From: Gammaproteobacteria bacterium
GTDB lineage: Bacteria > Pseudomonadota > Gammaproteobacteria > JACQPQ01
NCBI GenBank assembly: GCA_016207405.1
Contig: JACQPQ010000035.1
Location: forward strand, 1 to 36,305
Length of the DNA: 36,305 nt
Direction of reading: 5' to 3'
Part shown: piece after piece, positions 1 through 36,305 of the stretch
Numbering within the stretch: the stretch's first letter is position 1
How the letters are laid out: every line of letters begins with the position of its first letter
Program-made: the position numbers and the translations under genes
Notes under the pieces: generated by a model
Told to the model about the DNA's origin: nothing
Database searches by the model: none
Seen by the model: the letters and a program-made list of their open reading frames with translations, nothing else

Positions 1-173
1 GCCTTCTCCTCCGGCGCATTATCAATTTGATCATAGGCTTTAAACTCTCCCCCATACTTCACAGCCAATATCTTCGTCATCGCCGCTGTCAGCGTCGTCT
101 TCCCGTGATCAACGTGCCCTATCGTCCCTACGTTTACATGCGGCTTCGTCCGCTCAAATTTTTCTTTAGACAT
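1..173 (-). CDS. tuf: Elongation factor Tu, N-terminal part (cut by window edge)
   Basis: This is the 5' end of the gene for EF-Tu, the GTPase that carries aminoacyl-tRNA to the ribosomal A site. Reading the minus strand from the ATG at 173, about 57 codons are visible, beginning [20 protein letters not shown]. The P-loop GHVDHGKT follows at about residues 19-26 and the frame stays open to the window edge. The family is about 395 aa, so most of the gene lies outside. It follows fusA by 25 bp, the normal last position of the str operon (rpsL-rpsG-fusA-tuf), and is probably co-transcribed with it. Many proteobacteria carry a second tuf copy elsewhere; this window cannot show that. Confidence 0.95.
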
Positions 174-198
174 GGGTTTGTCCTCTTATTCTATAACT

Positions 199-2289
199 TC
201 ACTTTGTTGTAATGATGGATTGTGCAACATTAGAAGGAACTTCTTTATATTTTTTAAACTCCATGGTGTAAGAGGCCCTTCCCTGCGACTGTGACCGTAA
301 GTCTGTCGCATAACCAAACATTTCTGCTAAAGGCACCTCTGCATGAATAATTTTTCCTCCCAAACTGTCTTCCATACCCTGCAAAATACCTCTCCTGCGA
401 TTGAGATCTCCCATCACATCTCCCATGTACTCCTCTGGAGTAACAACTTCCACTTGCATCATGGGTTCAAGCAGGAAGGGATCTGCTTGATGTGCACCTG
501 TCTTAAAAGCTTGTGAGCCCGCAATTTTAAACGCCATTTCACTGGAATCTACATCGTGGAATGAACCATCGAATAAAACAACCTTGACATCGACGACAGG
601 ATACCCGGCTATTACACCATTTTCTGTTTGTTCTTGCACGCCTTTATTGACTGCAGGGATGTATTCTCTCGGAATAGCCCCTCCCACAATACCATTTTCA
701 AACAAATAACCTGCTCCTCGTTCACGAGGTTCCAAACGCAACCATACATGACCATATTGCCCTCTTCCCCCCGATTGGCGAATAAATTTACCTTCCACCT
801 CTACAGGCTTACGAATGGCTTCTCGGTAGGCTACCTGGGGTTTTCCAACATTTGCAACAACACCAAATTCTCTTTTCATGCGTTCGACCAGAATTTCAAG
901 GTGTAATTCCCCCATTCCAGAAATAATAGTCTGTCCCGATTCTGCATCCGACCGCACTTGAAACGAAGGATCTTCTTGAGCCAGTTTATTAAGGGCAACG
1001 CCCATTTTTTCCTGATCTGCTTTTGTCTTAGGTTCAACCGCCACGGAAATAACCGGATCAGGAAATTGCATACGCTCAAGAGTGACTACTTTATTAAGGT
1101 CACATAGTGTATCGCCTGTTGTTGTGTTTTTAAGTCCAACGACAGCTGCAATGTCTCCCGCCCTCACTTCTTTAATTTCTTCGCGGGTATTCGCATGCAT
1201 TTGTAGCATTCGCCCAATGCGTTCTTTTTCGCTTTTAACGGGATTAAAAACGGCTGTGCCTGAATTCAATACCCCAGAATACACCCTAAAAAATGTAAGG
1301 GTTCCCACATAAGGATCGGTTGCAATTTTAAAGGCGAGTGCAGAAAAAGACTCTTCATCTTTTGCCTGTCGCTCTACTCGATTTTCGCTTTCATCTATAC
1401 CTTGAACAGGCGGAACATCACAGGGGGCAGGAAGGTAATCAATCACCGCATCCAGCAAAGCTTGAACCCCTTTGTTTTTAAAGGCGGAACCGCATAGCAT
1501 AGGAACAATTTCGTTTTTTAGGGTTCTCATCCTGAGGCCTTTTCGGATATCGCTCTCACTCAATTCTGTATGGTTTAAGTACTTTTCCATCAGCTCTTCT
1601 GAAGCCTCTGCCGCAGCTTCTACCATCTTTGCCCTATACTGCTCACAGACTTGTTTGATGTCTTCTGGGATCTCACATTCCTGATAGGTCACCCCCTTAT
1701 CTTCTTCACCCCAGATAATCCCTTTCATTCGAACCAAGTCAACAACGCCTTTGAAATGATCTTCCCGACCTATTGGGTATTGAATAGGCACCGGTCTAGC
1801 ACGCAATTTTTCCAACACCTGCTTAACTGCTCGCAGAAAATCACACCCCACCCGATCCATTTTGTTGACAAACGCAATACGAGGAACCCCATAGCGATTT
1901 GCTTGACGCCATACGGTTTCAGACTGCGGTTGAACCCCGCCTACCGCACAAAACACAGCAACTGCCCCATCGAGAACGCGTAGCGACCGTTCCACTTCTA
2001 TCGTGAAATCAACGTGCCCTGGCGTATCAATGATGTTAATTCGATGTTGAGGGTACTGATGATTCATTCCCTGCCAAAAACAGGTGGTGGCCGCTGCAGT
2101 TATTGTAATGCCCCGCTCCTGCTCTTGTTCCATCCAATCCATAGTGGCCGTACCTTCATCCACTTCGCCAATTTTATGAGAAACCCCCGTATAAAATAGA
2201 ACACGCTCTGTCGTGGTCGTCTTGCCCGCATCAATGTGGGCCATAATGCCGATATTACGATAACGCTCTAAAGGAGTTTGACGTGGCAT
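199..2289 (-). CDS. fusA: Elongation factor G
   Basis: EF-G is the ribosomal translocase GTPase, which also helps recycle ribosomes. The protein is 696 aa, full length for the family. The GTPase motifs are all present: AHIDAGKTT near residues 16-24, RGITI, DTPGH and NKMD, followed by the EF-G domains II to V. The frame is open 39 codons further upstream, but the ATG at 2289 ([14 protein letters not shown]) is chosen because it matches the conserved EF-G start, leaves the rpsG stop 10 bp upstream, and has a purine-rich TAGGGA before it. The gene lies between rpsG and tuf in the str operon. Nothing in the sequence looks abnormal. Confidence 0.97.
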
Positions 2290-2299
2290 ATTCCCTATC

Positions 2300-2770
2300 T
2301 CACCATCTATAGTGAGCGAAAGCTCTATTCGCTTCAGCCATCCGGTGCATGTCTTCACGCTTTTTGAAGGCGCTCCCTTTTTTATCACACGCTTCGAGTA
2401 TTTCACCCGCTAGCCGTGCATACATGGTTTTTTCACTTCTCTTGCGGGAAGCTCCCGCTAACCAACGCATAGCAAGCGCCATTTGACGGGGTTGGTTCAC
2501 TTCCACGGGAACCTGATAATTGGCTCCCCCCACTCGCCTTGACTTAACCTCTACAATGGGACGAATGTTATCTAATGCTTGCGAAAAGAGTGCCACGCTA
2601 TCTTTTGACGTTTTACTCTTAATAATGTCCAAAGCGTTGTAGACGATTTTTTCAGCCACTGCTTTTTTTCCCCGTTCCATGACAACGTTAACAAATTTAG
2701 CAAGCAATGGACTTCCGAATTTTGGATCGGGAAGAATTTCTCGCTTAGTAATATTTTTTTTTCTTGACAT
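2300..2770 (-). CDS. rpsG: 30S ribosomal protein S7
   Basis: S7 is a primary 16S rRNA binding protein that organises the head of the 30S subunit near the decoding site. It has 156 aa, the usual length, with the conserved N-terminus ([20 protein letters not shown]) and the [16 protein letters not shown] segment. The basic, conserved C-terminus ends in HYRW. The gene follows rpsL with a 6-bp gap and precedes fusA by 10 bp, so it is co-transcribed from the rpsL promoter. In enterobacteria S7 is the autogenous translational repressor of this operon; whether that holds here cannot be seen. Confidence 0.97.
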
Positions 2771-2776
2771 ACGAAT

Positions 2777-3154
2777 TTAGCCTGCTTTTGGACGCTTGGC
2801 CCCATACTTGGAACGACCTTGTTTCCTATCTTTGACGCCTGAAGTATCTAAAGACCCACGCACAATGTGGTATCGGACGCCGGGTAAATCCTTCACCCTT
2901 CCCCCCCGAATTAAAACAACAGAGTGTTCTTGCAAATTATGTCCTTCTCCTCCGATATAACTCGTCACTTCCATGGCATTCGTTAAACGTACCCGCGCTA
3001 CTTTTCGGAGTGCCGAATTCGGTTTTTTAGGTTTTGTGGTGTATACCCGCGTACATACGCCTCGCTTTTGTGGGCATTGCATCAGTGCAGGAACGCTGCT
3101 TTTTACTCTTTTTTGTATGCGCGGCGAACGCACTAATTGGTTAACGGTAGACAT
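2777..3154 (-). CDS. rpsL: 30S ribosomal protein S12
   Basis: S12 lies at the decoding centre and governs translational accuracy. The protein is 125 aa with the hallmark [14 protein letters not shown] segment and the [13 protein letters not shown] loop. The lysines equivalent to E. coli Lys43 and Lys88, where streptomycin-resistance changes are classically found, are the wild-type residues here. The start ATG at 3154 is preceded by a GAGGGAGC ribosome binding site. This is the first gene of the str operon. Its promoter is unusually clear and overlaps the end of hisS upstream. Confidence 0.97.
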
Positions 3155-3213
3155 AATTTAATAAAAGCTCCCTCTTTATAAAAACCTTATAAAAGCATTT
3201 GGAAGGTTCGCGA

Positions 3214-3242
3214 ATTCTATGAAGGATCCTGCGGGGTGTCAA
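3214..3242 (-). promoter_or_regulatory. Strong sigma70-type promoter of the str operon
   Basis: On the minus strand a perfect -35 box TTGACA (3242-3237) is followed by a 17-bp spacer and the -10 box TAGAAT (3219-3214). This predicts a start of transcription near 3207 and a 5' leader of about 52 nt before rpsL. The first two bases of the -35 box are the last two bases of the hisS stop codon region, so hisS and the ribosomal promoter are directly abutted. Consensus strength fits a ribosomal protein operon. The promoter call is an inference from sequence only. Confidence 0.75.
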
Positions 3243-4513
3243 GAAAAATAGGACATTAAAATGGTTTTTATCTCCTCTTTTGAAAAAATTTGCTGCGGTT
3301 TTTCTTCTCTCAAAAATTTAAGAGATACCTTCCCCGATGCGATTTCAGTCTCACCTAATATTAAAGCGATTCGTGCACCACTTTTGTCCGCTTGTCGCAA
3401 CTGTTGTTTAAAACCACCCTCCCCCATATAAGACAGTACTTTTAAAAAAGGAAGTTCATCACGCAAATATTCTGCGAGCAGAAGCCCTTCTTCCCCCCCC
3501 CTTTCGCCCACACGAACGATGTACACATCCGGAGGACAAATAGGAAACATCGTTTGCTTTGCCTTTAAGACTTCAACCAGTCTTTCCATTCCTATTGCAA
3601 AACCAACCGCAGGGATCGACTCTCCCCCTAAACACTCAACTAATCCATTATACCGACCTCCTCCGCATACCGCCCCTTGTGCACCCAGTAGCTGTGTTTC
3701 CCATTCAAAAACCATTCCATCGTAATAATCCAATCCCCGCACCAGTCGAGAATTTAAAACAAAACGAATACGGGCTTCCGTTAACAGAGCTTCTAGTGTT
3801 TTCAAATTCTGACGCGAAGTCTCATCCAAAAATTGAGTGATCTTGGGAGCATCCTGAATCAGAGTTTCGAGTTCCCGATTTTTGCTATCTAAAATACGTA
3901 AAGGATTCGTCTCTAACCGTTTTTTACTATCTTCGTCCAACTGATCATAATGAGTAATGAAATAATTTTTTAAGACTTCTCGATATTTCTCACGTGTTGC
4001 ACTATCCCCCAAGCTGTTTAACTGCAAAACAAGATCATCGGACAATCCCAACTGTCGCCATAGCCTTTGAGACATAAAAATAAGCTCTGCGTCGATATCC
4101 GGGCCCGGCAAGCCTAATGCTTCCACACCCACTTGGTAAAACTGACGATACCGCCCCTTTTGAGGACGCTCATACCGAAACATAGGGCCCATCATCCAAA
4201 AACGACAAGCCTTTTTATAAGCTAAATGATGCTCGATAACCGCCCGCACACATCCTGCCGTACCTTCTGGTCTAAGAGTTAGATTTTCACCATTTCGGTC
4301 AGAGAAGGTGTACATCTCCTTAGCCACAATATCCGTAGCGACTCCAATAGAACGGCTAAATACTTCTGTTCGTTCAAGCAAAGGCGGTCTTATTTCAATA
4401 TACCCATAACTGGCAAATAAGGCCCGGAGTTGCTGCTCTATAAATTGCCAGTAAACAACTTCCTCCGGCAGTATGTCGTTCATCCCTCTAATAGCAGAAA
4501 TGCCGTGAGTCAT
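3239..4513 (-). CDS. hisS: Histidyl-tRNA synthetase
   Basis: This class II aminoacyl-tRNA synthetase charges tRNA-His. It has 424 aa, the normal length. Visible signatures are the N-terminal GMNDILP, motif 2 (FRYERPQKGRYRQFYQ), the histidine-binding LVRGLDYYDG, motif 3 (GFAIGMERL) and a C-terminal anticodon-binding domain. The start MTHGISAIRGMND matches the family. Only 9 bp separate the start codon from a palindromic repeat (4523-4673), and the only plausible Shine-Dalgarno sequence, GAAGGA, lies inside the terminal arm of that repeat. The gene is downstream of dacA and upstream of the str operon, on the same strand. Confidence 0.96.
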   Translation of the reverse strand: MTHGISAIRGMNDILPEEVVYWQFIEQQLRALFASYGYIEIRPPLLERTEVFSRSIGVATDIVAKEMYTFSDRNGENLTLRPEGTAGCVRAVIEHHLAYKKACRFWMMGPMFRYERPQKGRYRQFYQVGVEALGLPGPDIDAELIFMSQRLWRQLGLSDDLVLQLNSLGDSATREKYREVLKNYFITHYDQLDEDSKKRLETNPLRILDSKNRELETLIQDAPKITQFLDETSRQNLKTLEALLTEARIRFVLNSRLVRGLDYYDGMVFEWETQLLGAQGAVCGGGRYNGLVECLGGESIPAVGFAIGMERLVEVLKAKQTMFPICPPDVYIVRVGERGGEEGLLLAEYLRDELPFLKVLSYMGEGGFKQQLRQADKSGARIALILGETEIASGKVSLKFLREEKPQQIFSKEEIKTILMSYFS

Positions 4514-4522
4514 AAATTTTAT

Positions 4523-4673
4523 AATCCTTCACTTATGGGTGGTTTGCTGTGTATTTTCTACTGCCTGCTGCTCGGCTCAAAAGTCCCCTGCGCTCCTAGA
4601 ATTTTTCCGGCCGCAAAGGCAGCAGAAAATACACAGCAAACCACCACCCACCCCACCATTTTAGTGAGGCATT
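4523..4673. repeat. Palindromic repeat element, short copy (copy A)
   Basis: This is a 151-bp imperfect palindrome between dacA and hisS. Its ends are AATCCTTCACT and, inverted, AGTGAGGCATT. Inside these come longer arms reading GGTTTGCTGTGTATTTTCT on the left and the reverse complement on the right. The centre holds CTCCTAGAATTTTTCCGG. The same outer arms and centre occur at 25111-25341, where the centre is about 85 bp longer, so this copy looks like an internal deletion derivative. No coding capacity is evident. It could act as a terminator or processing hairpin after dacA, and it carries the apparent ribosome binding site of hisS. Confidence 0.85.
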
Positions 4674-4682
4674 GCTAAATTT

Positions 4683-5855
4683 TTAAGAAAATAATTGAAC
4701 AAAAAAGCGAGTAACCCAATCAAATAACCTCCGCAACCAATGGCCTTTTACCAAATCATGCGTGGCAACAAGAGGGCGTTCTAGCACAACTTTATTATCC
4801 AAAGTAACGCTGACTGTACCAAAGTGATCTCCTTTTTGGGCAGGCGCTTGTATGGTGGGGGAAACATTCATCGCCGCATTCAACTCGTTATAACGTCCTC
4901 TTGGAATCGTAACATATAGATCTTCTCCTACCCCGAGCAAAAGCTTTTTTTGCTTCCCCATCCACGCGCGTGATTCGGTTAAAGGCTGCCATGCTGCGTA
5001 AAGTTGATGCGTCTCATAAAAACGAAAACCATATCCGAGTAACTTTTGGCTATCTTCTGCTCTTATCGTAGGTAAACGAGAGCCCATCACAACAGCAATT
5101 AACCGCATCCCATCTCGCAGCGCAGACACTACCATACAATACCCAGCAGTCTGGGTATGCCCTGTTTTCATTCCATCGACTGTTTCATCTCGCCATAATA
5201 AGAGGTTTCGATTGTGCTGTTTGATACCATCGTAAATAAAGCTTTTTTCGGCATATAACTTGTAGTGTTCTGGAAATTCTTGAATCAATGCTTTTGCTAA
5301 AATTGCCAAGTCACGGGCCGTCGTGTACAAATTGGGATCGGGTAGCCCTGTACTATTGGTAAAGTGGCTATTGTGCATACCCAATTGGTGGGCATACTGG
5401 TTCATCAAGTCTGCAAAGGCTTCTTCGCTTCCCGCAATAAATTCTGCCATAGCTATGCTTGCATCGTTACCCGAAGCAATGACAATGCCTTTGATGAGAT
5501 CATCCACTTTAACGCGTTCATTCACTTCCACAAACATACGAGATCCTTCCGAACGCCAAGCCTTTTCACTCACAACCGTCAGTTGGTCACGCAAGGTTTG
5601 CATTTTTGTCATTTCCTTTTCAATGACATAAGCCGTCATAATTTTAGTGAGACTGGCGGGTTCCACACGCTCATCCGCATTTTTTTCTGCAAAGAACTGC
5701 CCACTTTGAAAATCCATCACAACGTGGGATTTTGCAGAAACGGTGGGGGCTGCAGGCAATAAAATGGGAGGGGTTGCCGCAATTGCGAAAGCTGCGCATA
5801 AAAACCCAAGGAAAAAAGTAACCGCTGAAATTTGAAATTTAAACAAAGTTAACAT
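4683..5855 (-). CDS. dacA: D-alanyl-D-alanine carboxypeptidase (PBP5/6 family)
   Basis: This is a periplasmic low-molecular-mass penicillin-binding protein that removes the terminal D-Ala from peptidoglycan pentapeptides. It has 390 aa. A signal peptide covers about residues 1-27. The peptidase S11 active-site motifs are complete: SLTK (Ser68, Lys71), SGN (128-130) and KTG (230-232). A C-terminal PBP5-type beta domain follows, and a final amphipathic stretch (LFDWVTRFFVQLFS) resembles the membrane anchor of PBP5. The gene follows mltB by 15 bp, so the two form a cell-wall remodelling pair; rlpA, often found between them in other proteobacteria, is absent. The choice of symbol dacA over dacC is by general similarity. 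Confidence 0.92.
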   Translation of the reverse strand: MLTLFKFQISAVTFFLGFLCAAFAIAATPPILLPAAPTVSAKSHVVMDFQSGQFFAEKNADERVEPASLTKIMTAYVIEKEMTKMQTLRDQLTVVSEKAWRSEGSRMFVEVNERVKVDDLIKGIVIASGNDASIAMAEFIAGSEEAFADLMNQYAHQLGMHNSHFTNSTGLPDPNLYTTARDLAILAKALIQEFPEHYKLYAEKSFIYDGIKQHNRNLLLWRDETVDGMKTGHTQTAGYCMVVSALRDGMRLIAVVMGSRLPTIRAEDSQKLLGYGFRFYETHQLYAAWQPLTESRAWMGKQKKLLLGVGEDLYVTIPRGRYNELNAAMNVSPTIQAPAQKGDHFGTVSVTLDNKVVLERPLVATHDLVKGHWLRRLFDWVTRFFVQLFS

Positions 5856-5870
5856 TCTAAAAGTCCTCCC

Positions 5871-6956
5871 TTATCTTCGAGCTAACCGATTACCCGCTAC
5901 CATTTCCTCGCTCAGCTGATACACGGCCATCGCGTAATGCAAACTGTGATTATACCGTGTAATCACATATAAATTTTCTGAACCCACCCAATATTGGTGG
6001 CTCGCATTTTCCGTTTCTAAGGCGAATACAAATCCTTTGCTATCTTGTGGAATATCAGGAGAGATTTCAATACCCATTTTGGCGAGTTCGGCAATGGTAT
6101 AGGTTGGGCGTGTGAGTGTTGTCTGTAATAATGCTCGTGCTTCTTCTCTCATGCTTTGTACTGGCGTTGCAATCCACTCGTGAGAACGCCAATGGTGTTG
6201 ACTAAAATAATGGGCGATGCTTCCAATCGCATCCGCGGTGCTATTAATCAAATCGACACTCCCATCTCCATCAAAATCGACAGCATAATTCAGAATACTG
6301 CTTGGGATAAATTGCGATTGACCCATTGCTCCTGCATAAGATCCTTTAATAGTTTGGGGAGACACCCCCTGTTTCCGCGCATAGAGTAAAAACGATTCCA
6401 GCTCACTCTTAAAAAACTGCGCGCGCGGGGGGTAGCGGAAGGCTAAAGTTGTCAGTGCTTCTAAAACATTATATTCCCCCATATTCTGGCCATAATAGGT
6501 TTCGATCCCTAGAATCCCAATGAGGACTTCTTGGGCAACCCCGTATGTTCGCTCCGCACGGGCCAACCAAGAGGCCTGTTCATTCCAAAACCGAACACCC
6601 TTTTCGATGCGTTCAGGATTTACAAATCGCTTGCGATATTCATACCATGGTTTAGCTTCAAAAGGGCGGGCAATTAATTCTAAAACCTTAGGTTGCCACT
6701 CAACATTTTGAAATATTTCCTCTAAATCACGTTCTGAAAACTGATGTTGACGAACCATGTACGCTATAAAATTTTGGATCTCAGTAGGACGAGAAGATGT
6801 ATTCGTTGCAAAAGTGTGCGAAGAAAAATGATGGGTCGTTTTAAATTGCTGGCTGGAACAACTGACAAGCAGCAAAGAAGAGAACAGTATTCCTAAAAGA
6901 TGGGTAGCATGTTTGCTGAAAAAAGCTCTCGTTCCTTTACAATAGAAATCATCCAT
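5871..6956 (-). CDS. mltB: Membrane-bound lytic murein transglycosylase B
   Basis: MltB cleaves the MurNAc-GlcNAc bond of peptidoglycan, forming 1,6-anhydroMurNAc ends. The protein is 361 aa. Its N-terminus has a hydrophobic segment ending in a lipobox (LLLVSC, Cys33), so it is probably an outer-membrane lipoprotein. The catalytic glutamate is in GILGIETYYG (about Glu152), and the family segments YAGAMGQSQFIPSS and DFDGDGSVDL are present. It leads the mltB-dacA unit. A TACAAT sequence (6985-6980) about 25 bp before the start could be its -10 box, but no good -35 is seen. The anhydro sugars it releases could feed AmgK (9779-10744), which is an inference. Confidence 0.93.
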   Translation of the reverse strand: MDDFYCKGTRAFFSKHATHLLGILFSSLLLVSCSSQQFKTTHHFSSHTFATNTSSRPTEIQNFIAYMVRQHQFSERDLEEIFQNVEWQPKVLELIARPFEAKPWYEYRKRFVNPERIEKGVRFWNEQASWLARAERTYGVAQEVLIGILGIETYYGQNMGEYNVLEALTTLAFRYPPRAQFFKSELESFLLYARKQGVSPQTIKGSYAGAMGQSQFIPSSILNYAVDFDGDGSVDLINSTADAIGSIAHYFSQHHWRSHEWIATPVQSMREEARALLQTTLTRPTYTIAELAKMGIEISPDIPQDSKGFVFALETENASHQYWVGSENLYVITRYNHSLHYAMAVYQLSEEMVAGNRLARR

Positions 6957-7020
6957 ATTTTCTTCCTTTTCAGATAGAGATTGTAGAACGTGCGAGTCTA
7001 TTTAAAAAGGTTCCTTTAAA

Positions 7021-7065
7021 AATAAAAACGACCTTCGCGTCGCACTTAAGCAACGCGAAGGTCGT
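7021..7065 (-). terminator. Rho-independent terminator after the small membrane peptide gene
   Basis: A perfect 12-bp stem (CGACCTTCGCGT at 7029-7040 and its complement at 7053-7064, extendable by one A-T pair) encloses a 12-nt loop. Read on the minus strand it is followed by TTTTTATT. It sits 8 bp after the stop codon of the 56-aa peptide gene and before mltB, so it should separate the two transcripts. Confidence 0.8.
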
Positions 7066-7072
7066 ACCCCCA

Positions 7073-7243
7073 CTATTTACCGAATGGGTGCGGTTCTGGG
7101 GGGGCCGACGGCCCCTCAGGCGCCTCGATGGTGGCGGGGGGCGTCTTGTCGAACACCCCCACCACATCCAAGGCCACCAGCGTGATGCTGATGGCCAAGA
7201 TCAGGCCGCCAATAATCCATAGCCAGTCCGTCATTTTTTTCAT
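7073..7243 (-). CDS. Small single-pass membrane peptide, 56 aa, unrecognised
   Basis: I do not recognise this protein. The ATG at 7243 has an excellent ribosome binding site (AAGGAGG about 8 nt upstream), which supports this start over longer in-frame starts. The product begins MKKMTDWLW, has one hydrophobic segment (about residues 7-29), and ends in a Pro/Glu-rich tail (TPPATIEAPEGPSAPPEP). It is probably an inner-membrane protein with a short exposed tail. The DNA is markedly GC-rich, with C/G third positions, unlike the AT-rich genes on both sides, suggesting transfer from a high-GC source. The gene is isolated between an upstream hairpin (7274-7293) and a strong terminator (7021-7065), so it forms its own transcription unit. 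Confidence 0.7.
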   Translation of the reverse strand: MKKMTDWLWIIGGLILAISITLVALDVVGVFDKTPPATIEAPEGPSAPPEPHPFGK

Positions 7244-7273
7244 GACGGATCCTCCTTTTTTTTGTAAAACCAA

Positions 7274-7293
7274 GGCTCCCCGCGGGGGGAGCC
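7274..7293 (-). promoter_or_regulatory. GC-rich hairpin in the leader of the small peptide gene
   Basis: GGCTCCCC and its exact complement GGGGAGCC flank a GCGG loop. On the minus strand it lies 30 bp upstream of the start codon and is followed by TTGGTTTTA, a weak U-tract. It could be an attenuator, a 5' mRNA stabiliser, or the terminator of a lost upstream gene. The hairpin is plain; its role is inferred. Confidence 0.5.
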
Positions 7294-7431
7294 GAAACAA
7301 TTGAGATAACGAATTGAAATATGCTAACAAAAACATACAAAAAAACAATATATTTAATTTGTAAAATTAAGTAATTGAGAGCTTCCTATGGAAAGGGGAT
7401 CTGTGCTAAGGCCCTGTAAAAGTAGTAAAAG

Positions 7432-7461
7432 TTGACACTTATCTCTAAATTAGAGTATATA
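7432..7461 (+). promoter_or_regulatory. brnTA promoter with embedded palindromic operator
   Basis: The -35 box TTGACA (7432-7437) is consensus, the spacer is 18 bp and the -10 is TATATA (7456-7461), just before brnT. The spacer contains the palindrome CTCTAAATTAGAG (7443-7455). BrnA antitoxins of known systems repress their own promoter, so this is a good candidate BrnA/BrnTA binding site. Confidence 0.65.
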
Positions 7462-7468
7462 CATTATT

Positions 7469-7750
7469 ATGTTCGCCTGGGATACACAAAAAGCGATCAT
7501 TAACTATGAAAAACACCATGTTCCATTTGAAGAAGCAGCGACAGTTTTTGGTGATCCTAATGCGCTTGATTGGGAAGATCTGAAGCACTCCCATTTTGAA
7601 CTTCGTTCCAAGAGAATTGGTATTTCCATAGAAGGCAGGGTTCTCATGGTTGTGTATACTATTCGGAGTATAAAAAATGAAAAAGAAACTATTCGCATCA
7701 TCAGTGCTCGTCAAGCAAGCCGCAAAGAGAGAAAAGCATATTTTGGATAA
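7469..7750 (+). CDS. brnT: BrnT family ribonuclease toxin
   Basis: BrnT is the RelE-like ribonuclease toxin of type II BrnT/BrnA modules. The 93-aa product matches the family in length and in its segments: FAWDTQKAIINYEKHHVPFE at the start, then VVYTIRS and IRIISARQASRKERKAY at the end. This is the typical BrnT ending with R and E residues. It overlaps the antitoxin gene by 74 bp and is transcribed from a clear promoter of its own, against the direction of the flanking genes. The pair sits between the GC-rich peptide gene and hpnC, and is an accessory insertion by context. Confidence 0.88.
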   Translation: MFAWDTQKAIINYEKHHVPFEEAATVFGDPNALDWEDLKHSHFELRSKRIGISIEGRVLMVVYTIRSIKNEKETIRIISARQASRKERKAYFG

Positions 7751-7973
7751 TGAAATTGATTTTTCAGACATTCCAAACTCGACGGACGAGGAATTAAAAC
7801 GAGCCTGCCGAGTTGGACGACCCAAAACAGGACATGCAAAACTCTTGATTGCCATCCGAATTGACCGCCAGCTATTGGCACGTCTTAGAACTTTGGCGAA
7901 TAAGCAAGATAAGCCCTACCAAACATTGATCCACGAGTTACTGGAGAAAGCTACAAACAAAAAAGCCGCTTGA
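7677..7973 (+). CDS. brnA: BrnA family antitoxin
   Basis: This 98-aa protein is the likely antitoxin partner of BrnT. It has a variable N-terminus, a central IDFSDIPNSTDEELKRA segment, and a C-terminal ribbon-helix-helix-like part (LLIAIRIDRQLLARLRTL, then YQTLIHELLEKA), the DNA-binding form typical of BrnA. The ATG at 7677 lies inside brnT and is preceded by CGGAG at good spacing, so it is preferred. A TTG at 7743 would give a 76-aa protein without the large overlap. It probably represses the operon through the palindrome at 7443-7455. It ends 22 bp before the convergent hpnC stop. Confidence 0.82.
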   Translation: MKKKLFASSVLVKQAAKREKHILDNEIDFSDIPNSTDEELKRACRVGRPKTGHAKLLIAIRIDRQLLARLRTLANKQDKPYQTLIHELLEKATNKKAA

Positions 7974-8008
7974 TTTCTCAGTTCAGTTTTGTAGGTCAGA
8001 TCAAGCGG
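7966..8008. terminator. Hairpin between convergent brnA and hpnC
   Basis: CCGCTTGAT (7966-7974) pairs with ATCAAGCGG (8000-8008) across a 25-nt loop and overlaps the ends of both convergent genes. There is no clear T-tract, so termination is uncertain. The right half reads GTAGGTCAGATCAAGCG, which resembles one half of the short repeats at 21777 and 25748; it may be a decayed copy. Confidence 0.35.
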
Positions 8009-9087
8009 GAGAGGACAATACCAGAAAATAGAATCCGAACCCAATCCAACCCCTTGAGTTTTGGACGCTGGAATACTGAGCGGCCTCTCTCGGATAGAAC
8101 TTTCAAAATACGTTTCCCCCCGCAAATCGTGCACCGCAACTCTAAACCCAGTCGGCCTGGCAAACGCTTAGCAAGCGGCTGTCCTTTTAAAAGAAAGGCC
8201 CTTGCGCGCTCCCCCTGAAACTGCATTAAAGCCTTCATGGAAGCATCCTCTCTATGCTCATGAAATTGGGCCTCGCTTACTCCAAAGGCTTGTATTTCAT
8301 CCAGCGGGATATAAATGCGATTGCGAAGTTGACTATCCACTCCCACATCCTGAATAAAATTAATCAGCTGCAAAGCCGTACAAATGGAATCGGACCATTC
8401 TCTATTCTGAGGTAAATCTTGCCCTACTAACTTTAATAAAAGCGTTCCAATGGGGTTGGCGGAATAACAACAATAGTCTAAAAGCTCTTGAAAAGTCGCA
8501 TAACGGTTTTTTAACACATCTTGCTTAAAAGCTTTGAGCAAATTCAGAAAAGGTTCGAGCGGTAATGAATGATGACGAATGGTATGCGCCAATGCCATCC
8601 AAAAAGGCTCTGTAAAATTTTCGCCATTCTCTATGGCATATAAACGACTCTCCATTATGTTTAATTCAGATAAACGCTCTTCAGGAGACTTTTCTCCTTC
8701 ATCCGCACTGTCATCCGCACATCGTGCAAACGCATAAATTGCAGCAACTGGAAGGCGAAGCGCTCTCGGCAATAACAAAGAGGCAACCGGAAAATTTTCA
8801 TAATGAGAAGAGGCAAAGGCAAGACAACTTTGATAAGCGCGCTTTAATGGCAGGCTATTAAGAGACTCTTGGGGAAGAATTTTCTCCGACTGTGCTCGCA
8901 TGTTCCGAGCGACGTAGAATTTTTCAGGTAAAAATGCAGGATGCATTTTTAGCGCACCGGAGGTAGGACACCGACTGTGCGCGGCCTGAAAAATTCTAGG
9001 AGCACAGGAACATTTTGGCGAGCACCGGAGGAGAAAGTTCTTCCCCAAGAGTCTCAATTTTTGGGATCTCTCAAGAACAGACAGCAT
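7996..9087 (-). CDS. hpnC: Squalene/phytoene synthase family, HpnC-like (hydroxysqualene synthase)
   Basis: HpnC acts in the HpnCDE route to squalene, the hopanoid precursor, converting presqualene diphosphate to hydroxysqualene. Family signatures are SHYENFPVAS (typical of HpnC rather than HpnD), the aspartate-rich DDSADEG and the second metal-binding LINFIQDVGVD. hpnD, hpnE and shc are not in the window. The frame is open from an ATG at 9087, overlapping ubiG by 17 bp, giving 363 aa, but the family is nearer 280-300 aa. The first 75 or so codons are made largely of a palindromic repeat (8862-9055). An internal ATG at 8901 would give 301 aa and begin within the repeat's inner arm. Neither start has a convincing ribosome binding site, so the true start is uncertain. 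Confidence 0.85.
   Translation of the reverse strand: MLSVLERSQKLRLLGKNFLLRCSPKCSCAPRIFQAAHSRCPTSGALKMHPAFLPEKFYVARNMRAQSEKILPQESLNSLPLKRAYQSCLAFASSHYENFPVASLLLPRALRLPVAAIYAFARCADDSADEGEKSPEERLSELNIMESRLYAIENGENFTEPFWMALAHTIRHHSLPLEPFLNLLKAFKQDVLKNRYATFQELLDYCCYSANPIGTLLLKLVGQDLPQNREWSDSICTALQLINFIQDVGVDSQLRNRIYIPLDEIQAFGVSEAQFHEHREDASMKALMQFQGERARAFLLKGQPLAKRLPGRLGLELRCTICGGKRILKVLSERGRSVFQRPKLKGLDWVRILFSGIVLSRLI
8862..9055. repeat. Palindromic repeat element inside the hpnC reading frame (copy C)
   Basis: This is a 194-bp nested palindrome. The outer arms are GAGACTCTTGGGGAAG and onward (8862-8887) and their complement at 9030-9055, 25 of 26 bases matching. The inner module, read on the minus strand, contains CTCCTAGAATTTTTCAGG, CCGCGCACAGTCG, a TAAAAATGCATCCTGC hairpin and CGTCGCTCGG. 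The same inner module is in copy B (25111-25341), but the outer arms there are different. The element keeps the hpnC frame open, so it could add a peptide to the protein's N-terminus. Confidence 0.85.
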
Positions 9088-9775
9088 GCAACAAATAATT
9101 GATAGACAGGCTTTGGCTCATTCCAAAAGTTTGAGTGAAGGGATTAAATGAAATGCCCTGGAGTGTTTTTACCGTCAAACCACTTTCACGCGCCCAGCGA
9201 GCAAGCTCGCTGGGTCTCACAAACCGTTCAAAATCATGAGTTCCTATAGGAAGAAGATGCAGCAAATATTCTGCCCCTAAAACCGCCATCACATACGCTT
9301 TGAGCGTTCGATTAACCGTAGAAAAAAATACATGCCCTCCGGGCGCGACTACCTGAGCACAGGCCTCCACAATGGAACGAGGATTGGGTACGTGTTCCAA
9401 GAGTTCACAACAGGCCACTCCATCAAAACTGCCGGGCGCGTCCATCGCCAGCTCCTCTATCGTTTTTAATGCGTAGGAAATGGCCAGATCTGAATCCTCT
9501 GCATGCTTTCGCGCAACTGAAAGGACATCTTCTCCGATATCAATTCCTGTGACTTGTGCCCCTTTTTTTGCCAACCCTTCCGATAAAATCCCCCCTCCAC
9601 ATCCCACATCTAAAAATTTTTTCCCTGGAAAAGATAAGCGTTCCTCCATAAAATGAAGGCGAATGGGATTCATTTGATGTAACACGCGAAAGGGACCTTT
9701 AAAATCCCACCATTCATTGGCCAACTGTGCAAATTTTTCAGCCTCTTTGCTATCGACATTCGGTTTCATATTCAT
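9071..9775 (-). CDS. ubiG: 3-demethylubiquinol/polyprenyl-6-hydroxyphenol O-methyltransferase
   Basis: UbiG is the SAM-dependent methyltransferase for both O-methylations in ubiquinone synthesis, a peripheral inner-membrane enzyme. The protein is 234 aa, full length. Signatures are the N-terminal FAQLANEWWD, the SAM-binding FLDVGCGGGILSE, GIDIG, ELLEHVPNP and the C-terminal SINYLLHAV. The start at 9775 (or a second ATG six bases in) is only 3 bp from the divergent start of amgK, leaving no separate promoter region. It overlaps hpnC downstream by 17 bp. Its product, ubiquinone, is the precursor that RquA (26633-27454) would modify. Confidence 0.95.
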   Translation of the reverse strand: MNMKPNVDSKEAEKFAQLANEWWDFKGPFRVLHQMNPIRLHFMEERLSFPGKKFLDVGCGGGILSEGLAKKGAQVTGIDIGEDVLSVARKHAEDSDLAISYALKTIEELAMDAPGSFDGVACCELLEHVPNPRSIVEACAQVVAPGGHVFFSTVNRTLKAYVMAVLGAEYLLHLLPIGTHDFERFVRPSELARWARESGLTVKTLQGISFNPFTQTFGMSQSLSINYLLHAVCS

Positions 9776-9778
9776 AAA

Positions 9779-10744
9779 ATGACAGAGAAAACTCCTAAAA
9801 TAGCCTTCCTGAAATGGTTAAAAAAGATTGTCCCAGAGCCCTTCTCTCTAACTTCTCTTTCTGGGGATGCCAGCCGTCGTTTTTATTTTCGAGTCTCGTA
9901 CTCCAAAGGTCCTGTGGTTGCGGTAGATGCTTCAGAAGAAAAAAATATGAACCATCAATTTTCCACGCTCGCAAAACCTTTGCGCACACACGGCGTTAAT
10001 GTGCCCGACATTTTTGCAGCCGATCTTAAAGAAGGATACCTCTTAATGACCGATTTTGGCGACCACCTGTACCAATCGGTATTAACGCCCCAGAATGCAC
10101 AAACATTATACCAGGACGCGCTCATCGCCCTCCTTAAATTTCAAACGTATTCACAGAGTGTACTCCCTCCTTATTCCGAACGCCTCTTGATAGAAGAAGC
10201 CTTATTATTTCAAGACTGGTATTTATCCCGTCATTTAAAACGAGCGCTCAGTCCAATTTCCAAGCGGCTCTTTAAAAAAGTAATCATCCACCTGGTACGC
10301 TCTGCTTTAGAGCAACCCATCGTTGCTGTTCATCGAGATTATCATTCTCGAAATCTTTTCTGGCTACCCGAGAACAATCCCGGAATGGTTGACTTTCAAG
10401 ATGCCGTACAAGGGCCCATTACTTACGATGCTGTTTCTCTCCTACGAGACTGTTATGTCGACTGGCCTGAGACACTCGTCTACGAATGGCTTCAAACATT
10501 TTTTGACGCTTTTAAAAAGCAGCATTCGCTCATCAGCAGCTTTCCTCAATTTATTCGCTGGTTTGACTGGATGGGTTTACAACGACACTTAAAAGCCGTG
10601 GGGATTTTTGCAAGACTGTTTGAACGAGAGGGCTTCGCGAGTCACCTCCCCAGCATTCCAAGAACATTAGGGTATATCAAACACATCGCAGGGAAATATC
10701 CTGTCTTTCTCCCCTTCAAAAGGTTTTTAGAAGATGTGCTGTAA
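9779..10744 (+). CDS. amgK: N-acetylmuramate/N-acetylglucosamine kinase, AmgK-like
   Basis: This is a 321-aa protein of the aminoglycoside phosphotransferase fold, of the AmgK type. In peptidoglycan recycling AmgK phosphorylates the anomeric carbon of MurNAc/GlcNAc. Visible signatures are SGDASRRFYFRV near the start, LMTDFGD, the catalytic loop VHRDYHSRNLFW and the metal-binding DFQDAVQGPITYD, followed by LLRDCYVDWP. These agree with the AmgK/YcbJ-like group better than with antibiotic-modifying kinases. murU, its usual neighbour, is missing; mazEF follows convergently 11 bp after the stop. The start is 3 bp from the divergent ubiG start, so its promoter must lie within ubiG. Confidence 0.8.
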   Translation: MTEKTPKIAFLKWLKKIVPEPFSLTSLSGDASRRFYFRVSYSKGPVVAVDASEEKNMNHQFSTLAKPLRTHGVNVPDIFAADLKEGYLLMTDFGDHLYQSVLTPQNAQTLYQDALIALLKFQTYSQSVLPPYSERLLIEEALLFQDWYLSRHLKRALSPISKRLFKKVIIHLVRSALEQPIVAVHRDYHSRNLFWLPENNPGMVDFQDAVQGPITYDAVSLLRDCYVDWPETLVYEWLQTFFDAFKKQHSLISSFPQFIRWFDWMGLQRHLKAVGIFARLFEREGFASHLPSIPRTLGYIKHIAGKYPVFLPFKRFLEDVL

Positions 10745-10755
10745 TACTGTGTCTT

Positions 10756-11088
10756 CTATTCACCATACATCTCTATAATCAGCTGCCTTAGTAAATCAGC
10801 ATCAATAGCAGGCAGATAATCAATCTTTTTCTTGAGCCTTTTTTTGCTGATAGTTCGGATTTGATCAACCGCAATTTCTGATTGTTTACCCGCACATGAA
10901 ACTCGCAAACGACAACGCCACATTGGGTGCAGCGTACTGGTCAAAGGGCAAACCACTACGGTTTCTAAATATTTATTCATTTCGTTTTGGCTGATGATCA
11001 CAACGGGTCTTATTTTTTTAATTTCCCTACCAATGGTTGGGTCAAGATCCGCGTAATAAATCTCATACCGCTTTGGTATTACAGTCAC
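10756..11088 (-). CDS. mazF: MazF/PemK family endoribonuclease toxin
   Basis: MazF toxins are sequence-specific mRNA interferases. The 110-aa product has the family start (KRYEIYYADLDPTIGREIKK) with the RPVVIIS strand, then VVVCPLTST and the IAVDQIRTISKKRL segment that carries conserved structural residues. The start is GTG and overlaps the end of the antitoxin gene by 4 bp (GTGA), indicating translational coupling. It is transcribed from the mazE promoter and ends convergently with amgK. Confidence 0.9.
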   Translation of the reverse strand: MTVIPKRYEIYYADLDPTIGREIKKIRPVVIISQNEMNKYLETVVVCPLTSTLHPMWRCRLRVSCAGKQSEIAVDQIRTISKKRLKKKIDYLPAIDADLLRQLIIEMYGE

Positions 11089-11345
11089 AAGTCTTCCAGT
11101 CCTTCTGCTAATGTTACATCAAAATCGCTCCAATCTTCCTTGGCTTTAGCCATAGCTTGATAAGTTTGCTCCCACGATACTCGCTTATTTTTTTTAGAGT
11201 GAATTAAGATCCCTTCTTCTAACTCTTCTAGAATCAAATGTCCGGATAATCCATATTTCCGCAAAAGCGTTTTAGGTAAACGCACTCCCAAAGAGTTACC
11301 AATGGGCACCAACTTAATGTCTTGAATATGATCTGCTTTATGCAT
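11085..11345 (-). CDS. mazE: MazE-like antitoxin (SpoVT/AbrB DNA-binding domain)
   Basis: This 86-aa protein is the antitoxin of the MazF upstream-overlapped pair. The N-terminal swapped-hairpin AbrB domain is clear (IKLVPIGNSLGVRLPKTLLR, then LILEELEEGILI), and the acidic C-terminal tail (EDWSDFDVTLAEGLEDL) is typical of the toxin-binding region. It comes first in the operon. The palindrome over the -10 box of its promoter (11359-11375) is a candidate autoregulatory operator. Confidence 0.88.
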   Translation of the reverse strand: MHKADHIQDIKLVPIGNSLGVRLPKTLLRKYGLSGHLILEELEEGILIHSKKNKRVSWEQTYQAMAKAKEDWSDFDVTLAEGLEDL

Positions 11346-11358
11346 AATCTACCGCTCA

Positions 11359-11394
11359 GTAATTATTGTAATTACGAGACAGAAGGTTTGTCAA
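11359..11394 (-). promoter_or_regulatory. mazEF promoter with palindromic operator
   Basis: On the minus strand TTGACA (11394-11389) is followed by an 18-bp spacer and TACAAT (11370-11365), close to consensus. The palindrome GTAATTACAATAATTAC (11375-11359) spans the -10 box. MazE/MazF complexes are known to repress their own promoters, so this is a likely operator; binding itself is inferred. Confidence 0.65.
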
Positions 11395-11525
11395 ATTGTA
11401 TCTATTCAGCACAATCGAAAAAAAATTGAGGATCGAGTAAATAGGAATTATCAACTTCTCTGGGGCAGTCAGTCTACTCGAGCTCTTTCAAAACCCGTTT
11501 TGTAGGCACAGGGGAAGAGTATCCC

Positions 11526-11554
11526 TTGTTTTAAGCCAATATATGGTCTAAAAT
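11526..11554 (+). promoter_or_regulatory. Probable promoter of the truncated ATPase gene
   Basis: TTGTTT (11526-11531), a 17-bp spacer and TAAAAT (11549-11554) lie just before the AGGGG ribosome binding site and ATG at 11564. The signals remain although the gene behind them is broken. The rest of the 11346-11563 gap shows nothing else I can identify. Confidence 0.45.
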
Positions 11555-11563
11555 AGGGGTGTT

Positions 11564-11792
11564 ATGATTAAAAGAACGGCCGAAACAACCCTAAGAAATT
11601 GGTACCACCAACCCTTGCGAAAACCACTTGTACTGCGAGGGGCTCGGCAAGTGGGTAAGTCTACTTTGATACGTGAATTTTCAAAAACACTTGGGATCTG
11701 CCTGCATGAGGTAAACTTGGAGCGAGAACTCGAACTCGAACTTGCTTTTAAAACTAATAATCCAGCGCTTATTCTTCGTGAATTAGAAAATA
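11564..11792 (+). pseudogene. Remnant of an AAA-type ATP-binding protein (DUF4143-like family)
   Basis: The first 75 or so codons of an ATPase are present: MIKRTAETTLRNWYHQP, then LVLRGARQVGKSTLIREF with a Walker A motif, and LHEVNLER. This is the start of the family of roughly 400-aa ATP-binding proteins that usually end in a DUF4143 domain. An IS element interrupts it at 11791. Removing the IS and one copy of its TA target duplication gives only about 15 more codons before a stop, without the Walker B region. So the gene was already truncated before the IS arrived. Confidence 0.75.
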
Positions 11793-12753
11793 GACTTCTT
11801 GCGTAACCTTTTGATAAGTAGTAGTGTCGAAGCCTTTAATAACAAGGAGAAGTGCTTTGGCAAAGAGGACGAAATACGGTCAGTTAAAAAAGTTTGATGG
11901 TGCAGAATTTAGACGATTAACAGGAGTCAAGAGACAAACGTTTGAAGAGATGGTTGTTATTTTGGCTGAGTCGCGAGCAAAGAAAGAAGCGAGCGGCGGT
12001 CATCGCAGCAAGTTGTGTGTTCAAGACCAATTACTGATGGCGTTGGAGTATTTACGAGAGTACCGAACTTATTTTCATCTGGGGGCTAGTTATGGGCTCT
12101 CTGAAAGTGCATGTTACAGGGCCTGTGTGTGGGTAGAGGACACGCTGATAGGGAGTAGGAAGTTTAATCTGCCGGGCAAGAAGGCGTTGTTAGAAGAAAG
12201 CGCAAAAGAAGACTTAATTTTGATTGATGTGACTGAATCTCCGATTTGTAGACCCAAAAAAAAGTTAAAGATGGACGTCGAGTAAAGAACCGCAATAATC
12301 TGCAAAAGCGTTATTATTCTGGGAAAAAGAAACGCCATACGCTCAAGACCCAATTAGTGGTGGGTAAGCACTCGAAGAAAGTAATAGCGACTTCCTTTGG
12401 TCAAGGTCGACGACATGACTTTAAGCTATTTAAGACCAGTAAGATACGATTTCATCGCGAAGTGAAAGTGTTAACCGATTCTGGATTTCAAGGACTTCAA
12501 AAGCACCATGCTAAATCAGAACATCCCAAGAAAAGAAGCAAGAAACACCCACTCACCAAAGCAGACAAACAGAAGAATCATCAGTTATCGAGTACCCGAG
12601 TTACCAATGAGCACGTGATTGGCCATTTGAAGCGCTTCAGAATTATTGCTGACAAATACCGAAACCATCGAAAAAGATTTGGCCTACGCTTTAACTTAAT
12701 TGCTGGGGTTCACAACCATGAGCTTAAATTCTGAGGAGGTTACGCAAGAAGTC
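11793..12753 (+). mobile_element. IS5-family insertion sequence (IS427-like)
   Basis: The 961-bp element is bounded by perfect inverted repeats GACTTCTTGCGTAACC (11793-11808) and its complement (12738-12753). It is flanked by a TA duplication (11791-11792 and 12754-12755). It holds one transposase in two overlapping frames. Structure and short target duplication agree with the IS427-like group of IS5. Intact ends suggest it is recent, sitting in already decayed genes. No second copy is seen in the window. Confidence 0.88.
11857..12734 (+). CDS. IS5-family DDE transposase, expressed by -1 frameshift
   Basis: Frame 1 runs from a TTG at 11857 (AAGGAG 7 nt upstream; a GTG at 11824 is also in frame) to the stop at 12285. 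It has the helix-turn-helix region and the first catalytic Asp in LILIDVTE. Frame 2 continues to 12734 with TDSGFQG (second Asp) and the NEHVIGHLKRFRI region (Glu). The frames join at the slippery heptamer A-AAA-AAG (12258-12264), where a -1 shift gives a product of about 292 aa. Two-frame transposases with a slippery A-run are established in the IS427 group. A simple one-base mutation is the alternative. Confidence 0.8.
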
Positions 12754-12779
12754 TAATAACACTAGTTTTTTTCACGGAG

Positions 12780-12913
12780 AAACACCTGATCTTAGCCAGT
12801 GAGTCGACACACGTTATTTCGAATGAGTCCGAAAGCTGTTTACGAATGAATGCAACTTGCAGAGGACTGTCTTCGACCAGCAATAGATGTATTTTTTGAG
12901 AGGGTGCTTGCAT
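12780..12913 (-). pseudogene. Remnant of a response-regulator receiver domain
   Basis: From the ATG at 12913 the minus strand encodes MQAPSQKIHLLLVEDSPLQ and then VAFIRKQLSDSFEITCVDSL. This is the first beta strand, the acidic pocket (VEDS) and first helix of a CheY-like receiver domain. Similarity stops near 12785, before the phosphorylated Asp, and the frame runs into the IS end. It is a short fragment of a two-component regulator, oriented against the ATPase remnant on the other side of the IS. The rest of 12735-13023 shows no other feature. Confidence 0.65.
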
Positions 12914-13023
12914 ATCGTCACGGTAAACTATTGCAGTTGGTTCCGCTTTATCCTCGCATGATGACCCCAATTGCAGATATTCGTCGGTGGCTGATTTTAC
13001 TGACGAGGTAAATAATGGGCGTT

Positions 13024-16000
13024 TTATGCCTCCTGTTGTTTAACTCGATATCGACTGGTGTGTACCAAATCATGCAACTCACGAATGGCCACCACAAACA
13101 TGGCAAATGCTGGAGTAGCACTGGGTTTGGCCTCTAAAAACATTTTATGCCACTGTTCCAGAAATTTTTTATTCTCCTCGCTCCAGCACGCAATACGGTC
13201 CTCTCGCATCGTTTCAGGAAACGCCATACGAAATACCTCCAGTGCAAGACCGCTTTGATGAGTGTCCAGATCATCCCTAAAAACAGCGGCAGCAACACTC
13301 TCCCAGTGATTACTGACCGGATAATTTGCGATTTTATCTCTAAACCACTGCAATCTTAAAACATCCCCCAAAGAAAAATGTAGTTTTGCCATTTCAAGCA
13401 CGTCTACATTTGCCGCAAGCGCTGCCTGAATGATATCGAGCCCAGAAAATAGCATGGGGAGCCCAGCCATTCGCTTGGCTAAATTGAGTGGCACGTTGAA
13501 TTTTTCATAACTTTCCGCATGAATAGTGAGTTGTTGCAAGTCTTCTGTAGGCAAAAGTGTTTCTAAGGCGTCTACTAACTGATGAATGGGGGAAACAAAG
13601 TATTGAATAGTGCCAGAAATGTCAAAATCTTTTCGGTAATTTCGAACAAACCAACGCGTTGCACGCCGCACCAAGCGTATAATCTCTAAGAACAGGGTGA
13701 TTTGCACCTCGGTTGAAGCGGTATTATCCAAGTCCTCAATTTTTTGCCATAACCCCGGAACATCAAATACCGCACGTGCAATGGTAACACTTCGTATCAC
13801 AAGCTCGGATGATGCACCCGTTTCATCCTTAAGACGCTGTAAAAAAGTGGCCCCCATTTCATTCACAATTGAATTTGAAAGCTGCGTGGCAATAATCTCC
13901 CGACGCAGACGATGTTTTTGCATGGCAGGAAGAAAACTCGTCGACAAAATGGACGGAAATGCACTTTTCAAAAATGTCACAAAATAAGGATCCTCCGGCA
14001 ATCTGGACTCCATAATTTCATGCTGAAGTACGTTTTTGCTATACGCAAGCAACACAGCAAGCTCTGGCGGTGTAAGAGCAGTACCAGATAATTTTCGGTT
14101 CATCAGCTCCTCATCCGTTGGCAACCCTTCCAAAGCTCGGTTCAGCTTACCCTCCCGCTCTAAATTTTGAATCAATCGAGTGTGATCATCCAATCGCACT
14201 TTGGCCCGTCTGGCCGCAATAGCAAGCGCTTGCGTTTGTTTAGTGTTGTTTTTAAGAACGAGGAGAGCAATGTTTTCTGTCATCTCCTTTAAAATTTGAT
14301 TGCGTTGTTTAAGAGTCAAGTCTCCTTGTGAAACGAGCTCGTTTAATAAAATCTTGGCATTGACTTCATGATCGGAACAGTCCACGCCCGCTGAATTATC
14401 GATAAAATCGGTATGAAGGAGCCCCCCATTCAATGCATATTCCACACGCCCTAGTTGGGTAAACCCAAGATTCCCTCCTTCTGCAACGACCCTACAACGC
14501 AACTCATTCCCGTTGATACGTAAACCGTCATTGCTTCTGTCCCCCACCTCGGCATGAGTTTCTTTAGAAGCTTTCACATAAGTACCAATGCCACCGTTCC
14601 AAAGCAAATCAACCTTTGCCCTCAGAATGGCACGAATAAGTTCATTGGGTTCCAAAGATTCACTGTCTAACTCTAAACGTCGCTTTACTTCTTCCGAAAG
14701 AACAATAGATTTTAAAGTACGCTTATAAACCCCCCCTCCCTTCGAAATAAGGGCCGGGTTATAGTCTTCCCACGTTGAACGTGGCAAGTTAAAAAGCCTT
14801 TCTCGCTCTTTATAACTTACCTCTGCCTCAGGATCGGGATCTAAAAAAATATGCGCATGGTTGAAAGCAGCCACCAAACGCAACTGTTTTGAAAGAAGCA
14901 ACCCATTCCCAAACACATCTCCCGCCATGTCACCAATCCCAATGACCGTAAACGCTTGTTTTTGAACATCTATCCCGAGATCTCTAAAATAACGCTTAAC
15001 AGACTCCCACGCCCCTTTCGCCGTGATGCCTATTTTTTTATGGTCGTATCCTTGCCCACCACCCGAAGCAAAAGCATCCCCCAACCAAAAACCATATTCG
15101 GCCGCAATGCCATTTGCAATGTCTGAGAAAGAGGCCGTCCCTTTATCTGCAGCAACCACGAGGTAAGGATCCTCTCCATCGTCATGCACCACATCCTCTG
15201 GCGCGACCACTTGCCCCGCTTTTAAGTTATCCGTGATATCTAAAAGGCCCCGAATAAACGTAGAGTAGCAAACAACGACTTCTTTCATGACTTCATCCCG
15301 CGCACCTGAGGCAGGCAAACACTTCGGGAAAAAACCCCCTTTCGCACCGACGGGAACAATCACGGCATTCTTTACTTGCTGTGCCTTAACGAGCCCCAGT
15401 ACTTCTGTTCTAAAGTCTTCACGGCGGTCGGACCATCGAATACCCCCCCGCGCAATTTTGCCAACGCGCAAGTGAACCCCTTCCACACGCGGCGAGTAAA
15501 CAAAAATTTCATACAGCGGTTTGGGTAGCGGTAAATCCGGTACTTTGGCACAGTCCAATTTAAATGAAATATAAGATTTGGGCTGCCCTGCTGTATCTAC
15601 TTGAAAAAAATTGGTCCTGAGAGTGGCTTGAATAATTTCCAGATAACGACGAAAAATACGGTCTTCGTCCAGATTAGACACCATGCGAAGACTGTCTAAA
15701 ATTGAATGAACGAACGTTACACTGCCATTTCCTGTTTTACGTTCCCCGCGTGGATCAAATTTTGCGTAAAACAATTTTACGAGCAAACTTACAATTTTTG
15801 GATGATGGGATAGCGCGGATTCAATGTAGACTTGACTAAAAGTAAAACCAACTTGGCGGAGATACTTCGCATACGCTCGAAGCATGCTCGTTTCTCGCCA
15901 ATTTAGATGTGCGGCCAAGACCAGTCGATTAAACCCATCGTTTTCAGCATCCCCTTGCCAAATATGTACAAAAGCATCCTGAAAAATATCTTTAATTTCG

Positions 16001-17892
16001 TTTGGATTAAGCTCCTTCGCACCCGCGAGGTCCATTCCAAAATCCTGAAGCCAAATGATTCCACTTTTCGCCAGACTTGCCCACTTAAGTTTAATTTCGT
16101 AGGGGTGCTCGCTCAATACTCTAAGACCCATGTTCTCTAACATAGGAAGTACATCTGAAAGCGTTATTTGAGCACCCATTCTAAACAGCTTTAAATGGAG
16201 TTCATTTTCCTGTGCTTCCAAAGGTCTGTAAAGGATTATACCCAGCGGATTTTTTTCGTTTACGGTTTCAATATGCTTAATATCAAAAACCGCTGTGTGC
16301 GCGGTATATTGCTCCTGATAAGAGCTTGGAAAAGCACCGTCATACCAGTCGACTAGTGCGGTTCCCTTCTCTTCGCCAAAATTCTCCAAAAGCGCTTCCT
16401 TCAAATCATCTTGCCAACTTTTAGCGGCTTCGGCGAGTTTAGCTTCAAGTTTTTTAAGATCAGGTTCAACCTTAAGCGTAGGATCGGTCTGAATGACATA
16501 AAGCGTTCTTGCTAAAATCGATTCTGTAAACGTAGTGGTGAATTCAATGCCATACCCTTGAAACTCGGCTTGCAAAATATCTTGAAACTTTTGACGCAAC
16601 TTCGTTTGGTATCGGTCTCGTGGAACAAAAACAAGGCATGAGACCGAGCGACCAAACACATCGCGTCGTACAAATAAACGGATCTGTTTTCTTTCTTGCA
16701 GATGCAAGATCCCCATCGTAATCTCAAAAAGAGAATCCTCTGACGCCTGAAACAGTTCATCCCGTGGAAATTGCTCCAAAATGTTCAAAAGTTCTTTATT
16801 GGCATGTCCCTTTTCAGGTAGGCCAGAGCGCTCCATCACGTTCTCGACTTTCCGGCGCAAAATCGGGATGAACTGGGGACGACTACTGTAGGCAGAAGAC
16901 GTATATAACCCTAAAAACCGACGTTCTCCTACCTCTTCCCCTTCCGCGTTATATCGCTTCACCGCAATACAATCCATATAGGCAGGACGATGTATCGTTG
17001 CCTGCAAATTGGATTTTGAAATAACCAGCTCTTCCCCTCGCATACTGGTTTTTTGAGTCGGTAAATCAACGCCCACTAGTGGGTTACCCGTACCGCCTTC
17101 ACGCAGAATACCCAACCCAGACTGCGGGATCACTTTTAAAAAAGAATGTCCGTTTTTTTGAAAGAGCACATAATCCTGGCTCCCTAAAAAAGTAAAATGA
17201 TCATGGATAACCCAGCCCACGAACTCTTCAATTTCTTGAATTTCTGGTTTACTCGCCTTGATGCGGTAAACCTTTAAATCTTGTAAAACTTCATGAGCCT
17301 TCTTCACCATGGGTTGCCAATCTTCTACGGCCATCCGAACGTCCGCCAGCACTCGTTCTAAATCTTTCTCCATCTGACCAATTAACGCCACATCGGTTTG
17401 TTTACTAATTTCAAGATAGATGGGTGCCTCCCCCAAGAGTTTGCCCTTCACTCGTTTATTGCTAGAAAAAATCTCTGTGATTTGGCCTGACTTATCTCGA
17501 ACCACATTCATAGACAAGTGAATAATAAAGTACGTGGTAAACCCATACCGATTAAGCTCCATGCGAACAGAGTCCACCAAAAACGGCATATTGTCTGCCG
17601 AAATGGCCACAACCGTGTGCGGGGTTTGCCACCCGTCGAGTTCGTAATTGGGGTTATAAATCTTAATGCTTGGAATGCCTGGCTTACGCTGATTGATTAA
17701 GTGCCAGTGCGACAACACCATTCCATATAAATCGGGAAGATGTCGAGGAGTCAAATCTTCCATCGATACGTCAGACAAAAAAAGTCTCGCGAAGTTTGAC
17801 ACAAGCTCAGCTTTGGGTTTTTGCATTTTTTCGTAAATCAATGCAACAATTTTTTCAATCAACTCTGTTCGCAACTCGGCTTCTTGTGACAT
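13024..17892 (-). CDS. gdh: NAD-specific glutamate dehydrogenase, large (180-kDa) class
   Basis: This enzyme oxidatively deaminates glutamate to 2-oxoglutarate and ammonium with NAD. The 1622-aa length is that of the large bacterial class (GdhB/GDH-180). The long N-terminal regulatory region precedes the catalytic core, where [35 protein letters not shown] and [10 protein letters not shown] mark substrate and catalytic segments. [14 protein letters not shown] with [13 protein letters not shown] mark the NAD-binding part. ATG at 17892 is preferred over the adjacent GTG, with GGAG 7 nt upstream. The gene stands alone, 102 bp after cysQ. It suggests glutamate is used as carbon and energy source. 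Confidence 0.95.
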   Translation of the reverse strand: [1622 protein letters not shown]

Positions 17893-17997
17893 CACGGCTC
17901 CACTTTGATCAAATCGTAATTCCTCACTAAAAGGATAGAACGACTCTTTAAAAAAGAACAGTTGTTTTGGAATTTCGCTTGTTTTGCCAACCCTACT

Positions 17998-18786
17998 TTA
18001 AAAATACTGCATCCAAGGATGAGTTTTATCTCCAACCGCAAAAAAATCAGGATTGATAAGGGACTCTTGGGTATTGTAGGTAAGAGTGGCTCCCTCTTTC
18101 ATGCTCACCATCATGCCCCCCGCTTCCTCTAAGATACTCTGCGCCGCAGCCGTATCCCATTCGGACGTCGGGCCAAACCGCGGATAAATATCCGCCTTCC
18201 CTTCTGCAATCAAACACATTTTTACAGCACTCCCGTGATGAGAAAGCTCATATCCGGGCAACTTGTTCAAAAAAAATTGAAGTTTTGGACTGGGATGACT
18301 CCGACTTGCAACGACTCGAATCTTAGAGGGAGAAACCGGTACAACTAAAAGCGCTTGCTTGACTCCATAAGCCTCTTGTTTATACGCCCCTTTGCCTTTT
18401 TCTCCCACGTAAACCGTCTTGCTAACCGGAAGATAAACCACTCCCATAACGCTCTTCCCATCCTCAACAAACGCGATGTTAATAGAGAATTCATCGCTTC
18501 GACGAATAAATTCTTTTGTGCCATCTAAAGGGTCAATCAGCCAAAAACAAGACCATTTTTCTCGAACACTCCAAGGACACTCCGCTGACTCCTCAGAAAG
18601 CACCGGAAACTGTGGCGTTAGTTTCTGTAGCCCTCTCTCCAAAATGCGATGCGCGGCTATGTCGGCTTCTGTAAGCGGGGAATTATCGGCCTTTTGAATA
18701 ACCCCGACCATACGCGCTCTGTAGATTTTTAAAATAGCCTCGGCAGCTTCTTCAGCAAGTGGAATAATTTTGTCAACTAAATGCAT
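17998..18786 (-). CDS. cysQ: 3'(2'),5'-bisphosphate nucleotidase
   Basis: CysQ hydrolyses 3'-phosphoadenosine 5'-phosphate to AMP, preventing its build-up from sulfate assimilation and acyl-carrier-protein turnover. The product is 262 aa with the inositol-monophosphatase-fold metal sites: LSEESAE, WLIDPLDGTKEFIRR and, near the end, SEWDTAAAQSILEEAGG. Those residues bind Mg2+ and place the catalytic water. It overlaps tatC by 10 bp and is the last gene of the gatC-to-cysQ unit. Confidence 0.93.
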   Translation of the reverse strand: MHLVDKIIPLAEEAAEAILKIYRARMVGVIQKADNSPLTEADIAAHRILERGLQKLTPQFPVLSEESAECPWSVREKWSCFWLIDPLDGTKEFIRRSDEFSINIAFVEDGKSVMGVVYLPVSKTVYVGEKGKGAYKQEAYGVKQALLVVPVSPSKIRVVASRSHPSPKLQFFLNKLPGYELSHHGSAVKMCLIAEGKADIYPRFGPTSEWDTAAAQSILEEAGGMMVSMKEGATLTYNTQESLINPDFFAVGDKTHPWMQYF

Positions 18787-19493
18787 AATTTCCTATAAAT
18801 TTTTGCCGTATAAAGACCCACTTCAAATAACCCCCATAACGAAAGAGCCATCACAATTTGGGATATCACATCCGGAGGCGTTAATATCATCCCCACTACG
18901 AAAGCCCCTACAATCATATAAGGCCGGGAGTTCGACAGTTGTCCCACAGTCACTACCTCCAATAGAACACATAATAAAGTCACTATTGGCGTCTCAAAGG
19001 CAATTCCAAATACAAAAAAGAAAACCAGAACAAAATCAAGATAACGGCTCATGTCCGTCATCATCGTCACCCCCGTCGGTAACACGCCCACAAAAAACTT
19101 GAAACAGATAGGTAAAACCACCCCATAAGCAAATAGAACACCTAAATAAAAAAGCACAACGCTTGCACAGAGTAACGGAACTGCTAAACGTTTTTCTTTA
19201 ACATACAAACCCGGCGCAACAAATTTCCATAGTTGGTATATCACAAACGGCATAACCACAAAGAGGGAAACTACGCCTGTAAGTTTTAGAGGAATTAAAA
19301 AAGGCGCAGAAACTTCCGTGGCGATCATCGAAGCATTGGGAGGCAAATAACGAAGCAATGGCTTCGCCAATGCGTGGTAGAGTTCTTGCGAAAAGAAAAT
19401 AAGCCCCCCAAATACACTGAGAAGAGCCGTTAATGAATATAATATGCGTCGCCGGAGTTCTATAAGATGGGAAAGTAAAGGAGTTTCTTCCAT
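18777..19493 (-). CDS. tatC: Sec-independent protein translocase TatC
   Basis: TatC is the polytopic inner-membrane receptor that, with TatB, recognises twin-arginine signal peptides of folded proteins. The protein is 238 aa with six hydrophobic segments and the family's N-terminal LLSHLIELRRRI and the FVAPGLY loop. The conserved periplasmic/cytoplasmic loop around FGIAFETPI and the C-terminal ILTPPDVISQ are also present. It follows tatB by 29 bp and overlaps cysQ. Substrates in this window are the molybdoenzyme subunits at 29410-32871, both with RR signals. Confidence 0.95.
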   Translation of the reverse strand: MEETPLLSHLIELRRRILYSLTALLSVFGGLIFFSQELYHALAKPLLRYLPPNASMIATEVSAPFLIPLKLTGVVSLFVVMPFVIYQLWKFVAPGLYVKEKRLAVPLLCASVVLFYLGVLFAYGVVLPICFKFFVGVLPTGVTMMTDMSRYLDFVLVFFFVFGIAFETPIVTLLCVLLEVVTVGQLSNSRPYMIVGAFVVGMILTPPDVISQIVMALSLWGLFEVGLYTAKIYRKLCI

Positions 19494-19522
19494 GAATGGT
19501 TAGTGATTAATCACCCATCACC

Positions 19523-19891
19523 TCACAACAAAGCCTTACTATCGTCGTTGCGAGGCCCGGAGGGCCGAAGCAATCCAGGTTTCTTTTCCGTCTGGATTGC
19601 GTCACGCCGCTGCGCAGGCCTCGCAACGACGACTTTCTGCATTTTATCGAAAGAAGATGCCTCAGGCAGAACAAGTTTTTTCACAGAAGAAGGTTCTATT
19701 GAATACTGTTTTACAGAGTGAACCCATTCGACTTCTTTTGCGAAGTCATTTTTTGTTTTCTGAATGGATTTTTGAAGTCGCGCAATAAAAACACCCACAC
19801 TTCTTGCAACACTCGGCAGTTGCCGAGGACCAATCACTACAAGCGCTACAATTCCAACGACTATCAGTTCCCAAAAGCCAATGTCAAACAT
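19523..19891 (-). CDS. tatB: Sec-independent protein translocase TatB
   Basis: TatB forms the signal-peptide receptor complex with TatC. The 122-aa product starts MFDIGFWELIVVGIVALVVI, with the hydrophobic helix, then the GPRQLP hinge and an amphipathic helix (VARSVGVFIARLQKSI). This is the TatB rather than TatA pattern because of the conserved GPxxLP hinge and the longer tail. The last 38 or so residues (from about residue 84) are encoded by a palindromic repeat (19542-19632) that stays in frame and supplies an Arg/Pro/Lys-rich tail. A toxin-antitoxin pair separates it from tatA. Confidence 0.92.
   Translation of the reverse strand: MFDIGFWELIVVGIVALVVIGPRQLPSVARSVGVFIARLQKSIQKTKNDFAKEVEWVHSVKQYSIEPSSVKKLVLPEASSFDKMQKVVVARPAQRRDAIQTEKKPGLLRPSGPRNDDSKALL
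19542..19632. repeat. 91-bp palindromic repeat inside tatB
   Basis: Outer arms TCGTCGTTGCGAGGCC (19542-19557) and its exact complement (19617-19632) enclose inner arms GCAATCCAG and CTGGATTGC. This arrangement is that of the short palindromic repeats widespread in proteobacterial genomes. It lies within the 3' end of tatB and stays in frame. No other copy was found in the window. Confidence 0.85.
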
Positions 19892-19944
19892 AGATTAACT
19901 GCTCAGCACGCGGTTTTTGAAGAGGACAACGGCTATTGTCAATT

Positions 19945-20154
19945 TTAGACTTTCTTGAAGACTTCATCAAAGAAAACTTCTTTATCTAACTTTTCTTGCC
20001 ATTGATGATGTCTCTTTACAGACTCCATTCTCTGAAATGTTGTCATGGATATGAACCGATACGTCTCTATCGGTCCCAACTCCTGATGAAGAATATAAAT
20101 GGCTTTTTGGATAAGCTCTTCTTTATTGAGAAGTACAGCTCTCTGTTGTGTCAT
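19945..20154 (-). CDS. Putative antitoxin of a PIN-toxin pair (69 aa)
   Basis: I do not recognise a named family for this 69-aa protein. It is charged and mostly helical (LLNKEELIQKAIYILHQELG, then FQRMESVKRHHQWQEKLDKE). Its start overlaps the stop of the PIN-domain gene by 4 bp, the coupled arrangement of type II toxin-antitoxin pairs, so an antitoxin role is inferred from context. It lies 53 bp before tatB, in the same direction. Confidence 0.6.
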   Translation of the reverse strand: MTQQRAVLLNKEELIQKAIYILHQELGPIETYRFISMTTFQRMESVKRHHQWQEKLDKEVFFDEVFKKV

Positions 20155-20600
20155 TGTAAGTTTTCCAAAATCGTAAATTCCACAGGGTTCATTGTCTTTA
20201 ACTTAAGTTTTAACTTCCCGCATTGTTTTAAAAGCCGATCATCACACGTAATAAAAACTTCGCTGCTTTTTTCCGCAAAAGCAACATGAACAGCATCTGC
20301 CACACCTATTTTTTTAGTATAAAAATATTCACTCCTTGCTTTAATGGAAGCTGGTTCATAATTCGTTAATTTTACAGCGTACTGCCTTAAAATTGACAAT
20401 ACTTCTATTCGCTCGCTCATTTCTGGTATGGAATCTATTTCAAGATAATGAACGGGTGATGCCATTATCTGATATTTCTTTTTGTGTGCGCCATTTAAGA
20501 TCAGATAGAGTGCATCGGTTTCAAGTCGTACTCTTAATATATTCTGATCGTCGAAAGGACGACATAATGTGCATACATCCAAGTATAGCTTTTTATACAC
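20151..20600 (-). CDS. PIN-domain toxin (VapC-like ribonuclease)
   Basis: PIN-domain proteins of this size are Mg2+-dependent ribonucleases, often toxins. The 149-aa protein opens with LYLDVCTLCRPFDDQ (first catalytic Asp), then has HYLEIDSIPEM (acidic residue) and, at the C-terminal half, KKIGVADAVHVAFAEKSSEV followed by ITCDDRLLKQ. This completes the acidic pocket. The start is GTG with AGGGAAAA before it. No promoter of its own is evident, so it is probably read from the gat-his-tat operon. It stands between tatA and tatB, where genes are normally contiguous. Confidence 0.82.
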   Translation of the reverse strand: MYKKLYLDVCTLCRPFDDQNILRVRLETDALYLILNGAHKKKYQIMASPVHYLEIDSIPEMSERIEVLSILRQYAVKLTNYEPASIKARSEYFYTKKIGVADAVHVAFAEKSSEVFITCDDRLLKQCGKLKLKLKTMNPVEFTILENLQ

Positions 20601-20648
20601 TACTTTTCCCTAAGTTTTGAGAAAAATCAGGGTTCACTTTTTATATTT

Positions 20649-20807
20649 TCAGACTTCTGGAGGCGAACCTTCTTCGTTTTTTAAGCCTTTTCGAAAGCTC
20701 TTAAAGGCAGATCCTAAATCGTACCCCATAGTCCGAAGTCGCTTGGTTCCAAATATTAAAATAACAATGAGCGCAACGATAAGAAGTTCCCAAATGCCGA
20801 TGCCCAT
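20649..20807 (-). CDS. tatA: Sec-independent protein translocase TatA (52 aa)
   Basis: TatA polymerises to form the Tat transport pore or membrane-weakening patch. The short reading frame, 52 aa, starts [20 protein letters not shown], then [20 protein letters not shown]. This is a hydrophobic helix, hinge and amphipathic helix with the FG hinge and F-K-x-x-x-K pattern typical of TatA. The usual Pro after the hinge is Arg-Leu here. The ribosome binding site GGAGGA is 7 nt from the ATG. It is shorter than typical TatA (about 80 aa), lacking most of the variable tail. It follows hinT by 20 bp and is separated from tatB by the PIN pair. Confidence 0.88.
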
Positions 20808-20827
20808 GTTTCATTCCTCCTTATAAA

Positions 20828-21163
20828 TTACACAAACGGAAGACATCCACCGCCTACAATGTGAAAGTGTAAGTGATTGATTTCCTGTCCACCCCCTCGA
20901 CCTGTGTTGACAATAACCCGAAATCCCTCTTCAAGGCCTTGCCCTCGTGCCACGTCTGATACTAAACGCATCATGGTTCCCAAAAGCGCCTTATCCTCGT
21001 CTTTGGCTTCGAACAAACTCGGAATATGCCGGCGGGATACGACTAACACATGAACTTTGGCTTTTGGGTATTTATCCTTAAAGACAACCACCTCTTCATC
21101 TTGATGAATGTATTCCGCAGGAATATGCCCTGAAATAATCTTGCAAAAAAGACAGTCCGTCAT
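20828..21163 (-). CDS. hinT: HIT family purine nucleoside phosphoramidase (HinT)
   Basis: HinT hydrolyses adenosine 5'-monophosphoramidates and related adenylates. The 111-aa protein has the N-terminal CLFCKIISGHIPAEYIHQDE and ends in the histidine triad HLHFHI (His97, 99, 101), preceded by GGGQEINHLH, both diagnostic. Its start overlaps the hisE stop by 4 bp, and tatA follows 20 bp later; hinT next to hisE and tat genes is a common proteobacterial arrangement. Confidence 0.93.
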   Translation of the reverse strand: MTDCLFCKIISGHIPAEYIHQDEEVVVFKDKYPKAKVHVLVVSRRHIPSLFEAKDEDKALLGTMMRLVSDVARGQGLEEGFRVIVNTGRGGGQEINHLHFHIVGGGCLPFV

Positions 21164-21462
21164 GGCTTCTTCTCCATTCGTCTTTTAAGTTCTTCTAAAA
21201 CCTCTTCATACGGTATATTTAAAAAAGAAAGCAGCACCATTCCATGAAACCAGAGATCTGCAAATTCATGGACTAAGGATGGCCTGTCCTGATTTTTAGC
21301 TGCAATCAAAACTTCCCCTGACTCCTCCCCTATTTTTCTGAGGATACGGTCTAACCCCCCTTGATACAAGCGTGCCGTATAAGAATGAGTGGGAGAAGCC
21401 CCTTTCCGGTCTTCTAGTCGAGCATAGAGCGCTTTCAGAATGTCTGGGGTTTTGTGGATCAT
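21160..21462 (-). CDS. hisE: Phosphoribosyl-ATP pyrophosphatase
   Basis: HisE carries out the second step of histidine synthesis, hydrolysing PR-ATP to PR-AMP. The 100-aa protein has the all-alpha MazG-like fold residues GLDRILRKIGEESGEVLIAA and HEFADLWFHGMVLL, whose acidic residues bind Mg2+. HisE and HisI are separate here, not fused as in enterobacteria. It overlaps hisI by 4 bp and hinT by 4 bp, so translation is likely coupled. Confidence 0.94.
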   Translation of the reverse strand: MIHKTPDILKALYARLEDRKGASPTHSYTARLYQGGLDRILRKIGEESGEVLIAAKNQDRPSLVHEFADLWFHGMVLLSFLNIPYEEVLEELKRRMEKKP

Positions 21463-21848
21463 GATTTAAATTCACATATCCTTTCAAAACACGTATCTGC
21501 CCCGGTATGACAACTCCCACCTCCCTTTTGCTCTACCCGGAGCAGTAAAGCGTCTTTATCACAATCGACGTAAATAGACTGAACACGCTGAATACACCCG
21601 GAAGTTTCTCCCTTTTTCCACAGGCTCTGTCGTGACCGAGAGAAATAAGTTGCAAAGCCCGTTTCACACGTTATACGAAAAGCTTCTGGGTTCATCCAGG
21701 CCTGCATTAAAACTTGGTTCGTAGATGCTTCCTGAACCACTACGGGAATTAATCCTTCTTTATTCCACTTTATTCTGTCGGATTCTGCGCTTACGCTTGA
21801 ATCCGACCTACAAAACTCCAGTTGTTGACTGTACTCAGAAGGGATCAT
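21459..21848 (-). CDS. hisI: Phosphoribosyl-AMP cyclohydrolase with repeat-encoded insertion
   Basis: HisI opens the purine ring of PR-AMP in the third step of histidine synthesis. The 129-aa protein has the family motifs [30 protein letters not shown] and the Zn-binding CHTGADTCF. Between an N-terminal helix-like start ([12 protein letters not shown]) and the first catalytic strand ([15 protein letters not shown]) there is a short segment, [12 protein letters not shown]. It is encoded exactly by a palindromic repeat (21777-21812), inserted in frame. The gene starts within the last bases of gatB (4-bp overlap). Confidence 0.93.
21777..21812. repeat. Short palindromic repeat inside hisI
   Basis: GTCGGATTC (21777-21785) and its complement GAATCCGAC (21799-21807) enclose a 13-nt loop, followed by CTACA. 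A related copy, 29 of 36 positions the same, is at 25748-25783, and a half copy appears at 7991-8007. The form, GTCGGATT...AATCCGACCTACA, resembles REP-type repeats found in many proteobacteria. Here it lies in the coding sequence in frame. Confidence 0.8.
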
Positions 21849-23275
21849 AAGCGTTTTTTCAAAAGTTTATTGACTTGCTCGGGATCTGCACGACCACGGG
21901 ACGCCTTCATGACTTGTCCCACAAAAAAACCAAAGAGCTTTTCTTCTCCCCCTTTCAAAGACTGCCACAACTTGGGATTATCTTGAATAACTTTGTCAAG
22001 AATGGCCTCGATTGCAGAAGGTTCTGTGACTTGTTTTAAGTTTCTCTTTTGGATGATCTCATCCACACTCCCCTCACCCGACCACAGGGCCTCAAAAACC
22101 GTTTTGGCTATTTTGCCTGAGATCGTTCCATCTACAATTCTTGCAACCAAATCCCCTAAAGCTTCGGGAGAAACAAGGCTTTTTGTAATATCCACATTGG
22201 ATTTATTAAGCGCTGCGGATAAATCTCCCATGATCCAATTCGCCGTTAACTTGGCTTCCCCTTTTGCCGTCAACACTGCTTTTTCATAGAAGTCCGCAAG
22301 TTCTCGGCTTTCCGTTAAGAATTCCGCATCATAAAATTTTAGTTGGTAGTCGCTCATAAAGCGTTTGCGGCGGTCTCCTGGAAGTTCTGGCAGACTCGTC
22401 TTTACAGACTGAATAAAGACTTCATCCAGTTCTAAAGGTAGGAGATCGGGATCGGGAAAGTATCGATAATCATGGGCTTCTTCCTTTCCCCGCATAGGCC
22501 GCGTTTCATTTTGGTCTGAGTCATACAACCGCGTCTCTTGAACAACCACTCCTCCGCTTTCCAACACTTCACTCTGACGTTTAATTTCATAGTCAATCGC
22601 CTTCTCAACAAACCGAAAGGAATTCACATTTTTAATTTCTGTTCGCGTCCCTAATTTTTTATCGCCCTCTCGTCGGATAGAGACATTCGCATCACACCGA
22701 AATGATCCTTCCTGCATATTCCCATCACAAATAGCCAGATAACGTACCAACGTATGTAAAGCCTTTAAATAAGCGACCGCTTCTTTAGCAGAACGCAAGT
22801 CGGGTTCTGAAACAATTTCCAATAAGGGTGTTCCCGCACGATTTAAATCAATCCCAGAGCTGCCATGAAAATCTTCATGAACCGATTTGCCTGCGTCTTC
22901 TTCCAAATGGGCGCGCGTAATACCAATCCGTTTGGATTCTCCCTCAAACATAATTTCCAAAAAGCCTCCCTTCACAATCGGGTGTTCATACTGACTGATT
23001 TGATAGCCCTTAGGGAGATCGGGGTAAAAATAATTTTTGCGCGCAAAAATAGACCGCTTATTAATTTCCGCCCCTATAGCCACGCCGAGTTTTACAGCCA
23101 TGCGAACTGCAGCTTGGTTTAAAACAGGAAGCACGCCGGGGAACCCCAAGTCGACTGCGCACGCTTGGGTGTTAGGTGCTGCTCCATATTGAGTAGAAGC
23201 ACCTGAAAACAGCTTTGAACGTGTTAAGAGTTGGACGTGGACCTCAAGGCCAATAACCGGTTCCCATTTATTCAT
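21845..23275 (-). CDS. gatB: Asp-tRNA(Asn)/Glu-tRNA(Gln) amidotransferase subunit B
   Basis: GatB is the tRNA-binding kinase-like subunit that activates mischarged Glu-tRNA-Gln or Asp-tRNA-Asn for amidation. The 476-aa length is normal. Motifs are [10 protein letters not shown] at the start, [34 protein letters not shown] and [10 protein letters not shown]. It ends with a YqeY-like tail domain ([20 protein letters not shown]). It overlaps gatA and hisI by 4 bp each. Confidence 0.96.
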
Positions 23276-24723
23276 GATGTTTCTTTCGGGCGTTTTTTAT
23301 GCCAGTCGGTGACTTGTTGATACTGGTGAGCAAAATTAAGCAGCCTGTCTTCTTTAAAATAATTTGCAATCATTTGTACCCCAACCGGCAAATGGCCTAT
23401 AAATCCAGCCGGAATGGAAATAGCCGGTAACCCAGCCAGATTAACAGCAATGGTATAAATGTCGGAAAGGTACATCGAAATGGGATCTTGTATCTTGTCG
23501 CCTAATTTAAAAGCAGGTGTGGGTGTGGTAGGCCCCAAAATAATATCCACCGTTTCAAATGCTTTTTGAAAATCTTGTCGGATCAGCTGTCTCACTTTTT
23601 GTGCTTTCAGATAATAGGCATCATAGTAGCCAGAAGAGAGAACATAAGTTCCTATCATAATGCGTCGTTTGACCTCCGGGCCAAAACCTTCTGCGCGTGT
23701 TCGCGTGTAAAGATCGTAAAGGTCCTTGGGCGCTTTTGCGCGATATCCAAACCGTACCCCATCATACCGTGCCAAATTAGAAGAGCACTCAGCAGGTGCA
23801 ATCACATAATAAACAGGAACTGAAAAAGAAACATTGGGCAAATCGATGTCTTTCACCACGGCGCCCATTTTCTGATATGCGGAAATGACTGCTTCTATGC
23901 GAAGTGCCATGGTTGGCTCGAGATCTTTAAAAAATATTTTAGGAATGCCAATAACTTTGCCTTTTAATGCCTTGGAGAGATCCTGTGTGTAATCTGGAAC
24001 TGGGATGTCAACGGAAGTGGAATCTTTTTCATCAAACCCTGCCATGACGTTCATGAGTAATGCAGCATCTTCTGCGGTGGCCGTGATAGGCCCTGCTTGA
24101 TCAAGGCTTGAGGCAAAGGCGACTAATCCAAACCTAGATACCCGACCATAGGTGGGTTTTAAACCCGTGGTGTTTGTAAGCGCTGCGGGTTGGCGAATAG
24201 ATCCCCCCGTATCTGTACCTGTCGCGGCAGGCGTCATGCGTGCAGCAACTGCAACCGCAGAACCCCCCGAAGATCCGCCGGGGACTCTTTCCATATCCCA
24301 TGGATTCTTGACAGGCCCATAAAAGCTATTTTCATTAGAAGAACCCATCGCAAACTCATCCAAATTGGTTTTGCCTAGAAGAATCATCCCTGCTTGTTCA
24401 AACCGTTTTACAACCGTCGCAGAATAGGGGGCAATAAAGTTATGGAGTATCTTAGAACCACAGGTCGTTTTAACCCCCTGGGTACATAAAATATCCTTAT
24501 GTGAGATCGGAATGCCTAAAAGAGGAAGCGCCTCTCCTTTTGCACGTCGAGTGTCAGCGGCCGAAGCGGTTTCCAAGGCCAATTCTTTTGTCACGGAAAT
24601 AAACGCATTCAAAATGGGATTGCGTGTTTCAATCTGCTTTAAATAGGCTTGTGTCAACTCAAGGCAGGAAAATTCTTTTGCAGCAAGCGCCCGGCTTAAT
24701 TCCAAGAGGGTTTTATCTCGCAT
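23272..24723 (-). CDS. gatA: Asp-tRNA(Asn)/Glu-tRNA(Gln) amidotransferase subunit A
   Basis: GatA is the glutaminase subunit of GatCAB. The 483-aa protein is an amidase-signature enzyme with the Ser-cisSer-Lys triad: Lys in GIPISHKD, the glycine/serine-rich [13 protein letters not shown] and the nucleophile region [14 protein letters not shown]. It also has the family segment [21 protein letters not shown]. It starts one base into the gatC stop (TAATG) and overlaps gatB by 4 bp, so the three subunits are translationally coupled. Confidence 0.96.
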
Positions 24724-25004
24724 TAGGGGATAACCTGAGGAACCAAATAAAATCCCGCTTCAACAGAAGGCGCAATACTTTGAAAGCGCTCTCGTTCGTC
24801 CCCTTCCGTAATACAGTCTTCTCGCATCCGTAAGGCGGAAGAAACCGGATGGGCCATAGGAGATATCCCGCCCGTTTCTGCGCTCGCAATCTTCTCCACA
24901 AAGTGAACGATATTTGAAAGTTGCGTTCTATAAAGAGGGAGGTCGTTTTCTGAAACAGCTAGTCGGGCCAAATCAGAGATTTTTTTAACTTCTGCATCAT
25001 CCAT
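24723..25004 (-). CDS. gatC: Asp-tRNA(Asn)/Glu-tRNA(Gln) amidotransferase subunit C
   Basis: GatC wraps GatA and GatB together and stabilises the complex. The 93-aa protein has the family pattern: [27 protein letters not shown] and the C-terminal [15 protein letters not shown] and FYLVPQVI segments. It is the first gene of a unit that runs on through gatA, gatB, hisI, hisE, hinT and tat. A promoter is predicted 28-57 bp upstream. Confidence 0.93.
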
Positions 25005-25031
25005 CCCATTCCCCTGTTTTTATGAGTGATC

Positions 25032-25072
25032 AGTATAACGTGAGCCCCATTCCGGTTACAAATTTTGGTAAC
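25032..25072 (-). promoter_or_regulatory. Predicted promoter of the gatCAB-his-tat unit
   Basis: On the minus strand TTGTAA (25061-25056), an 18-bp spacer and TATACT (25037-25032) precede gatC. The -35 box lies in an imperfect palindrome, GTTACCAAAATTTGTAAC (25072-25055), with 5-bp perfect arms that could be an operator. It is the only good promoter I see for the following ten genes. Prediction from sequence only. Confidence 0.5.
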
Positions 25073-25110
25073 TGCTTAGGAGTCAGGCCAATATAATTTT
25101 AAAAATCTGC

Positions 25111-25341
25111 AATCCCTCACTGATGGGTGGGTTACTGTGTATTTTCTGCTGCCTGCTGCTCGATAAAAGTCCCCTGCACTCCTAGAATTTTTCAGGCCGC
25201 GCACAGTCGATGTCCTATCGCAAGTAGCGTAAAAATGCATCCTGCATTTTTACCTGAAAAATCACCGTCGCTCGGGAACGCTCGCAAAGGCAGCAGAAAA
25301 TACACAGTAACCCACCTTTCCCACCATTTTAGTGAGGCATT
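25111..25341. repeat. Palindromic repeat element, long copy (copy B)
   Basis: This 231-bp nested palindrome has ends AATCCCTCACT and inverted AGTGAGGCATT, then arms GGTTACTGTGTATTTTCTGC and complement. Inside sits a second palindrome with CTCCTAGAATTTTTCAGG, the TAAAAATGCATCCTGCATT hairpin and CCTGAAAAAT. The outer part is shared with copy A (4523-4673) and the inner part with copy C (8862-9055). Its right end provides the TAA stop of the ferredoxin gene (25340-25342). It has no protein-coding capacity of note. Confidence 0.87.
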
Positions 25342-25729
25342 ACGTCAATTCTAAAGACGCCTTGGCTCGTTCCAAAACTTCTCGAATCACCTCCTTTTTT
25401 GAAGTTCTCCCAGCTTTTAGGCGTGCTTGCTCTTCTTCTTCCGCCTGATCCCTCATTCGCTGTCTTCTGAAGCTAGCCCGTTCGCGAGCCTGCTGTGCCT
25501 TTTTATGAGGATTTTCAAAAGTGGAATAAGGAACCATCTGAATACAATCGACTGGGCAAGGAGGTAAGCACAATTGACAGCCAATGCACGCATCTTTGAT
25601 CACGGTATGCATGGCTTGGAAAGCGCCGATAATCGCATTCACGGGACAGGCTTCATAACATTTAGCGCAGCCAATACAAGCAGATTCTTCTATGCAGGCT
25701 ACCTCACTGAATTTCTTTGGTTTACTCAA
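25340..25729 (-). CDS. RnfB-like ferredoxin with two [4Fe-4S] clusters, short form
   Basis: The 129-aa protein has two C-x2-C-x2-C-x3-C motifs ([16 protein letters not shown] and [16 protein letters not shown]), like the ferredoxin half of RnfB/RsxB. A long, charged helical tail follows ([16 protein letters not shown]). Full RnfB has an N-terminal membrane helix and another iron-sulfur domain; both are absent. Only a TTG start (25729) without a Shine-Dalgarno sequence is available. A degenerate palindromic repeat begins 19 bp upstream. The gene may therefore be a truncated RnfB-like protein or a free ferredoxin. No other rnf gene is present. The stop codon falls within repeat copy B. Confidence 0.78.
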
Positions 25730-25747
25730 GTTAATGTAATTTTAATT

Positions 25748-25783
25748 GTCAGATTTTCAGCTATCGCTTGAATTCGACCTACA
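25748..25783. repeat. Short palindromic repeat upstream of the ferredoxin gene
   Basis: GTCAGATTT...GAATTCGACCTACA is a degenerate relative of the repeat in hisI (21777-21812), matching at 29 of 36 positions, with the right half best preserved. It lies at the start side of the truncated ferredoxin gene. Confidence 0.65.
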
Positions 25784-25792
25784 TACTTCGAC

Positions 25793-25817
25793 AATGGTGC
25801 GCAAGCGCACCATTTTT
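25793..25817 (+). terminator. Hairpin with T-tract
   Basis: AATGGTGCG (25793-25801) and CGCACCATT (25806-25814) form a 9-bp stem with loop CAAG, followed by TTT on the plus strand; on the opposite strand the A-rich side gives no U-tract after the stem. It has terminator form, but no plus-strand gene precedes it, so it may be another small repeat. Between 25730 and 26632 (about 900 bp) I find repeats and an antitoxin remnant, but no certain gene. Confidence 0.4.
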
Positions 25818-25910
25818 AGAAAACCCAACGCCACCACTAAAAAACTTTCCCGTGGCTGAACGGTTACAGAAAAAACTCAAAACCGATAGCCTGCATTTAA
25901 ATAATGGCTA

Positions 25911-26063
25911 TTAAGCACAGGCTTTAAAAAGTGCTTTTTCAACTATTTTAGGATTGTAGGCAATTACCATTAAATAAGCTCTTGCTGGTCCTTCTGGCTC
26001 TCGAATTCCCTGTTCCCACTTTTCTAGTGTTCTTAAGCTAAAAACAAATCGCAGCGCAAACAT
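25911..26063 (-). pseudogene. HigA/XRE-type antitoxin remnant (50 codons)
   Basis: From the ATG at 26063 the minus strand encodes MFALRFVFSLRTLEKWEQGI then REPEGPARAYLMVIAYNPKI and a short tail. The RTLEKWEQGxREPEGPARAxLxVI pattern is the recognition helix and C-terminal part of HigA-like helix-turn-helix antitoxins, which are normally about 100 aa. The N-terminal half is absent: the frame upstream reaches a stop and the flanking sequence is unrelated. No HigB toxin is visible. It is best read as a decayed antitoxin, although a short expressed protein cannot be excluded. Confidence 0.65.
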
Positions 26064-26109
26064 CTTTACAGGAAAGATGTAATTTTGTTCGAACTTTCCT
26101 TACGTTCAC

Positions 26110-26454
26110 GTGCTGAGGAATTCTAACCGTATGAATCTTAGCATTTTTAGGCTCACCTTATACTGCGCGCATTTTTCTTTGAACAAAACATTCAAATCTG
26201 GACCCAATTCTCTGCGCCAAAAAGGAAAAGTTATTCTTTTACAGGCCCTTAGCCTAGCTCAGGCCAGCCTACATCTGTTGAAAATCATGCAACAGTCACT
26301 TTTGACAGCAATTCCCGCTCATCCGTCGCCCCGCGGTCGGTGCCGCGGGGCGACGGATGAGCGGGAATTGCTGGAAGTCTTAGAAGAGACTCCCAAAATC
26401 CTACTAAGAGGTGTAAAATGCCGCGAACTGGGGATGGTAAGTAAGCCCCAGTAA
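26110..26454 (+). other. Open frame of 114 codons around a hairpin; coding doubtful
   Basis: An open frame runs here, but its product (KGKVILLQALSLAQASLHLL in the middle, then a Pro/Arg-rich part encoded by the hairpin at 26306-26373) resembles nothing I know. There is no convincing ribosome binding site. The frame ends inside the next palindrome (26438-26601). It is more probably intergenic DNA or a remnant than a gene. Confidence 0.2.
26306..26373. repeat. Perfect 31-bp inverted repeat with 6-nt loop
   Basis: The left arm (26306-26336), starting CAGCAATTCCCGCTC and ending CCCCGCGG, is exactly complementary to 26343-26373, with loop TCGGTG. It is GC-rich and absolutely perfect, implying recent origin or selection. 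It resembles REP-type palindromes; no second copy is seen in the window. As RNA it would form a very stable hairpin upstream of rquA. Confidence 0.9.
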
Positions 26455-26601
26455 ATACTTGTGATTTTTTACGCAGTAATTTGTTCCATTTTCAAGGCGC
26501 AAAAAGAGGCGCATAGTTTGACTATGTAACTCTTTTTGCAACGGAAGAAAATGGACCAAAGAACAAGTAAAAAGTCATAAGTATTTACTGGGGCTTGCTT
26601 A
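26438..26601. repeat. 164-bp long imperfect palindrome upstream of rquA
   Basis: The outer arms TAAGTAAGCCCCAGTAAATA and their near-complement (ending 26601) match over about 38 bp with few mismatches. The similarity goes on inward: TTGTTCCATTTTC against GAAAATGGACCAAAGAACAA, and GCAAAAAGAG against CTCTTTTTGC, to a centre near CATAGTTTGACTATG. It has MITE-like form without coding capacity and ends 31 bp before the rquA start codon. Confidence 0.8.
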
Positions 26602-26632
26602 GTTCTTTTCTTTAAAAATAAGGAAACTAAAC

Positions 26633-27454
26633 ATGAGGAAAAACTTCATTGCGTCGGAAGGTGGGGTACACGGAAAAGCGTTCCTGGGAAGACCCCAACT
26701 TCAGAATGAAGCGGCACAACTACTGGAGGAGGGAACCTCCTCGGCAACAGAGAAAGATTCACCCAAAGTAATCCGGCTTCCGGGCCCCGTTCCGGACTAT
26801 CTACAAAAACACTACTGGTGGGCTTATGTGCACCCGCGTGCAGTACGCTTCTGGGATCGACAATGGCTCATTAACCTCATTCTTTTTGGTAATTTTATTC
26901 GCTTGAGAGATCAGGCTCTCGCTGAGTTTTGGCCGTATGCCTACGGGCGGACGCTTCAGGTAGCTTGCGTCTACGGTGATTTTACAGTCAAACTGGCCGA
27001 ACGCATTGCACCGGGTGGCATTCTAGATGTGGTCGACGTACTCCCCATTCAAATTCAAAACTTACGCCGTAAGCTATCCAACCCAACACCTGTCCGATTG
27101 CACTATGGAGATTCAACAGGGCTTGATTTTGATGATGCAACATTCGACCAAGTCATCGTTTTCTTCGTGCTTCACGAGCAACCCGTGGGGGTTCGCGAAA
27201 GAACGGTCGAGGAAGCCGTACGCGTCTTAAAACCAGGCGGGAAAATCGTTTTTGTAGAATACCATCGTCCTGTACGCTGGCATCCTTTACACCTCGTTTT
27301 TTTAGAGCCAATCCTCCGTGTGCTTGAGCCTTTCTCGCCCGATCTATGGAATCACCCGATCACAGAATGGCTACCCAAAAACCGCACACCCACAGCAATT
27401 AGAAAGCAACTATACTTTGGAAACTTGTATCAGAAAGTTGTAGTTACTTATTAA
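26633..27454 (+). CDS. rquA: Rhodoquinone biosynthesis methyltransferase-like protein RquA
   Basis: RquA converts ubiquinone to rhodoquinone, the low-potential quinone used in anaerobic respiration (for example fumarate reduction). The 273-aa protein is a class I SAM-methyltransferase-like fold. RquA hallmarks seen are VPDYLQKHYWWAYVHPRAVR (residues 53-72), the altered SAM loop LQVACVYGDFT (108-118) in place of the UbiE GxGxG, VVDVLPIQ and FVLHEQP. The C-terminal YHRPVRWHPL, DLWNH and FGNLYQKVVV are also present. The first 45 or so residues are unusual and less conserved. The ribosome binding site is AAGGAAA. It stands alone on the plus strand, converging on the molybdoenzyme operon, behind two palindromes. 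rquA is known for sporadic distribution and lateral transfer. Confidence 0.92.
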   Translation: MRKNFIASEGGVHGKAFLGRPQLQNEAAQLLEEGTSSATEKDSPKVIRLPGPVPDYLQKHYWWAYVHPRAVRFWDRQWLINLILFGNFIRLRDQALAEFWPYAYGRTLQVACVYGDFTVKLAERIAPGGILDVVDVLPIQIQNLRRKLSNPTPVRLHYGDSTGLDFDDATFDQVIVFFVLHEQPVGVRERTVEEAVRVLKPGGKIVFVEYHRPVRWHPLHLVFLEPILRVLEPFSPDLWNHPITEWLPKNRTPTAIRKQLYFGNLYQKVVVTY

Positions 27455-27523
27455 GAGGTAATCCACCTTGTCAAAACCGGTGGACCGCTCGCAAAAAAAC
27501 GCCTCGCACAAGTCCACCCTACA

Positions 27524-28777
27524 TTAAAACTGAGACGCCAGCACAAGTGTGAACAGGTTATCGCTTGGATCACTCGGCTCACCAGAAACATGACGATCGG
27601 ATTCTTTATTCCAATCATACCCTGTTTTGATAAGTGTGTTTTCGCTCCAGCGATAGCCTGCTCCAAGCGAATAGCGTTGATATCGATTAGCCGTTATACC
27701 ATTTAAAGAAGCCGTGATATCATTCTCTAAATCTACCACGCTGTATCGTGCTGCTGCATACCATTTGGAAGTTAGGTTATAAGTACCTTCTAAGAAACCA
27801 TAATTTCCGTCTCGGTCTCTCGCTCCTGTTGCCTCGTCTGAAAAATGTCCCAAAGAAAGCCGGATAAAAGCCTTACTGTCTGAATAAGCAGGAGGTTCTA
27901 AAGCTTTTTTGCCTTTGCCAAAGTCGTAGCGAAGGAAGGCTTCCCATGCACGTCTCGTCCAATTAGACGCACCCGTTGGCGGTGTAGCTACCCCCGCAAA
28001 AGAAAGTTCAGAGCTTGCTGTGCCTAGATCTCCAGAGGCATAGTAACTGAAGGACGCGTAGACTGGCTCGAACGGCGTGTGGTGTAACTTTCCAAACCAA
28101 GCTTTTTCTTTGCTATTGTCAGAACCTGTTCCTGTATTGCCATCGCTGACAGAAAGAACCCAACCTAAAGGTTTTAAGCCCAGTGGGTTTAATGTTATAC
28201 TCCCCGCTAATTCTAGTCCCTCGTCGGATACCCCTGAATTCACAGCCGAGTTAGAGGGCCCCACACTCTCTACCAAATTATTAGACCAAGTCTCTTCCCC
28301 AAACCCTAATTTAAATCGTCCCAATCGACCGCTCAAACTGAACGGGGTGCTTTTTAAGAAAGGAAGAAAATCTTTGGACTGTAAATAGAGGTAATCCACC
28401 TTATTAAAAGTGGCATTGTTTAAATCCATTCTCATCACAATGGAGTTTTTTTCATCTGCTTGAAACACAAGCTGGAATTTGGCTTCTGGCACATCGAAAG
28501 TGTCATGTGCTTTTGCACCATCTTGTCCTGCATCAAAAAGACCTGCGGCAAATCTTCCTTTCATTTTTAACTTGGATAGCGTGTTCAGAAGATCGACTCG
28601 GAGAGAAGATTTTTGAACAGAGTCTTTTTGAGTTGCTTCCAATTTTTCAATGCGGGCCAATAATTCTGTGCGAACCGCTTGTGTTTCGGCAGTATCGCCA
28701 CTTTCTGCTTGAATGCAGGGACTCATCCCTATTACTGCAATACAGAATAGTTTTGCGCATGTGATCCTGGGTGTCAT
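27524..28777 (-). CDS. Outer-membrane porin-like beta-barrel protein
   Basis: The 417-aa protein has a signal peptide (about residues 1-24, cleaved near IQAES) and a short coiled-coil-like segment (RTELLARIEKLEATQKDSVQ). A long region follows with alternating aromatic and polar residues typical of beta-strands (GRLGRFKLGFGEE, YAAARYSVVDLEND, YQRYSLGAGYRW), and it ends in SQF, a terminal Phe as in outer-membrane barrels. It is similar in style to phosphate-selective/OprO-P-like porins, but I cannot name the family. AAGGAGG precedes the start. It is the last gene of the molybdoenzyme operon, 36 bp after the chaperone gene, suggesting uptake of the oxyanion or other substrate. Confidence 0.78.
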   Translation of the reverse strand: MTPRITCAKLFCIAVIGMSPCIQAESGDTAETQAVRTELLARIEKLEATQKDSVQKSSLRVDLLNTLSKLKMKGRFAAGLFDAGQDGAKAHDTFDVPEAKFQLVFQADEKNSIVMRMDLNNATFNKVDYLYLQSKDFLPFLKSTPFSLSGRLGRFKLGFGEETWSNNLVESVGPSNSAVNSGVSDEGLELAGSITLNPLGLKPLGWVLSVSDGNTGTGSDNSKEKAWFGKLHHTPFEPVYASFSYYASGDLGTASSELSFAGVATPPTGASNWTRRAWEAFLRYDFGKGKKALEPPAYSDSKAFIRLSLGHFSDEATGARDRDGNYGFLEGTYNLTSKWYAAARYSVVDLENDITASLNGITANRYQRYSLGAGYRWSENTLIKTGYDWNKESDRHVSGEPSDPSDNLFTLVLASQF

Positions 28778-28813
28778 TTGAGTATCCTCCTTGAAATCAA
28801 AAATTACATTGTT

Positions 28814-29437
28814 TCATTCAGTCGAAATGCTATCCAGAAGATAACGACCGACTTTTACATAAAATGGGGAAGTGGCATTGTTGGCCAACTTTTTCCCAAA
28901 AACAGGAACCCACTGCCCAAAAAACCGTAACAAAAATTCCTCGTACAGTGTTTCCCATGCCTTTGCATCCAACATTTCTTTCGCTTCTACTGCATGCACC
29001 CACAGGAGGCACACATGCGCAAGGAATGCGAGCTCTATAGAAATATGGTCGGGCGCAGCAGGAGTATGATTTTGAGGTTCAAACTTTGCTTCTGCATACC
29101 ACCGCTTGAGTTCAGAAACACAAGGTCCTCCCAAATACCCCTGAAATTCTCCTCCTGCAAATGACAACCCACACTCCAGATCTCCCGGGCCAGAAGGCTC
29201 TAATCGAATGAGATCTGTGTAGACGGACTGATAAGGCAAAATCTGATCAGGCCCTGGCACAGAAAATAACCGCGTAAATTCCACCTGCAAAGTTTCTACC
29301 CCATACCCAGGTTTAATCAGTCCAAGTGCCTCGACATCCTCTAAAATTTTCGCATCCGGGGGAGATGCCAAAAGCTTGCTTAGGCAACTAAAACAGCCTG
29401 CTCTTTCTTTCAAGCTTTGTAAATTTTGACACAACAT
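28814..29437 (-). CDS. TorD/DmsD-family molybdoenzyme chaperone
   Basis: TorD-family proteins bind the Tat signal and the apo-form of a molybdoenzyme to delay export until the cofactor is inserted. The 207-aa helical protein has the family segments LQVEFTRLFSVPGP, LPYQSVYTD and the signature PDHISIELAFLAHV. It overlaps the catalytic-subunit gene by 28 bp and clearly serves it. The start ATG at 29437 is the first in-frame one. Because family members are specific to their partner, it is not called torD. Confidence 0.85.
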   Translation of the reverse strand: MLCQNLQSLKERAGCFSCLSKLLASPPDAKILEDVEALGLIKPGYGVETLQVEFTRLFSVPGPDQILPYQSVYTDLIRLEPSGPGDLECGLSFAGGEFQGYLGGPCVSELKRWYAEAKFEPQNHTPAAPDHISIELAFLAHVCLLWVHAVEAKEMLDAKAWETLYEEFLLRFFGQWVPVFGKKLANNATSPFYVKVGRYLLDSISTE

Positions 29438-31878
29438 TCTTTGTGCAGAGCCTGCCCGCTTAAGGGATCGGCTTTTGTTGGCCTTAAGTCCCCATCAAAA
29501 CACCCCCGCCCTTTTGCAGTCTTCCCCAGTGCCCAGTGACCAAAACCATGCTGCGAACCGACTACCTCTGGATGAATGCCTTCTGTCAGTCTAAGGATAG
29601 CTTTCATTTTTCCGTACTTGGATTCCACCCAAACTACCTCCTCATCCTTCAACCCTAATTTTGCCGCTATCTTAGTGTTCATCTTGAGGAGATTCGTCGA
29701 TTTAATCTCGACAAGCCACGCATTATTTTGCGTTCTCGTATGCGTATGCGAAGCCTCCTTCCAATTGATAAGATAAAAAGGATATTCTGAGTCTGGTTGC
29801 CAGCTTCTTGGCCTATAAACCGGAAGGGGATCGACAGGCTTTCCTTCGGCATCCTTCTTGTCTCGAAAAGCCGCATTGTAGAATTCCACTTTTCCAGAAG
29901 ACGTCTTAAAGCCCACAACCGCCTTACCCTCCTTCAGAAATCCGATTGGCTTATCGCGTGATCCATCCTTTTTCTTGGAAAAGATAAGCGTTCCCTCAAT
30001 AAGAGCCTCTCGCAGTTTTTCTTCTGGAAGAGGAGCTTTAAATTTTTCATACTGTGTCCCTTTGTCGCTTACCCAGGTGGCTCCAGGTAAAGCTTTGAGT
30101 TGTTCCAAAGTCATTTTAGGATCGCCTTCGGAAAGCTCGCGAGAAAGCCATTCCTCATACCACGCTTTTTTATCAGAAACGGGCTTGCCAGAAACGCGCC
30201 CAATAAGAAACACTTCTTTGCCTTCCACGTCTTTAAGACCAAGCCGGCGCCCTAGCTCTGCTATAAATTCATATTCTGCCGGCTGACCAAAAAGAGGAGG
30301 CACCACCGGCTGACGAAGACCTATCACAGGCCAAGTCACCCAGTGTGCATTTAAATCGTAACGTTCAAAATAAGTGGTCCCGGGAATGACGAGATCTGCC
30401 ATCTCCGCGGTTTCAGACAGGTAGATGTCATTGACGACCAAAAATTCCAGACTCTTTAAAGCGGCTTCTACTGTCTTTGTGCCCGGAACAGACATCATTA
30501 AGTTCTGAAAGAACACCATGCCGATCTTAGGTTTGTAAGGGCCAGTTCCTTCCGCCATACGAGTAAATGACTCACAGTAGACACCCGACTTATGCCCAAA
30601 AGGATAAGATTTTACCCCATCGAAGCGCTCCATTTTGACTGTCTTGCTGGCGAGCGCATCGGGCGCTACCTCCATGTGTTTGCCCTCCCCTTTTTTGGGA
30701 ATAACCATGGTTCCTGATTTGTCATAAGCACCCACGAGCGCATTGAGGCATGCAATCGCCCGCCCGCCTTGCACACCATTGGCATGCTGGCCAGGCCCAG
30801 ACCATACGTCGGTTAAAGAGGGCTTCGTTGTTGCAAACTCCCGCGCAATTCTCTCGATGGTTGCGGCAGGCACAGAAGTAATCGTTTGACCCCATTCAGG
30901 CGTTTTATCCTTGACTTCATTTGCAAATTCATCAAAACCGACCGTCCATTCTTTGATAAAGTCTGCATCATATAGCTTGTCGCGAATGATGACATGCGCC
31001 ATGGCAAGTGCCATCCCCCCATCTGTAGAGGGACGTATGGGAACCCATTCATCCGCCTTATTTGCGGTATAAGAGAAATTAGGATCAACCACAACCAGCT
31101 TAGCTCCATTCTCTCTGGCGCGAGTCATGATGCGCGGAAGGTGAGCCCACTTTGTAGCAGATAAAGGATTCCAACCAAACAGCAAAATGTATTTTGAAGC
31201 AATAGCATCCATGAGTGGCCGCTCATCCCCCATGACCATTTTGAAAGAGGCCTTACGGGCCGTATCACACAGATTAGAGTGGTTAGAATAATTAGGCGTT
31301 CCATACAGTTTACAAAAATCTCCTTGTGGGTGAGTAAAGGAGTGATCTTCGGAAAACCACAGTAACTTATGGGCTTCGCCCTGATCTCGAAGCATCCTTA
31401 GCCGGCTCACGATTTCAGTGTAAGCGTCTTCCCAAGAGATCTCTTTCCATTTTGGGTCAATTCCTATGCCTTTTTCAGGGTTTGTACGCCTTAAAGGATT
31501 TTTAATTCTGTCTGGATCGTAGAGCGTCATAATCCCCGCATTGCCCTTTGGGCACATCACTGCGCCTTCTTTGTTTCCATTAGCGAAAAAGTCAGTAGAA
31601 ATATTAGAAAAGCCATTGGGGTTGTGTGAGTTAGGCCGAACAGAAACCACTCGACCATCCACAACATAACAAGTAATACCAGTTTGCCCTCCGCACTGAT
31701 TGCAACAAGAGTGTATGGTCTTGGCCTGCTCGTAGTTCTTCCCCGTTCGGATAGCCGCCAGTGCTTTTTGACCCAAACCGGGAACAAAAGGCGGCAGTGC
31801 AAGTGCTGCAGCACCCAGCCCAGCATATTTTAAAAATACTCGGCGTTCATCACTGGAATGAAAATTTATGTTATTCAT
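29410..31878 (-). CDS. Tat-exported molybdopterin oxidoreductase, Psr/Phs/Arr-like catalytic subunit
   Basis: This is an 822-aa periplasmic member of the DMSO reductase (CISM) superfamily. It opens with a twin-arginine signal (DERRVFLKYAGLGAAALAL). Cysteines at 58, 59, 62, 70 and 109 should hold the FS0 [4Fe-4S] cluster, though with altered spacing. Cys204 (HSNLCDTARKAS) is the probable Mo ligand, placing it with polysulfide, thiosulfate and arsenate reductases rather than with Ser or Asp enzymes. YDPDRIKNPLRRTNP and ADEWVPIRPSTDGGMALAMA are near those of arsenate/thiosulfate reductase-type subunits. The substrate cannot be assigned. It follows the iron-sulfur subunit and a palindrome; AAGGAGA lies 7 nt before ATG. 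No membrane subunit is encoded nearby. Confidence 0.88.
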   Translation of the reverse strand: MNNINFHSSDERRVFLKYAGLGAAALALPPFVPGLGQKALAAIRTGKNYEQAKTIHSCCNQCGGQTGITCYVVDGRVVSVRPNSHNPNGFSNISTDFFANGNKEGAVMCPKGNAGIMTLYDPDRIKNPLRRTNPEKGIGIDPKWKEISWEDAYTEIVSRLRMLRDQGEAHKLLWFSEDHSFTHPQGDFCKLYGTPNYSNHSNLCDTARKASFKMVMGDERPLMDAIASKYILLFGWNPLSATKWAHLPRIMTRARENGAKLVVVDPNFSYTANKADEWVPIRPSTDGGMALAMAHVIIRDKLYDADFIKEWTVGFDEFANEVKDKTPEWGQTITSVPAATIERIAREFATTKPSLTDVWSGPGQHANGVQGGRAIACLNALVGAYDKSGTMVIPKKGEGKHMEVAPDALASKTVKMERFDGVKSYPFGHKSGVYCESFTRMAEGTGPYKPKIGMVFFQNLMMSVPGTKTVEAALKSLEFLVVNDIYLSETAEMADLVIPGTTYFERYDLNAHWVTWPVIGLRQPVVPPLFGQPAEYEFIAELGRRLGLKDVEGKEVFLIGRVSGKPVSDKKAWYEEWLSRELSEGDPKMTLEQLKALPGATWVSDKGTQYEKFKAPLPEEKLREALIEGTLIFSKKKDGSRDKPIGFLKEGKAVVGFKTSSGKVEFYNAAFRDKKDAEGKPVDPLPVYRPRSWQPDSEYPFYLINWKEASHTHTRTQNNAWLVEIKSTNLLKMNTKIAAKLGLKDEEVVWVESKYGKMKAILRLTEGIHPEVVGSQHGFGHWALGKTAKGRGCFDGDLRPTKADPLSGQALHKECCVKIYKA

Positions 31879-31899
31879 AAGTCAATCTCCTTTTACGAT

Positions 31900-31974
31900 C
31901 TGTCATGGAAGCAGAAAGCTGGCATCCAGAATTGAGATCTTAATACTGGATGCCAGCCTTCGCTGGCATGACAG
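31900..31974. repeat. 75-bp palindromic repeat between iron-sulfur and catalytic subunit genes
   Basis: Outer arms CTGTCATG (31900-31907) and CATGACAG (31967-31974) enclose GCTGGCATCCAG (31918-31929) and CTGGATGCCAGC (31946-31957). It is of the common TGTCATGCCAGC...GGCATCCAG type known in many proteobacteria. Being intercistronic and 21 bp before the catalytic start codon, it could slow RNA decay or change expression ratios of the two subunits. Confidence 0.85.
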
Positions 31975-32040
31975 TGAGGGAGATCTCAGCCGCGCGCCTT
32001 ACAAGGTTTTCCATTTTTAAATGTGCTGAATAGATACCCC

Positions 32041-32871
32041 TTATGTCAGGTAATACACATTGGGCCCTGTGCCCTCTTCTTCCTTAAGACGCATATGCTT
32101 ACGAGTTTTAAGAAGTTCCTGTAATCCCTCACCATGGGCGAGACACTTTCCATTTGGATCGCCTAAGTCTCCAAAATGAATGGCTTTTCCCATGCAAGTT
32201 TTTACACAAGCAGGAAGATCTATATAGTCGCCGTTTTTATCCTGCTTGTGCACACAAAAAGTACATTTCCGCGCTTTACCTACCCAAACTCTTTTCCCCG
32301 GTTTTTCCATCAACCCCATTTCAGGAGAAGCGACTTCGTTCCAGACGCCCGTGCCCTCATGATATTTTTCCCCTTCATCAAAAATAGGCACTTTATAAGG
32401 ACAAGCCTTAACACACGCTTTTGTCCCTCTACACACATTCGGATCAATAAAAACAATACCATCCTCTCGTTTTTTAATTGCTTTGTAAGGACAGACTTCA
32501 AGACAAACAGGTTTATCACAATGCTGACAAGGTCGCGGAAACCATTGAAGTTTTACATGAGGATATTCGCCCGTTTCCTCCTCAAGAACCGGATTATAGG
32601 ACATGCCTGGAGGAGTTTTGTTTTCCTGCTTACAAGCCACCACACACGCTCGACACACCACACAGCGCTCTAGGTCGATGACCATACCCAGCTTCTTTTT
32701 TTGAACGGATTGAGGCTTGCTGACCGAAGTGCCCGTTGCAGCAAGCGTTACCACTCCTGCTACCACTGTTGCAGCAGACTGAAAAAATTTTCGACGGGAA
32801 GGAATAGGATCTAAGGGGCTTGGAAGTTCACTCTCCTTTTTATCAGGTCCATGGAGTTTGTCTGATACCAT
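32041..32871 (-). CDS. Iron-sulfur electron-transfer subunit of the molybdoenzyme, with Tat signal
   Basis: The 276-aa protein carries four iron-sulfur centres (DmsB/PsrB/ArrB-type) to pass electrons to the catalytic subunit. A twin-arginine signal (PSRRKFFQSAATVVAGVVTL, about residues 23-42) is present in addition to that of the catalytic subunit. Cluster motifs are CVVCRACVVAC, CQHCDKPVCLEVC, CRGTKACVKAC and CTFC...CVKTC. In the third motif the second Cys is Thr, so that centre has only three Cys. A [3Fe-4S] cluster, as with the Trp of nitrate reductase NarH, is likely. It is first in the operon with AAGGAGG before ATG. The missing NrfD/PsrC-like membrane subunit resembles the two-gene arrAB arrangement. 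Confidence 0.9.
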   Translation of the reverse strand: MVSDKLHGPDKKESELPSPLDPIPSRRKFFQSAATVVAGVVTLAATGTSVSKPQSVQKKKLGMVIDLERCVVCRACVVACKQENKTPPGMSYNPVLEEETGEYPHVKLQWFPRPCQHCDKPVCLEVCPYKAIKKREDGIVFIDPNVCRGTKACVKACPYKVPIFDEGEKYHEGTGVWNEVASPEMGLMEKPGKRVWVGKARKCTFCVHKQDKNGDYIDLPACVKTCMGKAIHFGDLGDPNGKCLAHGEGLQELLKTRKHMRLKEEEGTGPNVYYLT

Positions 32872-32915
32872 AAAAACCTCCTTATTTTTGTCCTTTGATA
32901 ACTACTCTGAATAAA

Positions 32916-32921
32916 ATTATA
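32916..32921 (-). promoter_or_regulatory. -10 box of the molybdoenzyme operon
   Basis: A perfect TATAAT lies 45 bp before the start codon, with the palindrome ATGATCAT just upstream (32930-32923). No -35 match is evident, so an activator is expected; FNR- or two-component-type control would suit the genes but no clear FNR box (TTGAT-N4-ATCAA) is seen. Confidence 0.4.
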
Positions 32922-32950
32922 CATGATCATAGCTTGCGGTTTCCATCCTC

Positions 32951-33029
32951 ATTAAAAGCTCCCTCTCGCTAATCGCCCTTCTCTTTTTCAATCATTTTCA
33001 GTCAGGAATTTTTTTCTGAGTCGTAATGA
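32951..33029. repeat. 79-bp direct repeat, left copy (duplicate of typA 3' end)
   Basis: This stretch matches 33859-33937 at 78 of 79 positions (one A/G difference). It contains what in the right copy are the last 25 codons and stop of typA. It is not attached to any coding sequence here. With the right copy it brackets the MNT/HEPN pair, the form expected of an insertion that restored the 3' end of its target gene. Confidence 0.92.
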
Positions 33030-33065
33030 GGGGGATCTTTGACTCTTTTTCTCCAATCGCTCAGA

Positions 33066-33464
33066 ATGAATCATATGATTACCTCAAAACTGGCAAAAAA
33101 AAAAGTTAAAAAAAAAACTGTTTTTGCAAAAAAACCAGTAACCCAAAAGCTATTGAAAAAAATAAAAAATCAAATTGTAAAGGCAGTACATCCTGAAAAA
33201 ATTATTTTATTTGGTTCTTGGGCAAGAAGAGAAGCAACTAAGGACTCCGACCTCGATCTGATGGTAATTGAACGAAAAGCCTTTAACAAAAAACATTCTA
33301 AGCGGCGGAACTTGGCTAAGTTATGGTTAACCCTTGCCGATGTGCCAATACCCACAGATATTGTGTTATATAGCCAAGAAGAAGTAGAGCATTGGAAACA
33401 CAGCATTAACCATTTAGTTTTCAGAGCTCTCAAAGAGGGCAAGGTATTGTATGAAAAACCTTGA
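33066..33464 (+). CDS. MNT-type minimal nucleotidyltransferase (antitoxin of HEPN pair)
   Basis: The protein has a Lys-rich N-terminus and the nucleotidyltransferase signature GSWARREATKDSDLDLMV, an exact GS-x10-DxD pattern, then a later DIVLYS strand with the third acidic residue. In MNT/HEPN toxin-antitoxin systems the MNT partner neutralises the HEPN ribonuclease, in studied cases by AMPylation. The start is uncertain: ATG at 33066 (133 aa) or 33075, or TTG at 33039; none has a good ribosome binding site. It overlaps the HEPN gene by 14 bp. It lies within the 79-bp direct repeats. Confidence 0.82.
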   Translation: MNHMITSKLAKKKVKKKTVFAKKPVTQKLLKKIKNQIVKAVHPEKIILFGSWARREATKDSDLDLMVIERKAFNKKHSKRRNLAKLWLTLADVPIPTDIVLYSQEEVEHWKHSINHLVFRALKEGKVLYEKP

Positions 33465-33837
33465 ACACGCTGACATGATTATGAAGCTAGCTTACGAAGA
33501 CTGGAATGCCCTAAAAGGCATGAAGGATACAGAAAGGCTTTTTTCAGATGGAATTTTTGGTTTTCATGCGCAACAAGCTATCGAAAAAGCCTTAAAAGCA
33601 TGGCTTTGTCATTTAGGAAAAGAGTATCCTAAAACGCATGATATCCGTCTACTCTTAATGCTGCTTTCGTCAAGCGGTGAGAAAATTGATTCTTACTGGC
33701 CATTGGTGGAATACAATATTTATGCTGTTCAATCTCGCTATGAATATATAGCAGAAAATGAACCGTTCAAAAGACCGCAAGTGATACAGCAAATAGAACG
33801 CTTACTTAACAAAATAAAGAAGATAATATCTAATTAA
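33451..33837 (+). CDS. HEPN-domain protein (putative ribonuclease toxin)
   Basis: The 128-aa all-helical protein matches the HEPN (PF05168-type) pattern: FGFHAQQAIEKALKAWLCHL, then YPKTHDIRLLLMLL and YNIYAVQSRYEYIAEN. The R-x4-H-x-Y motif of the HepT/DUF86 group is not seen, so it belongs to the other HEPN class. It follows and overlaps the MNT gene, the classic antitoxin-toxin order. The DNA is AT-rich. It ends 21 bp before the right direct repeat. Confidence 0.8.
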   Translation: MKNLEHADMIMKLAYEDWNALKGMKDTERLFSDGIFGFHAQQAIEKALKAWLCHLGKEYPKTHDIRLLLMLLSSSGEKIDSYWPLVEYNIYAVQSRYEYIAENEPFKRPQVIQQIERLLNKIKKIISN

Positions 33838-33858
33838 AAAAGTAAGCTGGTTTCTATT

Positions 33859-33937
33859 ATTAAAAGCTCCCTCTCGCTAATCGCCCTTCTCTTTTTCGAT
33901 CATTTTCAGTCAGGAATTTTTTTCTGAGTCGTAATGA
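33859..33937. repeat. 79-bp direct repeat, right copy (3' end of typA)
   Basis: This copy is the intact 3' end of typA, including its stop codon (33860-33862) and the residues [18 protein letters not shown]. See 32951-33029 for its duplicate. The distance between equivalent bases is 908 bp. Confidence 0.92.
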
Positions 33938-35689
33938 TTTTGGCGTGATTTCAATGAGCTCGTCTTCATTAATCAACCCCATCGCCTGTTCTAACGAGGG
34001 CTTCAAGGCAGGCGTTAGGATAATGTTTTCATCATTACCCGCCGAGCGAATATTGGTCAGTTTTTTTGTTCTCAATGGGTTCACGACTAAATCATTATCC
34101 CGGGAATGTATGCCAACAATCATCCCTTCATAAATCGCTTCCCCAGGCACAACACACAGTCGCCCTCTTTCTTGCAGATTAAACAAAGCGGCAGCAATTG
34201 CAAAACCTGTCCCATTGGAAACCATCGCACCCTGCCGTCTTTGGCTGCCTGCTTCATCCGGAATTAAAGGACCATATTTTTCGAAGACATGATACAAAAG
34301 CCCCGTGCCCGATGTGAGCGTCATAAACTCGGTTTGAAATCCAATCAAGGTTCTCGCAGGAATAATATAATCCAACCTCACACGCGAGACACCATCCGAC
34401 GTCATATTCTGAAGCTCTGCACGCTTGGCACCGAGCGCTTCCATCAGAACCCCTTGATGACGGCTTTCAATATCTACCGTCAGTTGTTCATAAGGCTCAG
34501 AAAGAACACCGCCAACTTCTTTGACAATCACCTGTGGGGAAGTGACCGCCAGTTCATACCCTTCTCGACGCATGGTTTCTATCAGAATAGCGAGGTGCAG
34601 TTCGCCCCTGCCAGATACCTTCCATTTGTCTGGACTCACCGTATCTTCTACTTTTAGAGCGACATTATGCAACAATTCGGTTTGTAAGCGTTCCCGCAAT
34701 TTACGGGAAGTAACAAATTTTCCCTCTTTCCCAGCAAAAGGCGAATCATTCACCTGAAAAATCGCCGTGACTGTCGGTTCATCGACCGTGAGAAGTGGGA
34801 GAGGATTAGGATTGTCTGGATCGCAAAGCGTCTCTGATATTTTAAGGTCGTCCACCCCCGTAACGGCAATAATATCCCCCGCTTCGGCTTGTTCAATTGG
34901 AAACCGATTGAGTCCTATGAATCCAAGCACTTGCAGCACTCGGCCTTTTCTGGCCACGCCCTCCCTGTCTAAAATTACAATCGGAGTATTGGGTGTTATG
35001 CGCCCTCTATGCACGCGCCCAATGCCAATAGTTCCAACGTAACTGGAGTAATCGAGTGCGCTCACTTGCATCTGAAAAGGTCCATCTAGGGACACCAACG
35101 GACAAGATACCTTTTGGATAATCGTTTCAAACAAAGGCACCATACTGGTTCCGGGTATTTTAAGATCAAGTGTCGCAATGCCTTGCAATGCCGATGCGTA
35201 AACGATAGGGAAATCGAGCTGCTGATTATTGGCGCCCAATCTATCAAAGAGCTCAAACACTTGATTCACAACCCACTCTGGCCGCGCAGCGAGGCGGTCT
35301 ATTTTGTTCACAACCACAATAGGATTTAAGCCCCTTGCAAAGGCTTTTTGAGTCACAAACCGCGTTTGTGGCATGGGGCCATCTACCGCATCGACTAATA
35401 ACAAAACTGAATCGACCATAGACAAAATACGCTCGACTTCGCCCCCAAAATCAGCATGGCCTGGGGTATCGACAACATTAATGCGATATTCCTTCCATCG
35501 GATGGCTGTGTTTTTAGCTAAGATCGTGATGCCGCGTTCTTTTTCAAGTTCATTGCTATCTAAAGCACGCTCTGGCAACACCTGGTGGGGGGATAAGGTA
35601 TCACTCTGCTGCAGAAGCCTATCAACCAAAGTAGTCTTGCCATGGTCAACGTGAGCAACAATGGCGATATTTCTGATATTTTGAATCAT
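33860..35689 (-). CDS. typA: Ribosome-associated translational GTPase TypA/BipA
   Basis: TypA/BipA is a ribosome-binding GTPase related to EF-G, needed for 50S assembly and growth under stress or cold. The 609-aa product has [10 protein letters not shown] near residue 12, [31 protein letters not shown] and the C-terminal domain with [23 protein letters not shown] at 35689 ([16 protein letters not shown]) fits the family; the frame is open 30 codons further upstream into purN. Its start overlaps the purN stop (ATGA). The 3' end may have been rebuilt by the insertion of the MNT/HEPN cassette, since its last 79 bp recur beyond it. Confidence 0.96.
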
Positions 35690-36305
35690 GTTTTTAATAA
35701 AAACCCCGAGGAGGGTAAAGGTTTCCCATCCAAAAATGCTTGATGGCCTACCTTGCGAAGACGCCCTTCTGCAAACCAACGAATGGCAAGGGGAAGGATT
35801 ATATGCTCTTTCTCCAGAACGCGCTCGGCTAAAGAGTCTGCCGTATCCGTATTATACACGGGTACTGTCGCTTGAATAATATTGGGCCCCGCATCCAGTT
35901 CCTCCGTTGCAAAATGTACGGTTGCCCCATGAATGCGCTCTTTTGAAGCTAAAACACGTTGATGCGTATGAAGCCCTCGATAAAGCGGCAACAAAGAAGG
36001 ATGGATATTAATAATTTTCCCTTCATACCGCTTCACAAAGCGAGCAGATAAAACAAACATAAATCCCGCCATCACAATGAGTTCAGGGCGATAGGATTCT
36101 ATGCAAGTAGCCAGCGCAGTTTCAAAAGCGTTTTTATTTTGGAAATGTTGCAGATCTATAATGTGCGTCGGTATGTTGGCATGCTCTGCACGAGTAAGCC
36201 CATAAGCTTCTTTTCGATTTGAAATGACGGCTTGCACGGCACAGGGAAGATTTTGAGTCCGAATCGCATCCAGGATGGCTTGTAAATTGCTTCCGTTTCC
36301 AGAAA
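35686..36305 (-). CDS. purN: Phosphoribosylglycinamide formyltransferase, 5' end beyond window
   Basis: PurN transfers a formyl group from 10-formyltetrahydrofolate to GAR in purine synthesis. The reading frame is open to the window edge, where SGNGSNLQAIL (the phosphate-binding loop, usually near residue 11) is seen, so only about 10 residues are missing. Active-site motifs are INIHPSLLPLYRG (catalytic Asn and His) and HFATEELDAGPNIIQ (Asp). The GTG-started shorter version is not preferred, as it would lose the phosphate loop. The stop overlaps typA's ATG. Confidence 0.95.
   Translation of the reverse strand, partial: SGNGSNLQAILDAIRTQNLPCAVQAVISNRKEAYGLTRAEHANIPTHIIDLQHFQNKNAFETALATCIESYRPELIVMAGFMFVLSARFVKRYEGKIINIHPSLLPLYRGLHTHQRVLASKERIHGATVHFATEELDAGPNIIQATVPVYNTDTADSLAERVLEKEHIILPLAIRWFAEGRLRKVGHQAFLDGKPLPSSGFLLKT

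Follow-up and report, generated by a model that had tools for sequence, protein, structure and literature searches.

The window, that is, the whole stretch of DNA that was analysed, is a contig (C15) of 36,305 bp from a gammaproteobacterial genome of 1.45 Mb that consists of 73 contigs and is 94% complete. It carries the gene rquA beside a four-gene operon on the opposite strand, and these five genes are genuine genes, not chance open reading frames. The rquA gene (26633..27454, plus strand) encodes a rhodoquinone biosynthesis protein of 273 aa that scores 289 bits with the model NF038261 (cut-off 175). The operon lies on the minus strand and its gene order is Fe-S subunit, catalytic subunit, TorD-like chaperone, and outer-membrane-type barrel. 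The Fe-S subunit (32041..32871, 276 aa) is of the four-cluster CISM beta type and aligns with ArrB, PsrB, PcrB, and EbdB. It is separated by a 162-bp spacer (31879..32040) from the catalytic Mo/W-bisPGD subunit (29410..31878, 822 aa), which has an FS0 cluster site and matches PF00384 (125 bits) and PF01568 (59 bits). Each of the two redox subunits has its own Tat signal (SRRKFF and RRVFLK). A TorD/NarJ-like chaperone of 207 aa (28814..29437; PF02613, 69 bits) and a barrel-like outer-membrane protein of 417 aa (27524..28777), a putative substrate porin, complete the operon. The operon and rquA are arranged tail to tail with 69 bp between them. In other words, their 3' ends face each other, and rquA therefore lies outside the operon. 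The positions and the convergent arrangement given in the first-pass annotation were both confirmed on the sequence. Genes for TatC and UbiG are also present within the window. The spacer contains a palindromic REP-like element, and a low-GC MNT/HEPN pair is found in the same rquA/operon region.

What kind of enzyme does the operon encode? Judged by its sequence, the catalytic subunit is a Cys-type member of the Mo/W-bisPGD (CISM) superfamily. The Mo-ligand Cys, C204, is invariant in the family and aligns with the Cys of PsrA and PhsA, and C59, C62, and C109 are likewise invariant in the family alignment. The FS0 motif of the family is CX2CX3[T/S/C], with Thr or Ser at the third ligand position in 9 of 13 members; the window enzyme has T66 there (codon 31681..31683, minus strand, placed by alignment). 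Other lineages of the tree have also replaced this ligand, so the substitution is a mark of the family and not unique to it. The best PDB sequence match of the subunit is PsrA (2vpw, E 7e-76), and its best NCBIfam model is PhsA. A PhsA/PsrA identity was ruled out, however, by a score of 399 bits against a cut-off of 694 and by a separate clade. ArrA was ruled out by 242 bits against 1600 and a position outside the Arr/Arx clade, and type II DMSO reductases (TIGR03479) by 179 bits against 985 and a Cys rather than an Asp ligand. The TtrA model gave 99.6 bits against a cut-off of 1750. AlphaFold models of two proteins, the barrel protein and the catalytic subunit, were of low confidence (pLDDT 53 and 42) and were given no weight, and the same holds for a Foldseek search with the model of the catalytic subunit, in which ArrA and PsrA came out on top.

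A maximum-likelihood tree, the phylogeny that the first-pass annotation had called for, placed the family in a single clade (support 100/100, stem 0.82) among PhsA, Arr/Arx, and TtrA-like enzymes, inside none of them and not with the formate dehydrogenase or DmsA groups. TtrA-like enzymes are represented in this tree by a single long-branched row, and SrdA and AnrA are not included. The position in the Phs/Psr-Arr/Arx-Ttr assemblage supports the earlier proposal of an enzyme for sulfur compounds or oxyanions. Within the family, the window enzyme groups with one enzyme from Acidobacteria (L031) and one from Zixibacteria (L032; 100/99). The literature search found no paper naming the family, and by sequence comparison it is an undescribed family of Cys-type Mo-bisPGD enzymes within the sulfur/metalloid-oxyanion branch. 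It could be among the PsrA/PhsA-like lineages, still without a name, that Wells et al. (PMC10100899) described from MAGs.

The family is scattered. No orthologue was found in the same class and phylum (94 genomes; 398 sampled Pseudomonadota genomes), where the best matches were 32-40% identical. Across GTDB species genomes, 15 orthologues with 56-81% identity turned up, all of them in MAGs, from about nine phyla (labelled Acidobacteria, Zixibacteria, Omnitrophota, Cyanobacteria, Calidifonticultor, Goldbacteria, Sumerlaeota, Chloroflexota, and Lentisphaerae). An alpha-beta pair from Acidobacteria is 77% identical. Many members come from groundwater MAGs and the hosts are mostly uncultured. The scattered orthologues, their lack among the sampled Pseudomonadota, and the grouping of the window enzyme with Acidobacteria and Zixibacteria suggest that the operon was most likely acquired horizontally, from a family whose members mostly bear the membrane subunit NrfD. 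In Omnitrophota, an ArsB/CitMHS-type permease adjoins the enzyme; it scores far under all ArsB NCBIfam cut-offs and was thus not counted as evidence for arsenic.

An NrfD gene is located directly before the catalytic gene in L033-L037 and L039-L041, and also in L038, which is a near-copy of L037. In the window, L031, L032, and L043 there is no NrfD gene, and the catalytic gene comes straight after the Fe-S gene. Two further loci (L044 and L045) end before the NrfD position. In the window, the site that NrfD occupies in most relatives is the 162-bp spacer, which has no room for a membrane subunit. The 94%-complete genome has no match to the NrfD model PF03916, a search that was positive in 4 of 14 control genomes. 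The NrfD_2 model PF14589 also gave zero matches, but its control was silent too and the result was given no weight. The claim that the enzyme has no membrane subunit thus holds for the operon and the genome, and it extends to three other members. Could a membrane subunit exist and have been lost to incomplete assembly or be too divergent for the model? The genome is incomplete and in 73 contigs, but the operon runs uninterrupted on one contig, three other members are likewise without NrfD, and the Fe-S subunit is altered in step, all of which make such a subunit highly improbable. Because L043 and the window group sit on separate branches, NrfD must have been lost two or more times, or have been regained after a single loss. 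A genome-wide trade-off between NapC and NrfD across hosts (3/4 vs 1/9, p 0.05) was too weak to be used because unrelated NrfD genes occur elsewhere in most of the host genomes. A search of the L043 MAG gave no NapC (MAGs are incomplete), which counts against the cytochrome-fed reading set out below.

The alteration of the Fe-S subunit concerns the outer cluster, FS4. This subunit scores below the cut-offs of the ArrB model (145.5 against 450 bits) and the DsrO model (144 against 200 bits), and its best PDB match is ArrB. All seven NrfD-bearing Fe-S subunits tested (L033, L034, L035, L037, L039, L040, and L041) have C-x2-C-x2-C-x3-C as their third ligand motif. In the window this motif reads C147-x2-T150-x2-C153-x3-C157, so that the fourth FS4 ligand is replaced (T150 codon, 32422..32424, minus strand, from the family alignment). 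The second Cys of this motif is replaced in all four NrfD-less subunits, by Thr, Ala, Ile, and Val. The loss of this Cys in 4/4 NrfD-less against 0/7 NrfD-bearing subunits gives a Fisher p of 0.003 that is not corrected for phylogeny, and the losses fall on two separate branches of the tree. Among solved relatives, the Cys is kept in PsrB, a partner of NrfD, and in ArrB, and is replaced in PcrB and EbdB. In NarH, the homologous ligands C196, C217, and C223 bind FS4 as a [3Fe-4S] cluster (PMC5338063), and by this analogy FS4 of the NrfD-less forms is probably [3Fe-4S] as well. In nitrite oxidoreductase (NXR), FS4 lies near the C-subunit haem (PMC8387239). It appears that the loss of the ligand goes together with a change to a haem partner. 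ArrB, which uses CymA and yet keeps the Cys, shows that an enzyme can have a cytochrome partner without this substitution. The type II DMSO reductases (PcrAB, EbdABC, NarGH, and NXR) resemble the window enzyme in the replaced second Cys of the third motif and probably in the exchange with a haem partner, but their catalytic subunit is Asp-type and that of the window enzyme is Cys-type. The shared loss of the FS4 ligand is most simply explained by convergence.

Which protein could deliver electrons to such a subunit? The genome search for CymA-like or NrfD-like partners that had been proposed earlier found one NapC/NirT protein and zero NrfD. The NapC/NirT protein (259 bits, 199 aa, four CXXCH motifs) is a tetrahaem protein encoded on contig C70. 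Its operon, of the MtrAB type, also encodes a DmsE-family cytochrome with 11 CXXCH motifs and an MtrB/PioB barrel, both over the cut-off, and a monohaem protein with an ethylbenzene-dehydrogenase (EB_dh) domain that resembles the gamma subunit of that enzyme. In type II enzymes the haem subunit in contact with FS4 has the EB_dh fold, and the monohaem protein is therefore a candidate docking partner of the molybdoenzyme. Against such a route, the NapC/NirT gene lies on another contig than the molybdoenzyme, in an operon with an obvious extracellular electron transfer role of its own. There are precedents for such a donor: ArrAB lacking ArrC uses CymA in Shewanella (PMC2500031), and ImoA, a NapC/NirT protein of the Sideroxydans Mto pathway, oxidises quinol and can replace CymA (PMC9600427).

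The same components could also work in the opposite direction. An inorganic sulfur or metalloid compound would then be oxidised and electrons would leave through the [3Fe-4S] FS4 to c-type cytochromes, for example an MtrAB-type conduit. ArxA, from the same assemblage, is an oxidative enzyme. The FS4 substitution is common to ethylbenzene dehydrogenase, FS4 of NXR lies near a haem, and the genome encodes a porin-cytochrome conduit. However, PcrB, a subunit of a reductase, also carries this substitution, and biosynthesis of a low-potential quinone suits reduction. The NrfD form of most relatives also suits quinol-fed reductases, although NrfD can accept electrons as well. The oxidative direction is rather unlikely, and reduction is the preferred reading.

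The 417-aa barrel protein has no Pfam or NCBIfam match; its low-confidence model has a C-terminal half rich in beta-strands and a terminal Phe, and Foldseek found no porin match to this model at E<=0.001, a result given no weight. Three Omnitrophota loci (L033, L034, and L035) encode 46-57% identical relatives immediately next to the same enzyme, indicating that the barrel is part of the system across phyla. These neighbours substantiate the linkage behind the earlier proposal of a dedicated porin, and the barrel may admit the substrate. In L031, L044, and L045, a homologue of the chaperone gene comes immediately after the catalytic gene.

Does the neighbouring rquA belong to this system? The window protein exceeds the NCBI equivalog cut-off, has an N-terminal extension of ~50 residues ahead of the model start, and contains the VYGD motif and two Asp positions (VVD and GDS), as among close homologues. 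Its likeness to RquA of Rhodospirillum rubrum is through the equivalog model rather than a direct alignment. It is predicted to make rhodoquinone from ubiquinone in the host. MenD was not found over the cut-off in the window genome (65 vs 244 bits; the MenD model, which does not cover the futalosine route), and rhodoquinol may thus be the only low-potential quinol of the organism. A CymA-like path from ubiquinol to a low-potential oxyanion would be unfavourable. Since UbiG and RquA are present and MenD was not found, rhodoquinol could plausibly act as the low-potential donor.

Complex II has an equal or better claim to the rhodoquinol. The genome has SdhA (806 bits against a cut-off of 567), sdhC, and sdhD, and the two closest rquA homologues (55-56% identical) adjoin frdAB, whose FrdA scores 956 bits against an equivalog cut-off of 854. 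Complex II would thus be the ordinary client of rquA, serving as a fumarate reductase, with the adjacency to the molybdoenzyme a coincidence in a hotspot of accessory genes. The MNT/HEPN pair and the REP-like element are in keeping with a hotspot, and rquA is convergent with the operon and not co-transcribed with it. RquA exceeds the cut-off in 15 of 274 genomes of the class and in none of the 15 hosts of the enzyme's relatives (MAGs are incomplete), indicating that the enzyme family does not need rhodoquinone. On the other hand, another rquA homologue lies directly after dsrO-like and dsrP genes, so rquA also moves with quinone-linked respiratory operons, and a single quinol pool can serve both enzymes. 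That rquA serves complex II and is a chance neighbour of the operon has about even odds. The first-pass annotation had linked rhodoquinone to the molybdoenzyme from proximity, to which the MenD result can be added; set against the hosts without rquA, the frdAB neighbours, and the organism's own complex II, the link is weakly supported, possible but unproven.

The preferred reading, to which we give a probability of roughly one half as a whole, is a horizontally acquired, NrfD-less periplasmic enzyme that is fed through cytochromes. The operon would produce a soluble, Tat-exported alpha-beta molybdoenzyme. In the window branch, NrfD would have been lost and FS4, minus its fourth Cys, would probably be [3Fe-4S]. 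Quinol would be oxidised by the NapC/NirT tetrahaem protein, which would pass electrons to a cytochrome in the periplasm, perhaps the monohaem EB_dh-domain protein encoded next to it. From there electrons would run through FS4-FS1 to FS0 and Mo, and the barrel protein would be the entry for the substrate, presumably an oxyanion or sulfur compound. Such an enzyme differs from PhsABC/PsrABC, which share with most of the family a Cys-ligated Mo-bisPGD alpha subunit, a four-cluster beta subunit, and an NrfD-type gamma subunit, in that the window branch is without NrfD and has altered FS0 and FS4 ligands. It resembles ArrAB/ArxAB in being a periplasmic enzyme of two subunits, a form that CymA supplies with electrons where ArrC is lacking (PMC2500031), but ArrB keeps the FS4 Cys and the window enzyme lies outside the Arr/Arx clade.

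What appears to be new here is an unnamed Cys-type family, the absence of the NrfD module on two of its branches, and a change of ligand correlated with it. The family occurs in about nine phyla, and its NrfD-bearing and NrfD-less forms are a natural experiment on partner change in molybdoenzymes. Where the NrfD module was lost, so was the FS4 ligand; the other known cases of this pattern are in the perchlorate reductase/ethylbenzene dehydrogenase/nitrate reductase branch. A bolder and rather unlikely extension is that this widely transferred family repeatedly exchanged NrfD for a cytochrome partner and lost the fourth FS4 ligand on every such occasion, and that rquA supplies the low-potential quinol with which NapC/NirT drives the enzyme in a ubiquinone-type bacterium without menaquinone. 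Respiration of an oxyanion or sulfur compound other than fumarate would then depend on rhodoquinol. Duval et al. (PMC2500031) noted that nearly all arsenate respirers rely on menaquinone and that arsenate cannot be respired by a ubiquinone user; a rhodoquinone route would therefore be informative. With rquA next to the operon, it can be tested whether rhodoquinol supports respirations beyond fumarate reduction.

The spacer between the Fe-S and catalytic subunit genes of the molybdoenzyme operon, which is the position occupied by the NrfD gene in most relatives, carries a REP-like palindrome (CTGGATGCCAGC...GCTGGCATGACA; window 31879-32040) present as one copy in the window. Directly adjoining the operon is an MNT/HEPN toxin-antitoxin-type gene pair (33039-33837). 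The GC content of this pair is 0.35-0.36 compared to 0.44 for the window, and its placement beside the operon hints at an accessory-gene hotspot. An RnfB-like two-cluster ferredoxin of 129 aa (25340-25729) is isolated, as other rnf genes are absent from the window.

Among loci of molybdoenzyme relatives, the 14-kb stretches of L037 and L038 are nearly identical, although their MAGs are labeled Calidifonticultor (Actinomycetota) and Goldbacteria. Thus, the label or bin of one of the two must be erroneous. One Omnitrophota locus encodes, besides the enzyme, a second Mo-bisPGD protein (685 aa; L034:16365-18422), adjoining TatC and a MobA homologue, that appears by eye to be formate-dehydrogenase-like.

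In other genomes, rquA lies ~0.8 kb downstream of frdAB (L103 4174-8325 and L104 4645-8785; two genomes of one family). In L105 (2758-7397), rquA directly follows DsrO-like and DsrP genes, the latter scoring over the cut-off, and precedes a flavoprotein gene matching sulfide:quinone reductase weakly. This order suggests a possible link between rhodoquinone and sulfur metabolism.

A porin-cytochrome conduit operon is present elsewhere in the window's own genome (contig C70:18386-23373; L077:6386-11373). It encodes a DmsE-family cytochrome with 11 CXXCH motifs, an MtrB/PioB barrel, a NapC/NirT quinol dehydrogenase, and an EB_dh-domain cytochrome. This operon evidently serves extracellular electron transfer within a 1.45 Mb genome.
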